From positions 3,286,001 to 3,350,000 of the forward strand of contig NZ_CP028158.1 in the NCBI RefSeq assembly GCF_003030345.1: DNA of 64,000 bases, read 5' to 3'. The notes under the pieces were generated by a model. That model saw only the letters and a program-made list of their open reading frames with translations, made no database searches and was not told the origin of the DNA. A program made the position numbers and the translations under genes. This document shows positions 1 to 64,000 of this stretch, in pieces; within the stretch, counting starts at the first letter, position 1; every line of letters begins with the position of its first letter. The DNA is from Plantactinospora sp. BC1. Its GTDB lineage: Bacteria > Actinomycetota > Actinomycetes > Mycobacteriales > Micromonosporaceae.

Positions 1-1812
1 GGTACCGTCATCGGCCCGGACCGGACCGCCTACACGCTGCCGGCGGAGGCGTCCGGCCGGTCGGCGGTGCGGCTGCACCCGGGGCAGTACGTCGAGTTCA
101 CCCTGCCCAGGGCGGCCAACGCGATCACGGTCCGCTACAGCATCCCGGACTCGCCGGACGGCGGCGGGATCACCGCACCGCTGCACGTCACGGTGAACGG
201 CAAGGGCCGGCAGACCATGACGCTGACCTCGGAGTACTCCTGGCTCTACAACCAGTACCCGTTCAGCAACGACCCCGACGCCGACCTGCTGCACCCGGAC
301 TGGTGGATCACCGAGTGCGGCTGCGTACCGGCGGCCACCACACCGTTTCCGACGATCGCCAAGCCGTTCCGGCCGATGCACTTCTACGACGAGCAGCGGC
401 TCCGGCTCGACCGCACCTACCGGGCCGGCGACCGGATCCGGCTGACCGCCCCGACCGGCAGCGACGCCGCCTGGACCGTGATCGACCTGCTCGACTCGGA
501 ACTCGTCGGCCCGCCGAGGGTGCGACTCCTCGCCGCGAACGTGCTCGCCTTCGGCGCCGACCCGACCGGCCGGCGGGACTCCGCCGACGCGATCGACCGG
601 GCGATCGCCTTCGCGAAGCGGACCCGGCTGACGGTCTACCTGCCGCCGGGGACCTACCAGGTCAACCGGCACATCATCGTCGACGACGTGACGATCGAGG
701 GCGCCGGCAACTGGTACACGGTCGTCAAGGGCCGTCAGGTAGCCCTCGACCCGCCCGCGCCGGACGGCTCGGTGCACACCGGGGTCGGCTTCTACGGCAG
801 GGACGCGGCCGACGGCGGCAGCCGCAACGTCCACCTCTCCGGCTTCGCCATCTCCGGCGACGTACGCGAGCGGATCGACACCGACCAGGTGAACGGCATC
901 GGCGGCGCGATGAGCGACTCGACCATCGACGGGCTGCACATCCAGCACACCAAGGTCGGCATCTGGTTCGACGGCCCGATGCGGAACGTCCGGGTCACCA
1001 ACAACATCGTCGTCGACCAGATCGCCGACGCGCTGAACTTCCACACCGGAGTCACCGACTCGACCGTCCGGAACAACTTCATCCGGAACACCGGCGACGA
1101 CGCCCTGGCGATGTGGTCGGACCGGGTGGCGGACGCCCGCAACACCTTCGACCGGAACACCATCCAGACCCCGACGCTGGCCAACGGGATCGCCCTCTAC
1201 GGCGGCACCGACAACACGGTCTCGAACAACCTGATCGCCGACCCGGTCCGGGAGGGCAGCGGCATCCAGCTCGGCTCCCGGTTCGGCGCGGAGCCGTTCG
1301 CCGGCACCACCCGGATCACCGACAACACGGTGGTGCGGGCCGGGACGTACGAGCTGAACTGGAACATCGGGCTCGGCGCCATCTGGATCTACGCGCTGGA
1401 GCGGGACATCGACGCGGACATCCGGGTGACCGGCGACCACTACCTAGACAGCACGTACAACGCGATCATGCTGGTCAGCGAGTGGTCGGTGAAGGACCTG
1501 TACTCGATCGACGGGGTGAGCTTCGCCGACATCCGGGTCGACGGCACCGGCACCTCGGTGCTCAGCGCGCGGGCGGCCGGCGGCGCGTCGTTCGCCAACG
1601 TCGACGCCCGCAACGTCGGCGCGGTCGGGGTGAACAACTGCGGCTCGTTCAACTTCCCGCCGACCGGCTCCGAGTTCCGGCTGACCGACCTCGGCGGCAA
1701 CGACGGTGGCGGCACCACCGGCCCGTGGCTGGCGCCCTGGCTGCTGCCGAACACCATCACCTGCGACGACCGCCCGCCGGTCGTCCCGCCACCACCGCCG
1801 TCGCGCTGGTAG
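1..1812 (+). CDS. GH87-like alpha-1,3-glucanase (mycodextranase type), 5' end outside window
   Basis: The reading frame is open from base 1, so the start lies upstream of the window; about 603 residues are visible. The first ~150 residues look like a carbohydrate-binding beta-sandwich. From about residue 180 there is a right-handed parallel beta-helix beginning with a pectate-lyase-like segment (AFGADPTGRRDSADAIDRAI, LPPGTYQV). The GTGDD-type motif NTGDDALAMWSD is the site where GH87 alpha-1,3-glucanases keep two adjacent catalytic aspartates, and the motifs IQHTKVGIWFDGP and NGIALYGG also fit that family. It probably hydrolyses alpha-1,3-glucan outside the cell; secretion cannot be checked because the N-terminus is missing. 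The protein ends in a PPPPPSRW tail. The stop codon lies in a 20-bp tandem duplication. Confidence 0.8.
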   Translation, partial: GTVIGPDRTAYTLPAEASGRSAVRLHPGQYVEFTLPRAANAITVRYSIPDSPDGGGITAPLHVTVNGKGRQTMTLTSEYSWLYNQYPFSNDPDADLLHPDWWITECGCVPAATTPFPTIAKPFRPMHFYDEQRLRLDRTYRAGDRIRLTAPTGSDAAWTVIDLLDSELVGPPRVRLLAANVLAFGADPTGRRDSADAIDRAIAFAKRTRLTVYLPPGTYQVNRHIIVDDVTIEGAGNWYTVVKGRQVALDPPAPDGSVHTGVGFYGRDAADGGSRNVHLSGFAISGDVRERIDTDQVNGIGGAMSDSTIDGLHIQHTKVGIWFDGPMRNVRVTNNIVVDQIADALNFHTGVTDSTVRNNFIRNTGDDALAMWSDRVADARNTFDRNTIQTPTLANGIALYGGTDNTVSNNLIADPVREGSGIQLGSRFGAEPFAGTTRITDNTVVRAGTYELNWNIGLGAIWIYALERDIDADIRVTGDHYLDSTYNAIMLVSEWSVKDLYSIDGVSFADIRVDGTGTSVLSARAAGGASFANVDARNVGAVGVNNCGSFNFPPTGSEFRLTDLGGNDGGGTTGPWLAPWLLPNTITCDDRPPVVPPPPPSRW

Positions 1813-1838
1813 CACCGCGATCGCGCTGGTAGCACCGC
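1801..1838. repeat. 20-bp-period tandem duplication across a stop codon
   Basis: An 18-base unit beginning TCGCGCTGGTAG occurs at 1801-1818 and again at 1821-1838. The TAG inside the first copy is the stop codon of the glucanase-like gene, so the duplication is a local slippage-type event at the gene's very end. Confidence 0.8.
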
Positions 1839-1877
1839 CGTCGCTCCGCCTGCACCGCTGTCGCGCCGCCGGCAGCG

Positions 1878-1922
1878 CCGGGGCGGGCGTCCGGGACATC
1901 GACGTCCGGGCGCCCGCCCCGG
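1878..1922 (+). terminator. hairpin after the glucanase gene
   Basis: CCGGGGCGGGCG at 1878-1889 pairs perfectly with CGCCCGCCCCGG at 1911-1922 across a 21-nt loop. It lies 66 bases past the stop codon and has no T-tract, as is common for GC-rich actinobacterial terminators. Confidence 0.55.
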
Positions 1923-2003
1923 ATCGGCGGCCCGTCACGCGTACCGTGGGGTCGTTCCCACCGGCCCGCGACCCGGGCCCCGACCTCGCGGAAGGCGGAG
2001 GCG

Positions 2004-2648
2004 ATGCACATCCCCGCCCGGTTCAACGGGCCGCCCGGCTCCGGCAACGGCGGCTACTCCGCCGGCCTCTTCGCGCACGGCAAGACCTGCGAGGTCACCC
2101 TCCGGATGCCGCCGCCGCTGGACACCCCGCTGTCGGTGCTCGACTGCCAGGTCCGCACCGCCGACGGCGCCGTCGTGGCCGAGGTCGCGTCGGACGCCGA
2201 GATCGACACCGTGGTCCCACCGATCGGGTACGCGGACGCGGTCGAGGCCGCACAGGGGTACCCGGGATTCGCCGACCATCCGTTCCCGACCTGCTACGTC
2301 TGCGGCCCGGACCGCACCGACGGGTTGGGCATCTTCCCCGGGCGGCTCGCCGACGGCAGTACCGCCGCACCGTGGACCGTCCCGGACGACGTCTCGGACC
2401 CGACCGTCTGGGCCGCGTTGGACTGCCCCGGCGGCTGGTCGGTGATCGGCGCCGGCCGCCCGTACGTGCTGGGCCGGATCGCCGTACGCCTGGACCGGCT
2501 GCCCGCCCCCGGCGAGCAGTGCGTGGTCCGGGGCGCCCTCGCCGCGACCGAAGGCCGCAAGGCCCTGGTGTACACCACCCTGTACGCCCCGGACGGTGCC
2601 GAGTTGGCCCGCGCCCGGGCCACCTGGGTCGCCCTCCCGGCGCGATGA
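2004..2648 (+). CDS. conserved hypothetical protein, hotdog-fold thioesterase-like
   Basis: A 214-residue soluble protein. The pattern NGPPGSGNGGYSAGLFA near the N-terminus, followed by strands and a second region (WAALDCPGGW) at about residue 130, resembles the two half-hotdog layout of acyl-thioesterase-like proteins. A TCYVCG motif near residue 95 could bind metal or be redox active. No catalytic residue can be assigned, so the function is open. AAGGCGGAGG precedes the ATG. The stop codon overlaps the next start by four bases (ATGA), so the two genes are probably co-translated. Confidence 0.7.
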   Translation: MHIPARFNGPPGSGNGGYSAGLFAHGKTCEVTLRMPPPLDTPLSVLDCQVRTADGAVVAEVASDAEIDTVVPPIGYADAVEAAQGYPGFADHPFPTCYVCGPDRTDGLGIFPGRLADGSTAAPWTVPDDVSDPTVWAALDCPGGWSVIGAGRPYVLGRIAVRLDRLPAPGEQCVVRGALAATEGRKALVYTTLYAPDGAELARARATWVALPAR

Positions 2649-3115
2649 CCGGCGCACCCGAGCCCGCGGACGAGGTGGTCCTGACCGCGGAGGAGTACGA
2701 CGGGGTGTATGCCGCCGTCGCCGCCGGCGCCGGTCCCCGCCCCGTCGGGCAGCGCCCCACCCTCAACTCGCTGCTCGAAGGCTGGGACCTGATCGTCGAC
2801 GAGGTGGCCGAGGGCTACTCCTGGAGCGATGCGGAGTTCCGCAACGACATCGCCTGCCGGGGCATCCTGGCCCGGGTCTGGCCGCTGCTGCCGCCCCGGG
2901 TCCGGGCGATCCGGCAGCCGGAACTGGACGCCATCGACGACCGGTTCCGGGCGGTCACCGTGCCCTGGCCCGGCCGCCCGCCCGGGGAGGCGTGGTGGGA
3001 GTGGCGGATTCCCCGACTCCTCGATTTCGGTACCGGTGGGTTGACCGCCCACGGCTGGCCGCCGGACTGGAACCTGCCCTTCCCCCGGCCGGACACCGTA
3101 CGCCTCGCCGAGTGA
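2645..3115 (+). CDS. hypothetical protein, 156 aa
   Basis: Starts on the ATG that overlaps the preceding stop codon (ATGA), which argues for translational coupling. The protein is acidic, with no signal peptide or membrane segment. The middle (LNSLLEGWDLIVDEVAEGYSWSD...) is predicted helical and the C-terminal third is Pro/Trp-rich. I do not recognise the family. It is the last gene before a strong bidirectional terminator and shares its operon with the hotdog-like protein. Confidence 0.65.
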   Translation: MTGAPEPADEVVLTAEEYDGVYAAVAAGAGPRPVGQRPTLNSLLEGWDLIVDEVAEGYSWSDAEFRNDIACRGILARVWPLLPPRVRAIRQPELDAIDDRFRAVTVPWPGRPPGEAWWEWRIPRLLDFGTGGLTAHGWPPDWNLPFPRPDTVRLAE

Positions 3116-3135
3116 CGGCGGGGATGACCCTGCTC

Positions 3136-3188
3136 ACCTGGACAACAGAGGCGTTTACCGCCTCGGGTAACGCCTCTCTTGTCCAGGT
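3136..3188. terminator. long bidirectional terminator hairpin
   Basis: The 20-base arm at 3136-3155 (ACCTGGACAACAGAGGCGTT) pairs with 3169-3188 with one mismatch; inner bases ACC/GGT close the loop further. It sits between two convergent genes (stops at 3115 and 3246) and can serve both. Confidence 0.75.
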
Positions 3189-3245
3189 CCAGCACAACGC
3201 CGGCTGCGGGCGCGGGCGTGACGGGGTGCTGTGGGTGCCTGGCTG

Positions 3246-3572
3246 TCAGCGGGCGCGGAAGCTGCTGAAGCGTCCGGCCTCGTAGGTGCGCAGGGTGCCG
3301 GTGCTGGTCGCCTGACCGGTGCAGTCGGCGGTCCGGTAGAGGACGACGTCGGTGAAGCCGCTCCAGCCGACGTGGCCGCGCGCGGTCGCCGGCAGCGGCG
3401 CGCACTCGCCGGTCGGGGCGGCGACGTGCGCCACCTCGACGCTGAACGGCGTGCTATAGAAGGTGAGGCCGCTGGGCTCTGCCGAGGCGGGCGACGCCGC
3501 GACGCCGAGTCCGGCGGCCAGGCCGATCGCCGCGAAGAAACCGGCCCCGACCCTCGCGTGTGCTCGCCGCAT
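3246..3572 (-). CDS. small secreted protein, 108 aa
   Basis: The start is the ATG at 3572, because a GGAGGT ribosome site lies six bases upstream. The N-terminus has a typical Sec signal: MRRAHAR, a hydrophobic core (FFAAIGLAAGLGVAA), then an ASA cleavage site before EPSG. The mature part is about 75 residues with two cysteines (GECAP, ADCTG) that could form one disulfide. No catalytic motif is seen; small beta-rich exported proteins of this sort are common in actinobacteria. A perfect TTGCGTACGCAA palindrome lies 52 bases upstream of the start. Confidence 0.7.
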   Translation of the reverse strand: MRRAHARVGAGFFAAIGLAAGLGVAASPASAEPSGLTFYSTPFSVEVAHVAAPTGECAPLPATARGHVGWSGFTDVVLYRTADCTGQATSTGTLRTYEAGRFSSFRAR

Positions 3573-3623
3573 CAGTGACCTCCAAGGCATCGATGACGAT
3601 GTCTTGATCGTGGTCTACTTTTG

Positions 3624-3635
3624 TTGCGTACGCAA
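3624..3635. promoter_or_regulatory. 12-bp perfect palindrome, possible operator
   Basis: TTGCGTACGCAA is a perfect palindrome in the 86-base gap between the DUF397 stop and the start of the secreted-protein gene. Its location suits an operator for the latter. No regulator can be assigned. Confidence 0.4.
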
Positions 3636-3658
3636 GCATTCCGGTCGGAGCGGGAAGG

Positions 3659-3868
3659 TCAGCGGTCGGGGGTCGGTGCGGCGCCGCCGGCCACGGCAGC
3701 CACGAACGCCGCCCAGGCGCGAGGCGGGAACGCCAGTACCGGCCCGGTCACGTCCTTGCTGTCCCGCACCCCGACAACCCCCACCAGGTTGTCCGCCACC
3801 TCGACACAGTTGCCGCCCCCACTTCGGCTGCTCTTCCGCCAGTCGGCCCGGCACAGATCGATCATCAT
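3659..3868 (-). CDS. DUF397 domain protein (Scr1-system partner)
   Basis: A 69-residue protein with the DUF397 signature: WRKSSRSGGGNCVEVA near the N-terminus, VRDSKD in the middle and AWAAFVAAV near the C-terminus. DUF397 proteins are encoded directly downstream of Scr1-type helix-turn-helix regulators in actinobacteria and have been described as toxin-like partners. Its ATG overlaps the regulator's stop codon (ATGA), and GGAGGA lies upstream inside the regulator gene. It is the only DUF397 gene here; the second regulator (6900-7787) has none. Confidence 0.85.
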   Translation of the reverse strand: MMIDLCRADWRKSSRSGGGNCVEVADNLVGVVGVRDSKDVTGPVLAFPPRAWAAFVAAVAGGAAPTPDR

Positions 3869-4752
3869 GCTGGATGCTCCTCCGCGATCGACTCGATCAG
3901 CTCTCGTGATTTTGCTTCCGTCAAGCTATCTTCCTCGATATCTCGCCAGACGGCGAGATGGGCTTCCACCTCGTGCGGCCTCTCCAGGTACAGCGCGCCC
4001 GTCAACCCCTCGCTGTAGACGATCGGCGGTTCGGTCCGGCGGCCGATGCCGTCCTTGGGAAACTCAAGGATCGCGAAACCGCCATTAGCGCGCTCCGCCC
4101 GGTAGAGCCCGACCGAGAACGGCAGCACCCGCACCGACACATTCGACTGCCGACTGGCAAGGGCCAGGTGCCGCAACTGTTCAGCCATTATTGATCCGGC
4201 ACCGGGCGCGCGGCGCAGCACCGCCTCGTCGAGGATCACGTCGAGCTGCGGGGCCGACGGGTGGCGACGGCCCAGGATCGCCTGCCGGCCGAGCCGGACC
4301 TTGACCGCCCGGTCCCGCTCGACCGGCCCGAGTTCGGGACTGCCGATCCGAAAGACCTCGCTGGCGTATGCCGAGGTCTGTAGGAGTCCCGGCACGAAGT
4401 GCGGCTCGTACATCCGCAGGTGGGAGGCGGCGGCTTCGAGGCCGACGTACAGCTCGAACCACTCGGGGATGGCATCGCCGTAACAGTGCCACCAGCCGCG
4501 GGCCTTGGTCTCCCTGGCCAGCCCGGTCAGCGCCTCGGTCATTTCCGGGGACGCGCCGTAGATCCGGCACATCGCCTCGACGTCCGGCGACCGCATGCTG
4601 GTCGCCCCGGTCTCGATGCGCCAGATCTTCGGAGTCGACCACCGCAGGGTCGTGGAAACGACCTTGATGGTGAGTCGGGCCTCCTCGCGGAGTTGACGCA
4701 AGTGACGCCCGAGTTGCCTGCGCGGAACGGTGGAGTCGACCTCTGCCCGCAC
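3865..4752 (-). CDS. Scr1-type helix-turn-helix regulator, copy 1
   Basis: With the GTG start at 4752 the protein has 295 residues, the same as its paralogue at 6900-7787; the two starts align after an AAGGGG-like ribosome site. An ATG two codons earlier is possible. The XRE-type helix-turn-helix lies at about residues 12-65 (LGRHLRQLREEARLTIKVVS). The rest is the Scr1-family C-terminal domain (YEPHFVPGLLQTSAYA, LRHLALASRQSNVSVRVLPF, ANGGFAILEFP). It likely autoregulates and controls the overlapping DUF397 gene. The upstream region, including an element at 4861-4915, recurs before the second copy at almost the same distance. Confidence 0.85.
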   Translation of the reverse strand: MRAEVDSTVPRRQLGRHLRQLREEARLTIKVVSTTLRWSTPKIWRIETGATSMRSPDVEAMCRIYGASPEMTEALTGLARETKARGWWHCYGDAIPEWFELYVGLEAAASHLRMYEPHFVPGLLQTSAYASEVFRIGSPELGPVERDRAVKVRLGRQAILGRRHPSAPQLDVILDEAVLRRAPGAGSIMAEQLRHLALASRQSNVSVRVLPFSVGLYRAERANGGFAILEFPKDGIGRRTEPPIVYSEGLTGALYLERPHEVEAHLAVWRDIEEDSLTEAKSRELIESIAEEHPA

Positions 4753-4860
4753 CGTCATCCCCTTTCCGGAATTATCGCCGCACCAATCTTTCAGTCGATC
4801 TGTAATACCGACCTCAAGACCGATGACGGATCGCCAGCAATAGAAGAGATCAATAAGAAC

Positions 4861-4915
4861 CGTTCGGGCCAAGAGGTAATATTGCATTACTTCCCGCGCT
4901 GGTAAAGCACCAATT
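4861..4915. promoter_or_regulatory. conserved upstream element with GTAAT-N5-ATTAC operator, copy 1
   Basis: A 55-base block starting 109 bases before the Scr1-type regulator start is about four-fifths identical to 7897-7950. Its core GTAATATTGCATTAC (4876-4890) is an inverted repeat, GTAAT-N5-ATTAC. A second shared block lies at 4788-4806. The element also faces the nucleotidyltransferase gene that starts at 5013 on the other strand, so it may control both directions. Confidence 0.6.
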
Positions 4916-5000
4916 CGGTCCCACCCGCCGGGGCGGGCCGAGGCGGCGGCGGGCGGGACGCGCACCGGAAACCGCGTTTCCCGGCCCGGTGGCCCGGCCG

Positions 5001-5006
5001 TACGCT
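5001..5006 (+). promoter_or_regulatory. probable -10 box (TACGCT) for a leaderless start
   Basis: TACGCT ends six bases before the GTG at 5013. No ribosome site is visible, so transcription probably begins at the start codon. Confidence 0.4.
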
Positions 5007-5012
5007 ACGCCG

Positions 5013-6593
5013 GTGTCTGAGGTGTCGGGGGACTTCGAGATCCACGTGACGGTGCACGCGCAGCATGCCGAGAAGCTGGCGGCGTTCGCGGCCGAGCACG
5101 GGGTGAAGTTCCTGCACATCGTGCTCGACCGTGGCACGTTCGCCTCCCAGCCCATGCTCACCCTGACCGGCCGGGGCACCCTGCGGGAGCAGCACGCCGT
5201 GGTGGAGCATTGGCGGCAGCGGCTGCGCCGGGCCGGCATCCCGGAGTGCCGCTCCAAGATCGAGGCAGCGCCGTGGTGCACCGGCCTGCCGCAGTCCGAC
5301 GAGGAGGCGGCGACCGAGCCCGCGGGGCGGTATTTCGAGCATCACGTCAAACTGCTGCTCCCCGACGCGTCGGTGCCGACCCTGCTGGCGGTCACCGACG
5401 TGATCACCCCGCACCACGCCCGGCTCTCCCGGAACGCCCGCCGGAAACGGAGCGGCGGCGCCGAGGAACGGTTCGTCACCCAGCGCTGCCACGGCGTCGG
5501 GCTCGGCACGGCCAGGCAGCGGCTCGACGCGCTCGTCGAGGCGCTCCGGTCGGCCGGGCACGAGATCGTGACCCTCGAGCAGGAGTACGTGGTGTCCGAC
5601 AGTCACCTGTCGCACGACGAGGGCTGGCTCAGCGACGCCCCGATCTGGGCCGCCAGAGACTGGGCGCACAGCCGGGAGGACGAGATTCGGACCGCACCGG
5701 CCGGCAGCCCGCACTATCCGCCGACGTACCGGCCGCTGCCCGCCGACCCGACCGTCCGGCAGCGGGCGGCGTTCGACCCCGCGCTGAAGCAGTACCCGAA
5801 CGCCTACCGCGCCGGCGAGCCCAGCTTCCTGGTCGCGGAGACCGGCCGGCGATGGGCCGGCGCCCGGCACACCGCGATGAACCGGATCCTCGCGGCGGTC
5901 GCCGCGACCCGCTGGGGAAGCGAGCACCTGGTGCTGCGCGGCAGCGTCACGATGGCGGCCTGGGTCGGCGACGCGGCCCGGGAACCGGGCGACCTCGACT
6001 TCGTCGTCACCCCGCACACCATCCGGAGCGACAGCGCGGACGCCCGTGCACTGCTCCACGACGTCAGGGCCGCCGTCCGGCGCATCCCGGGCGACGTCGG
6101 CCTGCGGGCGGACCAGATCTCCGAGTCGGCCATCTGGACCTACGAACGCGCCGACGGGCGGCGGCTGGTCGTCCCGTTCGACACGCCGGAGGCGCCGGAG
6201 GGGTACGTGCAGCTCGACATCGTCTTCGGCGAGCGGCTGCCCCTCGCACCGGAGGCGCTGGTGCTGCCCGGCGTGGACGTGCCGGTGCTGGCCGCGCCCG
6301 CCGGGCTCTCGCTGGCCTGGAAGCTGCTCTGGCTGGCCACCGACGCCTACCCGCAGGGCAAGGACCTCTACGACGCCGTGCTCCTCGCCGAACACACCAC
6401 TGTGGACCGGGACCTCGTCCGCACGCTCATGCGAGCCGAACTCGGTGCCGAGGCCGACGACTTCACCGCCGAGACCGTGCTCGGCTGGGACGTCGACTGG
6501 CACAACTTCCTCGACGAGTACCCCGGTGTCGCCGGCACCGCGCGGCAGTGGGCGCGGCGGCTGGCGCTGGCACTCGACCGTGCCTGGGGCTGA
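5013..6593 (+). CDS. two-part protein: duplicated N-terminal domain fused to AbiEii-like nucleotidyltransferase
   Basis: 526 residues from the leaderless-type GTG at 5013 (an in-frame GTG at 4989 would add eight). Residues 1-200 hold two related segments, beginning FEIHV (about residue 8) and FEHHV (about 108), each ending in a helix with R-x-R/A-L-R-x-AG. I do not recognise this fold. Residues ~285-526 match the AbiEii/AbiGii nucleotidyltransferase superfamily: LRGSVTM then GDLDFVV (about 327-329) gives the GS/DxD site, VQLDIVF (about 402) the third acidic residue, and QGKDLYDAVLLAE the usual KDLYD helix. AbiEii proteins are toxins of type IV systems, normally with an AbiEi antitoxin; none is encoded here. 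It could instead be a nucleic-acid-modifying enzyme. Confidence 0.7.
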   Translation: MSEVSGDFEIHVTVHAQHAEKLAAFAAEHGVKFLHIVLDRGTFASQPMLTLTGRGTLREQHAVVEHWRQRLRRAGIPECRSKIEAAPWCTGLPQSDEEAATEPAGRYFEHHVKLLLPDASVPTLLAVTDVITPHHARLSRNARRKRSGGAEERFVTQRCHGVGLGTARQRLDALVEALRSAGHEIVTLEQEYVVSDSHLSHDEGWLSDAPIWAARDWAHSREDEIRTAPAGSPHYPPTYRPLPADPTVRQRAAFDPALKQYPNAYRAGEPSFLVAETGRRWAGARHTAMNRILAAVAATRWGSEHLVLRGSVTMAAWVGDAAREPGDLDFVVTPHTIRSDSADARALLHDVRAAVRRIPGDVGLRADQISESAIWTYERADGRRLVVPFDTPEAPEGYVQLDIVFGERLPLAPEALVLPGVDVPVLAAPAGLSLAWKLLWLATDAYPQGKDLYDAVLLAEHTTVDRDLVRTLMRAELGAEADDFTAETVLGWDVDWHNFLDEYPGVAGTARQWARRLALALDRAWG

Positions 6594-6899
6594 GACCGCG
6601 CACGCCCGCGGGACCGCACGCCAGGTGGTGCGGTGCCGCATCGGCGGAGTCGGTGTCCCGTCGGGTACGGACGCGGAGGTGGAGGCGGTCGTCCGCACTC
6701 CACCCCCACCGGCCCGGTCCCGGGCAACGGCGGGTCACCGAACCTCGCCCGACGGCTCGGCCCGACATTCCGACCGCTCGTCCCGCCCGTCGCCGCTGTC
6801 TCCCCACATCGGCGACGTACGGCAGGCTGCCGGTTCTTTCTCCCCCTCCCCGTGATGCTGCTGACCCCGGCTGTCACGGCCGGGTCGTGCTCGACGGCG
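6594..6899. other. 306-base gap between convergent genes, no feature recognised
   Basis: The stretch between the nucleotidyltransferase stop and the stop of the second Scr1-type regulator has no open frame with support and no long hairpin that I can see. Confidence 0.5.
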
Positions 6900-7787
6900 T
6901 CACCCGCCGTACTCCTCCGCCACGGTCGTGATCAGTTTTCGGGACAGCTCCTCGGTGAGGCTGATCTCCTCGAAGTCACGCCAGACGGCGGCGTGGCTGT
7001 CCACCTCGTGCGGCTTCTCCAGATAGAGCGCGCCGGTCAGACCGCCGCTGTAGACGATCGGAGGCTCGGTGCGGCGCCCGAGGCCGTCCTTCGGGAATTC
7101 GAGGATGGCGAAGCCGCCGTTGGCGCGCTCGGCCCGGTAGAGCCCGGCCGAGAACGGCAGCACCCGGACCGAGATGTTCGGCTGCTGGCTGACGGCCACC
7201 AGATGCCGCAACTGCTCGCCCATCATCTGCCCGCTGCCGGCGACCCGACGCAGCACCGCCTCGTCGAGTACGACGTCGAGCTGTGGAGCCGGCCCGCGCC
7301 GCCCGTCGAGGATCTCCTGCCGGGCCAGTTCGACCCTGACCGCCCGCTCGCGTTCGGCGGGTGCGAGTTCGGGACTGACCACCCGGCAGACCTCCGCGGC
7401 GTACGCCGGCGTTTGCAGTAGTCCCGGAACGAACTGCGGCTCGTACATCCGCAGATGGCTTGCCGCGGCCTCCAACCCCACGTACGGCTCGAACCAGCCG
7501 GGAATGGCCTCGCCGTAGCAGTGCCACCACCCCCGGGCCCTGGTTTCCTTCGCCAGCCCGGTGAGGGCCTCGGTCATTTGCGGTGACGCACCGTATATCC
7601 GGCACATCGCCTCCACGTCCAGCGACCGCATGCTGGTCGCCCCGCTCTCGATGCGCCAGATCTTCGGCATCGACCACTCCAACGCCTCGGACACCACCTT
7701 GATGGTGAGCCGGGCCTCCTCGCGGAGCTGGCGTAGGTGCCGCCCGAGCTCTCTGCGAGGAACGGTGGAGTCCACCCCTGCCTGCAC
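6900..7787 (-). CDS. Scr1-type helix-turn-helix regulator, copy 2 (no DUF397 partner)
   Basis: 295 residues from the GTG at 7787, which follows a GAGAGGGGGA ribosome site. It is closely similar over its whole length to the regulator at 3865-4752: same helix-turn-helix (LGRHLRQLREEARLTIKVVS), same central WWHCYGEAIPGWFEPYVGLE and C-terminal ANGGFAILEFPKDG. The two are paralogues made by a recent duplication that included the promoter. Unlike copy 1 it has no overlapping DUF397 gene; instead a divergent pair of small genes starts at 7995. It probably binds the same operator as copy 1, which would link the two loci. Confidence 0.85.
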   Translation of the reverse strand: MQAGVDSTVPRRELGRHLRQLREEARLTIKVVSEALEWSMPKIWRIESGATSMRSLDVEAMCRIYGASPQMTEALTGLAKETRARGWWHCYGEAIPGWFEPYVGLEAAASHLRMYEPQFVPGLLQTPAYAAEVCRVVSPELAPAERERAVRVELARQEILDGRRGPAPQLDVVLDEAVLRRVAGSGQMMGEQLRHLVAVSQQPNISVRVLPFSAGLYRAERANGGFAILEFPKDGLGRRTEPPIVYSGGLTGALYLEKPHEVDSHAAVWRDFEEISLTEELSRKLITTVAEEYGG

Positions 7788-7896
7788 TTCACTCCCCCTC
7801 TCCAGTATTACCTTTCGAGTGAACCTTTCATTTGATTTGTAATGTCCACTGAGTACTCTCCGTGATTCAGGTAATTACAGATCGTTAGAGGGAAAT

Positions 7897-7950
7897 CGTT
7901 CAGCCAAGACGTAATATTGCATTGTTTCGCGCTCTAGTAAAGCATCGATT
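7897..7950. promoter_or_regulatory. conserved upstream element, copy 2
   Basis: Begins 110 bases before the start of the second Scr1-type regulator; copy 1 begins 109 bases before its own regulator. The core is GTAATATTGCATTGT (7911-7925). A second GTAATTAC palindrome sits at 7871-7878. It lies between divergent genes (starts 7787 and 7995) and may control both. Confidence 0.6.
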
Positions 7951-7994
7951 GCATGGCAGCCGAACCTCTGACGACCCAAGCGGGGGGAACGGAA

Positions 7995-8384
7995 ATGTGG
8001 GACCACGATCCCGCCGCTCCGCTGTGGACCTGCACCGGATGCGGCGACGACTGGCCCTGTGCGGTCCGAAGACGACAGCTACGGGCCGAGTTCGCGGGCA
8101 GCATCGTCTCACTCAGGTACTACCTGGCCCACCATCTCGTCAACGCCGCCGAGGATCTACGACATGTTCCCGCCGGCTGGTTACACAATCGTTTCATCGC
8201 CTGGACGGACCGGGCCGCCGATCCACCGCCGTACACGTCGGCCGACATCCTGGTCAACAGCTATCTGCTGGCCGACTCGCACAGCCCCGATCGGTTCGGC
8301 AGGTGCCCCGTCTGCGGCGATGCCGCCAACTGCTGGGTACGACTCGATCCCAACGGACCCGGCTTTCTCATCCCGGTCCCATGA
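7995..8384 (+). CDS. hypothetical Cys-rich protein, 129 aa
   Basis: I start at the ATG at 7995 because GGGGGA lies eight bases upstream; an in-frame ATG at 7953 would add 14 residues. The N-terminus has WTCTGCGDDWPC and the C-terminal part CPVCG, so the protein may bind one zinc ion. Between them are helices (EFAGSIVSLRYYLAHHLVNA). I do not recognise a function. It is divergent from the second Scr1-type regulator and overlaps the next gene by ATGA, so it is probably controlled from the 7897-7950 element. Confidence 0.6.
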   Translation: MWDHDPAAPLWTCTGCGDDWPCAVRRRQLRAEFAGSIVSLRYYLAHHLVNAAEDLRHVPAGWLHNRFIAWTDRAADPPPYTSADILVNSYLLADSHSPDRFGRCPVCGDAANCWVRLDPNGPGFLIPVP

Positions 8385-8713
8385 TGCAGGAACCACCCCG
8401 CCCCGGAATGGTGGTGCAGGTCGGGGCGGCGGCGAGCGTACAGTTCGGCGGTCGGCGGGCCATGCTGTTCCGGGTGACCCGGGTGAGCGAAAAGCCCACC
8501 TATCACGGCTGGTGCTGGCTCACCGGCTACAGTCTGGACGAGTACGGCAACGCCGTTCGACGTCGGGAAATCTACGTCCAGTTGGCCGGCTTGCAACCGG
8601 TGCACTGGCGCCCCGCGCAGCGGGCCCGGGTGGCCACCCCGCCGCGCCGAAGGTCGCAACCGGTACGCCGAGCCAACCCGAAGCCGAGGCGTCTGCCGGC
8701 CGCGCTGATCTGA
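8381..8713 (+). CDS. hypothetical basic protein, 110 aa
   Basis: Begins on the ATG overlapping the previous stop (ATGA); a second ATG follows at once. Residues ~10-75 form a beta-rich domain (PGMVVQVGAAASVQFGGRRA, FRVTRVSEKPTYHGWCWLTG, REIYVQLAGLQPV). The last ~35 residues are Arg/Pro-rich and strongly basic, which could bind nucleic acid. No family assigned. Translational coupling suggests it acts together with the Cys-rich protein before it. Confidence 0.6.
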   Translation: MMQEPPRPGMVVQVGAAASVQFGGRRAMLFRVTRVSEKPTYHGWCWLTGYSLDEYGNAVRRREIYVQLAGLQPVHWRPAQRARVATPPRRRSQPVRRANPKPRRLPAALI

Positions 8714-9326
8714 AGTCGGAATGAGGCCCCGCCGCCGCGCCCGATCCGCAAGGACCACATCGACCGGAAATGCCGGCAGAAGAAGACCTCTACTCGGCTT
8801 CCCCTCGTTCCACTCGACTTATCGACACCCACTACGCATGTTCTACGCCGTTTTCTGGTGATCGGTAGCCCGGCAATCGCCGGTTCCGTATCACGACGGC
8901 GGCCGGTCTCCGCGCGGCAGCGGTACCGGCGGCCGAGGCGGCGGCGCCCGCACAGGATCCCGGTCGGCAAAACCATGGGAGGGGGCGACCGGGCTCAGGG
9001 ACGGGCGCCGCCGCCCGGCTGGATCCGGCTGATCAGGTCGGGCATCGGCTTCCTGCCAACCGCCGACCATGATTCCGGTGACGATGCCGTCGACCCAGAC
9101 CGGCAGCCCCGTCCATTCCGGCCCGGCAATCGCGTGCAGCGGATGGAAACCGCCGGCGGTGGAGGCGAGCGCCGCGACCACGTCATCCTCACCCGGTCCG
9201 ACGACGACTGAGGGCGGCCCCACCCACCTCGCCCGATGTGTGGCGGATCGCACATCGGGGTACACCGATCCCAACGCTGCGTAGGCGCCATCAATGAGGC
9301 TCCACGCATGGATCAGGAGGTGTGTT
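8714..9326. other. 613-base region without a clear gene
   Basis: Apart from a doubtful minus-strand frame at 8891-9265 and the AGGAGGT ribosome site at 9315-9321 for the following gene, nothing is recognised here. Confidence 0.5.
8891..9265 (-). CDS. possible gene or gene remnant
   Basis: A GTG-started frame of 124 codons. Its first ~80 codons have the strongly GC-biased third positions of real genes here and encode a plausible segment (VGPGEDDVVAALASTAGG, PVWVDGIVTGIMVGGWQEAD). The last ~40 residues are Pro/Arg-rich, unlike a normal C-terminus. No good ribosome site. It may be a decayed gene. Confidence 0.3.
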   Translation of the reverse strand: MYPDVRSATHRARWVGPPSVVVGPGEDDVVAALASTAGGFHPLHAIAGPEWTGLPVWVDGIVTGIMVGGWQEADARPDQPDPAGRRRPSLSPVAPSHGFADRDPVRAPPPRPPVPLPRGDRPPS

Positions 9327-10094
9327 GTGGTCAGGATTCCATCACTGATGCGCCAATCGGAGCCGGCGCCGACGCGGGACGAGAACCGCGACGGACACGT
9401 CGACAGCCGCGACGAGCACGTCGACGGCCGCGAGGACCGCGTCGACGGCCGGGACGAGCGGTCGACCGGCACCGCCACGGCGGCTGACGCCGCGCGCACC
9501 CGTACCGGAGCGACCGACCGGACCGAGGAGCGGGGCGACACCACCCGGACCGACGACCCGGCGAAGCACCGGGCCGGGAGCACGGTCACCGAGCCCGACA
9601 CCGCGCCCCGGACGGCTCCCCCGGTCACCGCGACCGCACCGGCGGCGACCCGGACCGAGACCCGGCGCGACACCGACCGCACGAGCGAACCGGAGCGCGG
9701 GCTCGGCGAGCGTACGCCGGACGCCGACCGTACGCCGGAGAGCGAACCGGTCGTGGTGGACCGCGGTCCGCGTCCCCGGGCCAGCATGCTCGCCACGCTG
9801 AGCCTGGTGTTCGGGGTGGCCGCCGCCGCGTTCGTGCTGTCCGGCGCGCTCGCCGGCTACGGCATCGTGCTCGGCACCATCGCCCTGCTGCTCGGCGTCA
9901 GCGGCGTCTCCGCGACCGCCCGCCGGCACGTCGCCGGCAAGACCGACGCGCTGATCGGGATCGTCCTCGGGGTCGGTGCCGTCGTCGTCGCGGTGCTGGC
10001 GATGACCGGCCAGTTCGACTGGCCGACCACCGACGGCGACACCGTGGTCCGGTTCCGCGAGTGGCTTGATTCACAGTTTGTGGACCGGTTCTGA
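9327..10094 (+). CDS. membrane protein with long charged N-terminal tail
   Basis: The GTG at 9327 follows AGGAGGT by five bases. About 150 residues of Asp/Arg/Thr-rich low complexity come first (repeated RDEHVDGRED-like units). Two hydrophobic blocks follow (MLATLSLVFGVAAAAFVL, YGIVLGTIALLLGVSGV), then a third (ALIGIVLGVGAVVVAVLAM) and a short tail. The layout resembles DUF4190-type proteins: a disordered cytoplasmic part anchored by three membrane helices. Function unknown. It is followed by three hairpins. Confidence 0.65.
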   Translation: MVRIPSLMRQSEPAPTRDENRDGHVDSRDEHVDGREDRVDGRDERSTGTATAADAARTRTGATDRTEERGDTTRTDDPAKHRAGSTVTEPDTAPRTAPPVTATAPAATRTETRRDTDRTSEPERGLGERTPDADRTPESEPVVVDRGPRPRASMLATLSLVFGVAAAAFVLSGALAGYGIVLGTIALLLGVSGVSATARRHVAGKTDALIGIVLGVGAVVVAVLAMTGQFDWPTTDGDTVVRFREWLDSQFVDRF

Positions 10095-10175
10095 TCGGGT
10101 AAGGACCTGCGCGGAGCGGTGGTGCACCGCTCTGGCCCCGCCAGCCGGTGGTGGTTCACCACCTGAGCGCACATG

Positions 10176-10205
10176 TTCGGGGGCGGCGACGACGCCGCCC
10201 CCGAA
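10176..10205 (+). terminator. terminator hairpin, 13-bp perfect stem
   Basis: TTCGGGGGCGGCG at 10176-10188 pairs perfectly with 10193-10205 across a four-base loop, 82 bases after the membrane-protein stop. Confidence 0.75.
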
Positions 10206-10289
10206 GTGCGTCCTCGCCCCGCCTGACTCCCTTCGGCGGTCCCGGCTCCCTCCCTGACGTAGCAGCTTCCGGCGTCGGGAGACCACTAC

Positions 10290-10340
10290 TTACCCGAGGC
10301 GGCTTGTTACCCGAGGCCGCTTGTTATCCGAGGCGGCTTC
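10290..10340. repeat. three 17-bp tandem repeats
   Basis: TTACCCGAGGCGGCTTG (10290-10306), TTACCCGAGGCCGCTTG (10307-10323) and TTATCCGAGGCGGCTTC (10324-10340) follow one another without gaps, about 190 bases upstream of the arginine-operon start. Confidence 0.85.
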
Positions 10341-10528
10341 GCGCCGCCGGGCGGCGCGTCGGTCGGGGCGCAACGGATCGCTGGTGAGGGCGCCCGGAGA
10401 CGCAACGATCGGCCGGGGCAAGCAAAGCTCAGACGTGGTTTTCGCCGGTGGGGGCCGCATAGCGTTGGGTCGGCGCCAGCTCGTGAGCCGTACGGAGGCC
10501 GGGCGCGCCCGACCCCAGGAGCAGGACC

Positions 10529-11386
10529 ATGACGTTGGACGCCATCGCCACCAGCGGGCGTACCCCGGCCGGCCCGGCGCAGACGCGGCACTACCTGATG
10601 TGCCGGCCGACGTACTTCACCGTCGAGTACGCGATCAACCCCTGGATGGACCCGGCCGCCCCGGTCGACACCGCCCTCGCGCTGCGGCAGTGGGAGACGC
10701 TGCGCCGGACGTACCTCGACCTCGGACACACCGTCGACGAGATCGAGCCGCTGCCCGGGCTCCCCGACATGGTCTTCGCGGCGAACGGCGCGACCGTGCT
10801 CGACGGCCGGGCGCTGGCGGTGCAGTTCCGCGACCCGGAGCGCGCCGACGAGGCACCGGCGTACGCCGGCTGGCTGGACCGGGCCGGTTTCGAGGTGCAC
10901 GAGGCGAAGCAGGTCAACGAGGGCGAGGGCGACATCCTGCCGGTCGGCGGGCTGCTGCTGGCCGGTACCGGGTTCCGCACCTCGCACGCCGCACACGCCC
11001 ACCTCCAGGAGGTCTTCGGGCGGCCGGTGATCACCCTGCAACTCGTCGACCCGCGCTTCTACCACCTGGACACCGCGCTCTGCGTGCTCGACGACGAGAC
11101 CGTGGCGTACCTGCCGGAGGCGTTCTCGCCGGGCAGCCGGGCGGTGCTGCGCCGGCTCTTCCCGGACGCGGTGCTGGCGACGATGGCCGACGCCGAGGTG
11201 CTGGGCCTGAACGCGGTCAGCGACGGCCGGCACGTCGTACTTCCGGCGCAGGCCACCGGGCTGTCGGCGGCACTCCGCGACCGTGGGTACGACACAATTG
11301 GTGTTGATTTGTCCGAGCTGCGAAAGGCCGGCGGCGGACCGAAGTGCTGCACCCTGGTGCTGCGGGAACGAGAGGCGACCAAGTGA
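10529..11386 (+). CDS. DDAH-superfamily guanidino hydrolase, possibly arginine dihydrolase
   Basis: 285 residues from the ATG, with AGGAGCAGG just upstream. It belongs to the amidinotransferase/dimethylargininase fold: the catalytic cysteine is in the C-terminal GGGPKCCTLVL, and the histidine is in YHLDTALCVL. It is usually named dimethylargininase. However, the substrate-binding region reads LPDMVFAANGATVLDG, with AN where classical dimethylargininases have an acidic pair. The ornithine-forming arginine dihydrolases (ArgZ/AgrE) have asparagine there. The gene overlaps ornithine aminotransferase by four bases (GTGA), which fits a route arginine to ornithine to glutamate semialdehyde. The family is sure; the exact substrate is inference. 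Confidence 0.85.
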   Translation: MTLDAIATSGRTPAGPAQTRHYLMCRPTYFTVEYAINPWMDPAAPVDTALALRQWETLRRTYLDLGHTVDEIEPLPGLPDMVFAANGATVLDGRALAVQFRDPERADEAPAYAGWLDRAGFEVHEAKQVNEGEGDILPVGGLLLAGTGFRTSHAAHAHLQEVFGRPVITLQLVDPRFYHLDTALCVLDDETVAYLPEAFSPGSRAVLRRLFPDAVLATMADAEVLGLNAVSDGRHVVLPAQATGLSAALRDRGYDTIGVDLSELRKAGGGPKCCTLVLREREATK

Positions 11387-12651
11387 TCGTGGACGACGTG
11401 CTGCGCCCCCAGGAGGCGGACGACATGCCGGGCACCCCGGCGGCGGACGAGATGTCGCGCACCCCGGCGGCGGTGCGCGACGCGGAGCGCTGGACCGCGC
11501 ACAACTACCACCCGCTGCCGGTGGTGATCTCCTCGGCCGAGGGCGCCTGGGTGACCGACGTCGACGGCCGGCGCTACCTGGACTGCCTCGCCGGCTACTC
11601 GGCACTGAACTTCGGGCACCGGCACCCGACGCTGATCGCCGCCGCGCACGCCCAGCTCGACCGGCTCACCCTGACCAGCCGGGCGTTCGTGCACGACCAG
11701 TTCGCCGACTTCTGCCGCGAGCTGGCCCAGCTCTGCGGCAAGGACCTGGTGCTGCCGATGAACACCGGCGCCGAGGCGGTGGAGACCGCGATCAAGGTCT
11801 CCCGCAAGTGGGGCTACCGGGTCAAGGGCGTACCGGACGGGCAGGCCACGATCGTGGTCGCGGACGGCAACTTCCACGGCCGTACCACCACGATCGTCAG
11901 CTTCTCCACCGACCGGGAGGCCCGGGACGACTTCGGGCCGTACACCCCGGGGTTCCGGATCGTCCCCTACGGCGACCTCGCCGCGCTGGCCGAGGCGGTC
12001 GACGAGACCACCGTCGCCGTGTTGCTGGAGCCGATCCAGGGCGAGCAGGGTGTCGTGGTGCCGCCGGCCGGCTACCTGCCCGGGGTACGCCGGCTCTGCA
12101 CGGAACGGAACGTGCTCTTCGTCGCCGACGAGATCCAGTCCGGACTGGGCCGCACCGGCGAGACGTTCGCCTGCGACCACGAGGGCGTCAGACCCGACAT
12201 GTACGTCCTCGGCAAGGCGCTCGGCGGCGGCATCGTGCCGGTCTCGGCGGTCGCGGCCGACGCCGACGTGCTCGGCGTGCTACGGCCCGGCGAGCACGGC
12301 TCGACGTTCGGCGGCAACCCGCTGGCCTGCGCGGTCGCCACCGAGGTGGTCCGGCTGCTCGCCACCGGCGAGTTCCAGCGCCGCTCGGCGGAGCTGGGCG
12401 CGCGGCTGCACGCCGGGCTGCGCGGGCTGGTCGGCGAGGGGCTGGTCGCGGTGCGCGGCCGGGGGCTCTGGGCCGGCATCGACATCGACCCGGCGCTGAT
12501 GACCGGGCGGCAGGCGTGCGAGCGGCTGGCCGAGCGCGGCGTACTGGCCAAGGACACCCACGGCTCGACGATCCGGCTCGCGCCGCCGCTCGTGGTCGAG
12601 GCGCACGAACTCGACCACGTGCTGGAGCAGCTCGCCGCCGTACTGCGCTGA
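11383..12651 (+). CDS. rocD: ornithine aminotransferase
   Basis: 422 residues from a GTG that overlaps the preceding stop (GTGA), with GAGAGG upstream. It is a class III PLP aminotransferase: N-terminal YLDCLAGYSALNFGHRHP, the phosphate-site NTGAEAVETAIK, the PLP-stacking region ADEIQSGLGRTG and the Schiff-base lysine in VLGKALGGG. All are placed as in ornithine-oxo-acid transaminases (~400 residues). It converts ornithine and 2-oxoglutarate to glutamate-5-semialdehyde and glutamate. Operon with the guanidino hydrolase indicates arginine catabolism. A short hairpin (12667-12684) follows. Confidence 0.92.
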   Translation: MIVDDVLRPQEADDMPGTPAADEMSRTPAAVRDAERWTAHNYHPLPVVISSAEGAWVTDVDGRRYLDCLAGYSALNFGHRHPTLIAAAHAQLDRLTLTSRAFVHDQFADFCRELAQLCGKDLVLPMNTGAEAVETAIKVSRKWGYRVKGVPDGQATIVVADGNFHGRTTTIVSFSTDREARDDFGPYTPGFRIVPYGDLAALAEAVDETTVAVLLEPIQGEQGVVVPPAGYLPGVRRLCTERNVLFVADEIQSGLGRTGETFACDHEGVRPDMYVLGKALGGGIVPVSAVAADADVLGVLRPGEHGSTFGGNPLACAVATEVVRLLATGEFQRRSAELGARLHAGLRGLVGEGLVAVRGRGLWAGIDIDPALMTGRQACERLAERGVLAKDTHGSTIRLAPPLVVEAHELDHVLEQLAAVLR

Positions 12652-12666
12652 GCCGGCCGGGCCGGT

Positions 12667-12684
12667 CCGTCCCACCGGGGACGG
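12667..12684. terminator. short bidirectional hairpin
   Basis: CCGTCCC (12667-12673) pairs with GGGACGG (12678-12684) over a four-base loop, between convergent genes ending at 12651 and 12702. Confidence 0.5.
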
Positions 12685-12701
12685 GCCGGTCCGCCCGTTC
12701 G

Positions 12702-13850
12702 TCAGCCCCGGCCGGGCAGCCGGATCGCCATCGTCGGCGCCTCGGCCATCACCGAGGTCGGGTTCGTCATGCCGCCGGAGTTCCAGGTGCTCGACCGCCC
12801 CACCTGTACGCCGGGATAGAGCTCCACGATGTCGCCGCCGCGCATCACCCGGGACTGCTGGTGGGCCAGCGCGACCCGCTCCGCCTCGTCCATCGACCCG
12901 CCCGGCCGTACGCCGGAGCCGTTGGTGCTGACGTCCTGCGCGACCAGGTCGCCGCCGCGCAGCTCGAACCGGACGTGGCTGCGGCTGATCCAGCGCCGCG
13001 CCTCGTCGTTGAGCCACTGGCCGAGCCGGATCCCGCCGGAGTCGTCCGGTGCCCGGCCGACCACCACCGGCCGCTCGGCGGTCACCACGAACCGGCGCCG
13101 CACCATGCCGCCGATCCGGACCGACAGCACCTCCTCGTTCGGCCTCGGGCCGGCGTCGCTGAGCCGCTGGTCGTGCCGGGGACAGGTCGGCATCCCGGTG
13201 CGCAGCGTCGGTGGCGGCTGGCCGCTCGGCTTGCGGTCGATCTCGGCGAGGTCGGCGAAGGCGCCACCGCCACCACCGCCGCCGAAGAGCACGCAGCCGG
13301 GTTCCTTGCACCGCCAGGTGCGGGCGAGCAGCTTCCGGCCGGTCGGCGACGGCCCGGTGGCCGCCACGTTCCCCTTCACCCGCTGCGCCAGCACCGGGCC
13401 GCCGGCACCCGGCAGCGGGGCGAGCAGCCGGCCCGGTGCGCTGGTCACCCACGGGAAGCGCCCGGACATGCCGTCGAAGCGCCCCCGGCTCAGCACCGGC
13501 AGGCCGAGCAGGTCGGCCACCTCCAGCACCCGGTCGCCGGGGTTGACGAGCACCTCGACCAGGCCGTTGTCGGCCCAGCGCCGGAGCACCATCCGCTCGT
13601 TGGAGGTGAGGTCGGCGTCGCTGAGCAGCGCGCGGTGCACCACCGCGTACACCGGGACGTTGTCCTCCTCCAGGTGCCGCCCGAGCGCGTCGATCACCAT
13701 GCCCAGTCGCATGGTGCTGGCCGGCCGGCCGCCGTCGAGGTCCTGGTAGCGGACCACCTCGGCCAGGTCCAGCACCGCGCGTACCAGCGACGGGTCGGTG
13801 CTGACCCGGTCCTCGATCGCGTCGAGGACCTTGCTTATCTCGAATCTCAC
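12702..13850 (-). CDS. FHA domain protein
   Basis: 382 residues. The C-terminal ~120 residues are a forkhead-associated domain (VVVGRAPDDSGGIRLG, RWISRSHVRFEL, DVSTNGSGV), which binds phosphothreonine peptides made by Ser/Thr kinases. The N-terminal ~180 residues are a helical region of unknown role, and a central Cys-containing insert (WRCKEPGCVLFGGGG...CPRH) could bind zinc. The GTG start overlaps the stop of the pterin dehydratase gene (GTGA). One kinase is encoded at 22713, but partnership is not shown. Confidence 0.85.
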   Translation of the reverse strand: MRFEISKVLDAIEDRVSTDPSLVRAVLDLAEVVRYQDLDGGRPASTMRLGMVIDALGRHLEEDNVPVYAVVHRALLSDADLTSNERMVLRRWADNGLVEVLVNPGDRVLEVADLLGLPVLSRGRFDGMSGRFPWVTSAPGRLLAPLPGAGGPVLAQRVKGNVAATGPSPTGRKLLARTWRCKEPGCVLFGGGGGGGAFADLAEIDRKPSGQPPPTLRTGMPTCPRHDQRLSDAGPRPNEEVLSVRIGGMVRRRFVVTAERPVVVGRAPDDSGGIRLGQWLNDEARRWISRSHVRFELRGGDLVAQDVSTNGSGVRPGGSMDEAERVALAHQQSRVMRGGDIVELYPGVQVGRSSTWNSGGMTNPTSVMAEAPTMAIRLPGRG

Positions 13851-14140
13851 GCCGCTCCCCGGGCTATCTCGTCGATCCGCCGCGCCAGCTCGACGTCACG
13901 TCGGGTCACCCCACCTACCGAATGGGTCGCGCAACGGAAGGTCACCGTGCGCCACCGGATGTCGATGTCGGGATGATGGTCGAGTTCCTCGGCGACCACC
14001 GCCACCCGGTCCACCACATCGATCGCGTCACGGAAGGCGGGCAGTTCGACGGTACGGGCGATGCCGGCCGGATCGCCGGACCAGCCCTCCAGCTCGGCCA
14101 GCTCGGTCCGCACCGCCTCCGCGTCCAGCACCTCTGCCAT
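13847..14140 (-). CDS. 4a-hydroxytetrahydrobiopterin dehydratase
   Basis: 97 residues, the usual length for pterin-4a-carbinolamine dehydratase. The family motif is visible: AEELDHHPDIDIRWRTVTFR, with the conserved His-His-Pro, then THSVGGVTRRDVELARRID. It dehydrates 4a-hydroxytetrahydrobiopterin; in bacteria without phenylalanine hydroxylase the role is often unclear. It overlaps the FHA gene by four bases, an arrangement with no obvious functional link. Confidence 0.9.
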   Translation of the reverse strand: MAEVLDAEAVRTELAELEGWSGDPAGIARTVELPAFRDAIDVVDRVAVVAEELDHHPDIDIRWRTVTFRCATHSVGGVTRRDVELARRIDEIARGAA

Positions 14141-14393
14141 GGCCAGACCTTACCGCCGAGGCCGGTGGCCGTGGGATACAACCGGGCGCCCCGGCTGCGG
14201 GTGGAGCGCGGCGGCGGCCGACCACGGCGACGGTCCGGCGCACCGGGGTACGCCGCGCGGCGTCGCGCCGCAGGCCGGGTACGCCACCGGCGGAAATCGG
14301 TGCGCCGCCGCTGGTGGCCGCCCGCTACGCTGTCCGGCGTCCGGCCACGGCAGGTGACTGCGCGTGGCCTTTGTCACGGGGAGGAAACACCAG

Positions 14394-15161
14394 ATGAAGA
14401 CTCGACGGCTGGCGATCGCCGGCCTGGCCCTCGTCACCGCGTTCGGTGTCGGCGTCGCGGGCTGTGCGCTGCCCGGCACCGAGCGGCGTGGCGACGGGAA
14501 CGGCGCGGCGGCCGCGCCGGAGACGAGTGCCGCCGACGCCCTGGCCGCGTCGGTGCGGAAGCTGAACGAGGACACCTTCACGGTGAGCCTCAAGATGTCG
14601 GTGATGTCGGCGCAGGGCGCGATGGACCCGAAGGGCAAGAAGGCCAACCTGGCCATGAAGCTCGACGCCCCGGGGCAGTCGATGGACTTCAAGATCATCC
14701 TGCTCGACGCCGACCTCTTCGTGAAGTACGCCGGCCTGCCGGGGCTGCCCAAGGAGTGGATGCGGGTCGACGCCGCGAAGATCAAGGACGGCAGCACCCT
14801 GGACATCATGCCCGAGGACGACCCGATGGGCGTGAACAACCTGATGAAGGGCATCGTCAGCGTCGACCGGGTCGGCGAGCGCGAGTTCAAGGGCACCCTC
14901 GACCTGGCCAAGTCGCCGACCGCCGACCCGGAGTCGTTGAAGGTCTTCGGCGACAAGGTGCACGCGGTCCCGTTCACCGCCACCGTCGACGCCCAGGGCC
15001 GGCTGGTCGAGATCGTGGCCGACACCATGACCGTCTCGCCGCTGATCGGCGACATGAAGGTCAGCTACGACAACTTCGGCAAGCCGGTCGAGATCACCCC
15101 GCCGAAGTCCTCCGAGGTCGTCGAGATGCCGGCGGAGATGCTCGGCCTGATGGACGCCTGA
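14394..15161 (+). CDS. LppX/LprAFG-family lipoprotein
   Basis: 255 residues from the ATG at 14394, eight bases after GGGGAGG. The N-terminus is a lipoprotein signal (MKTRRLAIAGLALVTAFG, lipobox VAGC at residues ~20-23). The mature part has the LppX/LprG pattern: a first helix (ADALAASVRKLNEDTFTVSL), then long antiparallel strands, each repeating D/L-rich units, ending in EITPP and a short tail. These proteins carry or transfer lipids in the mycobacterial envelope; the cargo here is unknown. A strong terminator follows. Confidence 0.85.
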   Translation: MKTRRLAIAGLALVTAFGVGVAGCALPGTERRGDGNGAAAAPETSAADALAASVRKLNEDTFTVSLKMSVMSAQGAMDPKGKKANLAMKLDAPGQSMDFKIILLDADLFVKYAGLPGLPKEWMRVDAAKIKDGSTLDIMPEDDPMGVNNLMKGIVSVDRVGEREFKGTLDLAKSPTADPESLKVFGDKVHAVPFTATVDAQGRLVEIVADTMTVSPLIGDMKVSYDNFGKPVEITPPKSSEVVEMPAEMLGLMDA

Positions 15162-15185
15162 GGCGCCGCTCTCCGGATCGCCCGC

Positions 15186-15215
15186 GTGGGGCGGCCCCGC
15201 ACAGGGCCGCCCCAC
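15186..15215. terminator. bidirectional terminator, 12-bp perfect stem
   Basis: GTGGGGCGGCCC (15186-15197) pairs with GGGCCGCCCCAC (15204-15215) with a six-base loop between convergent genes ending at 15161 and 15237. Confidence 0.8.
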
Positions 15216-15236
15216 GATCCCCCCGGCCACCGTGGC

Positions 15237-16298
15237 CTATCCGGCGCTGCTCCGCGCCGCCGCGGCCTCCGCCCGCAGCGGGGCGCCGACCGAGTGCAGA
15301 TGCCGCAGCGCCTGCCGGTACGAGTCGAAGAGCCCGGTCTCCTCGTACGGGATGCCCTGCTCCGCGCAGTACCGCGCGACGATCGGCTGGGCCCGGCGAA
15401 GGTTCACCCTCGGCATGCTCGGAAACAGGTGGTGCTCGATCTGGTAGTTGAGGCCGCCCAGCGCGAAGTCGACCAGTACCCCGCCCCGGACGTTGCGCGA
15501 GGTCAGCACCTGCTTGCGCAGGAAGTCGAGGTCGTCTTCGGCGGTCATCACCGGCATGCCCTTGTGGTTGGGCGCGAACGAGCAGCCCATGTAGAGCCCC
15601 CACAGCCCCTGGTGGACGGCGAGGAAGACCAGCGCCTTACCCGGGGAGAGGACGGTGAAGAGCGCACCCAGATAGCCGACCGCGTGCAGAGCCAGCAGCA
15701 CCGCCTCGGCCCGACGTCGCCGGATCGGCGTACCGTCGGTCAGCGCCCGGACGCTGGAGACGTGCAGCGCCAGCCCCTCCAGCAGCAGCATCGGGAAGAA
15801 CAGGTACGCCTGCCGCCGTGCCAGCCACCGGCCGAAGCCCCGGGTGGCCAGCGCCTGCTCGTCGGTCCAGACCAGCGCGCCCGCCCCGACGTCCGGGTCG
15901 TCGTCCTCGTGGTTCGGGTTGGCGTGGTGCCGGTTGTGCTTGTCGATCCACCAGCCGTAGCTGAGCCCGACGGCCAGGTTGCCGGCGAGCAGCCCGGCCA
16001 CCTCGCTGGCCCGCCGCTGCCGGAACATCTGCCGGTGTCCGGCGTCGTGCCCGAGGAAGGCGACCTGGGTGGTGGCACCGGCCAGGAAGACGGCCACCAG
16101 GATCTGCCACCACGAGTCGCCGACGACGGCGAAGGCGACCCAACCGGCGACGAAGAGCCCGACGGTGAGCGCGATCCGGGCCACGTACCAGCCGGTCCGG
16201 CGTTCCATCAGACCCGCCGCGCTGATCCGCCGAGATAACCGTGAGTAATCACTTCCTCGACGGGTCTCCGGTTCGGCCACGGCAGCGAGGACCGCCAT
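15237..16298 (-). CDS. membrane fatty acid desaturase
   Basis: 353 residues from the ATG at 16298, eight bases after GGGAG. It has the three histidine boxes of acyl-lipid/acyl-CoA desaturases: HDAGH (~residue 93), HNRHH (~129) and QIEHH (~289). The Q in the third box is typical of front-end desaturases, but there is no cytochrome b5 domain, so electrons must come from ferredoxin or another reductase. Membrane segments flank the boxes. It introduces a double bond in membrane acyl chains. A near-perfect 18-bp palindrome lies at 16405-16422, about 110 bases upstream. Confidence 0.9.
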   Translation of the reverse strand: MAVLAAVAEPETRRGSDYSRLSRRISAAGLMERRTGWYVARIALTVGLFVAGWVAFAVVGDSWWQILVAVFLAGATTQVAFLGHDAGHRQMFRQRRASEVAGLLAGNLAVGLSYGWWIDKHNRHHANPNHEDDDPDVGAGALVWTDEQALATRGFGRWLARRQAYLFFPMLLLEGLALHVSSVRALTDGTPIRRRRAEAVLLALHAVGYLGALFTVLSPGKALVFLAVHQGLWGLYMGCSFAPNHKGMPVMTAEDDLDFLRKQVLTSRNVRGGVLVDFALGGLNYQIEHHLFPSMPRVNLRRAQPIVARYCAEQGIPYEETGLFDSYRQALRHLHSVGAPLRAEAAAARSSAG

Positions 16299-16390
16299 CT
16301 GTAAGCTCCCAACGTCGCTTTTCGCCACGCCGGTCGGCGGAGCGCTGATCTCCAGTCTCCTGCGCAGGGTTGCGCACAGTAACCCCGGAA

Positions 16391-16422
16391 ACCCCCGTAT
16401 CGGGGGTAGTGCTAGCACCACC
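16391..16422. promoter_or_regulatory. hairpin plus 18-bp near-palindrome upstream of the desaturase
   Basis: ACCCCCG-TAT-CGGGGGT could terminate the long gene ending at 16442. Directly beside it, GGTAGTGCTAGCACCACC (16405-16422) is a palindrome with one mismatched pair, which suggests an operator, probably for the desaturase. Confidence 0.45.
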
Positions 16423-16441
16423 GTTCCGTTCCGCCGACGGC

Positions 16442-19400
16442 TCAGCTCATCCGGTTGACCGCCGCGCGGAGCCGGCGCAGGTCGCGACGCCGCCGCTCGT
16501 ACGTCATGCCCAGGCCGATCAGGGCGAAACCGCCGACGGCCAGGAAGACCCACCGGGGCAGCCGGTCCCAGACGTCGACCGTCTCCCGCAGCGCCAGTAC
16601 GGCGAGGACGGTACCGCCGAGAAGCACCGGCGCCTGCCGTCGCCACCGGGCACCGGCCAGCACCGCCAGCAGTGCACCGGCACCGAGCAGCAGCCGCCGC
16701 CACGGCTGGTCACCGGCGACGAGGACCGAGACCAGGCTCGGCAGCAGCGCGGCACCGAGCCCCGGACCGTACGCCACCCAGCTGGTCAGGGCCGGCCAGG
16801 TGCGCAGCGCCAGCCAGCCGGCCAGCAACCCGAGCACCGCCGCCGGCAGGGTGTACGCCTCGACCAGCGCCACCCGGGCGGAGCCGAGCAGCAGCCAGGC
16901 GGCGACCAGTTCGGCGCCACCCGCCGCTGCCGCCCGGGCCCAGCGGTGCGGCAGCGGCTCGGCCGGACGCAGGGCACGCAGGCCCAGCGCCACGCCCCAG
17001 AGCGTGCAGACCGCCGCCGCGTACCGGATCTCGCCGACGGTCAGCAGCAGCGCGATCGCGGCGGTCGCGTGGCTGGCCGCCTCGACGGCGACCGCCTCGG
17101 TCCGGCGGCCCGGCACCGCCGGACGCGGCCGGTCCCCGGACGCCCCCTCCGCGGGCAGCCCGCTGCCGGCCGGGAGCCCGCTGCCGGCCAGGAGCGTGCC
17201 ACCGGCCAGCAGCGTGCTGCCGGCCAGGGCCAGCGCGGCGACGCCCAGCACCGCCAGCGCGGTGATCCGCAACGGCAGGTCGGCCGCGACCGTGGCGGTG
17301 GCGGCCAGCGCCCCCGCGCCGCCGACACCGGTCAGCCAGCCCGCCACCCGGGCCGCCGAGCTGCGCCCGAACGCACCGGCGGCCAGCCCGGCCGCGCCGA
17401 CCAGCGCCAGCCCGGCGAGCGTGCTCGGCCTGGTCGCCAGCAGCCCGGCCAGGCCCGCCGCCCCGAACGCGACAGCTACCGGCACCAGCCAGACCCGACG
17501 GCCGACGTCGCGCCGCAGCGCCACCACGAGCGCGCCGGCCACCCCGGCGAGCAGGCTCGACGCGGGTACGGCCGGCCAGGGTGCCCCGGCGGCGACCAGC
17601 CCGACCAGCGCGGTACCGACCGCGAGCGGCGCCACCACCAGCGCGGTGCCGGACACGCTCCGCCACCGGACCCAGCCGACCACCGCCGCCGCCCCGGTGA
17701 GCAGCAGCAGGGTCAGCGTGCCGGCGCCGTCGAGCCGCCAACCGGCCGGGTCGACGCCGATCCAGGCCGGATACAGCCCGACCCCGGCCGGCGGGCCCGA
17801 CCAGATCCGGCCCAGCCAGCCGTACGGGGCGACGAGCACGGCCAGCACCGCCGGTACCGCCACCACGGCCGCCCGGAGCAGCAGGATCGCCCCGGAGACC
17901 AGGGCCGGTACGGCGGCCGGGGCCGGCACCGCTCCCGCCGGCCGTTCGACCGTCTCCCCGACGTCCTCCCGGTTGATGGCACCGGTCGGTCCCGCCGGTC
18001 GGCCCCGCCCCGACAGCCACCCGACGATGTTGAGCAGCAGCGCCCCGGCGGCGTACGGGCCGGCGGGTTCGCCGACGCCGGGCAGCCCGGGTGCCAGGCC
18101 GACCGCCAGCGCGACGGTCGCCAGCGCCGCGTTGGCGTACGGCTGGTAGTGCGGAACCGCCCGGCGCACCGGTACCAGCCCGACGGCGAGCAGCACGGCG
18201 GTGCCCAGTACGGCCCGCGCCTGCCACCCCGGCGACACCCCGGCGGCGAAGAGGGCGAGCAGGACGGTCGCCGGAGCGGCGAGTACCGCCGTCGCGAGCC
18301 CACTGCCGCCCAGCACCCGCCGCAACGGCGAGACCGCTGCCGTGGCAGTACCCTCCGGTCCCGGCTCGGCGACGGCGACGGGCCGGAGTGCGGTCAGCGC
18401 GACCGCCACGCCGAGCAGTACCAGCGCGCCGCAGACGGCGGCGGCACCGGCCGGCCGGGCCAGCCCGACGAGTACCGCGTGCCCGGCCAGCGGTACGGCG
18501 GCGAGCGCCATCGGCACCGCCGAGCGCGGCGGCCGGCCCGGCCAGCCGGCGGCCAGCGCGAGCGCGCCCGCCGGCACCAGGTCCAGGACCGCGACGAGCC
18601 ACCAGGGCAGGGCGAGCGCGGCCGGCGTCGCCAGCACCGTGAGGACCGCACCGGCCAGCAGCACCAGCGACCGGTCCCGCCGCCGGCCGAGCAGCACGAT
18701 CGCCACGGCGGCCAGCGCCAGCGCCAGCGGAAGCTGCCAGTCGAACGGCCCCGCCCGGGCGGCCAGGTCCGCCCGCCAGGCCGGCTGCGAACGCAGCGCC
18801 ACGGCCAGCGCGACCACCAGCGCCATCGAGCCGGTCAGCACCGCCAGGGCGCCGGCCACGACCAGCCCACCGGCCCGGGGCCCGACCCGGAGTCCGGCCG
18901 GCAGCAGCCGGGCGGTGCCGACGATCGCGGCCGCCAGCAGCACGACGATCCCGGCGGCCGAACCGAGCAGCGGCCACGACGTCTCGGCTACGGCCCGGAC
19001 CAGCGCCACCGCGAGCACCACGATGAAGACGACGGACGCAGCGACCCCGGCGGCGGTGCTGCGCAGCCGGAGGGCACCGGCGATCGGCAGCAGGGCGGCC
19101 ACCAGCAGCGGCCCGCCGGCGAGTACGGCCAGCGGACCGTCGGTGGTGACCACCGCCAGCGTCCCGCAGAGCGCCGAGGCGAGCCCGGCCAGCCCGTACC
19201 CGACCCAGGCGACGGACCGGCGGACCCCACTGCTCGGGTCCACCGGTCCGTCGCCACCCCGCCCCCCGGTCATGGTGAGGTTGAACGCCGCCAGCCCGGC
19301 GAGCGCCAGCGTCCAGCCGGCGGCACCGAACCCCGCGTCGTAGCCGAGCAGCGGAATCACCGGCTGGGCCAGCAGCAGGCCGGCGAACGCGGGTGCGGCG

Positions 19401-20113
19401 AGCCGGGTCAGTCGGTGGTAACCCCCCGCCACCACCGCGCCGACCCCGAACACCAGTGCCGCGTACCGGGCCGCCGGCCAGCCCGCCACGCCGAACAGGT
19501 CCACGCTCCACCCGGCGTAGCCGTCGAGTACCACCAGGAGCAGGCCGATCGCCGCGAACGTCTCGGCGGTGGCGGTCAGCCCGCGCCGCTTCGCCAGCAC
19601 CGGCGCGGCCAGGGCCAGCCCGGTCAGCGCGCCGAGGATCAGCGCCCGGCCGCCGACCCCGACCGTGGCCCAGGCCCACACCGTGAAGACGATCGCCGCC
19701 GTGCCGACGAGCAGCCCGCCGAGGACCAGGAGGACGTTCTGCACGGTCCGGGTCGAGGTCTCCGGTCGTACCGGAGCGGGAGCCTGCGGCGCCGGCCCCC
19801 CGGAGCCGGCGACGGCGGCCGGTGCGCCGGTGGCGACGACCGCCGGGGCCCGGACGGACGCGGCCGCCGCCGCCCGGACCTGCTCGGCCAGCGCGTCGCG
19901 GCGCCGCCGGAGCTGCCACAGGGCGGCGTCGAGACCGAGGTACGCCTGCCGCGCCCGCTCGACCCGCCCGCCGAGCGCGACGATCTCCGCGCCGAGCCGG
20001 GTCACCTCGGCGGCGGTCGGATCCGGTGCCCGGCCACAGCCGGGACATCCGGTCGCCAGGTTGGCACCGGCTCCACAGACCGGGCACGGGTACGCGTTCG
20101 CGGAAGCGTTCAC
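16442..20113 (-). CDS. giant multi-spanning membrane protein, SCO7613-like
   Basis: 1223 residues. The N-terminus has a zinc ribbon (CPVCGAGANLATGCPGCG, residues 10-27), then a coiled coil (~residues 35-80). Nearly all the rest is Ala/Leu/Val/Gly-rich hydrophobic sequence with tens of predicted membrane helices in short two-helix units and a cytoplasmic Arg-rich tail (YERRRRDLRRLRAAV). Proteins of this architecture are annotated with the SCO7613 C-terminal domain in actinobacteria; no function is established. The GTG start has no clear ribosome site. It is transcribed alone. Confidence 0.8.
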   Translation of the reverse strand: MNASANAYPCPVCGAGANLATGCPGCGRAPDPTAAEVTRLGAEIVALGGRVERARQAYLGLDAALWQLRRRRDALAEQVRAAAAASVRAPAVVATGAPAAVAGSGGPAPQAPAPVRPETSTRTVQNVLLVLGGLLVGTAAIVFTVWAWATVGVGGRALILGALTGLALAAPVLAKRRGLTATAETFAAIGLLLVVLDGYAGWSVDLFGVAGWPAARYAALVFGVGAVVAGGYHRLTRLAAPAFAGLLLAQPVIPLLGYDAGFGAAGWTLALAGLAAFNLTMTGGRGGDGPVDPSSGVRRSVAWVGYGLAGLASALCGTLAVVTTDGPLAVLAGGPLLVAALLPIAGALRLRSTAAGVAASVVFIVVLAVALVRAVAETSWPLLGSAAGIVVLLAAAIVGTARLLPAGLRVGPRAGGLVVAGALAVLTGSMALVVALAVALRSQPAWRADLAARAGPFDWQLPLALALAAVAIVLLGRRRDRSLVLLAGAVLTVLATPAALALPWWLVAVLDLVPAGALALAAGWPGRPPRSAVPMALAAVPLAGHAVLVGLARPAGAAAVCGALVLLGVAVALTALRPVAVAEPGPEGTATAAVSPLRRVLGGSGLATAVLAAPATVLLALFAAGVSPGWQARAVLGTAVLLAVGLVPVRRAVPHYQPYANAALATVALAVGLAPGLPGVGEPAGPYAAGALLLNIVGWLSGRGRPAGPTGAINREDVGETVERPAGAVPAPAAVPALVSGAILLLRAAVVAVPAVLAVLVAPYGWLGRIWSGPPAGVGLYPAWIGVDPAGWRLDGAGTLTLLLLTGAAAVVGWVRWRSVSGTALVVAPLAVGTALVGLVAAGAPWPAVPASSLLAGVAGALVVALRRDVGRRVWLVPVAVAFGAAGLAGLLATRPSTLAGLALVGAAGLAAGAFGRSSAARVAGWLTGVGGAGALAATATVAADLPLRITALAVLGVAALALAGSTLLAGGTLLAGSGLPAGSGLPAEGASGDRPRPAVPGRRTEAVAVEAASHATAAIALLLTVGEIRYAAAVCTLWGVALGLRALRPAEPLPHRWARAAAAGGAELVAAWLLLGSARVALVEAYTLPAAVLGLLAGWLALRTWPALTSWVAYGPGLGAALLPSLVSVLVAGDQPWRRLLLGAGALLAVLAGARWRRQAPVLLGGTVLAVLALRETVDVWDRLPRWVFLAVGGFALIGLGMTYERRRRDLRRLRAAVNRMS

Positions 20114-20204
20114 GCTGTCATGGTCGGCCGCCGCCGACCCGGTTCACAGAGTGCGCGTACCTATCCCGACCCGGGTATCCCGACCGGGTCGGCCGGTCCG
20201 CTGC

Positions 20205-20525
20205 TCAGGGGCGGGTCTGCTCGTGCAGCCAGGCCGAGTAGTCCGGGTTGCCGCCCTCCACCCAGGTCACCAGCACCTCCGGCACCTCGTACGGGTGCGC
20301 CGCCCGTACCTGGTCGATCAGGGCCTCCGCCCGGTCCGGGGCGGTCTTGAAGACCACCGTCCACTCCCGGGTGGTCTCCATCCGCGACTCCCACCAGTAG
20401 GTGCTCTCCACCGGCCCGGTCACCTGGGCGCACGCCGCCAGCCGGCCGGCGACCGCGGCGGCGGCGAGCACGTCGGCGACCGCTCGCGCGTCCACCACGG
20501 TCGTCACGATGCAGATCTGGTCCAC
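20205..20525 (-). CDS. cutA: divalent-cation tolerance protein CutA
   Basis: 106 residues from the GTG at 20525, ten bases after the upstream stop codon. It has the CutA1 signature: CIVTTVVDAR at the N-terminus, LAACAQV, STYWWES and the C-terminal HPYEVPEVLVTWVEGGN with a final Trp (YSAWL). CutA1 forms very stable trimers and is linked to copper and other divalent-cation tolerance, although its biochemical role is debated. It is the last gene of an operon with an acyltransferase and a patatin-like lipase, so a membrane role is possible. Confidence 0.93.
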   Translation of the reverse strand: MDQICIVTTVVDARAVADVLAAAAVAGRLAACAQVTGPVESTYWWESRMETTREWTVVFKTAPDRAEALIDQVRAAHPYEVPEVLVTWVEGGNPDYSAWLHEQTRP

Positions 20526-20535
20526 GCCGGGCACC

Positions 20536-21597
20536 CTACGCCGGATCGCTGTCGCCCCGATGCGCATCGACCCACTCGTCGATCCGGGCCCACCAGTCGA
20601 AGAGCCAGTCGATCCGCTCCTGGCGCTCCTTCGGCACCTCCTCCGGCGGTACGGACCAGAACCGCATCACGATCCGCTTGTCCATCGGCAGTTCCCGCCA
20701 CACGTCGGCCACGGTGAGCATCCGGTCCAGCCCGGTGTGCGCGACGAAGATGACCCCGGCGTCGGGGGCGGCGTCCAGCGCGGCCAGCATCCCGCCGGGC
20801 TGCGGCGCCAGGACGTGCCGCATCGCCTCGGCCCGCTCCGCCATGTCGTCGAGGCCACGGGCCCGGAGCAGGTCGATGGCGCGGCGCCGCCGCCGGGGCG
20901 TGAAGTTGCCGCCCTCGGGAAAGATCACGAAGGCGTCGTTCTCGTCGAGGTTGCGGGCGAGGTAGCCGATCTGCTCGACCAGGCTCTCCCTCGGCGGGCC
21001 GACCTGCTCGGCCGGGCCGACCCGGGTCTCCCGGCGGTGCCGGGGCGCGATGAACCGGTTGGGCAGCCGGTTGAGCAGTACGTCGACCGCCGGATCCCAC
21101 TGGAGGGTGTCCTTCAGCACAATCCTCGGTTCCCGCTTGAACCAGTTGACCAGCGCGTGGATCAGGATGAAGGAATCACCCGGCCCGGCGTGCCGGCAGA
21201 GCACCAGCTCGGGGCGGCCCGGCAGCGCCGTGTCCGGGTCGGTGCCGACGACGTCGATGCGCAGCCGCAGCGTCCACCGGGCCTGCCAGAACAGCACGGT
21301 GAGAAACCAGCCGGCGAGTACGTAGTGTGCCCGCTGGAACCCCGGGGACCGCTTGTGCCAGCCGAAACCGGAGCCGACCCAGAGCCCGAACATCGCGACC
21401 AGTGCGGTGGCGTCCCAGACCAGGTAGACGATCCCCACCCAGAGCACCCGGAGCGGGCGCAGGTAGCCGGGGACCAGTGGCGAGGCCGCCGCAGCGATGA
21501 TCAGCCAGATCGGCAGGGTCGTCACCACCAGTACGGCGAGCAGCACCGTACCGGGAGCGAGCAGGACCCGCCGGACCCACCTCGGTGGCAGCGGCAT
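20536..21597 (-). CDS. PlsC-like lysophospholipid acyltransferase, membrane protein
   Basis: 353 residues. Three N-terminal hydrophobic segments (TVLLAVLVVTTLPIWLIIAA and two more before residue 110) precede an acyltransferase domain. The catalytic H-x4-D box is CRHAGPGDSF (~residue 135), and the acceptor-binding box is FPEGGNFT (~235), with RHRRETRV between. It probably moves an acyl group onto a lysophospholipid or related acceptor. The start codon overlaps the patatin stop by one base (TGATG), so the lipase and acyltransferase are co-translated; together they suggest phospholipid remodelling. Confidence 0.85.
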   Translation of the reverse strand: MPLPPRWVRRVLLAPGTVLLAVLVVTTLPIWLIIAAAASPLVPGYLRPLRVLWVGIVYLVWDATALVAMFGLWVGSGFGWHKRSPGFQRAHYVLAGWFLTVLFWQARWTLRLRIDVVGTDPDTALPGRPELVLCRHAGPGDSFILIHALVNWFKREPRIVLKDTLQWDPAVDVLLNRLPNRFIAPRHRRETRVGPAEQVGPPRESLVEQIGYLARNLDENDAFVIFPEGGNFTPRRRRRAIDLLRARGLDDMAERAEAMRHVLAPQPGGMLAALDAAPDAGVIFVAHTGLDRMLTVADVWRELPMDKRIVMRFWSVPPEEVPKERQERIDWLFDWWARIDEWVDAHRGDSDPA

Positions 21598-22442
21598 CAG
21601 CCGTGGCTCACGTGTTCGCTGAGATAGCGCCGGGACGCCGTGTACGCCCGACTGATCCGTCGGCCCACCGCCGCCATGTCCCGGTACGCCCACGGGGTGT
21701 CGTCCCGGGGCCCCAGCCCGCCGGTCGGCAGCACGTGCACGTCCACGTCGTCCGGCAGCGCCGCCATCTCCCGGGCGAACCGGTGCCGGCGGGCTATCTC
21801 GAAGGCGACCTGGGCGATCTCCCACGGCCGTCGGGGCGGGGTCAACGGCCGCTCGATCCGGCCGACCTGGAGCACGAAGATCTGCTTGGCGCCCGCCTGC
21901 ACCGCCTCGCCGATCGGGATCGAGTTGACGATCCCGCCGTCGACGTAGTGCTCGCCGTCGATCCGGGCCGGCGGCAGCAGCCCGGGTACGGACGCCGAGG
22001 CGAGTACGGCCGGCACCAGCGGGCCGCTCCGGAACCAGTGCTCGGCGGCCCGCTCGATGCTCGCCGCGCAGCACCGGAACGGCACCTTGAGATCCGCGAA
22101 GGTGGTGCGCTCGCCGAGTTCGGCCTCCAGCAGCCGGCGCAGCGGGCGCGGCGAGTGCAGATGCGTCCGGGCGGCGAAGCGGCGCAGTTGCCGGGCGATC
22201 GAGTCGCCGTAGACCTCGCTCGCCTCGGGTGAGGCCCAGAGCCGGACCAGCCGGTCGGTGACCGCCTCGGAGGGGTCGGCCGCGACAAGTGCGCCGTTGA
22301 CCGCCCCGATCGAGGTGCCGAGCACCAGATCCGGGTGGATGCCGGCCCGGAACAGCGCCCGCAGCATGCCGACCTCGACGGCGCCGAGCACCCCACCACC
22401 GCCGAGCACGAACGCCACCGGACCGCTGACCATGACCTTCAT
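21597..22442 (-). CDS. patatin-like phospholipase
   Basis: 281 residues from the ATG at 22442; a second ATG at 22433 is better spaced from AAGG and may be the true start. It has the patatin elements in order: glycine-rich oxyanion loop FVLGGGGVLGAVEVGML, nucleophile elbow GTSIG (Ser ~44), PASVPGLLPP-like region and the DGG motif (YVDGGIVNSIP) that supplies the catalytic aspartate. It hydrolyses acyl lipids through a Ser-Asp dyad, and no export signal is seen. It is the first gene of the operon with the PlsC-like acyltransferase and CutA. Confidence 0.9.
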   Translation of the reverse strand: MKVMVSGPVAFVLGGGGVLGAVEVGMLRALFRAGIHPDLVLGTSIGAVNGALVAADPSEAVTDRLVRLWASPEASEVYGDSIARQLRRFAARTHLHSPRPLRRLLEAELGERTTFADLKVPFRCCAASIERAAEHWFRSGPLVPAVLASASVPGLLPPARIDGEHYVDGGIVNSIPIGEAVQAGAKQIFVLQVGRIERPLTPPRRPWEIAQVAFEIARRHRFAREMAALPDDVDVHVLPTGGLGPRDDTPWAYRDMAAVGRRISRAYTASRRYLSEHVSHG

Positions 22443-22648
22443 CCTGACACGGGCCGCCCACCCCGACCCGCCGGGCGGCCCGGGAGCCACCGGCATCGAT
22501 GACCGTTCGGCGCACCGGAGGTACCGCCCGTCGATACCTGCCACCGGTCGCCGGTGAAAACGGCCACCGCTGGCGTTCCGCGGGTGGCTCGACAACCTGG
22601 CCGCGTCCGGCTGCTGGTCCGTCGTTGACAGGAGGTAGCCAGTCACGG

Positions 22649-22686
22649 AGCCTGATACGACCCCCCACACAGCCTGATGCGACCCC
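22649..22686. repeat. direct repeat of 16 bp, 22 bp apart, upstream of the kinase
   Basis: AGCCTGATACGACCCC (22649-22664) and AGCCTGATGCGACCCC (22671-22686) differ at one base and begin 22 bases apart, on the same helix face. They end 26 bases before the kinase start. Confidence 0.7.
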
Positions 22687-22712
22687 GACTTTCCAGGCAG
22701 GTGCGACCAACA

Positions 22713-24665
22713 ATGGCAGCGTTGCAGGCGGGCGGCCTGCTCGCCCGGAGGTATCGACTCATCGACCGGATCGGTGCCGGCGGTATGTCGGTGATCTGGC
22801 GTGCTCGCGACGAGGTGCTCGACCGGGTGGTGGCGGTGAAGGTGCTCGCCGCGTCACTCGCCGCCGACGCCAAGTTCCGGGAGATGGTGCGTGAGGAGGC
22901 TCGGGCCGCCGCGCAGCTCGTACACCCACACGTCACCGCCGTGCACGACTACGGCGAGACCCTCGGGCCGGACGGCGGGATCACCGCCTTCGTGGTGATG
23001 GAACTGCTGACCGGCGAGGAGCTGAAGGCCGAACTCACCGCCGGCCCGCTTCCCTGGCCGACGGCGGTGGAGATCTGTGCCCAGGTGGCCGAGGCACTGG
23101 CCGCCGCGCACCGGCTCGGCATCGTGCACCGGGACATCACCCCGGCCAACATCATGATGACCGCGACCGGGGCGAAGGTGCTCGACTTCGGCATCGCCAC
23201 CCAGGTCGGCGCCCCGGACGAGGACGAGGACGGCGAGACGTTCGGCACCCCGGCGTACGTCGCGCCGGAGCGGCTGGACGGACTTCCGGCCCAGCCGGCG
23301 ACCGACACGTACTCGCTCGGCGTGCTGTTGCACGAGACGCTGACCGGCCGGGTGCCGTTTCCGGCCGAGACCTGGGAGGAGCTGACCCGGGCGCTGGAGG
23401 CGGGGACGGAGCCGACGCTGGCCGGCGTACCCGATCTGCCGCCGGCGGTGGCGGACGTCTGCCTGCGCTGTCTGGCCCGCGATCCGGTGCAGCGGCCGAC
23501 GGCCGCGCAGGTCGGCGAGTTGCTGCGCCACCAACTGCTGGCCACCGATCCTCGCCGTGCCGTGCTGAGCCACCTCCGGCCCGGTGCGGTACCGGTCGCG
23601 ATGTCTTCGTCGGCAGCCACGGGTGCGCTGCGCACTCCTGCGGCGGTGCAGCCGACGCCGGTGGATCCGGCGCGGATCCAGTCGACGCCGGTAGATGCTA
23701 CGGCGGCGCAGCCGACGGCGGTGGATGCGACGGGCGCGCAGCCGACGCCGGTCGATGCGGTGGGGGTGCAGTTGACGCCGGTGGATGCGGCGGGGGTGCG
23801 GTTGACGCCGGTGGATGCGGCGGTAAGGGTGGGCCCGGCGCCGGTTAACCCGGCACCGCCGGGGGTGGCAGCGCCCCCCATGTCGGTGGGCGCGACGGCG
23901 CCTCCGACGACCGGACAGCCGAGTCCGGCGAGCCCGCGCGACGAGGCGGCAGCCCGGCCAGGCGGCGCGCCGCCGCAGCGGCAGGGAGTTCCCGGGGCCC
24001 GGCCGGACGCTCCGGCGGCCGTGCCGGGGCCGCGTCCGCCGGCCGAGCCGGCCGGGCCACGGGTGGCGCCCAGGGATCGACCCGCGACGGATCCGGAGCG
24101 GCCGTTGTCGCCGCCCGACCGGACGGGGACGGCCGGCGAACCGCCCCGGCCCGGCCGGGTCCTGCTGGTCGCCGCGGCCGTGCTGGTCGCGCTCACTGCC
24201 ACCGTCGTGATCATCTCCGCGCTCGGCGACGAGCCGGGGTCGCGGCCGACGACCGGGGCGACGACCGCCGGGCCGGCCGGGATCGGGCCACCGACTCCGG
24301 CCGGTACCCCGGCGCCCGGGGCGTCCACGGCCGGGCCACCGTCCACACCGGCCTCCGGCGGGCAACCGGACGCGGAAGACAACCCCAACATCCCGCCGCC
24401 GCCGATCAGCGAGGTCATGGCACAGCTCTACCGGATCGTCGACGACGGGGTGGCGGCGAACGAGATCCGCGATCACGCCGGAGTGGACCTGCGCAACCAG
24501 CTCCGCAACCTCCGTGCCGACGCGGGAGGTGCGACGGCCGACCTGTCCGGGCAGGTGACGCTGCTGCGCGACAAGGTCACGGTCCGTCGTGACGAGGGCT
24601 CGATCTCGCCCGAGTACGCGGAACTGCTCGACGACGCCCTGGTCCGGCTGGCCCGCGCGGTGTGA
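22713..24665 (+). CDS. membrane Ser/Thr protein kinase (Pkn type)
   Basis: 650 residues from the ATG at 22713. The kinase domain (~15-275) has the glycine loop IGAGGMSV, VAVKVL lysine, HRDITPANIM catalytic loop, DFG and GTPAYVAPE. The catalytic loop has Thr where most Ser/Thr kinases have Lys, a variant I recall from other actinobacterial kinases. Residues ~315-374 are six exact 10-residue repeats starting TPVD, followed by a Pro/Ala-rich linker, one membrane helix (~484-506) and an extracytoplasmic tail with no PASTA repeats. It probably senses an external or envelope signal. A tiny gene overlaps its stop codon. Confidence 0.9.
   Translation: MAALQAGGLLARRYRLIDRIGAGGMSVIWRARDEVLDRVVAVKVLAASLAADAKFREMVREEARAAAQLVHPHVTAVHDYGETLGPDGGITAFVVMELLTGEELKAELTAGPLPWPTAVEICAQVAEALAAAHRLGIVHRDITPANIMMTATGAKVLDFGIATQVGAPDEDEDGETFGTPAYVAPERLDGLPAQPATDTYSLGVLLHETLTGRVPFPAETWEELTRALEAGTEPTLAGVPDLPPAVADVCLRCLARDPVQRPTAAQVGELLRHQLLATDPRRAVLSHLRPGAVPVAMSSSAATGALRTPAAVQPTPVDPARIQSTPVDATAAQPTAVDATGAQPTPVDAVGVQLTPVDAAGVRLTPVDAAVRVGPAPVNPAPPGVAAPPMSVGATAPPTTGQPSPASPRDEAAARPGGAPPQRQGVPGARPDAPAAVPGPRPPAEPAGPRVAPRDRPATDPERPLSPPDRTGTAGEPPRPGRVLLVAAAVLVALTATVVIISALGDEPGSRPTTGATTAGPAGIGPPTPAGTPAPGASTAGPPSTPASGGQPDAEDNPNIPPPPISEVMAQLYRIVDDGVAANEIRDHAGVDLRNQLRNLRADAGGATADLSGQVTLLRDKVTVRRDEGSISPEYAELLDDALVRLARAV
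23655..23834 (+). repeat. six 30-bp coding repeats (TPVD decapeptide)
   Basis: Six consecutive 30-base units encode TPVDxxxxxx decapeptides in the juxtamembrane linker of the kinase. Threonine in each unit could be phosphorylated, but this is inference. Confidence 0.8.
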
Positions 24666-24802
24666 ACCCGCCCTGGCCGGAGCCGCCTCCGGCCAGGGTT
24701 CCCGACCCGGAGCGGTGGCGCGGGCTCAACCTGCTCGGGTTCGCGCTGATGCGGGCGCGGCACGAACTCGCGGGCGCGGCCGGGCCGACGCCGCCGGGCT
24801 GA
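24662..24802 (+). CDS. small overlapping gene, 46 aa
   Basis: Begins on a GTG overlapping the kinase stop codon (GTGA) and runs to a TGA at 24800-24802. The product has a Pro-rich start (MNPPWPEPPP) and a helix (WRGLNLLGFALMRARHELAG). The four-base overlap and GC-rich third positions favour a real, coupled gene; the short length keeps this uncertain. No function assigned. Confidence 0.45.
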   Translation: MNPPWPEPPPARVPDPERWRGLNLLGFALMRARHELAGAAGPTPPG

Positions 24803-24863
24803 ACGGCTCGGGCTGGCCCGGCCTGAGCGGCCGAGGCCGACTGTGGATGGCCGGTGCGGCCCG

Positions 24864-26192
<1,329 letters not shown>

Positions 26193-26248
26193 GGCGACCA
26201 CCTCCTGTCGCCATCGTCCGGGGCCGGCGGGACATCCGCCAGTCCCGT

Positions 26249-26327
26249 TGCGCCGGACGGGCACGCGCGGTGCGCCGGACGGCCGGACCGGTTGCGCCGG
26301 ACGGCCTCTGCGCGCTGCGCCGGACGG
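26249..26327. repeat. four 12-bp direct repeats with 22-bp spacing
   Basis: TGCGCCGGACGG occurs at 26249, 26271, 26293 and 26316 (offsets 22, 22, 23), with unrelated bases between copies. The array lies 57-135 bases upstream of the ABC ATPase start, where an operator would be expected. The spacing of two DNA turns puts all copies on one face. Confidence 0.85.
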
Positions 26328-26418
26328 CATAATGCCACGCCGCCGCAAGGCGTGCTGTCCCGGCACCCGGAGCGGGTCGGTGGCCGGCAGCCGCAGGGGT
26401 GGGCGTCGCGGCGGAGGG

Positions 26419-27432
26419 TCAGTACGTGTTGTCGGTGGGTGGCGGTTCGGCGCGTACCGTACGGTCCATCCAGCCGTCGCCGTCGTCGTCGTACATCCGC
26501 TTCTCGAAGAAGCCGTCGCGGTTCCGGTCGTACTCGCTGATCTCGACCAGCCCGTCGGCGTCCAGGTCGTGCCCGACGAAGTCGGTACGGCCGTCCCGGT
26601 CGAGGTCGACCAGGATGTCCACCCCACCGTCGGCCCGGCCCAGCAGGGTGTGCCGATCCCAGTCCCCGTCGCCGTCGACGTCGACCCGGGTCCGGTAGCC
26701 CTCCGGTACGGCCGGCTCGGTCCGGGTCTCCGGAGCCGGTCCGGCCGGTCCGAGGCCCACCTCGGCCGGCGGCCCCGACCCGGGGGCGGGACCGAACCCG
26801 GCCTCCGGCGCCGGCCCGAACCCGGCCTCCGCCGGCCCGAACCCGACTCCGGGCGCCGGCCCGAACCCGGTCTCGGCGCCGGCCAGCGCGGCGGCGAGCC
26901 CGTCGTTCGGGTCGGCGAGTGCGCCGGCCAGCCCGCCCAACGGCTGCGCCAGCGCCCCGTCGGTGGCCGCCCCGATCTCCCGGCCGATCTCGTCGCCGAG
27001 CCCGGTCAGCCCACCCACCGGCATGCCGGCGCTTCCCGACCCGGCCGGGGCGGCGCAGCCCGGCGCCTCGGCGAGCGGTGGCACCGCCGCGCCGGGGTCG
27101 GCCGCCGCCCCGAAGCCGTGGGCGAGAGCCGAACCGGCGGTACCGGAGCTTCCGGTCGGTCCGAGGCCGGTGGTGCCGATCTCGCCGACGCCGGGCAACG
27201 CACCGGCCAGCCCGGTGAGCGGGGTGAACATGCCGAACACGCTGGACTGGTTGGCCCGGGTCTCGACGCCGTGCTGCCCGTCGGTGCCGCCACCGATCTG
27301 GAGCTGGAGCAGCGCCAGCTCGTCGGCGTCGAGCCGGTAGCCGGCCAACGCGTCGACCGGATTCGCGGCGAGCGAGGCGGCGAACGCCGGATCGGTGACC
27401 AGCCGTTCCAGTACGTCGTCGAAGTCACTCAC
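26419..27432 (-). CDS. leader-like N-terminal domain protein with C-terminal DxDxDG repeats
   Basis: 337 residues from a GTG after AGGAGG. Residues 1-46 form a short helical domain (VLERLVTDPAFAASLAANP, GYRLDADELALL) of the kind found as leaders in Nif11/NHLP-like peptides and in IniB-like proteins; it ends in GGG at 47-49, like a double-glycine cleavage site. A long Gly/Pro/Ala-rich middle follows, with repeated GFGPAP units. The last ~90 residues hold five Asp-rich loops (VDVDGDGDWD, VDLDRDGRTD, HDLDADGLVE, YDRNRDGFFE, YDDDGDGWMD) typical of extracellular calcium-binding repeats. No Sec or Tat signal is present. It is the last gene of the M50-protease operon and a plausible substrate. Confidence 0.75.
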   Translation of the reverse strand: MSDFDDVLERLVTDPAFAASLAANPVDALAGYRLDADELALLQLQIGGGTDGQHGVETRANQSSVFGMFTPLTGLAGALPGVGEIGTTGLGPTGSSGTAGSALAHGFGAAADPGAAVPPLAEAPGCAAPAGSGSAGMPVGGLTGLGDEIGREIGAATDGALAQPLGGLAGALADPNDGLAAALAGAETGFGPAPGVGFGPAEAGFGPAPEAGFGPAPGSGPPAEVGLGPAGPAPETRTEPAVPEGYRTRVDVDGDGDWDRHTLLGRADGGVDILVDLDRDGRTDFVGHDLDADGLVEISEYDRNRDGFFEKRMYDDDGDGWMDRTVRAEPPPTDNTY

Positions 27433-27462
27433 GGTCGCCTCCTCAGCACGCCGGGCGTTCTC

Positions 27463-27468
27463 AGGCTA
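27463..27468 (-). promoter_or_regulatory. possible -10 box (TAGCCT)
   Basis: TAGCCT on the minus strand lies 30 bases before the GTG of the leader-like gene, suggesting an additional internal promoter in the operon. Confidence 0.35.
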
Positions 27469-27518
27469 GCCGCGTACCGCCACCTGCCGGCATCACCCGG
27501 CCGGCCGGGGACGACCGG

Positions 27519-27740
27519 TCAGTCCAGCTCGGGCATGGGCACCGGCTGCGGCCGGGGCCGGCAGGTGCCGCACTGGAGGGCGTCCTCCACCACCAGTGCC
27601 TCGGCCCGGCCCCGCGCCTCGGAGCGGTGCACCTGCAACAGGTACGGGCCGAACCGGGCATGGTCCTCGCAGACACCACGCCCGCAGAACCGGCACCCGC
27701 CCCGCGCCGCCTTGGGACAGAACCAACAGAGCACTGGCAC
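27519..27740 (-). CDS. small Cys-rich protein, 73 aa
   Basis: Starts three bases after the stop of the large M50-protease gene, so the two are co-transcribed and probably co-translated. The sequence opens with VLCWFCPKAARGGCRFCGRG, then VCEDH, and has a later QCGTCRP pair. Six or seven cysteines plus one histidine give two probable zinc sites. No membrane segment. I do not recognise the family; it may be a small adaptor or chaperone for the operon. Confidence 0.65.
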   Translation of the reverse strand: MPVLCWFCPKAARGGCRFCGRGVCEDHARFGPYLLQVHRSEARGRAEALVVEDALQCGTCRPRPQPVPMPELD

Positions 27741-27743
27741 TCC

Positions 27744-30700
27744 TCACCTGATGGTCACCTGGGTGCAGCCGGCCACGGTGATCGGGCTGCCCTGCACGGT
27801 GGACTCCGCCTTCTGACTGTCCGACGCGGTGACCCAGACGCTGAGGGTGCCGCCCCGGTTGTCCTGCCCCGGATACGGCACCGGACCGATGGTGCCGTGG
27901 TAGGCGCCGTCCGGGGACATCCGGGTCGACCCGCTGGTGAAACCGCTCCAGTGCACGGTGACCACCAGGGACTCGCCGGAGTCCCGGTCGTCCGAGACGT
28001 CGACCACGGCCGCGGTCGTGGTCGGATGATCGGTGCACCCGCCGCTCGCCGTCTGCTGGCTCAGCGTCCCGCCCGGGTCGCGCTGCCAACGGATCACCGG
28101 TGGCCTGTTGGTGGGCGTCGTCGGCGGGGCGGTGGTGGGTGGCGGGGTGGTGCGGGGTGGGGTGCTCGGTGGACCGGTGGTGGTCGGGACGGTCCCCGGC
28201 GTACCGGCGGTCGGGGTCGGAGGGCTACCGGGAGAGCTCGGGGTCGGCCCCGGCGTGCCGGGCGACGCGGTCGGGGACGGCGTCGGCGAGGGAGTCGGTA
28301 GCAGCGGGCCGGGGGTCGTCGACGCCGGGTCGTCCGGGGTACCGGTCGGGGCCGGGCTGCCCTCCGGCGTCGTACCGGCACCGCAGGCCAGCGGCCGACC
28401 CTGCTCCGGCTGGCGTATCCCGGTGACCCGTACCTCGCCGGTGGAGACCTCGATGCCTCTGGTCCAGGCCGCGTACCGGGCCGCACCACGGTTGCCGATC
28501 CCGCCACCGGCCCGGTCCACCAGCAGCGACAGCGGCGCGAAGGCGCTGCTCGGGCTCTCGGTGTCGGCGAGCATCCGGCCGGTGTCCAGGGTCAGCCGGC
28601 CGTGCGGGGTGACCTCGCGCACCCCGTCGCTCCACAGTGGTCCGAGCACCGCCCGGGAGCCGGCGCAGAACACCGTGGTGGCGCCGCCCCGGAAGGTCAG
28701 CAGGGCGCGGGACCGGGCGGAGACCCGGATCTGGTCACCCTCCGAGACGTAGAGCCGGTCGCCCTCGGCCAGCCGTACGCTCCGGCCGTCCACGGTCGCG
28801 TCCACCCGACCGGACTCGGCGGCGAGCAGCGCCCGGTCGCTCGGCATCTCCGCCCAGGCCGGGCCGGGGATCAGGTTGCTCGCCGTGCTGAGCAGGGCGA
28901 GCAGCAGCAGGAGCAGGACCAGCCACCAGAGCTTCCGCTCGAACCGGCGGTCCACGTCGGGATCCGCGTCCGGCGGTGGCGGTCCGGGTGGCGCGGCCAG
29001 CGGCGGATAGCCGCCGTCGGGATGTACGCCGGCCCGGGGCGCGCTGCCCGGTGCGCCGGGATCGGCCGGTGGGGGCGGGGCGCCCGGGGTGCCGAAGAGC
29101 AGCGGCAGGCCGGTGACCGCCGGCAGCGCCCAGACCCGGACCGGGGTACGGGCGGTCGCCACCGTACCCGGCTCGCCCTCCCCGGCAGGGCCGATCATCG
29201 TCCCCCGGCGGAGCTGGGTACCGTCCGGCAACTCGATCACCCCGGACTCCACCACCACCGCGTCGCTCGGCCCGGCGAGGACGATCGGGTCACCGGCGGC
29301 GACCGCCGACACCCGGGCACCGGAGACCAGACCGAGCCGGTCCTCGGGGCTCAGCCCGCGCAGTGCCGGCGCCTCGGCGAAGAGCGCCTCGGCCTCGGCC
29401 CGGTCCGCCGGTGGTGGCCCGGGCAGCGGCCCGACCCCGGTGACCACCGCCGAGGTCGGCAGCCCCAGCAGGAGCGTCCCGGCGGTGTGCCAGTCGAGGG
29501 TCGCCGGAGCCCCGGTGAGCGCGCTCGCCAGCCCGATCACCCCGCCCGGGCCGAGCCGCTGCCGGACCAGGCCGCCCGGGTCGCCGGGCCGCCGGCCCTC
29601 CATCGCACCGTCGACCACCAGGAAGACGGTCGACTGCGCGGCCCCGGCGAAGACCAGTTGCGTTCCGGTACGCGGCCGCACCCAGCGGGCCCGCCCGGCC
29701 AACTCGGCCAGGGTCGTCTCGGGCAGTCGGCCTAGCGGCGAGTTCCGCAGCGCGTCGAGTCGACGGGGCAGGTCGAGCCGGTGCCGCCGCTGCACCCAGT
29801 GGGCGCGTACCCGCCGGACCCGCCGGGCGAGCCAGCCGGCCACCAGGTAGACCAGCGGGGCGGCCAGGCCGGCGATCACGGCCACCAGCAGCAGCCGGGC
29901 CGGCCAGCCGGAGCGCCAGAGTCCGAGTATCAGTCCGGCGACCCGGTCGGTCCAGATCCGCCAGCCGATGTTCACCGCGACGACCACCCAGAGCACGGCC
30001 AGGGTGCCGTACAGGGCGACGATCCGGCCCTCCCGGTCGAGCTGCGCCCAGCTCGGCGGGCGGCGGCGCAGCCGGGCCAGCACGTAGGCCAGTCCCCGGG
30101 CGCGCAGGTTGGGGATCTCCAACCAGTCCATCAGCAGGTAGTAGCCGTCCAGCGCCAGGAACGGGTTGAGGTTGAACAGCGCGTTCAGATACCAGGCGAA
30201 GGCGAGCTTGAACGTCCACGGCGCCGCCTCCGGCACCAGCAGCCCGACGAGCTGGGCGAGCCCGGCCAGGATCAGCCCGGCCGCCGGGCCCGCCGCCGTG
30301 CTGAGCATCCGGGCCCGGCGACCGGCCATCCAGACGTCGGTGGTGTCGACGAAGACCGACGGGATGCCGAAGTAGACCAGGAAACCGGCGGCCGGCACCC
30401 GCCGCCCGGCGTGCTTGGTGGCGAGCGCGTGCCCCAGCTCGTGGCAGGCCAGCGCGAGTACGTTCAACCCGAGCAGTACCGCCGCGCCGGCCGCGTACGA
30501 GCCGTCGGTGAGGAAGAGCGACTGGTCGCCGGCCCACCACGTCCAGCCGAACAGCAGCAGCCCGGCCACCGCCACCGCACCGAGCAGCCCGGCGGCGACC
30601 CGGGTGAAGAGCAACCGGCCACCCGCCCGGTAGGCGAGGTCGACCAACCAGTCCACGTCGGCCACCACCGTGCGCTGGCCTTTCGCGGCGGCGAGCAGCC

Positions 30701-31166
30701 CCCGGCCGAGCCGCAGCGGCCAGGGCCGGCGGTGCACCCGGTCCAGCGGCCGGAACGCGTCGACCGGCAACTCGGCCAGCATCCGGTTGCCGGCCAGGTC
30801 GGCGACGACCCGGGTGACCTGGTCCGGGGCGAGCCGGCCGGCGATCCGGGCGAACTCGGCGACCAGCCGGGCGACGGTACGGGACCCGTCCATCAGCTCG
30901 GCCAGCCGCCACTCCTCGGGGGAGAGCCGCAGATAGCAGGCGTCGCCCCGGGAATCCGGCGAGCGGAGCATCACATAGGAGACCCCGCGCACCGAGACGA
31001 GTTCGGCGCGCTCGATGCCGGGGCGCAGCACCGGGCGGGCCCGCGCCGGGTTCAACCGCTCGACGACGGCTGTCCACAGGCCCGAGTCGGCCGGTCCCAG
31101 TGGCCTGCCCGGAGCACGGCCGGCCAGAGCCTCCCAGACGCTCACCCGGCTCTCGACGACGGCCAC
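27744..31166 (-). CDS. PqqD-like / M50 metalloprotease / cyclic-nucleotide-like / FecR-like membrane protein
   Basis: 1140 residues from the GTG at 31166; a TACTCT -10 box at 31206-31201 rules out longer starts. In order: PqqD-like winged helix (~45-132); membrane block with the M50 zinc motif HELGH (~242-246) and third ligand in NPFLALDGYY (~334-343); further helices to ~480; two cNMP-binding-like beta-rolls in the cytoplasm (~500-720); one helix (LWWLVLLLLLLALLSTASNL); an outside FecR-like domain (VRLAEGDRLYVSEGDQIRVS); a Pro/Thr-rich linker; and a C-terminal beta-sandwich with two cysteines. M50/PqqD proteins occur in peptide maturation and export loci. It leads an operon with a Cys-rich protein and a leader-like protein. 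Substrate unknown. Confidence 0.8.
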   Translation of the reverse strand: MAVVESRVSVWEALAGRAPGRPLGPADSGLWTAVVERLNPARARPVLRPGIERAELVSVRGVSYVMLRSPDSRGDACYLRLSPEEWRLAELMDGSRTVARLVAEFARIAGRLAPDQVTRVVADLAGNRMLAELPVDAFRPLDRVHRRPWPLRLGRGLLAAAKGQRTVVADVDWLVDLAYRAGGRLLFTRVAAGLLGAVAVAGLLLFGWTWWAGDQSLFLTDGSYAAGAAVLLGLNVLALACHELGHALATKHAGRRVPAAGFLVYFGIPSVFVDTTDVWMAGRRARMLSTAAGPAAGLILAGLAQLVGLLVPEAAPWTFKLAFAWYLNALFNLNPFLALDGYYLLMDWLEIPNLRARGLAYVLARLRRRPPSWAQLDREGRIVALYGTLAVLWVVVAVNIGWRIWTDRVAGLILGLWRSGWPARLLLVAVIAGLAAPLVYLVAGWLARRVRRVRAHWVQRRHRLDLPRRLDALRNSPLGRLPETTLAELAGRARWVRPRTGTQLVFAGAAQSTVFLVVDGAMEGRRPGDPGGLVRQRLGPGGVIGLASALTGAPATLDWHTAGTLLLGLPTSAVVTGVGPLPGPPPADRAEAEALFAEAPALRGLSPEDRLGLVSGARVSAVAAGDPIVLAGPSDAVVVESGVIELPDGTQLRRGTMIGPAGEGEPGTVATARTPVRVWALPAVTGLPLLFGTPGAPPPPADPGAPGSAPRAGVHPDGGYPPLAAPPGPPPPDADPDVDRRFERKLWWLVLLLLLLALLSTASNLIPGPAWAEMPSDRALLAAESGRVDATVDGRSVRLAEGDRLYVSEGDQIRVSARSRALLTFRGGATTVFCAGSRAVLGPLWSDGVREVTPHGRLTLDTGRMLADTESPSSAFAPLSLLVDRAGGGIGNRGAARYAAWTRGIEVSTGEVRVTGIRQPEQGRPLACGAGTTPEGSPAPTGTPDDPASTTPGPLLPTPSPTPSPTASPGTPGPTPSSPGSPPTPTAGTPGTVPTTTGPPSTPPRTTPPPTTAPPTTPTNRPPVIRWQRDPGGTLSQQTASGGCTDHPTTTAAVVDVSDDRDSGESLVVTVHWSGFTSGSTRMSPDGAYHGTIGPVPYPGQDNRGGTLSVWVTASDSQKAESTVQGSPITVAGCTQVTIR

Positions 31167-31200
31167 CGACCCCTGCCCTCCGCGTCCCGCTGCGGCATGC

Positions 31201-31206
31201 AGAGTA
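31201..31206 (-). promoter_or_regulatory. probable -10 box (TACTCT) of the M50 operon
   Basis: TACTCT on the minus strand, 34 bases before the GTG, with GGAGG between; transcripts starting here would include the ribosome site. Confidence 0.4.
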
Positions 31207-31295
31207 AGGCGTCGATGCCACCCTGACGCGCTCGCGTCCACTATCCGACGCAGAGCGTGGCTGACCTCGTACCCGAAATCAAGCGGCGGCCGGTG

Positions 31296-32408
31296 TCACC
31301 AGGCGCCGGTCGGCGCCGTCGCCGGCCGGACCGGCGATTCGAGACCCGGCTCGACGAGGGCCAGATAGACCCGCTCGTAGTCGTCGGCCATCCGCTCGGC
31401 CGAGAACTCGCGGCGGACGTGCGCCACGCAGGCGGCCGGGTCCAACCGGGACACCTCCCGCAGCGCCGGCCCCAGCTCGGCCGGGTCCTCGCAGATCAGC
31501 CCGGTCTCGCCGTGCCGGACCAGCTCCGGCACGGCACCCCGGTCGAGCGCCACCACCGGCGTGCCGGTGCCCATCGCCTCCACCATCACCATGCCGAACG
31601 GCTCCTCCCAGCGGATCGGCATGATCAGGCAGCGGGCGGCGAGCATCAGCCGCACGGTCGCGTCCCGGTCCGGGTTGCGCAGCACCGTCACGTCCGGCCC
31701 GAGCATCGGCTCGATGACCTGTTCGAGATAGCGCAGCTCCGACCGCTCGTCGCACTTGCCGGCCAGCACCAGCGGCAGGCCGGCGGCCCGGCACGCCTCG
31801 ATGGCCAGGTCCGGGCCCTTGTCGGCGCTGAACCGGGCGAGCCAGAGCACCGGACCCATTCCCGGCACCGACTTGGTCAACAGGTTGCCGGTCGAGATCC
31901 CGTTGTGCACGGTGGCGACCCAGGGCAGTTCCGGCGCCAGCCGGCGCTGGGTGTGCGAGATGGCCACCAGCCCGACCTTCGGGTCGACGTCGGCGAGCAC
32001 CTCCCGCAGCTCGCCGGTCGGCTTGCCGTGCACCGTGGAGACGGTCGGCACGGCGCGGTCGGCGGCGTACGGGCCGACGGTGGTGTGGTCGTGCACGATG
32101 TCGAACGACTCCGGCGAGATCATCCGGTTGACCCGGGCCAGATGCGCCAGCTCCGGCAGGGCCTGGCCGAGCCGGTGGTGCTGCAACTCCGGTACGGTCC
32201 CGACGAAGTGCGCGGCGGTGCCCGTACCGGTCCCCGCGCCGAAGAGGGTCACCTCGTGCCCCTTGGCCGCCAGCCCGTCGACCAGGGCCGAGCAGACCTG
32301 TTCCAGCCCGCCGTAACCGGGCGGCGGCAGCTCGTACCAGGGTGGAACGATCATCGCGATGCGCAGCCGGCGTTCCGGTTGCGCCCGCTCGGACGGGTTC
32401 GTGGTCAC
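31296..32408 (-). CDS. GT4-family glycosyltransferase
   Basis: 370 residues from a GTG nine bases after GGGGAGG. It has the GT-B fold of family 4 enzymes: an N-terminal glycine-rich turn (PPPGYGGLEQVCSALVDGLA), FDIVHDH, then a C-terminal domain with LWLARFSADKGPDLAIEA and the EPFGMVMVEAMGTGTPVVAL donor-site motif (E-x7-E). It probably transfers a sugar from a nucleotide donor to a lipid, glycan or small molecule; the acceptor cannot be told. No glycan cluster surrounds it, and its neighbours are a BON protein and the M50 operon. Confidence 0.85.
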   Translation of the reverse strand: MTTNPSERAQPERRLRIAMIVPPWYELPPPGYGGLEQVCSALVDGLAAKGHEVTLFGAGTGTGTAAHFVGTVPELQHHRLGQALPELAHLARVNRMISPESFDIVHDHTTVGPYAADRAVPTVSTVHGKPTGELREVLADVDPKVGLVAISHTQRRLAPELPWVATVHNGISTGNLLTKSVPGMGPVLWLARFSADKGPDLAIEACRAAGLPLVLAGKCDERSELRYLEQVIEPMLGPDVTVLRNPDRDATVRLMLAARCLIMPIRWEEPFGMVMVEAMGTGTPVVALDRGAVPELVRHGETGLICEDPAELGPALREVSRLDPAACVAHVRREFSAERMADDYERVYLALVEPGLESPVRPATAPTGAW

Positions 32409-32578
32409 GGAGGGGTCCTCCCCTCGGGGCCGGCCGGTCGGGTGGTCGTCACCGACTCCGCCGTCCGGCGTCCCGGATCGACGTGGAACCTTGCTTCTGC
32501 CATCGATCGGGCTGGGCCGACCCCGCTCGGGTCGGGAGCCGGCCGACCCGGCTCGGGTCGCGAGGAGGCCGCCACGGG

Positions 32579-33256
32579 TCAGGTCGCGAGGCGGAGCCGC
32601 ATCTCGACCTCGCCCACCCCGGGCGCGGCCCAGGCCACCCGTTCCGCCTCCTCCCGCTCCAGCCACGAGCGCACCTCGCCGGTGAGCACCACGGTCCCCT
32701 CGTCGACATCGATCTCGATCAGGTCGGCGTCGATGTCGATCCGGCGGGCGAGGGCGGTCCGGATGTCCCGCTTGACGTCCTGCTCGCTGAGGTCGCCGGT
32801 CGGCTGTACGGCGATCAGGTTCGTCACCCCGCGTACCCCGGTCAGCCGGCGTACGGCCCGTTCGGCGGCGCGCTTCTGGTAGCCCCGCTCGACCTCGCCG
32901 CGCAGCGTCAGCCAACCGTTGGCGGCGGTCACCTGGATCCGGCCGACCGGCACGAAGGCGTCCCACTCCAGGGCCCGGCTCGCCGCGGTCGCGATGTCGG
33001 TGTCGGTGCGTTCGGCCGTGCCCGACAGACGTACCTCGATGTCGTTGGCGACGGCCCGGTTGCCCCGGATCCGGTGCGCGATCCGCTCCGCGGCCCACTT
33101 CTTCGCGTAGCTGTCCACCCAACCGGTCAGGGTCACGATGCCGCTGGAGACCGAGACTCCCACCTCGCTGGCCCGGACCCGGGCGTCCCAGGCCAGCTCG
33201 GCCAGCACGTCACGCTGGATGTCGGTGTCGCTGCGCGCCATGGTCGCGGTGCTCAT
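32579..33256 (-). CDS. triple BON-domain protein
   Basis: 225 residues from the ATG at 33256, after GGGGAGGGG. Three BON domains follow one another (~residues 10-75, 80-148, 152-222), each with the alpha-beta pattern and a G-x-V-x-L-x-G strand (GIVTLTGWVDSY, GWLTLRGEVERG, GTVVLTGEVRSW). BON domains bind phospholipid or act as envelope-stress adaptors (OsmY type). No signal peptide or membrane helix, so it is probably cytoplasmic or exported another way. Two large hairpins lie upstream, between it and the HtrA gene. Confidence 0.88.
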   Translation of the reverse strand: MSTATMARSDTDIQRDVLAELAWDARVRASEVGVSVSSGIVTLTGWVDSYAKKWAAERIAHRIRGNRAVANDIEVRLSGTAERTDTDIATAASRALEWDAFVPVGRIQVTAANGWLTLRGEVERGYQKRAAERAVRRLTGVRGVTNLIAVQPTGDLSEQDVKRDIRTALARRIDIDADLIEIDVDEGTVVLTGEVRSWLEREEAERVAWAAPGVGEVEMRLRLAT

Positions 33257-33332
33257 CGCCGCCCCTCCCCCGGTCGTCCGGGTCGTCGACGTCGAGACCC
33301 GAGGTGCCTGCCAGACCAACCCCGATATTCGC

Positions 33333-33367
33333 CCTGGTCCGGGTGAGCCGGGCTCACCCCGACCAGG
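33333..33367. other. 16-bp hairpin in the leader of the BON gene
   Basis: CCTGGTCCGGGTGAGC (33333-33348) pairs with 33352-33367 with one mismatch and a three-base loop, 77 bases before the BON start. It may be a second terminator for the HtrA gene or a leader structure. Confidence 0.55.
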
Positions 33368-33422
33368 TGAAGCGGGAAAAGGGCGGTGACGGGAAGGAGG
33401 TGCGGGGCTCCTGGAGAAAGGG

Positions 33423-33471
33423 GAGCGGCGGGCGACCTGACCAACCCCCTTGGTCACGTCGCCCGCCGCTC
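33423..33471 (-). terminator. terminator hairpin after htrA-like gene
   Basis: A 22-base arm starting GAGCGGCGGGCGAC at 33423 pairs with its complement ending at 33471 with one mismatch and a five-C loop, 61 bases past the HtrA stop. Confidence 0.8.
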
Positions 33472-33531
33472 TGGGGAGAAGGCTTTACTCCCGTGCGAAA
33501 GGTCTATCCCGAAGCGTACGTCGCTCTCTTC

Positions 33532-35283
33532 CTACGACGTTTCGGCGAGCGTCACGGTTGCGGTCTTTTCGACTCCGTTTCGGGTGTACGTCACCTGCAC
33601 CTGGTCACCCACCTTGCCGGCCTGTACCGCACCGACCAGATCGTCGGCGTCGCCGATCTTCCGGTCGCCGAACTGGGTCACCACGTCACCCTGCTGGAGG
33701 CCGGCCTTGGCCGCCGGGCTGTTCGGCACGACACCGCTGACCAGCGCCCCGCCGTTCTCCGCCGGGGTGACCTGGACGCCGAGGGACGGGTGGCTGACCT
33801 TCTCGCCGCGCTGGAGCGCCTCGGCGACCGCCTTGGCCTTGTTGCTCGGGATGGCGAAGCCGACGCCGATGTTGCCGCTGCCCTGGCCGGCGGTGAGGAT
33901 CGCGGTGTTGATGCCGATCACCTCCGCCTTGGTGTTGACCAGCGCGCCGCCGGAGTTGCCCGGGTTGATCGGGGCGTCGGTCTGGAGCAGGCCGGAGATC
34001 GAGCTGACCGCGCCCTGCTGCGGCTGCTCGAACGGGTTCTGCTGCTCGCCCTCGCCACCCGCCCGGATGGTCCGGTCCCGGGCGCTGATGATGCCGGCGG
34101 TCACCGAGCCCTGTAGGCCGAGCGGGCTGCCCAGCGCCAGGACCTGGTCGCCGACCTGCATCGCGTCGCTGTCGCCGAGCTTCGCGACGGCCAGTCCGGA
34201 GACACCCTCGGCCTTCACCACGGCCAGGTCGGTCTTCGGGTCGGTGCCGATCACGTCCGCGTCGGCGGTCTTACCGTCGGCGAAGAACACCTTGACCGTG
34301 CCGCCGCCGCTGGCGCTGGCCACCACGTGGTTGTTGGTCAGCACGAAGCCGTCGGCGCTGATCACCACGCCGGAGCCCTCAGTGCTGCCCGTGCTGATCG
34401 ACACCACGCTGTCCTGCACCTGGGCGGCGATCTTCGGCAGGTCGGCAGCGTTGATCACGGGGGCCGCCGAGTAGGTCCGGTTGGTCACCGTCGGCCCGTC
34501 GTCCAGGGCCGTCGCGATGGCCCCACCGGCGAGACCGGAGCCGACCATCAGGGCCAGCGCGGCCACGCCGACCGCCACGGCCCGGCCGATCCGGCCGGGA
34601 CCGGAGCGGCCCGGTGCCGGAGTGCCCGGGGTGGCCCAGGGCGGCACCGGGCCGCCGTGCTGCGGCGGCTGCGGCGCACCGGGGTGCCCCGGTGCCCAGG
34701 GCGAGTGGTGCTGGCCGCCGGTCGGCGCCTGCCACGGGCTGGCACCGGCCTGCGCCGGAGCATCACCGGGGCGCCCGGTGGGCGGGAGACTGTACGGCTG
34801 GCCGGAGGCGGGCGCCGTGCCGTAGGAGCCGGCGCCGTACGGCTGGCCGGAGGCGGGCGCGGCGGCGTAGGGGTTGCCGCCGTAGGAGTGTCCGGAGGCG
34901 GGCGCGCCGCCGTACGGCTGGCCCGGGGCCGGCGCACCCGCGTACGGCTGGCCGGAGGCGGGCACCCCGCTGTACGGCTGCTCGGCGGTCTGCCCCGTCG
35001 CCGGGTACCCCCCGGCGTTGTACCGCTCGACGCTCGGCGCTGCGGCGGTCGACGGCTCGGCGCGCTCGCCGGTCGGGGAGCCGTCCGAGGTACCGGTGGC
35101 GGCGAAGCTGGCGGTCGGGTCGCCGGAGCCGGCGGGGGTTGCGGCCGGGGCGGCCGGGTCGGCGGTCGAGGCGCCGGCGTCGGACTGCCCGCGGTCGTCG
35201 CGCGGCAGCTCGGCGGTGGGATGCGAGTGCTCGCGGTCGGCGGTCACCGGCCGCCGCTGCGGGTCGGTCTCGAAGTCGCTCAT
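33532..35283 (-). CDS. HtrA/DegP-like membrane serine protease with PDZ domain
   Basis: 583 residues. A ~240-residue cytoplasmic tail is low complexity, with repeated ASGQPY/YGGAP units; one membrane helix follows (VAVGVAALALMVGSGLAGG). The trypsin-like domain has the triad His (LTNNHVV), Asp (KTDLAVV) and Ser (GNSGGALV). The C-terminal PDZ domain (~495-575) contains LGVQVTP and GLQQGDVVTQFG. It degrades or refolds damaged envelope proteins. The adjacent upstream sensor kinase and regulator are on the same strand with a 62-base gap, like mycobacterial MprAB-PepD, which suggests envelope-stress control. Confidence 0.92.
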   Translation of the reverse strand: MSDFETDPQRRPVTADREHSHPTAELPRDDRGQSDAGASTADPAAPAATPAGSGDPTASFAATGTSDGSPTGERAEPSTAAAPSVERYNAGGYPATGQTAEQPYSGVPASGQPYAGAPAPGQPYGGAPASGHSYGGNPYAAAPASGQPYGAGSYGTAPASGQPYSLPPTGRPGDAPAQAGASPWQAPTGGQHHSPWAPGHPGAPQPPQHGGPVPPWATPGTPAPGRSGPGRIGRAVAVGVAALALMVGSGLAGGAIATALDDGPTVTNRTYSAAPVINAADLPKIAAQVQDSVVSISTGSTEGSGVVISADGFVLTNNHVVASASGGGTVKVFFADGKTADADVIGTDPKTDLAVVKAEGVSGLAVAKLGDSDAMQVGDQVLALGSPLGLQGSVTAGIISARDRTIRAGGEGEQQNPFEQPQQGAVSSISGLLQTDAPINPGNSGGALVNTKAEVIGINTAILTAGQGSGNIGVGFAIPSNKAKAVAEALQRGEKVSHPSLGVQVTPAENGGALVSGVVPNSPAAKAGLQQGDVVTQFGDRKIGDADDLVGAVQAGKVGDQVQVTYTRNGVEKTATVTLAETS

Positions 35284-35345
35284 GGCTTTACCTTGCCCCC
35301 TCGCTCTGCGACGTACCTTGAACCTGCCTGAATATTGGCTGGGAA

Positions 35346-36956
35346 TTACTCTACGTCGATTGATTCGGAGATCTCCGGCTCCTCGGAGGTCTCCGGCGCA
35401 CGCGGCAGCCGGACCCGGAAGGTCGCACCGCCACCCGGGGTGTCAACCACCTCGACGCTGCCGTTATGCCCCGCCACCAGGGCCGCGACGATGGCCAGCC
35501 CGAGCCCGGTGCTGACCCCGCCACCCGCCGCACGGGTCCGCGCGGCGTCCGCCCGGTAGAAGCGCTCGAAGACCCGCTCGGCCTGCTCCGCCGAGAGCCC
35601 CGGCCCGGTGTCGGCGACCTCGATCACCGCGTCGTCCCGTTCGGCCCGCAGCCGCAGCGTCACCGCCGCCTCCGGCGGGGTGTGGGTGAGCGCGTTGGTC
35701 ATCAGGTTCCCGAGCACCTGCCGCAGCCGGGCGTCGTCGCCGAGCACCACCAGCGAGCCGGCCCCGGGCTCGATCTCCAGGCTGATCGGGCGGTCCGGTG
35801 CGACCACCTTGGCGGCCTGCACCGCGTCGCTGGCCAGCACCGGCAGCTCCACCGGGGCCAGGGTGAACGGCCGTTCCCGGTCGAGCCGGGCCAGCAGCAG
35901 CAGATCCTCGACGAGCAGGCCCATCCGGGCCGCCTCGTCCTCGATCCGGCGGATCAGCCGGGCGGTGTCCTCCGGCGAGCCGGTGACACCCTGCCGGTAC
36001 AACTCGGCGAAGCCCCTGATGGTGGTCAGCGGGGTACGCAGTTCGTGCGAGGCGTCCGCGATGAACTGCCGCATCCGCTCCTCCGAGCGCAGCGCCCGGG
36101 ACTCCGACGCCTGGGCGGCGAGGGCGGCGTTGCGGGCCGCGGTCGCCGCGCTGCGGGCGTTCACCTCGGCCGCCCGGGCCGCCGACTCCGACGCGGCCCG
36201 GGCGGTGAAGGCCACCTCGATCTGGCTGAGCATCGTGTTCAGCGCCCGGGACAGCCGGCCGAGTTCGGTTTTCGCCTCCGCCTCGCCCGGCTCCGGATCG
36301 GGTACCCGTCTGGAGAGGTCTCCGCCGGCGATGGCCGCCGTGGTCCGCTCGATCTCCACGAGCGGTTTCAGACTGGTACGCACGATCGCCGCCCCGGCCG
36401 CGGCGAGCGTGATCAACACCGAGCCGCCGACGAGTACGTCGATCCAGATGAGTTCCTTGACCGCCAGGTCGACGTCGGTCAGGTGCTGCCCGACCGCCAG
36501 GAAGGTGCCGTTCGGCCACTGCACGACCAGCATCCGCCAGCGGAACCTGTGGTCGGTCGAGGAGACGGTGAAGAAGTCCTTGCCGGCGTGCCGCTCGTAC
36601 CAGTCGGGGTCGCTGAGCGCGCCGGGCAGGTTGGTCGGGTCGAGCGTCCGGTCGTAGAGCGGCTGGAAGAAGCCGGCCTCCCGGTCGGCGCGGACGATCA
36701 GATAGTCGGTCGGCAGGGCGCTGCGGCCGGCCGCTATCGCCTCGTAGAGCTGCTCGACCTGCGCCGCGTTCGCGTCGCGGGCGAAGCTCGCCAGTTCCTT
36801 GTCGATCCGGCCGACCAGATAGCTGCGCAGGAAGAAGGCGGTCATCACGCTGATCACCACCAGCGCGGCGGCGACCAGGACGAGTACGGCGGCGACGAGC
36901 TTGACCCGCAGCGGGGTGGCGCGGAGCCGCCCCTTCAGCGGCAGGGCGACATTCAC
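35346..36956 (-). CDS. sensor histidine kinase, MprB-like
   Basis: 536 residues. Two membrane helices (residues ~18-40 and ~175-195) enclose an extracytoplasmic sensor domain. Then come a HAMP domain, a coiled coil of Ala/Arg/Glu repeats (RAASESAARAAEVNARSAAT), HisKA with the phospho-acceptor in FIADASHELRTPLTTIRG, and HATPase_c (VLGNLMTNALTH, DTGPGL, GLGLAIV). It phosphorylates the response regulator encoded just before it; its GTG overlaps that gene's stop (GTGA). With the HtrA protease next to it, the signal is probably envelope damage. Confidence 0.92.
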   Translation of the reverse strand: MNVALPLKGRLRATPLRVKLVAAVLVLVAAALVVISVMTAFFLRSYLVGRIDKELASFARDANAAQVEQLYEAIAAGRSALPTDYLIVRADREAGFFQPLYDRTLDPTNLPGALSDPDWYERHAGKDFFTVSSTDHRFRWRMLVVQWPNGTFLAVGQHLTDVDLAVKELIWIDVLVGGSVLITLAAAGAAIVRTSLKPLVEIERTTAAIAGGDLSRRVPDPEPGEAEAKTELGRLSRALNTMLSQIEVAFTARAASESAARAAEVNARSAATAARNAALAAQASESRALRSEERMRQFIADASHELRTPLTTIRGFAELYRQGVTGSPEDTARLIRRIEDEAARMGLLVEDLLLLARLDRERPFTLAPVELPVLASDAVQAAKVVAPDRPISLEIEPGAGSLVVLGDDARLRQVLGNLMTNALTHTPPEAAVTLRLRAERDDAVIEVADTGPGLSAEQAERVFERFYRADAARTRAAGGGVSTGLGLAIVAALVAGHNGSVEVVDTPGGGATFRVRLPRAPETSEEPEISESIDVE

Positions 36957-37657
36957 GCCGCCGGCTTGCGGAGCACGTATCCCACCCCACGCAGCGTGTG
37001 GATCAGTCGGGGCTGGGTGGTGTCGATCTTGCGCCGCAGGTAGGAGATGTAGGACTCCACGATGTTGTCGTCGCCCCGGAAGTCGTAGTTCCAGACGTGG
37101 TCCAGGATCTGCGCCTTGGAGAGCACCCGGTTGGCGTTGAGCATCAGGTAGCGCAGCAGCTTGAACTCGGTCGGCGAGAGCTGCACCCGCCTGCCGGCCC
37201 GGTGCACCTCGTGGGTCTCCTCGTCCAGCTCCAGGTCGGCGAAGGTGAGCCGGGACGGCGCGTGTTCGCCGGTGGCCGTACGCCGCAGCACCGCGCGGAT
37301 CCGGGCGGTCAGCTCCTCCAGGCTGAACGGCTTGGTGACGTAGTCGTCGCCGCCCAGGGTCAGCCCACGGATCTTGTCGTCGGTCGCGTCCCGGGCGGTG
37401 AGGAAGACCACCGGGGTACGGGTGCCACCCTCGCGGAGCAGCCGGATCACCTCGAAGCCGTCGAGATCGGGCAGCATGACGTCGAGCACGACCAGGTCGG
37501 GTCGCCGCTCCTTCGCCGCGCTGACCGCCGCGCTCCCACTGGTGGCGGTGGCCACGTCGAAGCCGGCGAATCGCAGGCTGGCGGAGAGCAGCTCGAGAAT
37601 GTTCGGGTCGTCCTCGACGACCAGTAGCCGTGCCTCGCTCTGCGTTGTCGCTGCCAT
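36953..37657 (-). CDS. OmpR/PhoB-type response regulator, MprA-like
   Basis: 234 residues from the ATG at 37657. The receiver domain has VVEDDPNILELL, phospho-acceptor Asp in VVLDVMLPDLDG, FLTARD and KPFSLEEL. The C-terminal winged helix (LSPTEFKLLRYLMLNANRV, RGDDNIVESYISYLRRKID) is of OmpR type. It is the first gene of the two-component operon and likely controls the downstream protease and other envelope genes. The longer upstream extension lacks a ribosome site. Confidence 0.92.
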   Translation of the reverse strand: MAATTQSEARLLVVEDDPNILELLSASLRFAGFDVATATSGSAAVSAAKERRPDLVVLDVMLPDLDGFEVIRLLREGGTRTPVVFLTARDATDDKIRGLTLGGDDYVTKPFSLEELTARIRAVLRRTATGEHAPSRLTFADLELDEETHEVHRAGRRVQLSPTEFKLLRYLMLNANRVLSKAQILDHVWNYDFRGDDNIVESYISYLRRKIDTTQPRLIHTLRGVGYVLRKPAA

Positions 37658-37752
37658 CTCGCCATCATCCGCGCCTCCCCTGCGGCTCGGCTGAGCATCC
37701 CCTGAAAACTTTCTGAGAGCCGGCCCAGAGATCATCGAGCGGCCTCGGGAGG

Positions 37753-38445
37753 TCAGCGGAGCAGCCGGCGCAGGCCGTCCAGCGCACCGTGCAGCAGCCG
37801 GGCCGCCGTACGCAACTGGGGCTCGGTGAACCGGCCGCTGCGGGCCAGCGCCCGCACCTCGGTGACGAAGAGCAGCAGCTGCCGGTCGAACTCGGCGGCC
37901 GGGTCGTCCCCCTGCGCCGCCGACCAGCCCTGCTCCGCCCGCTCACCGGCACGCGGCCCGGCCGACCAGCCGGGACCACCCGAGCCGGAACCCGCCGCCG
38001 GGCCGGAAAACCCCGCACCCGGGTACGCCGGGCCGGGCGGGGAGCCCCGGCGGGACTCCCGGGCCGCGGCTCGCAACTCCTGTTTCAGGTCACGCACCGA
38101 GCCGCGTACCTCAGAACGGATCTCACCGGCCAGTTTCGCCAGGTCGGAGACGGAGGCGCGGATCTCCGACTCCAGGCTCGCCACCTCGTCGGCCCGCTGC
38201 CGCAGCTCGGCCCGGCCCGCCTCGGTGATCCGGTAGACCTTCCGGCCGCCGACGGCGTCGTGCGTGACCAGCCCCTCCGCCTCCAGCCGGGCCAGCCGGG
38301 GATAGATCGTGCCGGCGCTCGGCGCGTACAGGCCGAGGAAGCGCTCCTCCAGCAGCCGGATGAGTTCGTAGCCGTGTCTCGGCCCGTCGTCCAGGAGCTT
38401 GAGCAGATAGAGCCGGAGCCGGCCGTGGCCGAACACCGTCGTCAT
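37753..38445 (-). CDS. PadR-family transcriptional regulator
   Basis: 230 residues. The N-terminal winged helix is of PadR type (LYLLKLLDDGPRHGYELIRL, YAPSAGTIYPRLARLEAEGL, YRITEAGRAEL). The C-terminal part has a coiled coil, a Gly/Pro/Ser-rich linker and a final helical segment (TEVRALARSGRFTEPQLRTA). It lies seven bases after the stop of the DUF4097 gene and is co-transcribed with it. PadR repressors usually respond to small molecules; in this family with DUF4097 partners the ligand is not known. Confidence 0.88.
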   Translation of the reverse strand: MTTVFGHGRLRLYLLKLLDDGPRHGYELIRLLEERFLGLYAPSAGTIYPRLARLEAEGLVTHDAVGGRKVYRITEAGRAELRQRADEVASLESEIRASVSDLAKLAGEIRSEVRGSVRDLKQELRAAARESRRGSPPGPAYPGAGFSGPAAGSGSGGPGWSAGPRAGERAEQGWSAAQGDDPAAEFDRQLLLFVTEVRALARSGRFTEPQLRTAARLLHGALDGLRRLLR

Positions 38446-38452
38446 CTCGTCC

Positions 38453-39256
38453 TCACTCCGCCGACCGCCGGGCCAGCAGCACGATGCTTCCGGACATGGT
38501 GGTGGCGCGGAGACTACCTCCCCCGGCGCCGAGCGTTCCCCGGCGGTCGCTCGACCAGCTCGGCGCGGGGCCCGCCGCGAGCTGCGGGAAGTCCGTGGTG
38601 ATCTGGCCCGAGGTGGTGTGCAGGTGCACGTCGAGGTCGCTCTCCTCGGGCACCCGTACGGTCACGCTGCCCGAGGTCGCGCCGAGCTGGATCTCGCTCC
38701 CGCCCGGGTCGCCGAGGTCACAGGTGATCGCCCCGGAGACCGTACTGGCCCGGACCCGTTCGGCGGTCCCGTCGGCCAGGATCAGCTCGCCGGAGACCGT
38801 CTCCATGGTCAGGTCACCGGCGACGCCGAGCGCCTCCACCGGCCCGGAGACCAGCCGCGCCTTGGTCCGACCGGCGAGCCCCATCAGGGTCACCTGGCCG
38901 GCGGTCACCTCCACCTCGGTCGCCTCGACCAGTCCGGACGCGACCACCGCGCCCTCGTACAGCCGCAGGTCCACCCGCACCCGGGCCGGTACCCCGATCG
39001 AGATCTCGGGTCCGCCGCCCAGCCCGAACCAGCGCAGCAGCAGTGTCCAGCTCCCGAACGTCCGGTGCCGGACGGTCAACCGGCCGTCGCGGTGCTCGAC
39101 GACCAGCGGACGCCGGTCGGTCCGGGTGACCTCGATCCGGGCCGGGCCGTCGGTGCCGACCACGTTGACCCGGCCGGAGTTGAGCCGGACGACGAGCTGG
39201 TCGACCGGCTCGGTGAGGGTCAGCCGGCGCGGCCCGTCCACGGTCCAGCTCGGCAT
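38453..39256 (-). CDS. DUF4097-family beta-repeat protein
   Basis: 267 residues from the ATG at 39256, after GGGGAG. It consists of repeated short strands with S/T-G-x-I/V units (TVSGAITCDLGD, ATSGSVTVRVP, TTSGQITTDF, TTMSGSIVL), the DUF4097 beta-solenoid pattern. No signal peptide or membrane segment, so it is probably cytoplasmic despite the adhesin-like label used for such proteins. It forms an operon with the PadR regulator. Confidence 0.85.
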   Translation of the reverse strand: MPSWTVDGPRRLTLTEPVDQLVVRLNSGRVNVVGTDGPARIEVTRTDRRPLVVEHRDGRLTVRHRTFGSWTLLLRWFGLGGGPEISIGVPARVRVDLRLYEGAVVASGLVEATEVEVTAGQVTLMGLAGRTKARLVSGPVEALGVAGDLTMETVSGELILADGTAERVRASTVSGAITCDLGDPGGSEIQLGATSGSVTVRVPEESDLDVHLHTTSGQITTDFPQLAAGPAPSWSSDRRGTLGAGGGSLRATTMSGSIVLLARRSAE

Positions 39257-39383
39257 GGCGACTCCCCTGGTGCTGGGGCCGGTCCGGCCGGCGGGCGCGG
39301 CACGAACGGCGGGCGGGCGTGCTGCCACGATAACGCGATACATCGCGTTTCCGGAACGCCCCTCCGACCGGTCGGCGATGCCG

Positions 39384-40331
39384 TCAGGCAGCCAGCTCCA
39401 GCGCCGCCCCGCCGGCCGGACCCCGCACCGGGGCGGGTGCACCGGCCGCCCGTACCGCCGCCTCGGCGGCCGTGGCGAGCCGGCGACGGTCCGCCGGACG
39501 GTCCAGGCCGGGCTGGTCGACCACGGTCAGGGTCACCACCAGACCGCGCAGCGCCAGCACCCGGCGTACCGAGGTGTAGAGGCTCTCCTCGGCCAGGAAG
39601 GCCGCGGCGGTGGTGTCGGCGGCCCGGACCGCACCGGTCGTCGGGTCGGTGAACTCGACGCGGTAGCCGAGGTGCACCGGCACCACCGGGGCCGCCGCGT
39701 CGACGGCGGCCTGGAACATCGCCGGACGGAACCGGACCGCCCAGCCACAGTCGCCGGCCGCCGGGGGCAGGCCGCACCAGGTCGTACCCTCCGGAAAGAC
39801 CGCCACCACCCCGCCGGCCCGGAGCACCTCCGCCACCTCGGCCACGGTTCCGGGCAGGGTGCGCGGCCGGGTCCGGTCGATGAAGACGGTGCCGCCGAGC
39901 GCCGCCAGCGGCCCGATCAGCGGCCAGCTCCGCACCTCGTGCTTGGCCAGCAGCCGGGCCGGGGTCACCGCGAGGACGGTGACGACGTCCAGCCAGGAGA
40001 CGTGGTTGGCCACCAGCAGGGCCCGGCGCAGCGGCGGTCGACCCCGCACGACGAGCCGGATCCCGGCGGCCCGCAACACGCCGCGCGCCCAGGCTCGCCC
40101 GGCGACCTGGCGGCCGGCGCGGGAGAGCACCGGCAGCAGCGGCAGCAGCAGTCCGCCGAAGAGCAGGGCGCCGACCAGCGCCACCAGTCGACCCAGTTGG
40201 CGGGCCGCGGAGACCCCCGGCGTCCGGCCGGGGTCGGGCAGGCAGGCCGGCCCGCAGTCCGAGTGCGGCCGCCAGAGCGACCCGCCGGGTCGCGCCGAAC
40301 CGGCCGGGACCGGGCGGCTCCGGGTCTTCAC
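39384..40331 (-). CDS. PlsC-like acyltransferase, probable OlsA
   Basis: 315 residues from a GTG that overlaps the preceding stop (GTGA). A hydrophobic segment (LVALVGALLFGGLLLPLLPVL) precedes the acyltransferase domain with NHVSWLD (H-x4-D box) and FPEGTTWCG. On its own it would be a 1-acylglycerol-3-phosphate acyltransferase, but it is fused by overlap to a GNAT-type N-acyltransferase. That is the olsB-olsA arrangement in which OlsA adds the second acyl chain to lyso-ornithine lipid. Ornithine lipids are phosphorus-free membrane lipids. Moderate confidence in the specific role. Confidence 0.8.
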   Translation of the reverse strand: MKTRSRPVPAGSARPGGSLWRPHSDCGPACLPDPGRTPGVSAARQLGRLVALVGALLFGGLLLPLLPVLSRAGRQVAGRAWARGVLRAAGIRLVVRGRPPLRRALLVANHVSWLDVVTVLAVTPARLLAKHEVRSWPLIGPLAALGGTVFIDRTRPRTLPGTVAEVAEVLRAGGVVAVFPEGTTWCGLPPAAGDCGWAVRFRPAMFQAAVDAAAPVVPVHLGYRVEFTDPTTGAVRAADTTAAAFLAEESLYTSVRRVLALRGLVVTLTVVDQPGLDRPADRRRLATAAEAAVRAAGAPAPVRGPAGGAALELAA

Positions 40332-41140
40332 CGGTCCGGGCCGAGGAAGTGCCGGCGGTACCGGTCGGGCATCCGGTCCATCGAGAGCAGGACGTAGAAG
40401 TCCGCCACGTCGAACTCCGGGTCGTACGCCGGTTCTCCGCAGACCCAGGCGCCAAGCCGCAGGTAGCCGCGGAGCAGCGGCGGCATCGCCACCCGGCCAC
40501 CGGCGGCGGCCGGCGCCCCGGTCGGCACCGGTGGCTGCCCGGCCGCCAGCGCCGCCGCGCCGGCCGGTTCGGCCAGCCAGGGCCGGTGTGGCCGGACCCG
40601 CATCGGCGGCGGCGAGAGGTGCCGGCGCCGCACCTCCGACCAGACCCCGGCGGCTGTCGCCCCGGCGTCGTCCAGCGGGACCGAGGTGCAGCCGGCGAGC
40701 CAGCGCAGGCCGCGCAGGTGCAGATAGCGGGCGATACCCGCCCACATGAGGTTGATCACGGCGCCGTTCCGGTGCGCCGGGTCGACGCAGGACCGGCCGA
40801 TCTCGACCACCTCGTCGCGGAGCGGCGCGAGCGGGGAGAGATCGAACTCACCCTCGGCGTACCGTCGGCCGGCCCGGGCGGCGCGGTCCGGCGGCAACAT
40901 CCGGTAGGTGCCGACCACCGCCCCCGACTCGTCCTCGCGGACGACGAGGTGCTCGCAGTACGGGTCGAACTCGTCGACGTCGAGTCCGGCCACCGGTGAG
41001 TGGAGCGTGGCGCCGAACTCTTCGACGAAGACGGCGTGCCGCAGGCGCTGTGCGGCGGCTACCTGCGCCGCGCCCTCGGCGAGCAGCAGGGTGTATCCGC
41101 TGGTCCCGGTCTGTGCCGGGGCGGTGAGCAGAACGGCCAT
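40328..41140 (-). CDS. GNAT-type N-acyltransferase, probable OlsB
   Basis: 270 residues from the ATG at 41140; AGGAGG is only one base away, so either a start further in or leaderless translation is possible. It matches the acetyltransferase-like family of OlsB: RLRHAVFVEEFGA, FDPYCEHLVVRED, GTYRMLPP, EIGRSCVDPAHRNGAVINLM and a C-terminal PPLLRGYLRLGAWVCGEPAYD. OlsB acylates the alpha-amino group of ornithine with a 3-hydroxy fatty acid. It overlaps the PlsC-like gene. It could instead act on another amine. Confidence 0.8.
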   Translation of the reverse strand: MAVLLTAPAQTGTSGYTLLLAEGAAQVAAAQRLRHAVFVEEFGATLHSPVAGLDVDEFDPYCEHLVVREDESGAVVGTYRMLPPDRAARAGRRYAEGEFDLSPLAPLRDEVVEIGRSCVDPAHRNGAVINLMWAGIARYLHLRGLRWLAGCTSVPLDDAGATAAGVWSEVRRRHLSPPPMRVRPHRPWLAEPAGAAALAAGQPPVPTGAPAAAGGRVAMPPLLRGYLRLGAWVCGEPAYDPEFDVADFYVLLSMDRMPDRYRRHFLGPDR

Positions 41141-41443
41141 GCCTCCTGTGTAGGCCCCCGGGCTGCCCTGGACGTGTCGACCGACGGCCGATGGTGTGTC
41201 GATCCGGTGAACGGGATGTGGTATGACCCGGGCAGTCTCGCGCGCCGCCCCCCGGCAGCTCGTCCGAGCTGGTAAATTTCGCCCCTCCTCCCCAGATGCC
41301 GCGCGGCTCGTGCTGTAGGAGGACGGGCTCCTGCCCAGGTATGACGACCGGTTACGCAATCATCCCGATTGACCGCGCGGCCCACAATGTCGACGCTGGG
41401 TGACGGCGCGGCCGGTACGGCTGCGCTCACGGAGGGGAGAGAG
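41141..41443. other. 303-base divergent promoter region
   Basis: Lies between divergent starts of the OlsB-like gene and the ABC exporter. The exporter's ribosome site (GGAGGGGAGAG, ~41430-41440) is clear; no operator or riboswitch is recognised. Confidence 0.5.
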
Positions 41444-42382
41444 ATGTCCGACGGGCGACAGAGCCCAACGGCCGGAGGTGGCCAGATAGTGGTCTCCGGT
41501 CTTACGAAGGTCTATCGCAATGTCCGGGCGGTCGACAACCTGTCGTTCACCGTCGAGCCTGGCCGGGTGACCGGCTTCCTGGGGCCGAACGGTGCCGGCA
41601 AGACGACGACGCTGCGGATGCTGCTCAACCTTGTCGCGCCGACGGCGGGCACCGCGACGATCGGCGGTACCCGCTACGCCGACCTGTCGCAGCCGATCCG
41701 GCACGTCGGCGCGGTGCTGGAGGCGTCCAGCGCGCACAAGGGCCGTACCGGGATCAACCACCTGCGGGTGACCTGTGCGGCTGCCGGGCTGCCGAAGCAG
41801 CGGGCCGACGAGGCGCTGGCGCTGGTGGGGCTCACCCCGGCGGCCAAGCGGAAGTTCAAGGGTTACTCGCTCGGCATGAAGCAGCGGCTCGGCATCGCCG
41901 CCGCGATGCTCGGCGACCCCCGGGTGCTGATCCTCGACGAGCCGGCCAACGGGCTCGACCCGGAGGGCATCCGGTGGATGCGCGGCTTCCTCAAGGCGCT
42001 CGCCGCCGAGGGGCGTACGGTGCTGGTCTCCAGCCACCTGCTCTCCGAGATGCAGCTGCTCGCCGACGACGTGGTGATCATCGCGGCCGGCAAGCTGGTC
42101 CGGCAGGGCCGGGTCGACGAGGTGGTCGGCTCGATGGCGCAGACCGGCAGGGTCCGGGTGCGGACCCCGCAGGGTGACGAGCTGACCGCGGCGCTGGCCG
42201 CCGACGGTGTCCGGGTGACCCGGGGCGAGGACGGCGCGCTGCTGGTCGAGGGGGCGGACGCTCCGGCGGTGGGCCGGGCCGCGCTGGCGGCAAAGGTCGA
42301 GCTGCACGAGCTGACCACCGAGCGCCCCGACCTCGAAGGGGTCTTCCTGGAGCTGACGGCCGGAAAGGCGGGGATCCGATGA
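41444..42382 (+). CDS. ABC exporter ATP-binding protein
   Basis: 312 residues from the ATG at 41444, after GGAGGGGAGAG. The ATPase has Walker A GPNGAGKTT, the signature YSLGMKQRLG, Walker B VLILDEPANGLDPEG and H-loop SSHLLSE, as in drug/antibiotic-type exporters (DrrA/CcmA class). The C-terminal ~80 residues (GRVRVRTPQGDELTAAL...) are the usual accessory domain. It overlaps its permease by ATGA; the substrate is unknown. Confidence 0.9.
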   Translation: MSDGRQSPTAGGGQIVVSGLTKVYRNVRAVDNLSFTVEPGRVTGFLGPNGAGKTTTLRMLLNLVAPTAGTATIGGTRYADLSQPIRHVGAVLEASSAHKGRTGINHLRVTCAAAGLPKQRADEALALVGLTPAAKRKFKGYSLGMKQRLGIAAAMLGDPRVLILDEPANGLDPEGIRWMRGFLKALAAEGRTVLVSSHLLSEMQLLADDVVIIAAGKLVRQGRVDEVVGSMAQTGRVRVRTPQGDELTAALAADGVRVTRGEDGALLVEGADAPAVGRAALAAKVELHELTTERPDLEGVFLELTAGKAGIR

Positions 42383-43209
42383 ACCTGGTCCGGTCCGAGC
42401 TGCTGAAGATCCGTACGACGAACACCTGGTGGGTCTTCGGGCTCATCACGCTGCCCCTCTGGGCGCTGACCTTGATGATCAACTACTTCCAGTCGCAGGC
42501 GCTGCTCGATCCGGCCGGCGTCGGGGTGCCGGAGGCCGACGCGCAGAACGCGCAGTTCCAGGCGGCCGGCGAGCACGTCAACGTCGCGGCGAACCTCTAC
42601 ACCAACGGCCAGTTCTTCGGCGTGCTGATCGTGATGCTGCTCGGCGTGATGGTGGTGACGAACGAGTTCTTCCACCAGACCGCCACGACCACCTTCCTGA
42701 CCACGCCGCACCGTACCGCCGTGGTGGTGGCGAAGCTGGTCGCCGCCGGCATCCTCGGGTTGATCTTCTGGGTGGTCACCACCGGGCTCAACCTGATCTT
42801 CACTCCGCTGATCCTGAACAGCCTGGACGTGTCGAGCCAGCTCGGCAAGGGCGCGATCTGGCAGGCGATCGGCCTGAACGGGCTGGCGTACCTGCTCTGG
42901 GCCGTCTTCGGGATCGGGTTCGGGGTGCTGATCCGCAGCCAGATCGGTGCCACCGTCACGGCGCTGCTGGTCTACCTCGCCGGCTACATCGGGGCGATCA
43001 TCGTGCTGTCGATCCTGGCCGACCGGTTCGGCGACTGGATCAACAACCTTCAGTTGATCGTCCCGTCGCTCGCCTCCCAGTTGATGGCGACCGGCACCGA
43101 CCTGCCGGGCAGCCCGCCACGGTGGGCCGGGGCGGCGGTCATGATCGCGTACGCGGTGGTGACCGGCACGATCGGCACGCTGATCATGCGCAAGCGGGAC
43201 GTCTCCTGA
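42379..43209 (+). CDS. ABC-2-type permease
   Basis: 276 residues, ATG overlapping the ATPase stop. Six hydrophobic segments can be seen (WWVFGLITLPLWALTLMI, FGVLIVMLLGVMVVTNEF, LVAAGILGLIFWVVTTGLNL, LAYLLWAVFGIGFGVLI, ALLVYLAGYIGAIIVL, MIAYAVVTGTIGTLIM). An extracellular loop lies between helices 1 and 2. This is the ABC-2 exporter fold. It works with the preceding ATPase; a terminator follows at 43236. Confidence 0.88.
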   Translation: MNLVRSELLKIRTTNTWWVFGLITLPLWALTLMINYFQSQALLDPAGVGVPEADAQNAQFQAAGEHVNVAANLYTNGQFFGVLIVMLLGVMVVTNEFFHQTATTTFLTTPHRTAVVVAKLVAAGILGLIFWVVTTGLNLIFTPLILNSLDVSSQLGKGAIWQAIGLNGLAYLLWAVFGIGFGVLIRSQIGATVTALLVYLAGYIGAIIVLSILADRFGDWINNLQLIVPSLASQLMATGTDLPGSPPRWAGAAVMIAYAVVTGTIGTLIMRKRDVS

Positions 43210-43235
43210 CCCTGGGACAGGAGTCATCGGGTCGT

Positions 43236-43273
43236 CGGAGCCCGGTCGGGGTCAGTGCCCCGGCCGGGCTCCG
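43236..43273 (+). terminator. terminator hairpin after ABC exporter
   Basis: CGGAGCCCGG (43236-43245) pairs with CCGGGCTCCG (43264-43273), and CGGGG/CCCCG extends the stem inward, 27 bases past the stop. Confidence 0.75.
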
Positions 43274-43452
43274 GCGTTACTCCGACGGCCGACAACTCGC
43301 AAAACCTGTGAAACGCGACACGGGCCCGATGCGACAATGCTGTCGGTTACCGCACGGCGTAGCCTTGGACCCGTCTTTCGACGCAGCCCCCCGGACCGGT
43401 GGGCAGGAGACCGCGTGACACACAACCCGCGTGAAAGAGGCGATTACCGGCC

Positions 43453-46400
43453 GTGTCGACCCAGCAGACTTCGCAGGAAAATCCACTGGCGGGGTTCGGC
43501 CCCAATGAGTGGATCGTCGAGGAAATGTACCAGCGCTACCTCGCCGACCCCGCCAGCGTCGATCCAGCCTGGCACGACTTCTTCGCCGACTACCGACCCG
43601 CCGCCGCGCAGTCCGGCGCGGACGGCGACACCGACGACGCCAAGGTGAGCGGCGGGAAGGGCGGCTCCGGCACGGCCGTCGAGAAGCCTCCCGCGACCGC
43701 ACGCACCTCCGCCAGGACCGAGGCCGCGCCGGCCACCCCGGCCAGCAGCCCGGCGCCGGCCAAGCGCGCCACCCCGGCACCGGACGGCAAGGCCGCCGCC
43801 GCGCCGAAGCCGGCCGCGAGCGCGCCGAAGGCCGCCGCACCGAGCAGCGCCGGCAAGGCCGCCGCACCGGGTACCGCCGGCAAGGCCGCCGCGACCAAGC
43901 CCACCGGCAGCCAGACCACCCCGCTGCGCGGTGTGGCCGCCCGGATCGTGCAGAACATGGACGCCTCGCTGTCGGTGCCGACCGCGACCAGCGTCCGCGC
44001 GGTACCGGCGAAGCTGCTGGTCGACAACCGCATCGTGATCAACAACCACCTGGCCCGGGGCCGGGGCGGCAAGGTCAGTTTCACCCACCTGATCGGGTGG
44101 GCGCTGATCAAGGCGCTCGCCGAGCACCCGGAGATGAACAACTCCTTCACCGAGGTCGACGGCAAGCCGGCGCTGGTCAAGCCGGAGCACGTCAACCTGG
44201 GCATCGCGATCGACCTGGCCAGGCCGGACGGCTCGCGCACCCTGGTGGTGCCGTCGATCAAGGCCGGCGAGCAGATGGACTTCCGGCAGTTCTGGCAGGC
44301 GTACGAGGACATCGTCCGGCGGGCCCGGCGCAACGAGCTGACCATGGAGGACCACGGCGGTACGACGATCTCGCTGACCAACCCGGGCGGGATCGGCACC
44401 GTGCACTCCCAGCCGAGGCTGATGGCCGGCCAGGGCACCATCATCGGGGTCGGCGCGATGGAGTACCCGGCGCCGTACCAGGGGATGTCCGAGGAGACCC
44501 TCGCCGAGCTGGCGGTCAGCAAGATCATCACGCTGACCAGCACCTACGACCACCGGATCATCCAGGGCGCGCAGTCCGGCGAGTTCCTCAAGACGATCCA
44601 CGAGCTGGTCCTCGGCGAGCACGGCTTCTACGACGAGATCTTCACCTCGCTGCGCATCCCCTACGAGCCGGTGCGCTGGATGCGGGACGTGGCGGTCAGC
44701 TCCGAGGGGCAGATCGACAAGACCGCCCGGGTGATCGAGATCATCCACGCCTACCGGGTCCGTGGACACCTGATGGCGGACACCGATCCGCTGGAGTTCA
44801 AGATCCGTAAGCACCCGGACCTCGACGTACTCCAGCACGGCCTGACCCTGTGGGACCTGGACCGCACCTTCCCGGTCGGCGGCTTCGCCGGCAAGCAGAA
44901 GATGAAGCTGCGCGAGGTCCTCGGGGTGCTCCGGGACTCGTACTGCCGCCGCGTCGGCGTGGAGTACATGCACATCCAGGACCCGGAGGAGCGGCGCTGG
45001 ATCCAGGAGCGGATAGAGCGCAAGTACACCAAGCCGGCGCCGGACGAGCAGAAGCACGTACTCAACCGGCTCAACGCGGCCGAGGCGTTCGAGACCTTCC
45101 TCCAGACCAAGTACGTCGGCCAGAAGCGCTTCTCGCTGGAGGGCGGCGAGTCGCTGATCCCGCTGCTCGGCGAGGTGCTGGAGTCGGCCGCCGAGAACGA
45201 CCTGGACGAGGTCGTGATCGGGATGGCCCACCGGGGCCGGCTGAACGTGCTGGCCAACATCGTCGGCAAGCCGTACGAGAAGATCTTCTCGGAGTTCGAG
45301 GGGCACCTCGACCCGCGTTCGACGCAGGGCTCCGGCGACGTGAAATACCACCTGGGTCAGGCCGGCAAGTTCACCACGCCGGACGGCGAGCACTCGATCA
45401 AGGTGTCGGTGACCGCCAACCCGTCGCACCTGGAGGCGGTCGACCCGGTGCTGGAGGGGATCGTCCGGGCCAAGCAGGACCGGATCGACCTCAAGCTGGA
45501 GGGCTACACCGTGCTGCCGGTGGCGGTGCACGGCGATGCCGCCTTCGCCGGCCAGGGCGTGGTGGCCGAGACGCTCAACCTGTCGCAACTGCGCGGCTAC
45601 CGCACCGGCGGCACCGTGCACGTGGTGGTGAACAACCAGGTCGGCTTCACCACCGCCCCGGAATACTCGCGCTCCAGCCTCTACAGCACCGACGTGGCCC
45701 GGATGATCCAGGCGCCGATCTTCCACGTGAACGGCGACGACCCGGAGGCCGTGGTCCGGGTGGCCCGGCTGGCCTTCGAATACCGGCAGGCGTTCAACAA
45801 GGACGTCGTGATCGACATGGTCTGCTACCGGCGGCGCGGGCACAACGAGGGCGACGACCCGGCGATGTCCAACCCGCTGATGTACAAGATCATTGACTCG
45901 AAGCGGTCGGTCCGGAAGCTCTACACCGAGGAGCTGATCGGGCGCGGCGACATCACCGTGGAGGACGCGGAGGAACTGCTGCGCGACTTCCAGGCCCAGT
46001 TGGAGCGGGTCTTCAAGGCCACCCGGGACGCCGCCTCGTCGGCCCGGCAGGCCGCCCGGCCGCGCCGGCAGCCGGAGCCCGAGCCGCAGGTGGAGACCGC
46101 CACCACCGTCGCCGCGCTCCGCGCGGTCGGCACGGCGCACACCTCGCTGCCCGACGGCTTCACCCCGCACAAGCGGATCCAGCAGTTGCTGGACCGGCGG
46201 GCCAAGATGACCGAGGCCGGCAACATCGACTGGGGCCTCGGCGAGATCATCGCCTTCGGCACGCTGCTCCAGGACGGCGTCACGGTCCGGCTCGCCGGCC
46301 AGGACTCCCGGCGCGGCACCTTCGTGCAGCGGCACGCCGTGATCGTCGACTCCCGGACCGGGGCCGAGCACACCCCGCTGGCCACCCTGGCCGGCGACCG

Positions 46401-47253
46401 GGCCCGGTTCTTCGTGCACGACTCGCTGCTCAGCGAGTACGCGGCGATGGGCTTCGAGTACGGCTACTCGGTGGAGAACACCGAGGCGCTGGTGCTCTGG
46501 GAGGCGCAGTTCGGCGACTTCGCCAACGGCGCGCAGACCGTGGTCGACGAGTTCATCTCGTCCGGCGAGGTGAAGTGGGCCCAGCAGTCGGCGGTGACCC
46601 TGCTGCTGCCGCACGGGCACGAGGGGCAGGGCCCGGACCACACCTCCGGCCGGCCGGAGCGGTTCCTCCAGCTCTGCGCCGAGGACAACATGCGGATCGC
46701 CATCCCGAGCACCCCGGCGAACTACTTCCACCTGCTTCGCCGGCAGGCGCTCTCGCCGAAGCGCAAGCCGCTGGTGGTCTTCACCCCGAAGTCCCTGCTC
46801 CGGCACAAGCTCTGCGTCTCCAGTGTCGAGGACTTCACCACCGGCACCTTCCAGCCGGTGCTGACCGACAGCTCGGGCGTGGCGCCGGAGGCGGTCAAGC
46901 GGGTGCTGCTCTGCTCCGGCAAGGTCTACTACGACCTGCTCCAGGCCCGTACCGACCGGGGCATCACCGACACCGCGATCGTCCGGATGGAGCAGCTCTA
47001 TCCGCTGCCGATCGAGGAGGTCCGGGCCGCGCTGGCGCAGTACCCGAACGCCGAGGACTTCGCCTGGGTCCAGGAGGAGCCGGCCAACCAGGGCGCCTGG
47101 TCGTTCGTCGCGCTCAACCTGCTGGAGCACCTGGAGGGGGTACGCCTGCGCCGGATCTCCCGGCCGGCGGCGGCCGCCCCGGCGGTCGGCTCGGCGAAGA
47201 TGCACGACGCCGAGCAGTCGGCGCTGATCGAGGCGGCACTGCCCCGCCCCTGA
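43453..47253 (+). CDS. kgd: multifunctional 2-oxoglutarate decarboxylase/dehydrogenase E1 with succinyltransferase domain
   Basis: 1266 residues from a GTG. Order: N-terminal [19 protein letters not shown] helix; Ala/Pro/Lys-rich linker (~60-160); E2-type acyltransferase catalytic domain (~160-400) with NNSFTEVDG and the catalytic HRIIQG; then the thiamine-diphosphate E1 region with [33 protein letters not shown] and [10 protein letters not shown], and the C-terminal transketolase-like part ([14 protein letters not shown]). This is the actinobacterial fused KGD/SucA-type enzyme of the TCA cycle that joins E1 and E2 functions. It is usually regulated by GarA/OdhI. Transcribed alone. Confidence 0.95.
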
Positions 47254-47262
47254 GGTAGGTGA

Positions 47263-47306
47263 GGAGGGGCCCCTTCATACGGAAAGCGATATGAGGGGGC
47301 TCCTCC
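47263..47306 (+). terminator. 17-bp hairpin downstream of kgd
   Basis: 47263-47279 pairs with 47290-47306 with two G-U pairs and a ten-base loop. It ends 27 bases before the next start, so it could be a terminator or an attenuator for the small following gene. Confidence 0.65.
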
Positions 47307-47332
47307 CTCCAGCACCGTCGAGAGAGGACGTC

Positions 47333-47512
47333 GTGTACTTCACCGACCGAGGCATCGAGGAGCTCGTCGAGCGCCGGGGTACCGAGACGGTCACCCTGGA
47401 GTGGCTGGGCGCGCGGCTGCGCGACTTCGTCGACCTGAACCCGGAGTTCGAGACGCCGGTCGAGCGGTTTGCCACCTGGCTGGCCCGACTCGACGACGAA
47501 GACGACCTCTGA
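47333..47512 (+). CDS. small protein, DUF6104 family
   Basis: 59 residues from a GTG after GAGAGGACGTC. The short sequence (YFTDRGIEELVERRGTETV, LGARLRDFVDLNP, FETPVERFATWLARLDDED) matches a conserved actinobacterial small protein commonly found next to kgd. It is acidic and helical; no function is known. The constant location next to 2-oxoglutarate decarboxylase may hint at a role there. Confidence 0.75.
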   Translation: MYFTDRGIEELVERRGTETVTLEWLGARLRDFVDLNPEFETPVERFATWLARLDDEDDL

Positions 47513-47575
47513 CGGCCCCTACGATGCTCCCACCGGGCGGTGGCAGCCCCAGCGGGCAGCTCGGCAGCGGGCGGC

Positions 47576-47746
47576 TCAGCCGAGCGCGAGCCAGCCGACC
47601 AGCGCGGCCACCACTACGACCGCGACCGCGATCCCGGCGATCAACGGCAGCCTGGACGGCGGTTCGGCGGTCGCCGATTCGGGAGAGTGCACGAAGGCCC
47701 GGAACGCCTCGGTGTTGCCGCTGGGGTCGGGGTGCTGATCAGCCAT
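47576..47746 (-). CDS. small single-helix membrane protein, 56 aa
   Basis: Starts at the ATG at 47746. About 33 polar residues (ADQHPDPSGNTEAFRAFVHS) are followed by one C-terminal membrane helix (LIAGIAVAVVVVAALVGWLAL), so it is a tail-anchored protein. It converges with the DUF6104 gene. No family assigned. Confidence 0.55.
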   Translation of the reverse strand: MADQHPDPSGNTEAFRAFVHSPESATAEPPSRLPLIAGIAVAVVVVAALVGWLALG

Positions 47747-47859
47747 GCCGAGCACGATAGCGAACCGGGGCACGGTCGGGCTTGCCCTACCCTCGCCGCC
47801 CGGCCGCCCCTACCCCGGACCAGGGTGCTCGCCGGATCGAGCCTGACCGTTCCGGCTCA

Positions 47860-47865
47860 TAGCGT
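47860..47865 (+). promoter_or_regulatory. -10 box (TAGCGT) for leaderless MMPL gene
   Basis: TAGCGT ends six bases before the ATG at 47872; no ribosome site is present. Confidence 0.45.
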
Positions 47866-47871
47866 CGGGTC

Positions 47872-50130
47872 ATGACCACGTCGACGCTTCTGCCGCCGCC
47901 GGACACCGGCTCCGACGCCGGCCCCGCGGCCTCCCGCAACCGCAACCTGGCCGCGAGAATCGCCGGCTGGAGCGCCCGGCACCGGGGCATCGCCGTCCTC
48001 GGTTGGCTACTCTTCGTCGTCGCGGCGACCGCGCTCAGCGCCGTCGTCGGCACGGTCGAGGCCAGGAACAGCGAGTCCGGGCACGGCGACTCCCGCCGGG
48101 CGGACGAGATCATCGCCGCCGCCGGCTTCCCCGACCGGGCCGCCGAGATGGTACTGGTCGAGAGCGACGACCTGGTCGCGGAGGATCCCGCCTTCCGGGC
48201 GGCCGTCACCGACACGGTGGCGGCCGTCGAGCGTACCGGCCAGGTGCTGGACGTCCGGTCCGACGCGGTTTCCGGCGACCGGCACGCCGTACTCGTCACC
48301 TTCGCCCTGACCGGGCCGGCCGAGGGCGCCGCCGACCGGGTCGGACCGGTACGCGACGCGGTCGCCGCCGTGCAACGCGACCATCCCGAGCTGTACGTGG
48401 CGCAGACCGGCGGAGCCAGCATCGGCGAGGCGATCGGCAGGACCCTGGACGCGGACATGCACCGGCTGTCGATGCTCTCCATCCCGGTGACGCTGGGCAT
48501 CCTGATCGTGGCGTTCGGGGCACTGCTCGCCGCCGTACTGCCGATGGGGCTGGCCCTGACCGCGTTCCTGGGCTCGCTCGGGCTGCTCGCCGCGGCCAGC
48601 CGGCTCGCTCCGGCGGTCGACACCACCATGCACCTGATGCTGCTGATGGGGCTCGCGGTCGGGGTGGACTACTGCCTGTTCTACCTGCGCCGGGAGCGGG
48701 AGGAGCGGGCCCGGGGCGCCACTGCCGAACGGGCGCTGGAGATCGCCGCCGCCACCTCCGGCCGGTCGGTGCTGATCTCGGCGCTGACCGTGATCATCGC
48801 GATGTCCGGGATGTTCCTGACCCAGGACACCACCTTCATCAGCCTGGCCACCGGCACGATCCTGGTGGTCGCCACCGCCGCCGTCGGGGCGCTCACCGTG
48901 TTGCCGGCGGTGCTGAGCAAGCTCGGCGACCGGATCGACCTGGGCCGGGTGCCGGGGCTCTACCGCCGCCGGTCGAGCGGCCGGTTCTGGCGCACCACGA
49001 TGAACCTGGTGCTGCGCCGGCCCGGCATCTCCGCCGCGCTGGCCGCCGTCGCCCTGCTGACCCTGGCCGTGCCGCTGCTCGGGATGCGGACCGCCGAGGA
49101 GGACGTCACCGCGCTGAAGAACCCGGCCCCGGCGCTGAGCGCCTTCCTGCGGGTCAAGGCCGCCTTCCCCGGCGGGGCCGAGCCGGCGGTCGTGGCGATC
49201 CGGGCGGACGACGTGACCACGCCGGCCCTGACCGCCGCGATCGACGACCTGAAGAGCCGGGCGCTGGCCACCGGCCAACTGCACGAGCCGGTCACCGTCG
49301 AGGTCAACCCGGACCGGACCGTCGCGGTGGTCAAGGTGGGACTCTCCGGCTCCGGCGTCGACGCCGCCTCCGAGCAGGCGGTACGCACCCTGCGCGAACA
49401 GGTCGTCCCACGCACCGTGCAAGGGGTGGACGGTGCCGAGGTACTCGTGACCGGGCTGGCCGCCGACTCGGTCGACTTCAACGCGGCGCTGGGCCGCAGC
49501 GTGCCGCTGGTCTTCGGTTTCGTGCTGGGGCTGGCGTTCCTGCTGATGCTGGTGTCGTTCCGGTCGCTGGTGGTGGCGGTGACCGCGATCGTGCTCAACC
49601 TGCTCTCGGTGGCCGCCGCGTACGGGCTGCTGGTGGTGGTCTTCCAGCACGGCTGGGGCGAGGCGCTGCTCGGCTTCGAGTCGGTCGGCTCGATCACCAA
49701 CTGGGTACCGCTGTTCCTCTTCGTGATCCTGTTCGGGTTGTCGATGGACTACCACGTCTTCGTACTCAGCCGGATCCGCGAGGGGCACGACCGGGGCTGG
49801 CCGAACAAGCTGGCGATCTCCCGGGGCATCCGGGGTACCGCCGGGGTGATCACCAGCGCCGCCGTGGTGATGGTCGCGGTCTTCGCCCTCTTCACCACCG
49901 GCACGGTGGTGTCGATGAAGGAACTCGGCTTCGGGCTGGCGATCGCGGTGCTGATCGACGCGACCATCGTCCGGGCGGTACTGCTGCCCTCGGTGATGGT
50001 GCTGCTCGGGGAGCGGAACTGGTATCTGCCCCGGTGGCTGGGCTGGCTGCCCCGGCTCGCGCCCGACGAGGTGCCGTCGGGCGGGCTGCCGCAGGGCGTG
50101 CCCACCGGGGCCGGGGCGTCGGTGCGCTGA
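47872..50130 (+). CDS. MMPL/RND-family transporter
   Basis: 752 residues. Typical of the MMPL family: a first membrane helix (IAVLGWLLFVVAATALSAVVG), a ~120-residue outside loop, five helices (to ~330) including GLAVGVDYCLFYLRREREER, then a second half with the same layout (ILFGLSMDYHVFVLSRIREG). The paired G-x-x-x-D-Y motif drives proton-dependent transport. Such proteins export lipids or hydrophobic compounds. It is translated without a leader and is not clustered with biosynthetic genes. Confidence 0.9.
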   Translation: MTTSTLLPPPDTGSDAGPAASRNRNLAARIAGWSARHRGIAVLGWLLFVVAATALSAVVGTVEARNSESGHGDSRRADEIIAAAGFPDRAAEMVLVESDDLVAEDPAFRAAVTDTVAAVERTGQVLDVRSDAVSGDRHAVLVTFALTGPAEGAADRVGPVRDAVAAVQRDHPELYVAQTGGASIGEAIGRTLDADMHRLSMLSIPVTLGILIVAFGALLAAVLPMGLALTAFLGSLGLLAAASRLAPAVDTTMHLMLLMGLAVGVDYCLFYLRREREERARGATAERALEIAAATSGRSVLISALTVIIAMSGMFLTQDTTFISLATGTILVVATAAVGALTVLPAVLSKLGDRIDLGRVPGLYRRRSSGRFWRTTMNLVLRRPGISAALAAVALLTLAVPLLGMRTAEEDVTALKNPAPALSAFLRVKAAFPGGAEPAVVAIRADDVTTPALTAAIDDLKSRALATGQLHEPVTVEVNPDRTVAVVKVGLSGSGVDAASEQAVRTLREQVVPRTVQGVDGAEVLVTGLAADSVDFNAALGRSVPLVFGFVLGLAFLLMLVSFRSLVVAVTAIVLNLLSVAAAYGLLVVVFQHGWGEALLGFESVGSITNWVPLFLFVILFGLSMDYHVFVLSRIREGHDRGWPNKLAISRGIRGTAGVITSAAVVMVAVFALFTTGTVVSMKELGFGLAIAVLIDATIVRAVLLPSVMVLLGERNWYLPRWLGWLPRLAPDEVPSGGLPQGVPTGAGASVR

Positions 50131-50252
50131 GCCGACCGGGCCGGGGGACGGTTGCCGGGCAACGGCGGATCGGGGGCGGACGGCGGGACAAACCGTCCGG
50201 GTGGCCGCCGTACGAGGACCGGAAAGCTGGCCTCGTACGGCGTTCCGCCGTC

Positions 50253-50258
50253 TAGCGT
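50253..50258 (+). promoter_or_regulatory. -10 box (TAGCGT) for leaderless hydrolase gene
   Basis: TAGCGT ends seven bases before the GTG at 50266; there is no ribosome site. Confidence 0.45.
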
Positions 50259-50265
50259 CGATGCT

Positions 50266-51213
50266 GTGCGCGTGAACCCCAGGGTCTCGGGGCTCTTCGT
50301 CCTGTTACTGCCCATCGCGCTCACCGCCAGCGGGTGGGTGGTCGCCGCTCCGGCTCCCGCGGCCTCGCCCGGTTCAGCCCCGGATCGGACGTACGCGGTC
50401 GGCGTGCGTACGCTCGATCTCGGTCGCGGCACCGCCCGCCCGCTCCGGGTCACCATCTGGTATCCGGCCCGGGACGACCGGCCGCAGCGCCCCGCCGCCG
50501 GGCCGGGCACGCCCCGCCGGGACGCCCCGGTCGCGGCCGGCCGGTTCCCGATCGTGCTCTTCAGCCACGGCCTGCACAGCCTGCCGGAGCTGCACGCCCC
50601 GCTGACCACCCGGTGGGCCTCGGCCGGTTTCGTGGTCGCCGCGCCGGCCTATCCGCACACGAAGCGGGCGGCGCGGCGCTTCGACCGTGGCGACATCCGC
50701 CGCCAGCCCGGTGACGCCTGGCGGGTGATCCAGCACCTGAGCCGGCTGGACCAGGGCTCCGACGACAGCTTCGCCGGGCATCTGGCGGTGACCCGGATCG
50801 GCGCGGTGGGGCACTCCGCCGGTGGCTACACCACCGCCGGGCTCTTCGCGCCGGGGCATTCGGCGTGGCTGCGCGGCGGGATCGTGATCGGTGGCGCCGG
50901 AATGCCCGGAGCGACCTTCGGCGGGCCGCCGGCGCCGCTGCTCTTCGTGCACGGTGACGCGGACCGGGTCGTACCGCTGGCCCGTGCTCGGGACGCCTTC
51001 CGCCGGGTGCCCTGGCCGAAGGCTTTCCTGACGGTACGCGGCCAGGGGCACGGCGAGTACCTCATCCCGGGCCGGCGCGGCTTCGCCCAGGTCCTGGCCG
51101 CGACGACCGAGTTCCTGCGCTGGACGCTCTACGGCGACGCCCGGGCCCGGCGCGACCTTCCGGCCGGTGCCGCCGATCCCGGCAGCACCGTCTTCGCCGA
51201 CGGCCTCGACTGA
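50266..51213 (+). CDS. secreted alpha/beta-hydrolase, copy 1
   Basis: 315 residues. N-terminal signal peptide (LFVLLLPIALTASGWVVAAPAPAAS). The hydrolase has oxyanion FSHGLHSLPE, nucleophile GHSAGGYTT, acid HGDADRVVP and histidine GQGHGEY, in the order of PAF-acetylhydrolase/chlorophyllase-like enzymes. It is a paralogue of the next gene (same strand, ~120 bases apart). Its leaderless start is supported by a TAGCGT box seven bases upstream. Substrate unknown; esters of small lipids or polyesters are possible. Confidence 0.82.
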   Translation: MRVNPRVSGLFVLLLPIALTASGWVVAAPAPAASPGSAPDRTYAVGVRTLDLGRGTARPLRVTIWYPARDDRPQRPAAGPGTPRRDAPVAAGRFPIVLFSHGLHSLPELHAPLTTRWASAGFVVAAPAYPHTKRAARRFDRGDIRRQPGDAWRVIQHLSRLDQGSDDSFAGHLAVTRIGAVGHSAGGYTTAGLFAPGHSAWLRGGIVIGGAGMPGATFGGPPAPLLFVHGDADRVVPLARARDAFRRVPWPKAFLTVRGQGHGEYLIPGRRGFAQVLAATTEFLRWTLYGDARARRDLPAGAADPGSTVFADGLD

Positions 51214-51232
51214 GGGTTTCCCGACCCGCTGA

Positions 51233-51265
51233 TCGACGGCACCGGTGGTCGACGGCACCCGGTGG
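51233..51265. repeat. short tandem repeats between the two hydrolase genes
   Basis: TCGACGGCACCGGTGG (51233-51248) and TCGACGGCACCCGGTGG (51249-51265) are adjacent, with a third partial copy after them. Confidence 0.6.
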
Positions 51266-51320
51266 TCGACGGCCCGTGCCGGCGTCGGCCGAGGCCGGGC
51301 CGGTCGCCCGGTGAGCGGGG

Positions 51321-51326
51321 CAGAAT
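51321..51326 (+). promoter_or_regulatory. -10-like box (CAGAAT) for leaderless second hydrolase gene
   Basis: CAGAAT ends seven bases before the ATG at 51334, mirroring the spacing at the first hydrolase gene; no ribosome site is seen. Confidence 0.35.
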
Positions 51327-51333
51327 CGATGTC

Positions 51334-52329
51334 ATGCCCCGACATCCCCTGCGTGCCACGCTCGCCGTCGTCGCGACCGTCACCACGGCGCTGGCGGTGA
51401 CCCTGACCGGTTGCTCCCGGTCCGGCCGGCCGGTCGCCGAGCCGTCCGCCCCGGCGGCCTCCCCGACTCCGGGCGTCACCGCGTCCGCCGGTCCGCCCCC
51501 GGCCGGGGTGGCACCGAGCCGCCGGTTCGCGGTCGGCGTCCGGGAGTTGGGCTATCGGCGGGGCGCCGACCGCCGGCTGCCGGTCACCGTCTGGTATCCG
51601 GCCGAGGGGGCGTCGGGCGGCTCTCCGGACCGGAACGCCCGGGTCGCCGACGGACGCTTTCCGGTGGTGCTGTTCAGCCACGGCCTGACCGGTCGGCCGT
51701 CGGACTACCGGACGCTGCTGGTGCGCTGGGCGGCGGCGGGCTTCGTGGTGGTGGCGCCGACCTACCCGTACACGAGCCGGGGTGCCACCGAACTCCAGGT
51801 GCTCGACGTGGTCAACCAGCCGGCCGACGCGTCGTACGTGCTGACCCGGGTGCTGGCGCTGGACGGCGAGACCGGCGACCCGCTGCGCGGCCATCTCGCC
51901 GTCGACCGGGTGGCGGCGGCCGGGCACTCGGCGGGCGGGGTCACCACGATCGGGCTCTTCACGGCCGGACGGGACGATCGGCTCGACGCCGGCATCGTGC
52001 TCGCCGGTACCGCCCTCGGGGTCGGCACCGCGTTCAGCGGGGCGGCCGCACCGCAGCTCTTCGTGCACGGCGAGCGCGACGACGTGGTGTCGTACCGGGC
52101 CGGCCGGGCGGCGTACGACCGGGTCCCCTGGCCCAGGGCGATGCTGACGCTGCCGGACGGCGACCACGTCGGCGCGCTGCTCGGCAGCGACGAGCCGGCC
52201 CTCGACGTGGTCGCCGGCACGACCGTGGAGTTCCTCCGCTGGACCCTCTACGGCGACGCCCGGGCGCTGCGCCGGCTGCCGGCCGAGGCGACCCGGGGCG
52301 GGCTGGCCACCCTCGACAACCGGCTCTGA
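51334..52329 (+). CDS. lipoprotein alpha/beta-hydrolase, copy 2
   Basis: 331 residues, close paralogue of the gene before it, but with a lipoprotein signal (TTALAVTLTGC) in place of the plain signal peptide, so it stays on the membrane. Catalytic parts correspond: FSHGLTGRPSDYR, GHSAGGVTT, HGERDDVVS and DGDHVGA. The same VEFLRWTLYGDARALRRLP block ends both. The pair is a tandem duplication with divided location (free versus anchored). A strong terminator follows. Confidence 0.85.
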   Translation: MPRHPLRATLAVVATVTTALAVTLTGCSRSGRPVAEPSAPAASPTPGVTASAGPPPAGVAPSRRFAVGVRELGYRRGADRRLPVTVWYPAEGASGGSPDRNARVADGRFPVVLFSHGLTGRPSDYRTLLVRWAAAGFVVVAPTYPYTSRGATELQVLDVVNQPADASYVLTRVLALDGETGDPLRGHLAVDRVAAAGHSAGGVTTIGLFTAGRDDRLDAGIVLAGTALGVGTAFSGAAAPQLFVHGERDDVVSYRAGRAAYDRVPWPRAMLTLPDGDHVGALLGSDEPALDVVAGTTVEFLRWTLYGDARALRRLPAEATRGGLATLDNRL

Positions 52330-52372
52330 GGCCGCTCCCCCGGCATGCCCCGGGCGGTCGGGCGGAGACGGC

Positions 52373-52409
52373 CGGGCGCGGCCGGTCCTGGCCCGACCGG
52401 CCGCGCCCG
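52373..52409. terminator. bidirectional terminator, 15-bp perfect stem
   Basis: The arm starting CGGGCGCGGCCGGTC at 52373 pairs with 52395-52409 with a seven-base loop, between convergent genes ending at 52329 and 52421. Confidence 0.85.
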
Positions 52410-52420
52410 CGAGGGGTGGA

Positions 52421-53776
52421 CTAACCCACCACCGGCTTCCGGTTGTCCGCGTAGAGGTTGGTCGCCCGGTCCCAACTGATGCCGCGCTGGTCAGGTCGGG
52501 CTATCACGCCATATCTGTGGTTTCGCCCGAAGACATTGCCGGTGAGCCGGATGTTGGCCGCATTCAGATCGGTGCGCACCCCGATTGAATAGTTGCCGCC
52601 GTTGCAGTAATTGCCCTCGAAGACCAGATTCGAGACGATCGGCCCGGTGGTCGATCCGATCATGAGACAGGCGTTGAACGGATCTCTGGTCACCGGGTTG
52701 TACGCATCCAGCGTGTTGCCCCGGACCACGATATTCGAGGCGCCGGTGGTCTGTAGCGTGTCGTTGTGCGAGCCCGGCCCCCGGGTCAGATGGTGGATCC
52801 AGGAATCCTCGACCACCACGTCACTGCCGAGTCGGGGCCCGTCGATGACGTTGCTGATGTCGACCCGGCGCAGCGTGTATTCGCCGCAGCAGACCGCCGC
52901 CGAGTTCTTTCCCTTCCCGTTGATCTCGACATCCTCCACCAGCAGGTTCACGGCGTCGATGGTACGAATCGAATAGATGCCGTCGCAGGTGATCCGGGAC
53001 TTGCGGATCACGACGTTCTTGGCGGTGACGGTGACGCAGCCGGTGATGTTCAGCCCGCTGAGCACCTGGCCGTCCTGAGTCACCTTGATCGATCCGGAGG
53101 CCCGCAGCGTCGTACCGGCCGGCACGCCGGTGTTGTCGGGGCCGGGGAAGGAGGAGGGTGCCCGGCTGGCCGGCGCCCTGGTCACGGTCGCCGAGGCAGC
53201 TCCGTCCGACCCGTCCGGAGAGTCCTCGGGAGCCGGCGTGCCGGGCTCGGCGGTCGGCTCCGGCGTGGCGGGGGAGGGGAGGTCACCGGCGGCCACCGGC
53301 TTGCCGTTCCAGGTCGACATGATGATCGTCGCGGGGGCCTCCGGCGAGTGCATGAAACCGTTCCTGCATCCGGAGACGCGCACCTTGCGGGCCGTGTAGT
53401 TGCCGAAGACGAGACCATTCGTGTCGGGGTCGGTGCACTGGATCCTGGTGTTCTCGATCAGCGCTCCGGAGAAGCCTTCGAAAATCCGTACGGCGTGCGC
53501 TCCGCCGTACTTGATCGTGCTGTTCCTGATCGTGACGTCGTCCGCCTTGATGTGCACGTACCCATCGATCTTGCGGCCGTCGAGCACCGTCCCGTTCCGG
53601 GTAATGGTCATCGAACCGTCGCCACTGCTGGCGACGGCCACGCCGATCCCGGCGAGAATGATCCCGAGCGTCGCCGAACCCACCACCAGGGATCGGGGCG
53701 TACGCCAGCCGCGCCCCAGGGCACGACGAGATGGGGGTCGTTGCCGATTATGCTGACCCGCCACAGAGAAACTCAT
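52421..53776 (-). CDS. membrane-anchored parallel beta-helix protein
   Basis: 451 residues from the ATG at 53776, ten bases after AAGGAG. A membrane anchor or signal (SLVVGSATLGIILAGIGVAVA) precedes two beta-helix blocks that share a pattern: MTITRNGTVLDGRKIDG...DDVTIRNSTIKYGG and IKVTQDGQVLSGLNITG...KNVVIRKSRITCDG, separated by a Pro/Ser-rich linker. The C-terminal block has DTLQTTGASNIVVRGNTLDA, as in right-handed polysaccharide lyases/hydrolases, but no catalytic set is certain. It is probably an exported carbohydrate-active or adhesive protein. The upstream region is unusually AT-rich. Confidence 0.75.
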   Translation of the reverse strand: MSFSVAGQHNRQRPPSRRALGRGWRTPRSLVVGSATLGIILAGIGVAVASSGDGSMTITRNGTVLDGRKIDGYVHIKADDVTIRNSTIKYGGAHAVRIFEGFSGALIENTRIQCTDPDTNGLVFGNYTARKVRVSGCRNGFMHSPEAPATIIMSTWNGKPVAAGDLPSPATPEPTAEPGTPAPEDSPDGSDGAASATVTRAPASRAPSSFPGPDNTGVPAGTTLRASGSIKVTQDGQVLSGLNITGCVTVTAKNVVIRKSRITCDGIYSIRTIDAVNLLVEDVEINGKGKNSAAVCCGEYTLRRVDISNVIDGPRLGSDVVVEDSWIHHLTRGPGSHNDTLQTTGASNIVVRGNTLDAYNPVTRDPFNACLMIGSTTGPIVSNLVFEGNYCNGGNYSIGVRTDLNAANIRLTGNVFGRNHRYGVIARPDQRGISWDRATNLYADNRKPVVG

Positions 53777-54075
53777 CAAGATCCGACTCCTTCGCCGTAC
53801 AGATTCGTCCGCGATCAGAGGGGCGGAACGGGACGACTGTACCCGCCGACCCCAAGCCGACGGAGACGCGAAGGAAATGGCGAAAACCCAACCTTTATTT
53901 TTCCTAAAGTCAGCCTTTACTCCGACTTTCCGGTGCATTGCGACCGACTTATCCTGCCCGGCTGTCCGTTTTGGTGCCAGGCAAAACGTCCGGATTTTCA
54001 AATGCTGGCACCGCGCGTGTTCGGGGCGTGAGCGCCCCTGCACCCGGTCCTGACCGGCCCGGAGAACAGCTCCGG
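53777..54075. other. 299-base intergenic region, AT-rich
   Basis: Between two same-strand genes. Bases ~53880-53960 are AT-rich with short inverted and direct repeats (AAAGTC/GACTTT, AAAGG), out of character for the region. It likely carries the promoter of the beta-helix gene; no known riboswitch is recognised. Confidence 0.5.
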
Positions 54076-55029
54076 CTACCCGCCGTGCTCCACTACCACC
54101 TTGCCGAAGGCGTCCCCGGAGAGCAGCCGGGCGAAGGCCGTACGCACCTCCGAGAACGGGTACGTCCCGTCGACCACCGGCCGGATCCCCCGCTGCACCA
54201 GCAGGCCGAGCAGTTCGGCCATCTCGGCCGGGGTACCCATGGTCGAGCCGAGGATCTCCAACTGCATCGCGAAGACCCGGCGAAGGTTCACCGGCGGCTC
54301 GTGGCCGGCGGTGGCACCGGAGACGACGATCCGGGCGCCCGGGGCGGCCGACTTCAGCGAGTGGTCGAAGGTGGCGGCGCCGACCGTCTCGATCACCACG
54401 TCGACCCGCTCCGGCAACCGGGCCCCGGGCTCCACCGCCGTCGCGCCCAGCGCGGCGATCCGCTCCCGCTTGCCCGGGTCGCGGCTGGTCGCGTACACCC
54501 GCTTGCCGAGCGCCACCGCGAGCATCACGGCGGCGGTCGCGACGCCGCCGCCGGCCCCCTGCACCAGCACCGACTCCCCGGCGTCCACCCGGCCCCGGGT
54601 GGTGAGCATCCGGTACGCGGTCAGCCAGGCCGTCGGCAGGCAGGCCGCCTCGGCGAAGGAGAGCCCGGACGGCTTGGGTACCAGGTTGGCGCGGGGCACC
54701 GCGACCCGGTCGGCGAGCGTGCCGGGATGCCGCTCGGAGAGCAGCGAGAGTCCACGGGGATCGCCCGGATCGGGGATCACCGGATACAGCACGACCTCGT
54801 TGCCGTCCGGGTCGACACCCGAGGCGTCACAGCCGAGGATCATCGGCAGCCGGTCGCCGGCCAGTCCGACCCCGCGCAGCGACCAGATGTCGTGATGGTT
54901 CAGCGAGCTGGCCCGGACCTGCACCGTCACCCAGTCCGGCTCCGGATGGGCCGGCTCCGGCCGATCCCCGATGACCAACGCGGCGAGCGGATCGTCGGCG
55001 TCGAACTTCGAGGCGTAGGCGGCACGCAT
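54076..55029 (-). CDS. zinc-binding-dehydrogenase-like quinone oxidoreductase
   Basis: 317 residues from the ATG at 55029 (TAACGT box seven bases upstream, no ribosome site; a GTG at 55038 is less likely). It is an MDR-family protein: N-terminal GroES-like fold (SSLNHHDIWSLRG, LGCDASG), then a Rossmann fold with VLVQGAGGGVATAAVMLA and YATSRDPGKRERIAALGA. The cysteine ligands of structural and catalytic zinc are absent, so it is of the zinc-free quinone/enone reductase branch, using NADPH. Physiological substrate unknown. Confidence 0.88.
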   Translation of the reverse strand: MRAAYASKFDADDPLAALVIGDRPEPAHPEPDWVTVQVRASSLNHHDIWSLRGVGLAGDRLPMILGCDASGVDPDGNEVVLYPVIPDPGDPRGLSLLSERHPGTLADRVAVPRANLVPKPSGLSFAEAACLPTAWLTAYRMLTTRGRVDAGESVLVQGAGGGVATAAVMLAVALGKRVYATSRDPGKRERIAALGATAVEPGARLPERVDVVIETVGAATFDHSLKSAAPGARIVVSGATAGHEPPVNLRRVFAMQLEILGSTMGTPAEMAELLGLLVQRGIRPVVDGTYPFSEVRTAFARLLSGDAFGKVVVEHGG

Positions 55030-55036
55030 GATCGAC

Positions 55037-55042
55037 ACGTTA
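55037..55042 (-). promoter_or_regulatory. -10 box (TAACGT), leaderless start
   Basis: TAACGT on the minus strand ends seven bases before the ATG of the quinone oxidoreductase. Confidence 0.45.
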
Positions 55043-55242
55043 CACCCGCCCGGAAACGCCCGCCCTCCGCCGACCGCCGGCCACCGCCCGGCCGCCAGCC
55101 CACCGCCAATCGCCCCGGCCGCCGGTCACACCGCGCCTGACCACCGGCCCTCCGCCAACCGCCCAGGCCGGCCCGGCCGCCGGTCACGACGGCAGGCGGC
55201 TGTCGGACCCGTGCCGCGAACGGCGGCTCGCGGATCGGACCG

Positions 55243-56466
55243 TCAGGCGCGGGCCACGCCGTCGCGGCGGGCCGCCTCGGCCACCGCGTCGGCCACCGCC
55301 GGGGCGACCCGGGGGTCGAGCGGCGACGGCATGATGGCGTCGACCCGGAGCTGCCCGGCCTCGGTACCGCTCTGCTGCGCGCCGTCCGACCAGGCCGCCT
55401 CGACCGCCACCGCCGCGATCGCGTCCGCCGCCGCCACCTTCATGCTCTCGGTGATCCGGGTGGCCCGGGCCGCCAGCGCGCCCCGGAAGATGCCCGGGAA
55501 GGCGAGCACGTTGTTGATCTGGTTGGGGTAGTCGCTGCGGCCGGTCGCCACCACGGCGGCGTACCGGGCGGCCACCTCGGGATGCACCTCGGGCGTCGGG
55601 TTGGCCAGGGCGAAGACCGCGCCGCCGGGCGCCATCCGGGCCACCGCCTCCTCGGGGATCTGTCCACCCGAGACCCCGATCAGCACGTCGGCGTCGCGCA
55701 GCGCCTCGGTGATCCCGCCGACCCGGCCGGCGGCGTTGGTCAGCTCGGCCAGCTCGGTCTTCGAGGCGGTCAGGTCCGGCCGGTCGCCGTGCAGGATGCC
55801 CCGGGAGTCGCAGACCACCACCTCGGCCGGGTTCACCCCGCCGGCCGCCAGCATCTTGGTCACCGCGACACCGGCCGCACCGGCGCCGCTGACCACCACC
55901 CGCAGGTCGCCGAGCTTGCGGTTGAGCAGCGTCGCGGCGTTGCGCAGCGCGGCGAGCACCACGATGGCGGTGCCGTGCTGGTCGTCGTGGAAGACCGGGA
56001 TCGGCAGCGCCTCGTCGAGCCGGCGCTCGATCTCGAAGCAGCGGGGCGCGCTGATGTCCTCCAGGTTGATGCCGCCGAACGACGGCGCCAGCGCGGTCAC
56101 CACCGAGATGATCTCGTCGACGTCCTGGGTGTCCAGACAGATCGGCACGGCGTCCACCCCGCCGAACTGCTTGAAGAGCACCGCCTTGCCCTCCATCACC
56201 GGCATCGCCGCGCGCGGGCCGATGTTGCCCAGCCCCAGCACGGCCGAGCCGTCGGTGACCACCGCGACGGTGCGCGAGACCCAGGTGTAGTCGTCGACGA
56301 GGGCCGGATCGGCCGCGATCGCCTCACAGACCCGGGCCACCCCCGGGGTGTACGCGAGGGAGAGGTCCTCCCGCGTGGCCAGCGGCACGGTCGAGGCGAC
56401 CGCCAGCTTGCCACCCCGATGCAGCTCGAAGGCGGGATCGGACGGGTCCACGGCGGCGGATGACAT
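55243..56466 (-). CDS. NAD(P)-dependent malic enzyme
   Basis: 407 residues from the ATG at 56466, eight bases after GGAG. Malic-enzyme motifs: [39 protein letters not shown] (Lys and Asp of the active site), [16 protein letters not shown] metal-binding block and the NAD(P) fold [16 protein letters not shown], then ALANPTPEV and [18 protein letters not shown]. The length is that of the short bacterial form without a phosphotransacetylase domain. It decarboxylates malate to pyruvate. Transcribed alone. Confidence 0.95.
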
Positions 56467-56614
56467 GGTGACTCCAAAGGATCGCGACGATGCATTCCAT
56501 TCGAGAGGCGGCCGGCTGGACGCGAGATCGGCGATCACCGGCAGCGGTGCGGGGGTCACCCGGGTATGGACTACAGAGCATAGTGGCGTAAGGGGACGCG
56601 GTTGCCCCGCAGGG

Positions 56615-56980
56615 TCATACCGACCGGTAACGGAACCACCTCGGGTGGGGCCAGTAGCGGGCCACCACCCGGCCGAGGACGTCGGCCACGCCGTAGACCC
56701 GGGAGTCGTCGGTCACCAGCGGGTTGTCGCCGTGCAGCTCCCAGCCGCCGTCGTAGCAGGGGCGTACCGCGCGCTTGACCACCAGCAGGTCCGGCCGGGC
56801 ACGGAAGACACCGACCACCACGTCACCGGCGCGGACGGCCCGACCGCCGCGCCGGACCAGCAGCGCGTCGCCGTGCCGCAGCGTCGGCACCATCGACGGC
56901 CCGACCACGAGTACGGCGAAGACCCGCGCACCGGGTCGGCCACCCGCCGCGGACGGGCCGGTGGAGGGGCCCGTGGACAC
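56615..56980 (-). CDS. sodX: nickel-superoxide-dismutase maturation protease
   Basis: 121 residues from a GTG nine bases after GGAGGTG. It has the LexA/signal-peptidase (S24/S26) fold: VVGPSMVPTLRHGDALLV with the catalytic Ser in GPSM, and VVKRAVRP with the catalytic Lys, then HGDNPLVTDDSRVYG. No membrane anchor remains. SodX removes the leader of nickel superoxide dismutase. It is divergent from sodN, 83 bases apart, which settles the assignment. Confidence 0.92.
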   Translation of the reverse strand: MSTGPSTGPSAAGGRPGARVFAVLVVGPSMVPTLRHGDALLVRRGGRAVRAGDVVVGVFRARPDLLVVKRAVRPCYDGGWELHGDNPLVTDDSRVYGVADVLGRVVARYWPHPRWFRYRSV

Positions 56981-57063
56981 GCAGTTTCACCTCCGCCCCA
57001 TCGGGGACATATCGCAGGAGTACTGTCATCCTGGATCATCACAGACGTGCCTTGGAGGGTCCC

Positions 57064-57471
57064 ATGCGACTTCCACGCATCCTTACACCACAAACTGTCG
57101 CGTACGCCCACTGCGACCTGCCCTGCGGCGTATACGACCCGGCGCAGGCCCGGATCGAGGCCGAGTCGATCAAGGCGATCGACGAGAAGTACGCGGCGAA
57201 CACCGACCCCGAGTTCCGCACCCGGGCGCTGATCATCAAGGAGCAGCGCTCCGAGCTGGTCAAGCACCACCTCTGGGTGCTCTGGACCGACTACTTCAAG
57301 CCCCCGCACTTCGAGAAGTACCCGCAGCTGCACCAGCTGTTCAACGAGGCCACCAAGCTCGCCGGTGGCGGCGGGGGCACCAAGGCCACGACCGACGCGT
57401 CAAAGGCCGACGAGCTGCTCCAGAAGATCGACGAGATCGCGAAGATCTTCTGGGAGACCAAGCAGGCGTAA
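57064..57471 (+). CDS. sodN: nickel superoxide dismutase
   Basis: 135 residues from the ATG at 57064 after GGAGGG. The precursor begins with the 15-residue leader MRLPRILTPQTVAYA, followed by the nickel hook HCDLPCGVYDP, in which the new N-terminal His, Cys2 and Cys6 bind nickel once the leader is cut. The rest is the four-helix bundle (LWVLWTDYFKPPHF). It has no signal peptide and works in the cytoplasm. The divergent sodX gene encodes the processing protease. Confidence 0.96.
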   Translation: MRLPRILTPQTVAYAHCDLPCGVYDPAQARIEAESIKAIDEKYAANTDPEFRTRALIIKEQRSELVKHHLWVLWTDYFKPPHFEKYPQLHQLFNEATKLAGGGGGTKATTDASKADELLQKIDEIAKIFWETKQA

Positions 57472-57594
57472 TCCGCCACCTCGCCGGTCACCGACCGGCG
57501 GGGACGCCGTCGACGACGTGCCGGCCGGGTCGTGCATCCGGTCGGCACGTCGGTGCGACGGGCCGGTAGAGTCCGAGACGGGGGGACAGGCCTG

Positions 57595-58002
57595 GTGACT
57601 TCGCTGAGCACACCGCCGACGACCGGCGACGACGTCGTCCTACTCACCGTGCCCGCCGACGGTGGCTTCCTCGGCGTGCTGCGGACCGCGACCGCCGGCC
57701 TCGCCGCACGCCTGCACTTCGCCCTCGACGAGATCGAGGACCTGCGCATCGCCGTCGACGAGGCGTGCGCCATGCTGCTGGCCGTCGCGACCCGGGACGC
57801 GGAGTTGGACTGCCGCTTCGCGGTCACCGACGACGCGCTCACCGTCGAGGTCTCGGTGCCGACCGCCCGGGGGGCGCGGCTGCCGGCGGAGTCGTCGTTC
57901 GCCTGGAAGGTGCTGACGGCGCTGACCACCTCCGCCACGGCGACCGCGACCGGTGACCGGGCCACCATCACGCTGCTGACCCGACGGGCCGCCGAGGTCT
58001 GA
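57595..58002 (+). CDS. anti-sigma-factor-like ATPase (RsbW type)
   Basis: 135 residues from a GTG after GGGGGG. The fold is of the RsbW/SpoIIAB HATPase type: LRTATAGLAARLHFALDEIEDLRIAVDEAC contains the N-box region, and TGDRATITLLTRR the end. The G-boxes are poorly conserved (ESSFAWKVLTALTT), so ATP binding is uncertain. It probably binds a sigma factor or anti-anti-sigma protein. No partner gene is adjacent. Confidence 0.75.
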   Translation: MTSLSTPPTTGDDVVLLTVPADGGFLGVLRTATAGLAARLHFALDEIEDLRIAVDEACAMLLAVATRDAELDCRFAVTDDALTVEVSVPTARGARLPAESSFAWKVLTALTTSATATATGDRATITLLTRRAAEV

Positions 58003-58019
58003 GCCCCGGGACGTCCTGA

Positions 58020-58421
58020 TCAGGCCCGTTCGGTGTCGAAGCCGAGCGCCCGGTTGGTGCCGGTGCTGATCAGCAGGCCCACGACCAGCAGACCGAGGGC
58101 GATCAGCGGCCCACCCAGCCAGGCCAGCCCGGCCATGATCATGAAGTAGCCGACCGGCAGCAGCATGAGCTGCAACACGATCGCCGGAGCCCGGGCGGCC
58201 GGCCGACGCCGGTCGAGTGCGGTGCCGATCACCCAGAGCAGCACCGCACCGCCGGCCGCGAAGAGCGTGACCAGGAGTGCGGAGAGCAGGTCGGCCGCGG
58301 TGGCGGTGAACAGCTCGTAGACCAGGAAGAGCGTCAGCAGGGCCAGCCCGATCCCCTCGGCGCGCAGCAGCCACACCGCCCAGCGCAGCGGGCCGGGTAC
58401 CGGTTCGGGGTCGCTCGTCAC
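58020..58421 (-). CDS. small integral membrane protein
   Basis: 133 residues from a GTG. Four hydrophobic segments (GLALLTLFLVYELF, LLVTLFAAGGAVLLWVIG, IVLQLMLLPVGYFMIMAGLAWLG, LIALGLLVVGLLI) with a basic loop (RRRPAAR) between the second and third. Conserved-looking but unnamed; its start faces the lipid kinase start 43 bases away. Confidence 0.75.
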   Translation of the reverse strand: MTSDPEPVPGPLRWAVWLLRAEGIGLALLTLFLVYELFTATAADLLSALLVTLFAAGGAVLLWVIGTALDRRRPAARAPAIVLQLMLLPVGYFMIMAGLAWLGGPLIALGLLVVGLLISTGTNRALGFDTERA

Positions 58422-58450
58422 GGCCGCCACGATACCCCGGCCGATCGCGG

Positions 58451-58456
58451 TACAGT
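58451..58456 (+). promoter_or_regulatory. -10 box (TACAGT), leaderless start
   Basis: TACAGT ends seven bases before the ATG at 58464; no ribosome site is present. Confidence 0.45.
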
Positions 58457-58463
58457 GCCGCCC

Positions 58464-59414
58464 ATGCGGGCCATCCTGGTGGTCAATCCCAAGGCCACCA
58501 CCACGACGGGCCGGGGCCGCGACGTTCTCGTCCGCGCGCTCCGCAGCGAGGTGGACCTCACCGTCGAGTACACGAGGCGGCGCGGCCACGCGGTCACGCT
58601 GGCCAGGGAGGCCGCCCGGCAGGGTGTCGACCTGGTGGTGACGCTCGGCGGTGACGGCACCGTCAACGAGGTGGTCAACGGCCTGATGACCGCCGGACCC
58701 TCGGGTACCGCCGACGACCGGCCACCGGCCGGGCGACTGCCCGCGCTCGCGGCCGTACCGGGTGGTTCGACCAACGTCTTCGCCCGGGCGCTGGGACTGC
58801 CCCGGGAGTGGCCGGAGGCGACCAGCATGATCCTGGAGGCGCTGCGGGTGGGGCGGGTCCGCACCATCGGGCTCGGCCTCGCGGACGACCGGTACTTCAC
58901 CTTCTGCGCCGGCCTGGGCATGGACGCGGCGGTGATCCACCGGGTGGAGCGGGCCCGTCGGCGGGGTCGGGTCTCCACCCCGAGCCTGTACCTGCGCTCG
59001 ATCGTCAGCCAGTACCTGGTCGGTGCGGAGCGGCGGCACCCGACGATCCGGCTGGAGCGGCCCGGTGAGATCACCGAGGGTGACCTCGCGACGGTGGTCA
59101 TCCAGAACACCGCTCCGTGGACGTACATCGGGGACCGCGAGGTCAATCCGAACCCGGACGCCTCGTTCGACCTGGGCCTGGACATCCTGGCGCTGCGTCG
59201 ACTGCGGGTACCGAGCACCACACGGATGGTGACGCAGAGCCTGTCACGACGGCCGGATCCGCGTGGCCGGCAGATTCTGCGGCTGCACGACCTGGAGGAG
59301 TTCACCCTGGTCGCGGAGCAGTCCCAGGCGTTCCAACTGGACGGCGACTACCTCGGCGAGCGAAACAAAGTCCGATTCACGTCCGTCCCGGCCGCACTGC
59401 GAGTAATCTGCTGA
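58464..59414 (+). CDS. diacylglycerol/sphingosine-type lipid kinase
   Basis: 316 residues from the ATG at 58464. It has the DAGK catalytic signature: ILVVNPKATTTTGRG at the N-terminus, LVVTLGGDGTVNEVVNGLM (GGDGT), and AVPGGSTNVFARALGLP. The C-terminal beta domain contains GLGMDAAVIHRVE and ends QAFQLDGDYLGERNKVRFTS. It phosphorylates a lipid hydroxyl group with ATP, probably diacylglycerol or an isoprenoid-type lipid. Leaderless start. Confidence 0.9.
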   Translation: MRAILVVNPKATTTTGRGRDVLVRALRSEVDLTVEYTRRRGHAVTLAREAARQGVDLVVTLGGDGTVNEVVNGLMTAGPSGTADDRPPAGRLPALAAVPGGSTNVFARALGLPREWPEATSMILEALRVGRVRTIGLGLADDRYFTFCAGLGMDAAVIHRVERARRRGRVSTPSLYLRSIVSQYLVGAERRHPTIRLERPGEITEGDLATVVIQNTAPWTYIGDREVNPNPDASFDLGLDILALRRLRVPSTTRMVTQSLSRRPDPRGRQILRLHDLEEFTLVAEQSQAFQLDGDYLGERNKVRFTSVPAALRVIC

Positions 59415-59836
59415 CCCTGGGGTACAGCGACCGGTAGCGAACCTCTGAAGCCTGCAACGAGGGCGGTGCCGGAAATGCCAGCAATGTCGGGCGGACTGTA
59501 CTATATTGATTCTCGGCTGTGGCGCACCGGGTGCCGACGAGGGTGGGAATCCGGACAAATGGGCCGTGACCTGTCTCACCTGCCTAGAGTTTTTCCGGGC
59601 GCTACCCTTGACATCGCGAGCGTTCGTGAAAGTATTCACAAGCGAACTTGAGTTACCGGGACATTGCGCGGGCGCGTTCGACCCGACGGCCGCCGCCCCG
59701 CACGTCCCGCAACACAAAGCCTGCTCTCGCGCTGCCGAACCGACGGGCTCCACAACGTCGTGATCGGCATTGCGGACGCATATAGAAAAGATCCACGAAG
59801 CACTGCCGCCCACCCAGATTGAGGAGTGTTGCCGCC
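59415..59836. promoter_or_regulatory. 422-base region with the WhiB-gene promoter
   Basis: Contains a consensus TTGACA at 59608-59613 with TATTCA at 59633-59638 (19-base spacer). If this is the promoter, the WhiB-type gene at 59837 has a ~190-base leader. The left third is AT-richer than its surroundings. No coding potential is supported. Confidence 0.45.
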
Positions 59837-60094
59837 ATGGACTGGCGCCACCATGCTGCCTGCCGCGACGAAGACCCGGAGCTGTTCTTTCCGATCGGAA
59901 CGTCCGGCCCGGCCGTCCTGCAGGTCGAGCAGGCCAAGGCCGTCTGCCGGCGTTGCTCCGTGACCGACGAGTGCCTGAAGTGGGCGCTCGAATCCGGTCA
60001 GGACGCCGGAGTCTGGGGCGGAATGAGCGAGGAAGAACGGCGCGCCGTCAAGCGCCGTGGCGGCCTTCGGGTCCTGCGCGCTCACTCCGCCTGA
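59837..60094 (+). CDS. wblE: WhiB1/WblE-type iron-sulfur regulator
   Basis: 85 residues from the ATG at 59837, ten bases after GAGGAG. The four cluster cysteines are in HHAACRDEDPELFFP and VCRRCSVTDEC (C-x2-C-x5-C); GVWGGMSEEERRAVKRRGG is the beta-turn and DNA-binding tail. The sequence IGTSGPAVLQVEQAKAVCRRC is closest to WhiB1/WblE, which binds a nitric-oxide-sensitive [4Fe-4S] cluster and the main sigma factor. Autoregulation is known in the family. Confidence 0.93.
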   Translation: MDWRHHAACRDEDPELFFPIGTSGPAVLQVEQAKAVCRRCSVTDECLKWALESGQDAGVWGGMSEEERRAVKRRGGLRVLRAHSA

Positions 60095-60114
60095 CCGACC
60101 GCACAACGCACCGG

Positions 60115-60142
60115 ACGCCCTGGGGCTCGTTCCCCGGGGCGT
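60115..60142 (+). terminator. terminator hairpin of the WhiB gene
   Basis: ACGCCCTGGGG pairs with CCCCGGGGCGT with one G-U pair and a six-base loop, followed by a T-rich run. Confidence 0.8.
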
Positions 60143-60336
60143 TCTGCTGTTCCCGGCTAACACGTTCCGTTGTTTCGAGAACGCGTTCTGCTGTTGTCGT
60201 GACGATGGATAGTGGATCGACGACATTCCGCTGATCAATTCGCCGACGCCGAACCCGAAGAAGATTCCACCCGCCGGCCGAGGATTCCGACCGCGATTAG
60301 CCGGGCCGGGGAGCGCCGGCCGCGACACCGCCGAAC

Positions 60337-60358
60337 CCTCCGACACGAGCATCGGAGG
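60337..60358 (-). terminator. possible terminator of the sulfate operon
   Basis: CCTCCGA (60337-60343) pairs with TCGGAGG (60352-60358) over an eight-base loop, about 105 bases beyond the chelatase stop. Confidence 0.4.
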
Positions 60359-60463
60359 TCGCGGCGACCCGGCACTACGGTATGTAGCGACCGCCGACCA
60401 CGCTGAGTCACCGTTCTACGGTGTGTCACCATCCCACGCGTTCCCCGCCGCGCACCGGAATGC

Positions 60464-61399
60464 CTACCGTCCGTCACCGGTCGGCGCCGCGTCCACCCGT
60501 CCGAGCACGAGCTGGACCAGCTCCGGAGCGTCGCCCAGCGGGGCGGAGAGGGCCACCGCGCCGGCCTCCCGGGCCGACTCCAGGGCCGTGTCGCAGAGCC
60601 GCCCCGGAGCCAGGAAGTACGTCGCCACCGCCACCCGCCGGGCACCCGCCTCCCGCAGCGCGCTGACCGCCGTACCGGCCGTCGGCGGGGCCGCCGAGGC
60701 GTATCCGACCCGGGTCGGCAGGCTCGTTTCGAGGCCGAGCGCCTCGGCCACCTGCTCGACGGTCTCCCGGGCGGCGGCGTCCCGGGTACCGGCGGCGGCC
60801 AACACCACGCCGTCGACACCGCCGAGCCGGCGCGCGAGCGGGTCGTCGAGGTCGCCGGACCGGCCCGGCAGGGCATCGCCTCCACCGGGTTGGCGACCGG
60901 CCGCGCCAGCGGCGCCATCCTCGGGCACCGGGTCGAGCGCCTCGGTCAGCCGGCGCAGCAGCCCGGACAGGAGCCGTGGGTCGACCCCCTGCGCCGTCGG
61001 GCCGAGCACCTCGGTGGTACGTACCGGAATCCGCAGCCCCGCCTCCCGGGCCGCCTCGACGGTACGGGGAATGTCGACCCGCCCGTGGTACGCAGCCGTG
61101 AGCAGCAGCGGCACGAGTACGGCCCGCCGGTGACCGGCCGCCTCCAAATCGGCGAGTACCGCACCGGGCCGGGGCGGGCCGTGGTCGAGATAGCTGGCCC
61201 GGACCGACAGCCCGGGCCGGGCCGCCGCCACCGCCCGGGCCAGCGCCTCGGTCACCCGGGCCGCCCGGGGATCACCACTGCCGTGCGCCACCAGCACGAC
61301 CGGGGCCGGCTCCGGGCCGGCCACCGCCGCTCCGGCGGCTCCGCCGGCTCCGGCAGCACCGGCAGCACCGGCGGCTCCGGCGGCTCCGGCGACGGTCAC
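60464..61399 (-). CDS. sirohydrochlorin-chelatase-like protein (CbiX family)
   Basis: 311 residues from the GTG at 61399 that overlaps the cysH stop (GTGA); the GTG at 61324, five bases after GGAG, is an alternative that avoids an Ala/Gly-repeat tail. The chelatase fold has VVLVAHGSGDPRAARV with the metal-binding His, then VLVPLLLTAAYHGRVDIP with the second His, and a repeated half (GVVLAAAGTRDAAA, VAVATYFLAPGRL). It probably inserts Fe into sirohydrochlorin to make siroheme, the cofactor of the sulfite reductase at the operon's start. Confidence 0.88.
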   Translation of the reverse strand: MTVAGAAGAAGAAGAAGAGGAAGAAVAGPEPAPVVLVAHGSGDPRAARVTEALARAVAAARPGLSVRASYLDHGPPRPGAVLADLEAAGHRRAVLVPLLLTAAYHGRVDIPRTVEAAREAGLRIPVRTTEVLGPTAQGVDPRLLSGLLRRLTEALDPVPEDGAAGAAGRQPGGGDALPGRSGDLDDPLARRLGGVDGVVLAAAGTRDAAARETVEQVAEALGLETSLPTRVGYASAAPPTAGTAVSALREAGARRVAVATYFLAPGRLCDTALESAREAGAVALSAPLGDAPELVQLVLGRVDAAPTGDGR

Positions 61400-62157
61400 A
61401 CGTGCAGGCCGCACTCGGTCTTCTCGAACATGGCCCAGCGGCCGGCCCGGGGGTCCTCACCGGCCTTGGTGCGCCGGGTGCAGGGCCAGCAGCCGATCGA
61501 GGTGTAGCCCTGCCGGAACAGCTCGTTCACCGGCACGTTCCACCGGGAGATGTAGGCGTCGACGTCAGCCTGCGACCAGGCGGCGATCGGGTTCACCTTG
61601 ACCTTGCCGCGCCGCGGGTCGAAGCCGACCACCGGGGTGTTGGCCCGGGTCGGCGACTCGTCCCGGCGCAGCCCGGCGGCCCAGGCGTCGTAGTCGGCCA
61701 GGGCCCGCTCCAGCGGCTCCACCTTGCGCAGCGCGCAGCACTCGTCGGGCGCCCGGGAGAAGAGCCGGGGACCGTACTCGCCGTCCTGCTGGCCGACCGT
61801 CTGCCGGGGCCGGATGGAGCGTACGTTGACCGGCATGGTGCGGGCCACGGTGTCGCGTACCCGCAGCGTCTCCGGGAAGTGCAGGCCGGTGTCCAGGAAG
61901 ACCACGTCCACCCCGGGCACCACCCGGGAGACCACGTGCGCGAGTACGGCGTCGGCCATCGAGCTGGTGACGCAGAACCGGTCCCCGAACTCGCCGGCCG
62001 CCCAGCGGACGATCTCCTGGGCCGGTGCCCCGTCCAGCTCGCGGTTCGCCTCCTCGGCCAGCGCCCGCAACTGCGCCGGATCCCGCCGGGACGGGCTGGC
62101 CGGCACCTGCGGACCGAGCCTGACCAACCCGAGGTTGGCCGCGACAACCGGGCTCAT
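61396..62157 (-). CDS. cysH: phosphoadenylyl/adenylyl-sulfate reductase
   Basis: 253 residues from the ATG at 62157, after AAGGAG. PAPS/APS-reductase elements: the P-loop-like SSMADAVLAHV, DTGLHFPET, the cluster cysteines DECCALRKVE and IGCWPCT, and the C-terminal catalytic KTECGLHV. Two Cys pairs show it is the [4Fe-4S] type, which usually uses APS. It makes sulfite for the sulfite reductase two genes upstream in the operon. ATG overlaps the small zinc-ribbon gene. Confidence 0.94.
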   Translation of the reverse strand: MSPVVAANLGLVRLGPQVPASPSRRDPAQLRALAEEANRELDGAPAQEIVRWAAGEFGDRFCVTSSMADAVLAHVVSRVVPGVDVVFLDTGLHFPETLRVRDTVARTMPVNVRSIRPRQTVGQQDGEYGPRLFSRAPDECCALRKVEPLERALADYDAWAAGLRRDESPTRANTPVVGFDPRRGKVKVNPIAAWSQADVDAYISRWNVPVNELFRQGYTSIGCWPCTRRTKAGEDPRAGRWAMFEKTECGLHV

Positions 62158-62330
62158 GAGGGCTCTCCTTCGTTCGCGACCGAGGTGGCCAGCAGGCCGG
62201 TGAACCTCACGGTGAAAACCCGGGCGCAGGCCCGGCACTCCCAGGCACCGTGCGACGCCTCGTTGGGCCGCAGGTCCTCCTCGCCGCAGTACGGGCAGTA
62301 CAGAGGTGCGGCTCGGGTCTCCCCACTCAT
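62154..62330 (-). CDS. 58-aa zinc-ribbon protein in the sulfate reduction operon
   Basis: Starts on an ATG overlapping the sulfite reductase stop (ATGA) and ends overlapping the cysH start (ATGA). Its sequence has two C-x2-C pairs, LYCPYCGEEDLRP and WECRACARVF, forming one zinc ribbon. The double overlap and clear codon bias make it a real gene. A small gene of unknown function in this position is also found in Streptomyces sulfate operons. It may help deliver the cofactor or couple the enzymes. Confidence 0.8.
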   Translation of the reverse strand: MSGETRAAPLYCPYCGEEDLRPNEASHGAWECRACARVFTVRFTGLLATSVANEGEPS

Positions 62331-64000
62331 CGCAGTTCCTCCTCGTCGACTCGCACGACCCAGTTCGCGAAGCTCTCGCCCTCGGTACGGCCGTCCAGGT
62401 AGCGGCGGGTGAGCCGCTCGACGTACTCGGGAAGCTCCGCCGCAGTGGTCTTGAGGCCGCGCAGCTTGCGGCCGAAGCCGGCGGACTGGCCCTGTGCCAT
62501 CCCGAGGGCGCCGCCGAGGTGCACCTGGAAGCCCTCGACCTGGCGCCCGTCCGGACCGACCACGAGCTGGCCCTTGAGGCCGATGTCGGCGGTCTGGGTC
62601 CGGGCGCAGGCGTTCGGGCAGCCGTTGAGGTGGATGCTCAGCCCCTCGCCGAGGTCGGCCCCGGCGAGCCGCTCCTCCAGCCGGGCCACCAGTTCCTGGC
62701 CTCGGGCCTTGGTCTCGACGATGGCGAGCTTGCAGTATTCGAGGCCGGTGCAGGCCATCGTGTCGCGCCGCCAGACCGACGGGAACGCCTCCAGGCCGAT
62801 CCGGCGCAGTGCCGCGACCAGCGAGTCGGTCCGCTCGGCCGGCACGTCGAGGACCAGCAGTTTCTGGTACGGGGTGAGGCTGACCCGGCCGCTGCCGTGC
62901 TCGGCGGCGACGTCGGCCAGCTCGGCGAGCTGGGTGCCGGAGGTGCGCCCGACCACCGGGGCGGCGCCGACGTAGTAGCGCCCGTCCCGCTGCCGGTGCA
63001 CTCCGATGTGGTCGATCGGCTTCTCCGGCAGCTCCGGTGCCGGCCCGTCGAGCATGCTGCGGCCCAGGTATTCCTTCTCCAGCACCTCACGGAACTTGGC
63101 CACGCCCCAGTCGGCGACCAGGAACTTGAGCCGGGCCCGGTGCCGCAGCCGGCGGTAGCCGTAGTCGCGGAAGATCCCGACCACCCCGGCCCAGACCTCC
63201 GGCACCTCGTCGAGCGGCACCCAGACGCCGAGCCGCTGCGCCAGCATCGGGTTGGTGCTCAGGCCGCCGCCGACCCAGAGGTCGAAGCCGGGGCCGTGCT
63301 CGGGGTGCTCGACGCCGAGGAAGGCGACGTCGTTGACCTCGTACGGGGTGTCGGCCAGCCAGGAGATCGACGTCTTGAACTTGCGCGGCAGGTTGGAGTA
63401 CGCCGGGTCGCCGACGTAGCGGCGGACGATCTCGTCCAGCGCCGGGGTCGGGTCGAGCACCTCGGCCTCGGCGATCCCGGCGACCGGGCTGCCGAGCACC
63501 ACCCGGGGGCAGTCGCCGCACGCCTCGGTGGTCTGCAACCCGACCGCCTCCAGCCGGCGCCAGATCTCCGGCATGTCCTCGATCCGGACCCAGTGCAGCT
63601 GGATGTTCTGCCGGTCGGTGATGTCGGCGGTGTCCCGGGCGTACGTCTGGGAGACGTCGGCGATCGTCCGGAGCTGCTCCAGGTTGAGCTGGCCGCCGTC
63701 GATCCGGACCCGGAGCATGAAGTACTCGTCTTCGAGCTCGTGCGGCTCCAGCACGGCCGTCCGCCCGCCGTCGATGCCTGCCTTGCGCTGGGTGTAGAGC
63801 CCCCACCAGCGGAACCGCCCGCGCAGGTCCTGTGGGTCGATCGAGGCGAAGCCCCCGCGCGCGTAGATGTTCTCGATCCGGGCTCGTACGTTCAGCGGGT
63901 TGTCGTCCTTCTTGGTCCGCTCGTTGGGGTTGAGCGGCTCACGGTGCCCGAGCGCCCACTGCCCCTCGCCTCGCGGACGGCGGGCCGGTCGGGCCGCACG
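62327..64000 (-). CDS. ferredoxin-dependent sulfite/nitrite reductase, 5' end outside window
   Basis: The frame runs open to base 64000, so the start lies beyond the right edge; about 557 residues are visible. It is a siroheme/[4Fe-4S] reductase: ARIENIYARGGFASIDPQDL and RGRFRWWGLYTQRK near the left, TGLEYCKLAIVETK with NGCPNACAR (the cluster/siroheme cysteines), and two alternating ferredoxin-like and reductase domains. Being in an operon with cysH and a siroheme chelatase indicates assimilatory sulfite reductase, six-electron reduction to sulfide. Confidence 0.93.
   Translation of the reverse strand, partial: RAARPARRPRGEGQWALGHREPLNPNERTKKDDNPLNVRARIENIYARGGFASIDPQDLRGRFRWWGLYTQRKAGIDGGRTAVLEPHELEDEYFMLRVRIDGGQLNLEQLRTIADVSQTYARDTADITDRQNIQLHWVRIEDMPEIWRRLEAVGLQTTEACGDCPRVVLGSPVAGIAEAEVLDPTPALDEIVRRYVGDPAYSNLPRKFKTSISWLADTPYEVNDVAFLGVEHPEHGPGFDLWVGGGLSTNPMLAQRLGVWVPLDEVPEVWAGVVGIFRDYGYRRLRHRARLKFLVADWGVAKFREVLEKEYLGRSMLDGPAPELPEKPIDHIGVHRQRDGRYYVGAAPVVGRTSGTQLAELADVAAEHGSGRVSLTPYQKLLVLDVPAERTDSLVAALRRIGLEAFPSVWRRDTMACTGLEYCKLAIVETKARGQELVARLEERLAGADLGEGLSIHLNGCPNACARTQTADIGLKGQLVVGPDGRQVEGFQVHLGGALGMAQGQSAGFGRKLRGLKTTAAELPEYVERLTRRYLDGRTEGESFANWVVRVDEEELR

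What the first reader, a model, noticed from the sequence alone, without database searches (positions are those of the whole stretch)
26419..31166. Three-gene operon: PqqD-like/M50/cNMP-like/FecR-like membrane protease with a leader-bearing, calcium-repeat protein
Seen: the 1140-residue protein joins a PqqD-like domain, an M50 zinc protease (HELGH), two cyclic-nucleotide-binding-like rolls, a FecR-like outer domain and a beta-sandwich. The next gene encodes a Cys-rich 73-residue protein. The last encodes a protein with a short helical N-terminus ending in GGG (47-49), no Sec/Tat signal, and five DxDxDG repeats that are typical outside cells. Known: PqqD-like domains bind leader peptides; M50 proteases act inside membranes; double-glycine leaders are cut on export. 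Inference: the last protein is a substrate that is cut and exported through, or controlled by, the large protein. I know of no described system with this set.
Basis: partly seen in the sequence, partly recalled or inferred. Interest (0 to 1): 0.8.

Follow-up and report, generated by a model that had tools for sequence, protein, structure and literature searches.

The report
Leader-guided membrane protease and calcium-repeat protein
A conserved bacterial three-gene set pairs a membrane-embedded protease with a full-size, calcium-repeat protein that carries the kind of address tag normally seen on tiny antibiotic-like peptides, which suggests that peptide-processing machinery was adapted to process whole proteins.

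Summary
The three genes are real and conserved. In Micromonosporaceae the small Cys-rich gene B occurs in 80 of 200 genomes. Of 79 stretches read (window included), B starts within 60 bases after the protease gene A in 73, and a leader-bearing C follows in 57. C's first 45 residues match the Os1348/NHLP RiPP-leader family (4e-9, just under its cut-off); A's core matches the daptide leader protease (2e-34, far under its cut-off).

Best evidence that C is A's substrate: all 54 leader-bearing rows with a readable site keep HExxH and NP..DG, while all 20 rows of one clade lack the leader and have damaged M50 sites. That is one co-loss event, not many. A second subsystem (FHA-PqqD-M50) sits beside other long leader proteins in 7 of 11 stretches whose leader carries the R-x-S-K motif and in 0 of 9 without it.

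Not supported: cleavage after GGG; the constant element is VExR..[KQR][SA][SG]x[FMV]G. Export is untested, and the PqqD-like domain stays conserved after leader loss.

B has eight putative zinc ligands and also accompanies a RiPP cluster and an unrelated membrane protease, PrsW. New variant of a known kind.

The parts
27744..31166 (-). Gene A: 1140-aa PqqD-like / M50 / tandem cNMP-fold / TM / outer beta domains / C-terminal beta domain
   Evidence: A upstream of B in 78 of 79 stretches, B within 60 bases of A's stop in 73 of 79. A is cut by the stretch or contig, or fragmentary, in L050, L064, L098, L107; its frame is interrupted in L053, L070, L078, L079; absent beside B in L095
30777..31031 (-). 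A: PqqD-like domain (aa 46-130), putative leader-binding element
   Evidence: model strands 52-81 and helices 83-126; ApyI RiPP-binding model E 0.0013; Pfam PqqD in FHA-type relatives 1.6e-4 and 2.7e-4, just under cut-off
30429..30443 (-). A: HELGH zinc site (aa 242-246)
   Evidence: H-E-x-x-H in 54 of 54 readable leader-bearing rows; at least one His lost in 11 of 20 leaderless rows
30144..30167 (-). A: NPFLALDG motif (aa 334-341)
   Evidence: N334 is S in 20 of 20 leaderless rows, in none of the leader-bearing rows
29124..29687 (-). A: two cNMP-fold rolls (aa 494-598 and 618-681), binding cassette degenerate
   Evidence: the FGE..L....R.A cassette seen in relative L146 is absent here (read; motif recalled)
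28878..28961 (-). A: single hydrophobic helix (aa 736-763) before the outer part
   Evidence: membrane placement inferred
28425..28832 (-).
   Evidence: no FecR hit
27774..28097 (-). A: C-terminal beta domain (aa 1024-1131) after a Pro/Thr-rich stretch; variable or absent in relatives
27519..27740 (-). Gene B: 73-aa Cys-rich protein; eight invariant putative zinc ligands C5 C8 C16 C19 C24 H27 C57 C60; PEL(D) tail. Several relatives start at residue 3
   Evidence: dN/dS 0.00-0.12 in six pairs
26419..27432 (-). Gene C: leader-bearing calcium-repeat protein, 337 aa
27298..27432 (-). C: leader domain (aa 1-45), Os1348/NHLP clan
   Evidence: NF038399 4.2e-9, 36.3 bits (cut-off 40); Frankia_peptide 1.4e-4, 22.5 bits (cut-off 48)
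27232..27267 (-). C: conserved element VETRANQSSVFG (aa 56-67)
   Evidence: pattern present in 57 of 57 leader-bearing C
27181..27240 (-). C: mildly hydrophobic stretch (aa 65-84), candidate site of entry and cutting (inferred)
   Evidence: most hydrophobic 19-mer begins within 30 residues of the element's start in 42 of 57
26473..26682 (-). C: five DxDxDG-type repeats (aa 251-320), DUF6802-like
   Evidence: DUF6802 15.6 bits, under cut-off 27

Best explanation
A is a leader-guided intramembrane metalloprotease, derived from the RRE-M50 proteases of RiPP pathways, and C is its protein-sized substrate. C is made in the cytoplasm with an NHLP-type helical leader. The leader docks on A's cytoplasmic side (PqqD-like domain, probably helped by the putative zinc protein B). 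The conserved VExR..K/Q-S/A-S-x-FG element and the hydrophobic stretch after it then enter the M50 site, where C is cut. The freed part (disordered Gly/Pro-rich linker plus five calcium-type repeats) leaves the membrane, most likely outward, to the surface where A's outer domains lie. Shown by comparison: gene set, homology of parts, leader-protease coupling. Inferred: docking partner, cut site, topology, direction of release, calcium binding. Rough odds: C is A's substrate 0.7; B takes part in substrate handling 0.5; export of C 0.4.
For: Os1348/NHLP leader on C and daptide-protease homology of A, both under cut-off. Synteny in 12 of 13 loci of one scan (B and C-end) and in the overlapping family survey. 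Leader and active site: 54 of 54 readable leader-bearing rows intact; 20 of 20 rows of the leaderless clade damaged. The two intact rows without a local C have a leader-bearing C elsewhere in the same genome. Of the 20 damaged-site genomes 19 have no leader hit, one a 23-bit partial hit. Relaxation is strongest in the M50 domain. Second subsystem: 7 of 11 stretches with the R-x-S-K motif have a PqqD-M50 protease with HE..H beside the leader protein, against 0 of 9 without the motif (Fisher p 0.005; pattern written after seeing the sequences, stretches chosen by me). Third context: MNIO + Os1348 precursor (above cut-off) + ATP-grasp maturase + A-like + B. Precedent: MpaP removes the daptide leader (PMC10036551 passages); EpeP is thought to cut and export epipeptide (PMC10885120 passages).
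Against: The co-loss is one event on the tree, so sign tests have no power; random pairs of conserved columns reach the His242+246 change count in 1235 of 20000 draws, pairs outside M50 in 1077 of 20000. The PqqD-like domain stays conserved after leader loss. A and B persist with no C beside them in 15 of the 20 leaderless rows, so they have another function. Leaderless C is still a readable frame in the other five, dN/dS 0.37-0.76 in three pairs, so part of C may work without leader. Export signal was not tested; no exporter or cut site was shown. The hydrophobic stretch is weak (19-mer means 0.35-1.61), below a usual membrane helix (recalled). In 4 of 11 motif-bearing stretches no PqqD-M50 lies in the fetched DNA.
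Confidence: 0.6

Rival explanations
1. Membrane-tethered signalling: the leader parks C on A inside the cell, and regulated M50 cutting frees the C core as a cytoplasmic messenger or calcium-responsive protein; A's outer domains sense the cell surface.
For: cNMP-fold rolls and a beta domain beyond a lone helix on one chain; leaderless C kept as readable frames in five stretches; the second subsystem in L163 sits next to a Ser/Thr-kinase-like gene with a Pro/Ser-rich tail region (by sight).
Against: DxDxDG repeats are usually outside cells (recalled); the cNMP cassette is degenerate here; leaderless C is relaxed (dN/dS 0.37-0.76 in three pairs against 0.15-0.43 in three leader-bearing pairs) and absent beside B in 15 of the 20 leaderless rows.
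Confidence: 0.25
2. C is a true RiPP precursor: the Gly/Phe-rich repeats of the linker are modified cores, the calcium repeats a carrier.
For: NHLP leader; A-like protein and B sit in a clear RiPP cluster elsewhere; tandem linker repeats in several C.
Against: No modifying enzyme among A, B, C (flanks read by eye only); 47 of 57 leader-bearing C have no Cys; the linker is not conserved while the repeats are.
Confidence: 0.07
3. No substrate relation: A-B is a membrane complex with its own task and C a passenger; leader loss and M50 decay coincide by chance in one lineage.
For: Single co-loss event; A-B persists without C; PqqD-like and first cNMP domain remain constrained.
Against: Same leader and motif beside a different PqqD-M50 protease in another genus, in G027 and in another family; leader-bearing C present in the genome even where unlinked from A.
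Confidence: 0.12

Closest known systems
Daptide RRE-M50 leader protease (MpaP; NF041824)
   Same: RRE-type unit before an M50 core, HExxH, NP....DG; leader-bearing partner (PMC10036551 passages)
   Different: 119.6 bits against cut-off 300; extra tandem cNMP rolls and outer domains; no daptide genes seen by eye around the operon; the partner is a 337-aa protein
Epipeptide protease EpeP / YydH-LiaK (NF058609; that EpeP is YydH is recalled)
   Same: M50 protease for a ribosomal product, thought to cut and export (PMC10885120 passages)
   Different: 43.3 bits against 225; small peptide substrate
NHLP/Nif11/Os1348 leader precursors (PMC2887384 passages)
   Same: Long leader domain of the same clan
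   Different: No conserved Gly-Gly here, no short hypervariable Cys/Ser/Thr core; no C39-type exporter seen among A, B, C
PrsW-dependent toxin release (PMC3482391 passages)
   Same: An intramembrane peptidase proposed as conduit and cutter for proteins; PrsW-type genes also neighbour B in nine stretches
   Different: Different protease fold; there the peptidase is fused to the toxin; C has no toxin domain hit
cNMP proteins of bacteriocin transport (TIGR03896)
   Same: Tandem cNMP domains in a RiPP context; hits, all under cut-off, in A-like relatives L146, L147, L150
   Different: The window's A does not hit it

Membership tests
RRE-M50 leader protease (daptide type) | HExxH plus NP....DG in the M50 core | tested here: met
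RRE-M50 leader protease (daptide type) | N-terminal RRE/PqqD-like domain | tested here: inconclusive
   fold fits; sequence hits ApyI 0.0013 and daptide model 0.022 on the N-terminus alone; no Pfam PqqD hit for the window protein
RRE-M50 leader protease (daptide type) | score above the daptide model cut-off (300 bits) | tested here: not met
   119.6 bits
RRE-M50 leader protease (daptide type) | daptide biosynthesis genes alongside | tested here: inconclusive
   none seen by eye in the ORF list 22000-36000; flanking genes were not scanned with HMMs
Os1348/NHLP-clan RiPP precursor | leader domain above cut-off | tested here: not met
   36.3 against 40 bits; the L150 relative reaches 63.7
Os1348/NHLP-clan RiPP precursor | Gly-Gly cleavage site ending the conserved part | tested here: not met
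   GG in 32 of 57; conservation continues to residue 67
Os1348/NHLP-clan RiPP precursor | modification enzymes in the cluster | tested here: inconclusive
   none among A, B, C; flanks read by eye only
Cyclic-nucleotide-binding protein | cNMP fold | tested here: met
   single-sequence Pfam hit 17.8 bits is under its cut-off 27.5
Cyclic-nucleotide-binding protein | phosphate-binding cassette residues | tested here: not met
   read against L146; motif recalled; binding itself not tested
FecR-type sensor | FecR domain | tested here: inconclusive
   no HMM hit; the 50 Foldseek rows shown are kinase regulatory proteins and one antiporter, so this part was not probed
DUF6802 | above gathering score | tested here: not met
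   15.6 against 27 bits
Zinc-finger protein (B) | paired CxxC/CxxH ligands conserved | tested here: met
   eight ligands invariant in 42 rows
Zinc-finger protein (B) | match to a known zinc-finger fold | tested here: inconclusive
   NSD3 C5HCH best but E 0.29, 0.04 by profile; zinc binding itself not tested

The most novel reading that the evidence does not exclude
A-B-C is a protein-secretion or surface-display route evolved from RiPP leader processing: an intramembrane protease acts as both cutter and conduit for full-size proteins, and B is a shared zinc adaptor that hands substrates to two unrelated intramembrane proteases (M50 and PrsW). In both settings the third protein carries an R-x-x-x-[SAG]-[SG]-x-[FW] element (C after its leader; the winged-helix-like protein of PrsW operons near its C-terminus); the likeness of the two elements was seen by eye and not tested against chance.
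Probability: 0.25. Interest if true: 0.9.

Novelty: new variant of a known kind. Interest (0 to 1): 0.74.

Why it matters
RiPP leaders and their RRE proteases are thought to serve small peptides. If A cuts C, the same logic handles proteins of about 220-610 residues (56 of the 57 leader-bearing C; the other, L064, is a 114-residue frame), and M50 proteases become candidates for a protein-release route in actinobacteria. It also gives a testable partner for leader-like domains found on long proteins that databases file as RiPP precursors, and makes a small, near-invariant protein (B) an entry point to how intramembrane proteases of two families are supplied with substrates.

Tried and rejected
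GGG cleavage: rejected as the conserved site. Daptide membership: rejected. B on plasmids: no tblastn match at 1e-5. Phage or defence origin: no PHROGs or PADLOC hit for A, B, C. Dedicated exporter: the window's ABC ATPase has hits, which may be to any ABC ATPase, in 42 of 62 downstream flanks; the window's glycosyltransferase in 6 of 72 upstream flanks (the BON query of that call was misframed and is ignored). Sigma-70 promoter scan: nothing; not informative for actinobacteria (recalled). Sign test on independent pairs: only 3 pairs, no power. Rows left out of the A tree: L050, L095, L098 (fragment or no A); L064 kept though its HExxH is unreadable, and coded as not intact there. L098 (69% complete genome) has a fragmentary A and a C without a recognisable leader; it is counted as no-leader and left out of the coupling count. 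A search for A in genomes without B did not run.
Full report
Observation. The operon lies on the minus strand: A 27744-31166, B 27519-27740, C 26419-27432. B starts 3 nt after A's stop; several relatives of B start at residue 3. The window is G000:C1:3286001-3350000 of an 8.33-Mb single-contig genome; the closest named loci are from Plantactinospora.

What the parts are. C's N-terminus hits the NCBIfam Os1348/NHLP-clan leader (4.2e-9, 36.3 bits, cut-off 40) and Pfam Frankia_peptide (1.4e-4); no Nif11 or IniB hit was listed at E up to 1. A hits the daptide intramembrane leader protease over residues 73-431 (1.7e-34, 119.6 bits, cut-off 300) and YydH/LiaK (3.4e-11, 43.3 bits, cut-off 225). The model of A (mean pLDDT 80.2, pTM 0.64) has a PqqD-type strand/helix order at 52-126, M50 helices with HELGH, two rolls, a lone helix, a beta-rich domain and a C-terminal beta domain. 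Foldseek puts the rolls with tandem PKA/PKG regulatory domains, and so does a profile that includes clearer relatives, but the binding cassette is degenerate here, whereas relative L146 keeps FGEVALL...ARTATV (what the cassette should look like is recalled). B has C5 C8 C16 C19 C24 H27 C57 C60 invariant in 42 rows; its model (pLDDT 81) has only weak PDB matches (NSD3 C5HCH, E 0.29).

Conservation. A scan with A found 13 loci: B and the C-terminal part of C follow in 12 of 13, the leader in 10 of 13. In L010 A stands alone; its genome carries B-C elsewhere. A profile of B found 80 of 200 genomes of the family, which overlap with those 13. I read 78 of the other 79 stretches, all but one at a contig edge, plus the window. 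A hit upstream of B is seen in 78 of 79; B lies within 60 bases of A's stop in 73 of 79, counting fragments at contig or stretch edges; in L053, L070, L078 and L079 A's frame is interrupted, in L116 the gap is 310 bases. A leader-bearing C follows in 57 of 79, none in 22. A complete-start A, B within 60 bases and a leader-bearing C are all present in 50 of 79 (49, plus the window). By my count of the listing, strong leader hits (94 bits or more) lie at 61 places in 59 genomes, all B-bearing; of the 80 B-bearing genomes the other 21 are the 20 with a damaged A and the 69%-complete G005.

Leader and active site go together. In a tree of 77 A sequences built without the active-site columns, 54 of 54 leader-bearing rows with a readable motif keep H-E-x-x-H and NP (a 55th, L064, is unreadable at HExxH). 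Twenty rows form one starred clade (99): all 20 have S at N334, 9 of 20 lack His242 and 6 of 20 lack His246. In five of them C survives without leader; the other 15 have no C beside B. Two rows with intact sites and no local C (L089, L010) have a leader-bearing C elsewhere in the genome. Of the 20 damaged genomes 19 have no leader hit and one (G142) a partial 23-bit hit. The tool counted 3 changes of leader and 2 of site on the tree; the extra ones come from L089, L010 and L064, so in substance there is one co-loss. His242 then changed 5 times inside the clade (branch length 3.79) and never outside it (11.49). Among columns conserved in the other leader-bearing rows, the M50 domain changed at 0.29 and 0.19 in the two leaderless subgroups against 0.011 in the leader-bearing sister group; the PqqD-like domain changed at 0.05 and 0.06 against 0.024. 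Against this: random pairs of conserved columns reach the same His count in 1235 of 20000 draws, and one event cannot give a significance test. dN/dS: leaderless C 0.37-0.76 (three pairs), leader-bearing C 0.15-0.43 (three pairs), A 0.27-0.45 against 0.14-0.29, B 0.00-0.12 (six pairs) (few pairs, simple method).

The conserved element. All 57 leader-bearing C have VExRxx[KQR][SA][SG]x[FMV]G at about residues 56-67, followed by a mildly hydrophobic stretch; the most hydrophobic 19-mer starts there in 42 of 57. GG in the spacer occurs in 32 of 57, GGG in 5. I therefore place the likely handling site at 56-84, not at 47-49; no cut has been shown.

The same logic elsewhere. The leader profile found weaker hits on other proteins; I fetched 20 stretches around leader hits away from the main locus, not all of them. 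Eleven have the R-x-S-K type motif (pattern written after seeing the sequences); 7 of these have a PqqD-M50 protease with HESAH or HELTH beside the leader protein. The other 4 (L160, L162, L166, L168) lie in genomes for which my set holds an M50 partner elsewhere (L089, L161, L094/L167 and the partial L064). Of 9 without the motif none has one (Fisher p 0.005; the stretches are related to each other, so this is a guide). These proteases carry a Cys-rich start, FHA, PqqD-like and M50 parts (PqqD and M50 just under Pfam cut-offs, two proteins scanned); their leader-bearing neighbours are about 260-700 residues, Pro- or Gly-rich by sight; in L163 a kinase-like gene follows (by sight). Two of the seven (L176, L177) are in another family.

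B and A in other settings. In 394 genomes of the class B has 14 matches including the window. In L149 and L150 it follows an A-like protein; in L150 the cluster holds an MNIO enzyme (2.3e-54), an Os1348 precursor above cut-off (63.7 bits) and an ATP-grasp peptide maturase (4.3e-49, under its cut-off); that A-like protein also has cNMP and AhpC domains. In L146 and L147 it follows an A-like protein, with short Arg-rich ORFs nearby and, in L146, a Crp-type gene. In the other nine it lies between a PrsW-type protease and a small winged-helix-like protein, 9 of 9 (only L148's PrsW was scanned with Pfam, 2.2e-23; the helix-turn-helix hits are weak). So B is wider spread than the A-B-C set and goes with intramembrane proteases of two families.

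How it probably works. See best explanation. Shown: gene set, homologies, coupling. Inferred: docking, cutting, direction. The strongest open problem is that A and B outlive both leader and catalytic site; they must do something more, perhaps binding a ligand or partner through the PqqD-like domain.

Literature. MpaP removes daptide leaders (PMC10036551, passages). EpeP is thought to cut and export; M50 proteases also act in pearlin pathways (PMC10885120, passages). NHLP leaders end in Gly-Gly and go with an ABC transport system (PMC2887384, passages). PrsW has been proposed as conduit and processor of toxins (PMC3482391, passages). Eight searches of the open-access library listed no paper that I recognised as about this set; subscription journals are mostly absent there. 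The passages of PMC12419801 that I saw are not about it.

Verdict. Observation confirmed; interpretation partly supported; new variant of a known kind; interest 0.74.

Noticed in passing
L150:1801-7243 (L149 similar): Candidate RiPP cluster: MNIO enzyme, Os1348-type precursor with a CSC-bearing tail, ATP-grasp maturase, M50-cNMP-AhpC fusion (no Pfam PqqD hit), and B.
   Followed up: partly
L148, L151-L158: PrsW-type protease, B and a small winged-helix-like protein in a row in 9 of 9 stretches; the third protein ends in a conserved R..PGG[LMV][WF]..L segment.
   Followed up: partly
L146:4633-4917, L147:7146-7780: Short ORFs holding M[ST]DKKITP with Arg-rich tails beside A-like and B: candidate peptide precursors.
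   Followed up: no
L161, L163, L167, L176, L177, L180, L181: Cys-rich-start/FHA/PqqD/M50 proteases beside leader proteins of about 260-700 residues; some cargos have a glycine-zipper-like tail, one (L161) calcium-type repeats, by sight.
   Followed up: partly
L166:1919-2560: A further leader protein with the RTSKAG element whose cargo is a PGDNMI repeat, in the same genome as an A-B-C locus (L094).
   Followed up: no
L074, between B and C: About 2.2 kb separates B and C in this one stretch; in the other leader-bearing stretches the gap is -1 to 171 bases.
   Followed up: no
L064:1253-1594 and L168: A 114-residue leader frame without repeats next to B, while the same genome holds a full-length C on another contig.
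   Followed up: no
G024 (several contigs): Many additional matches to the calcium-repeat part of C in one genome (12 matches).
   Followed up: no
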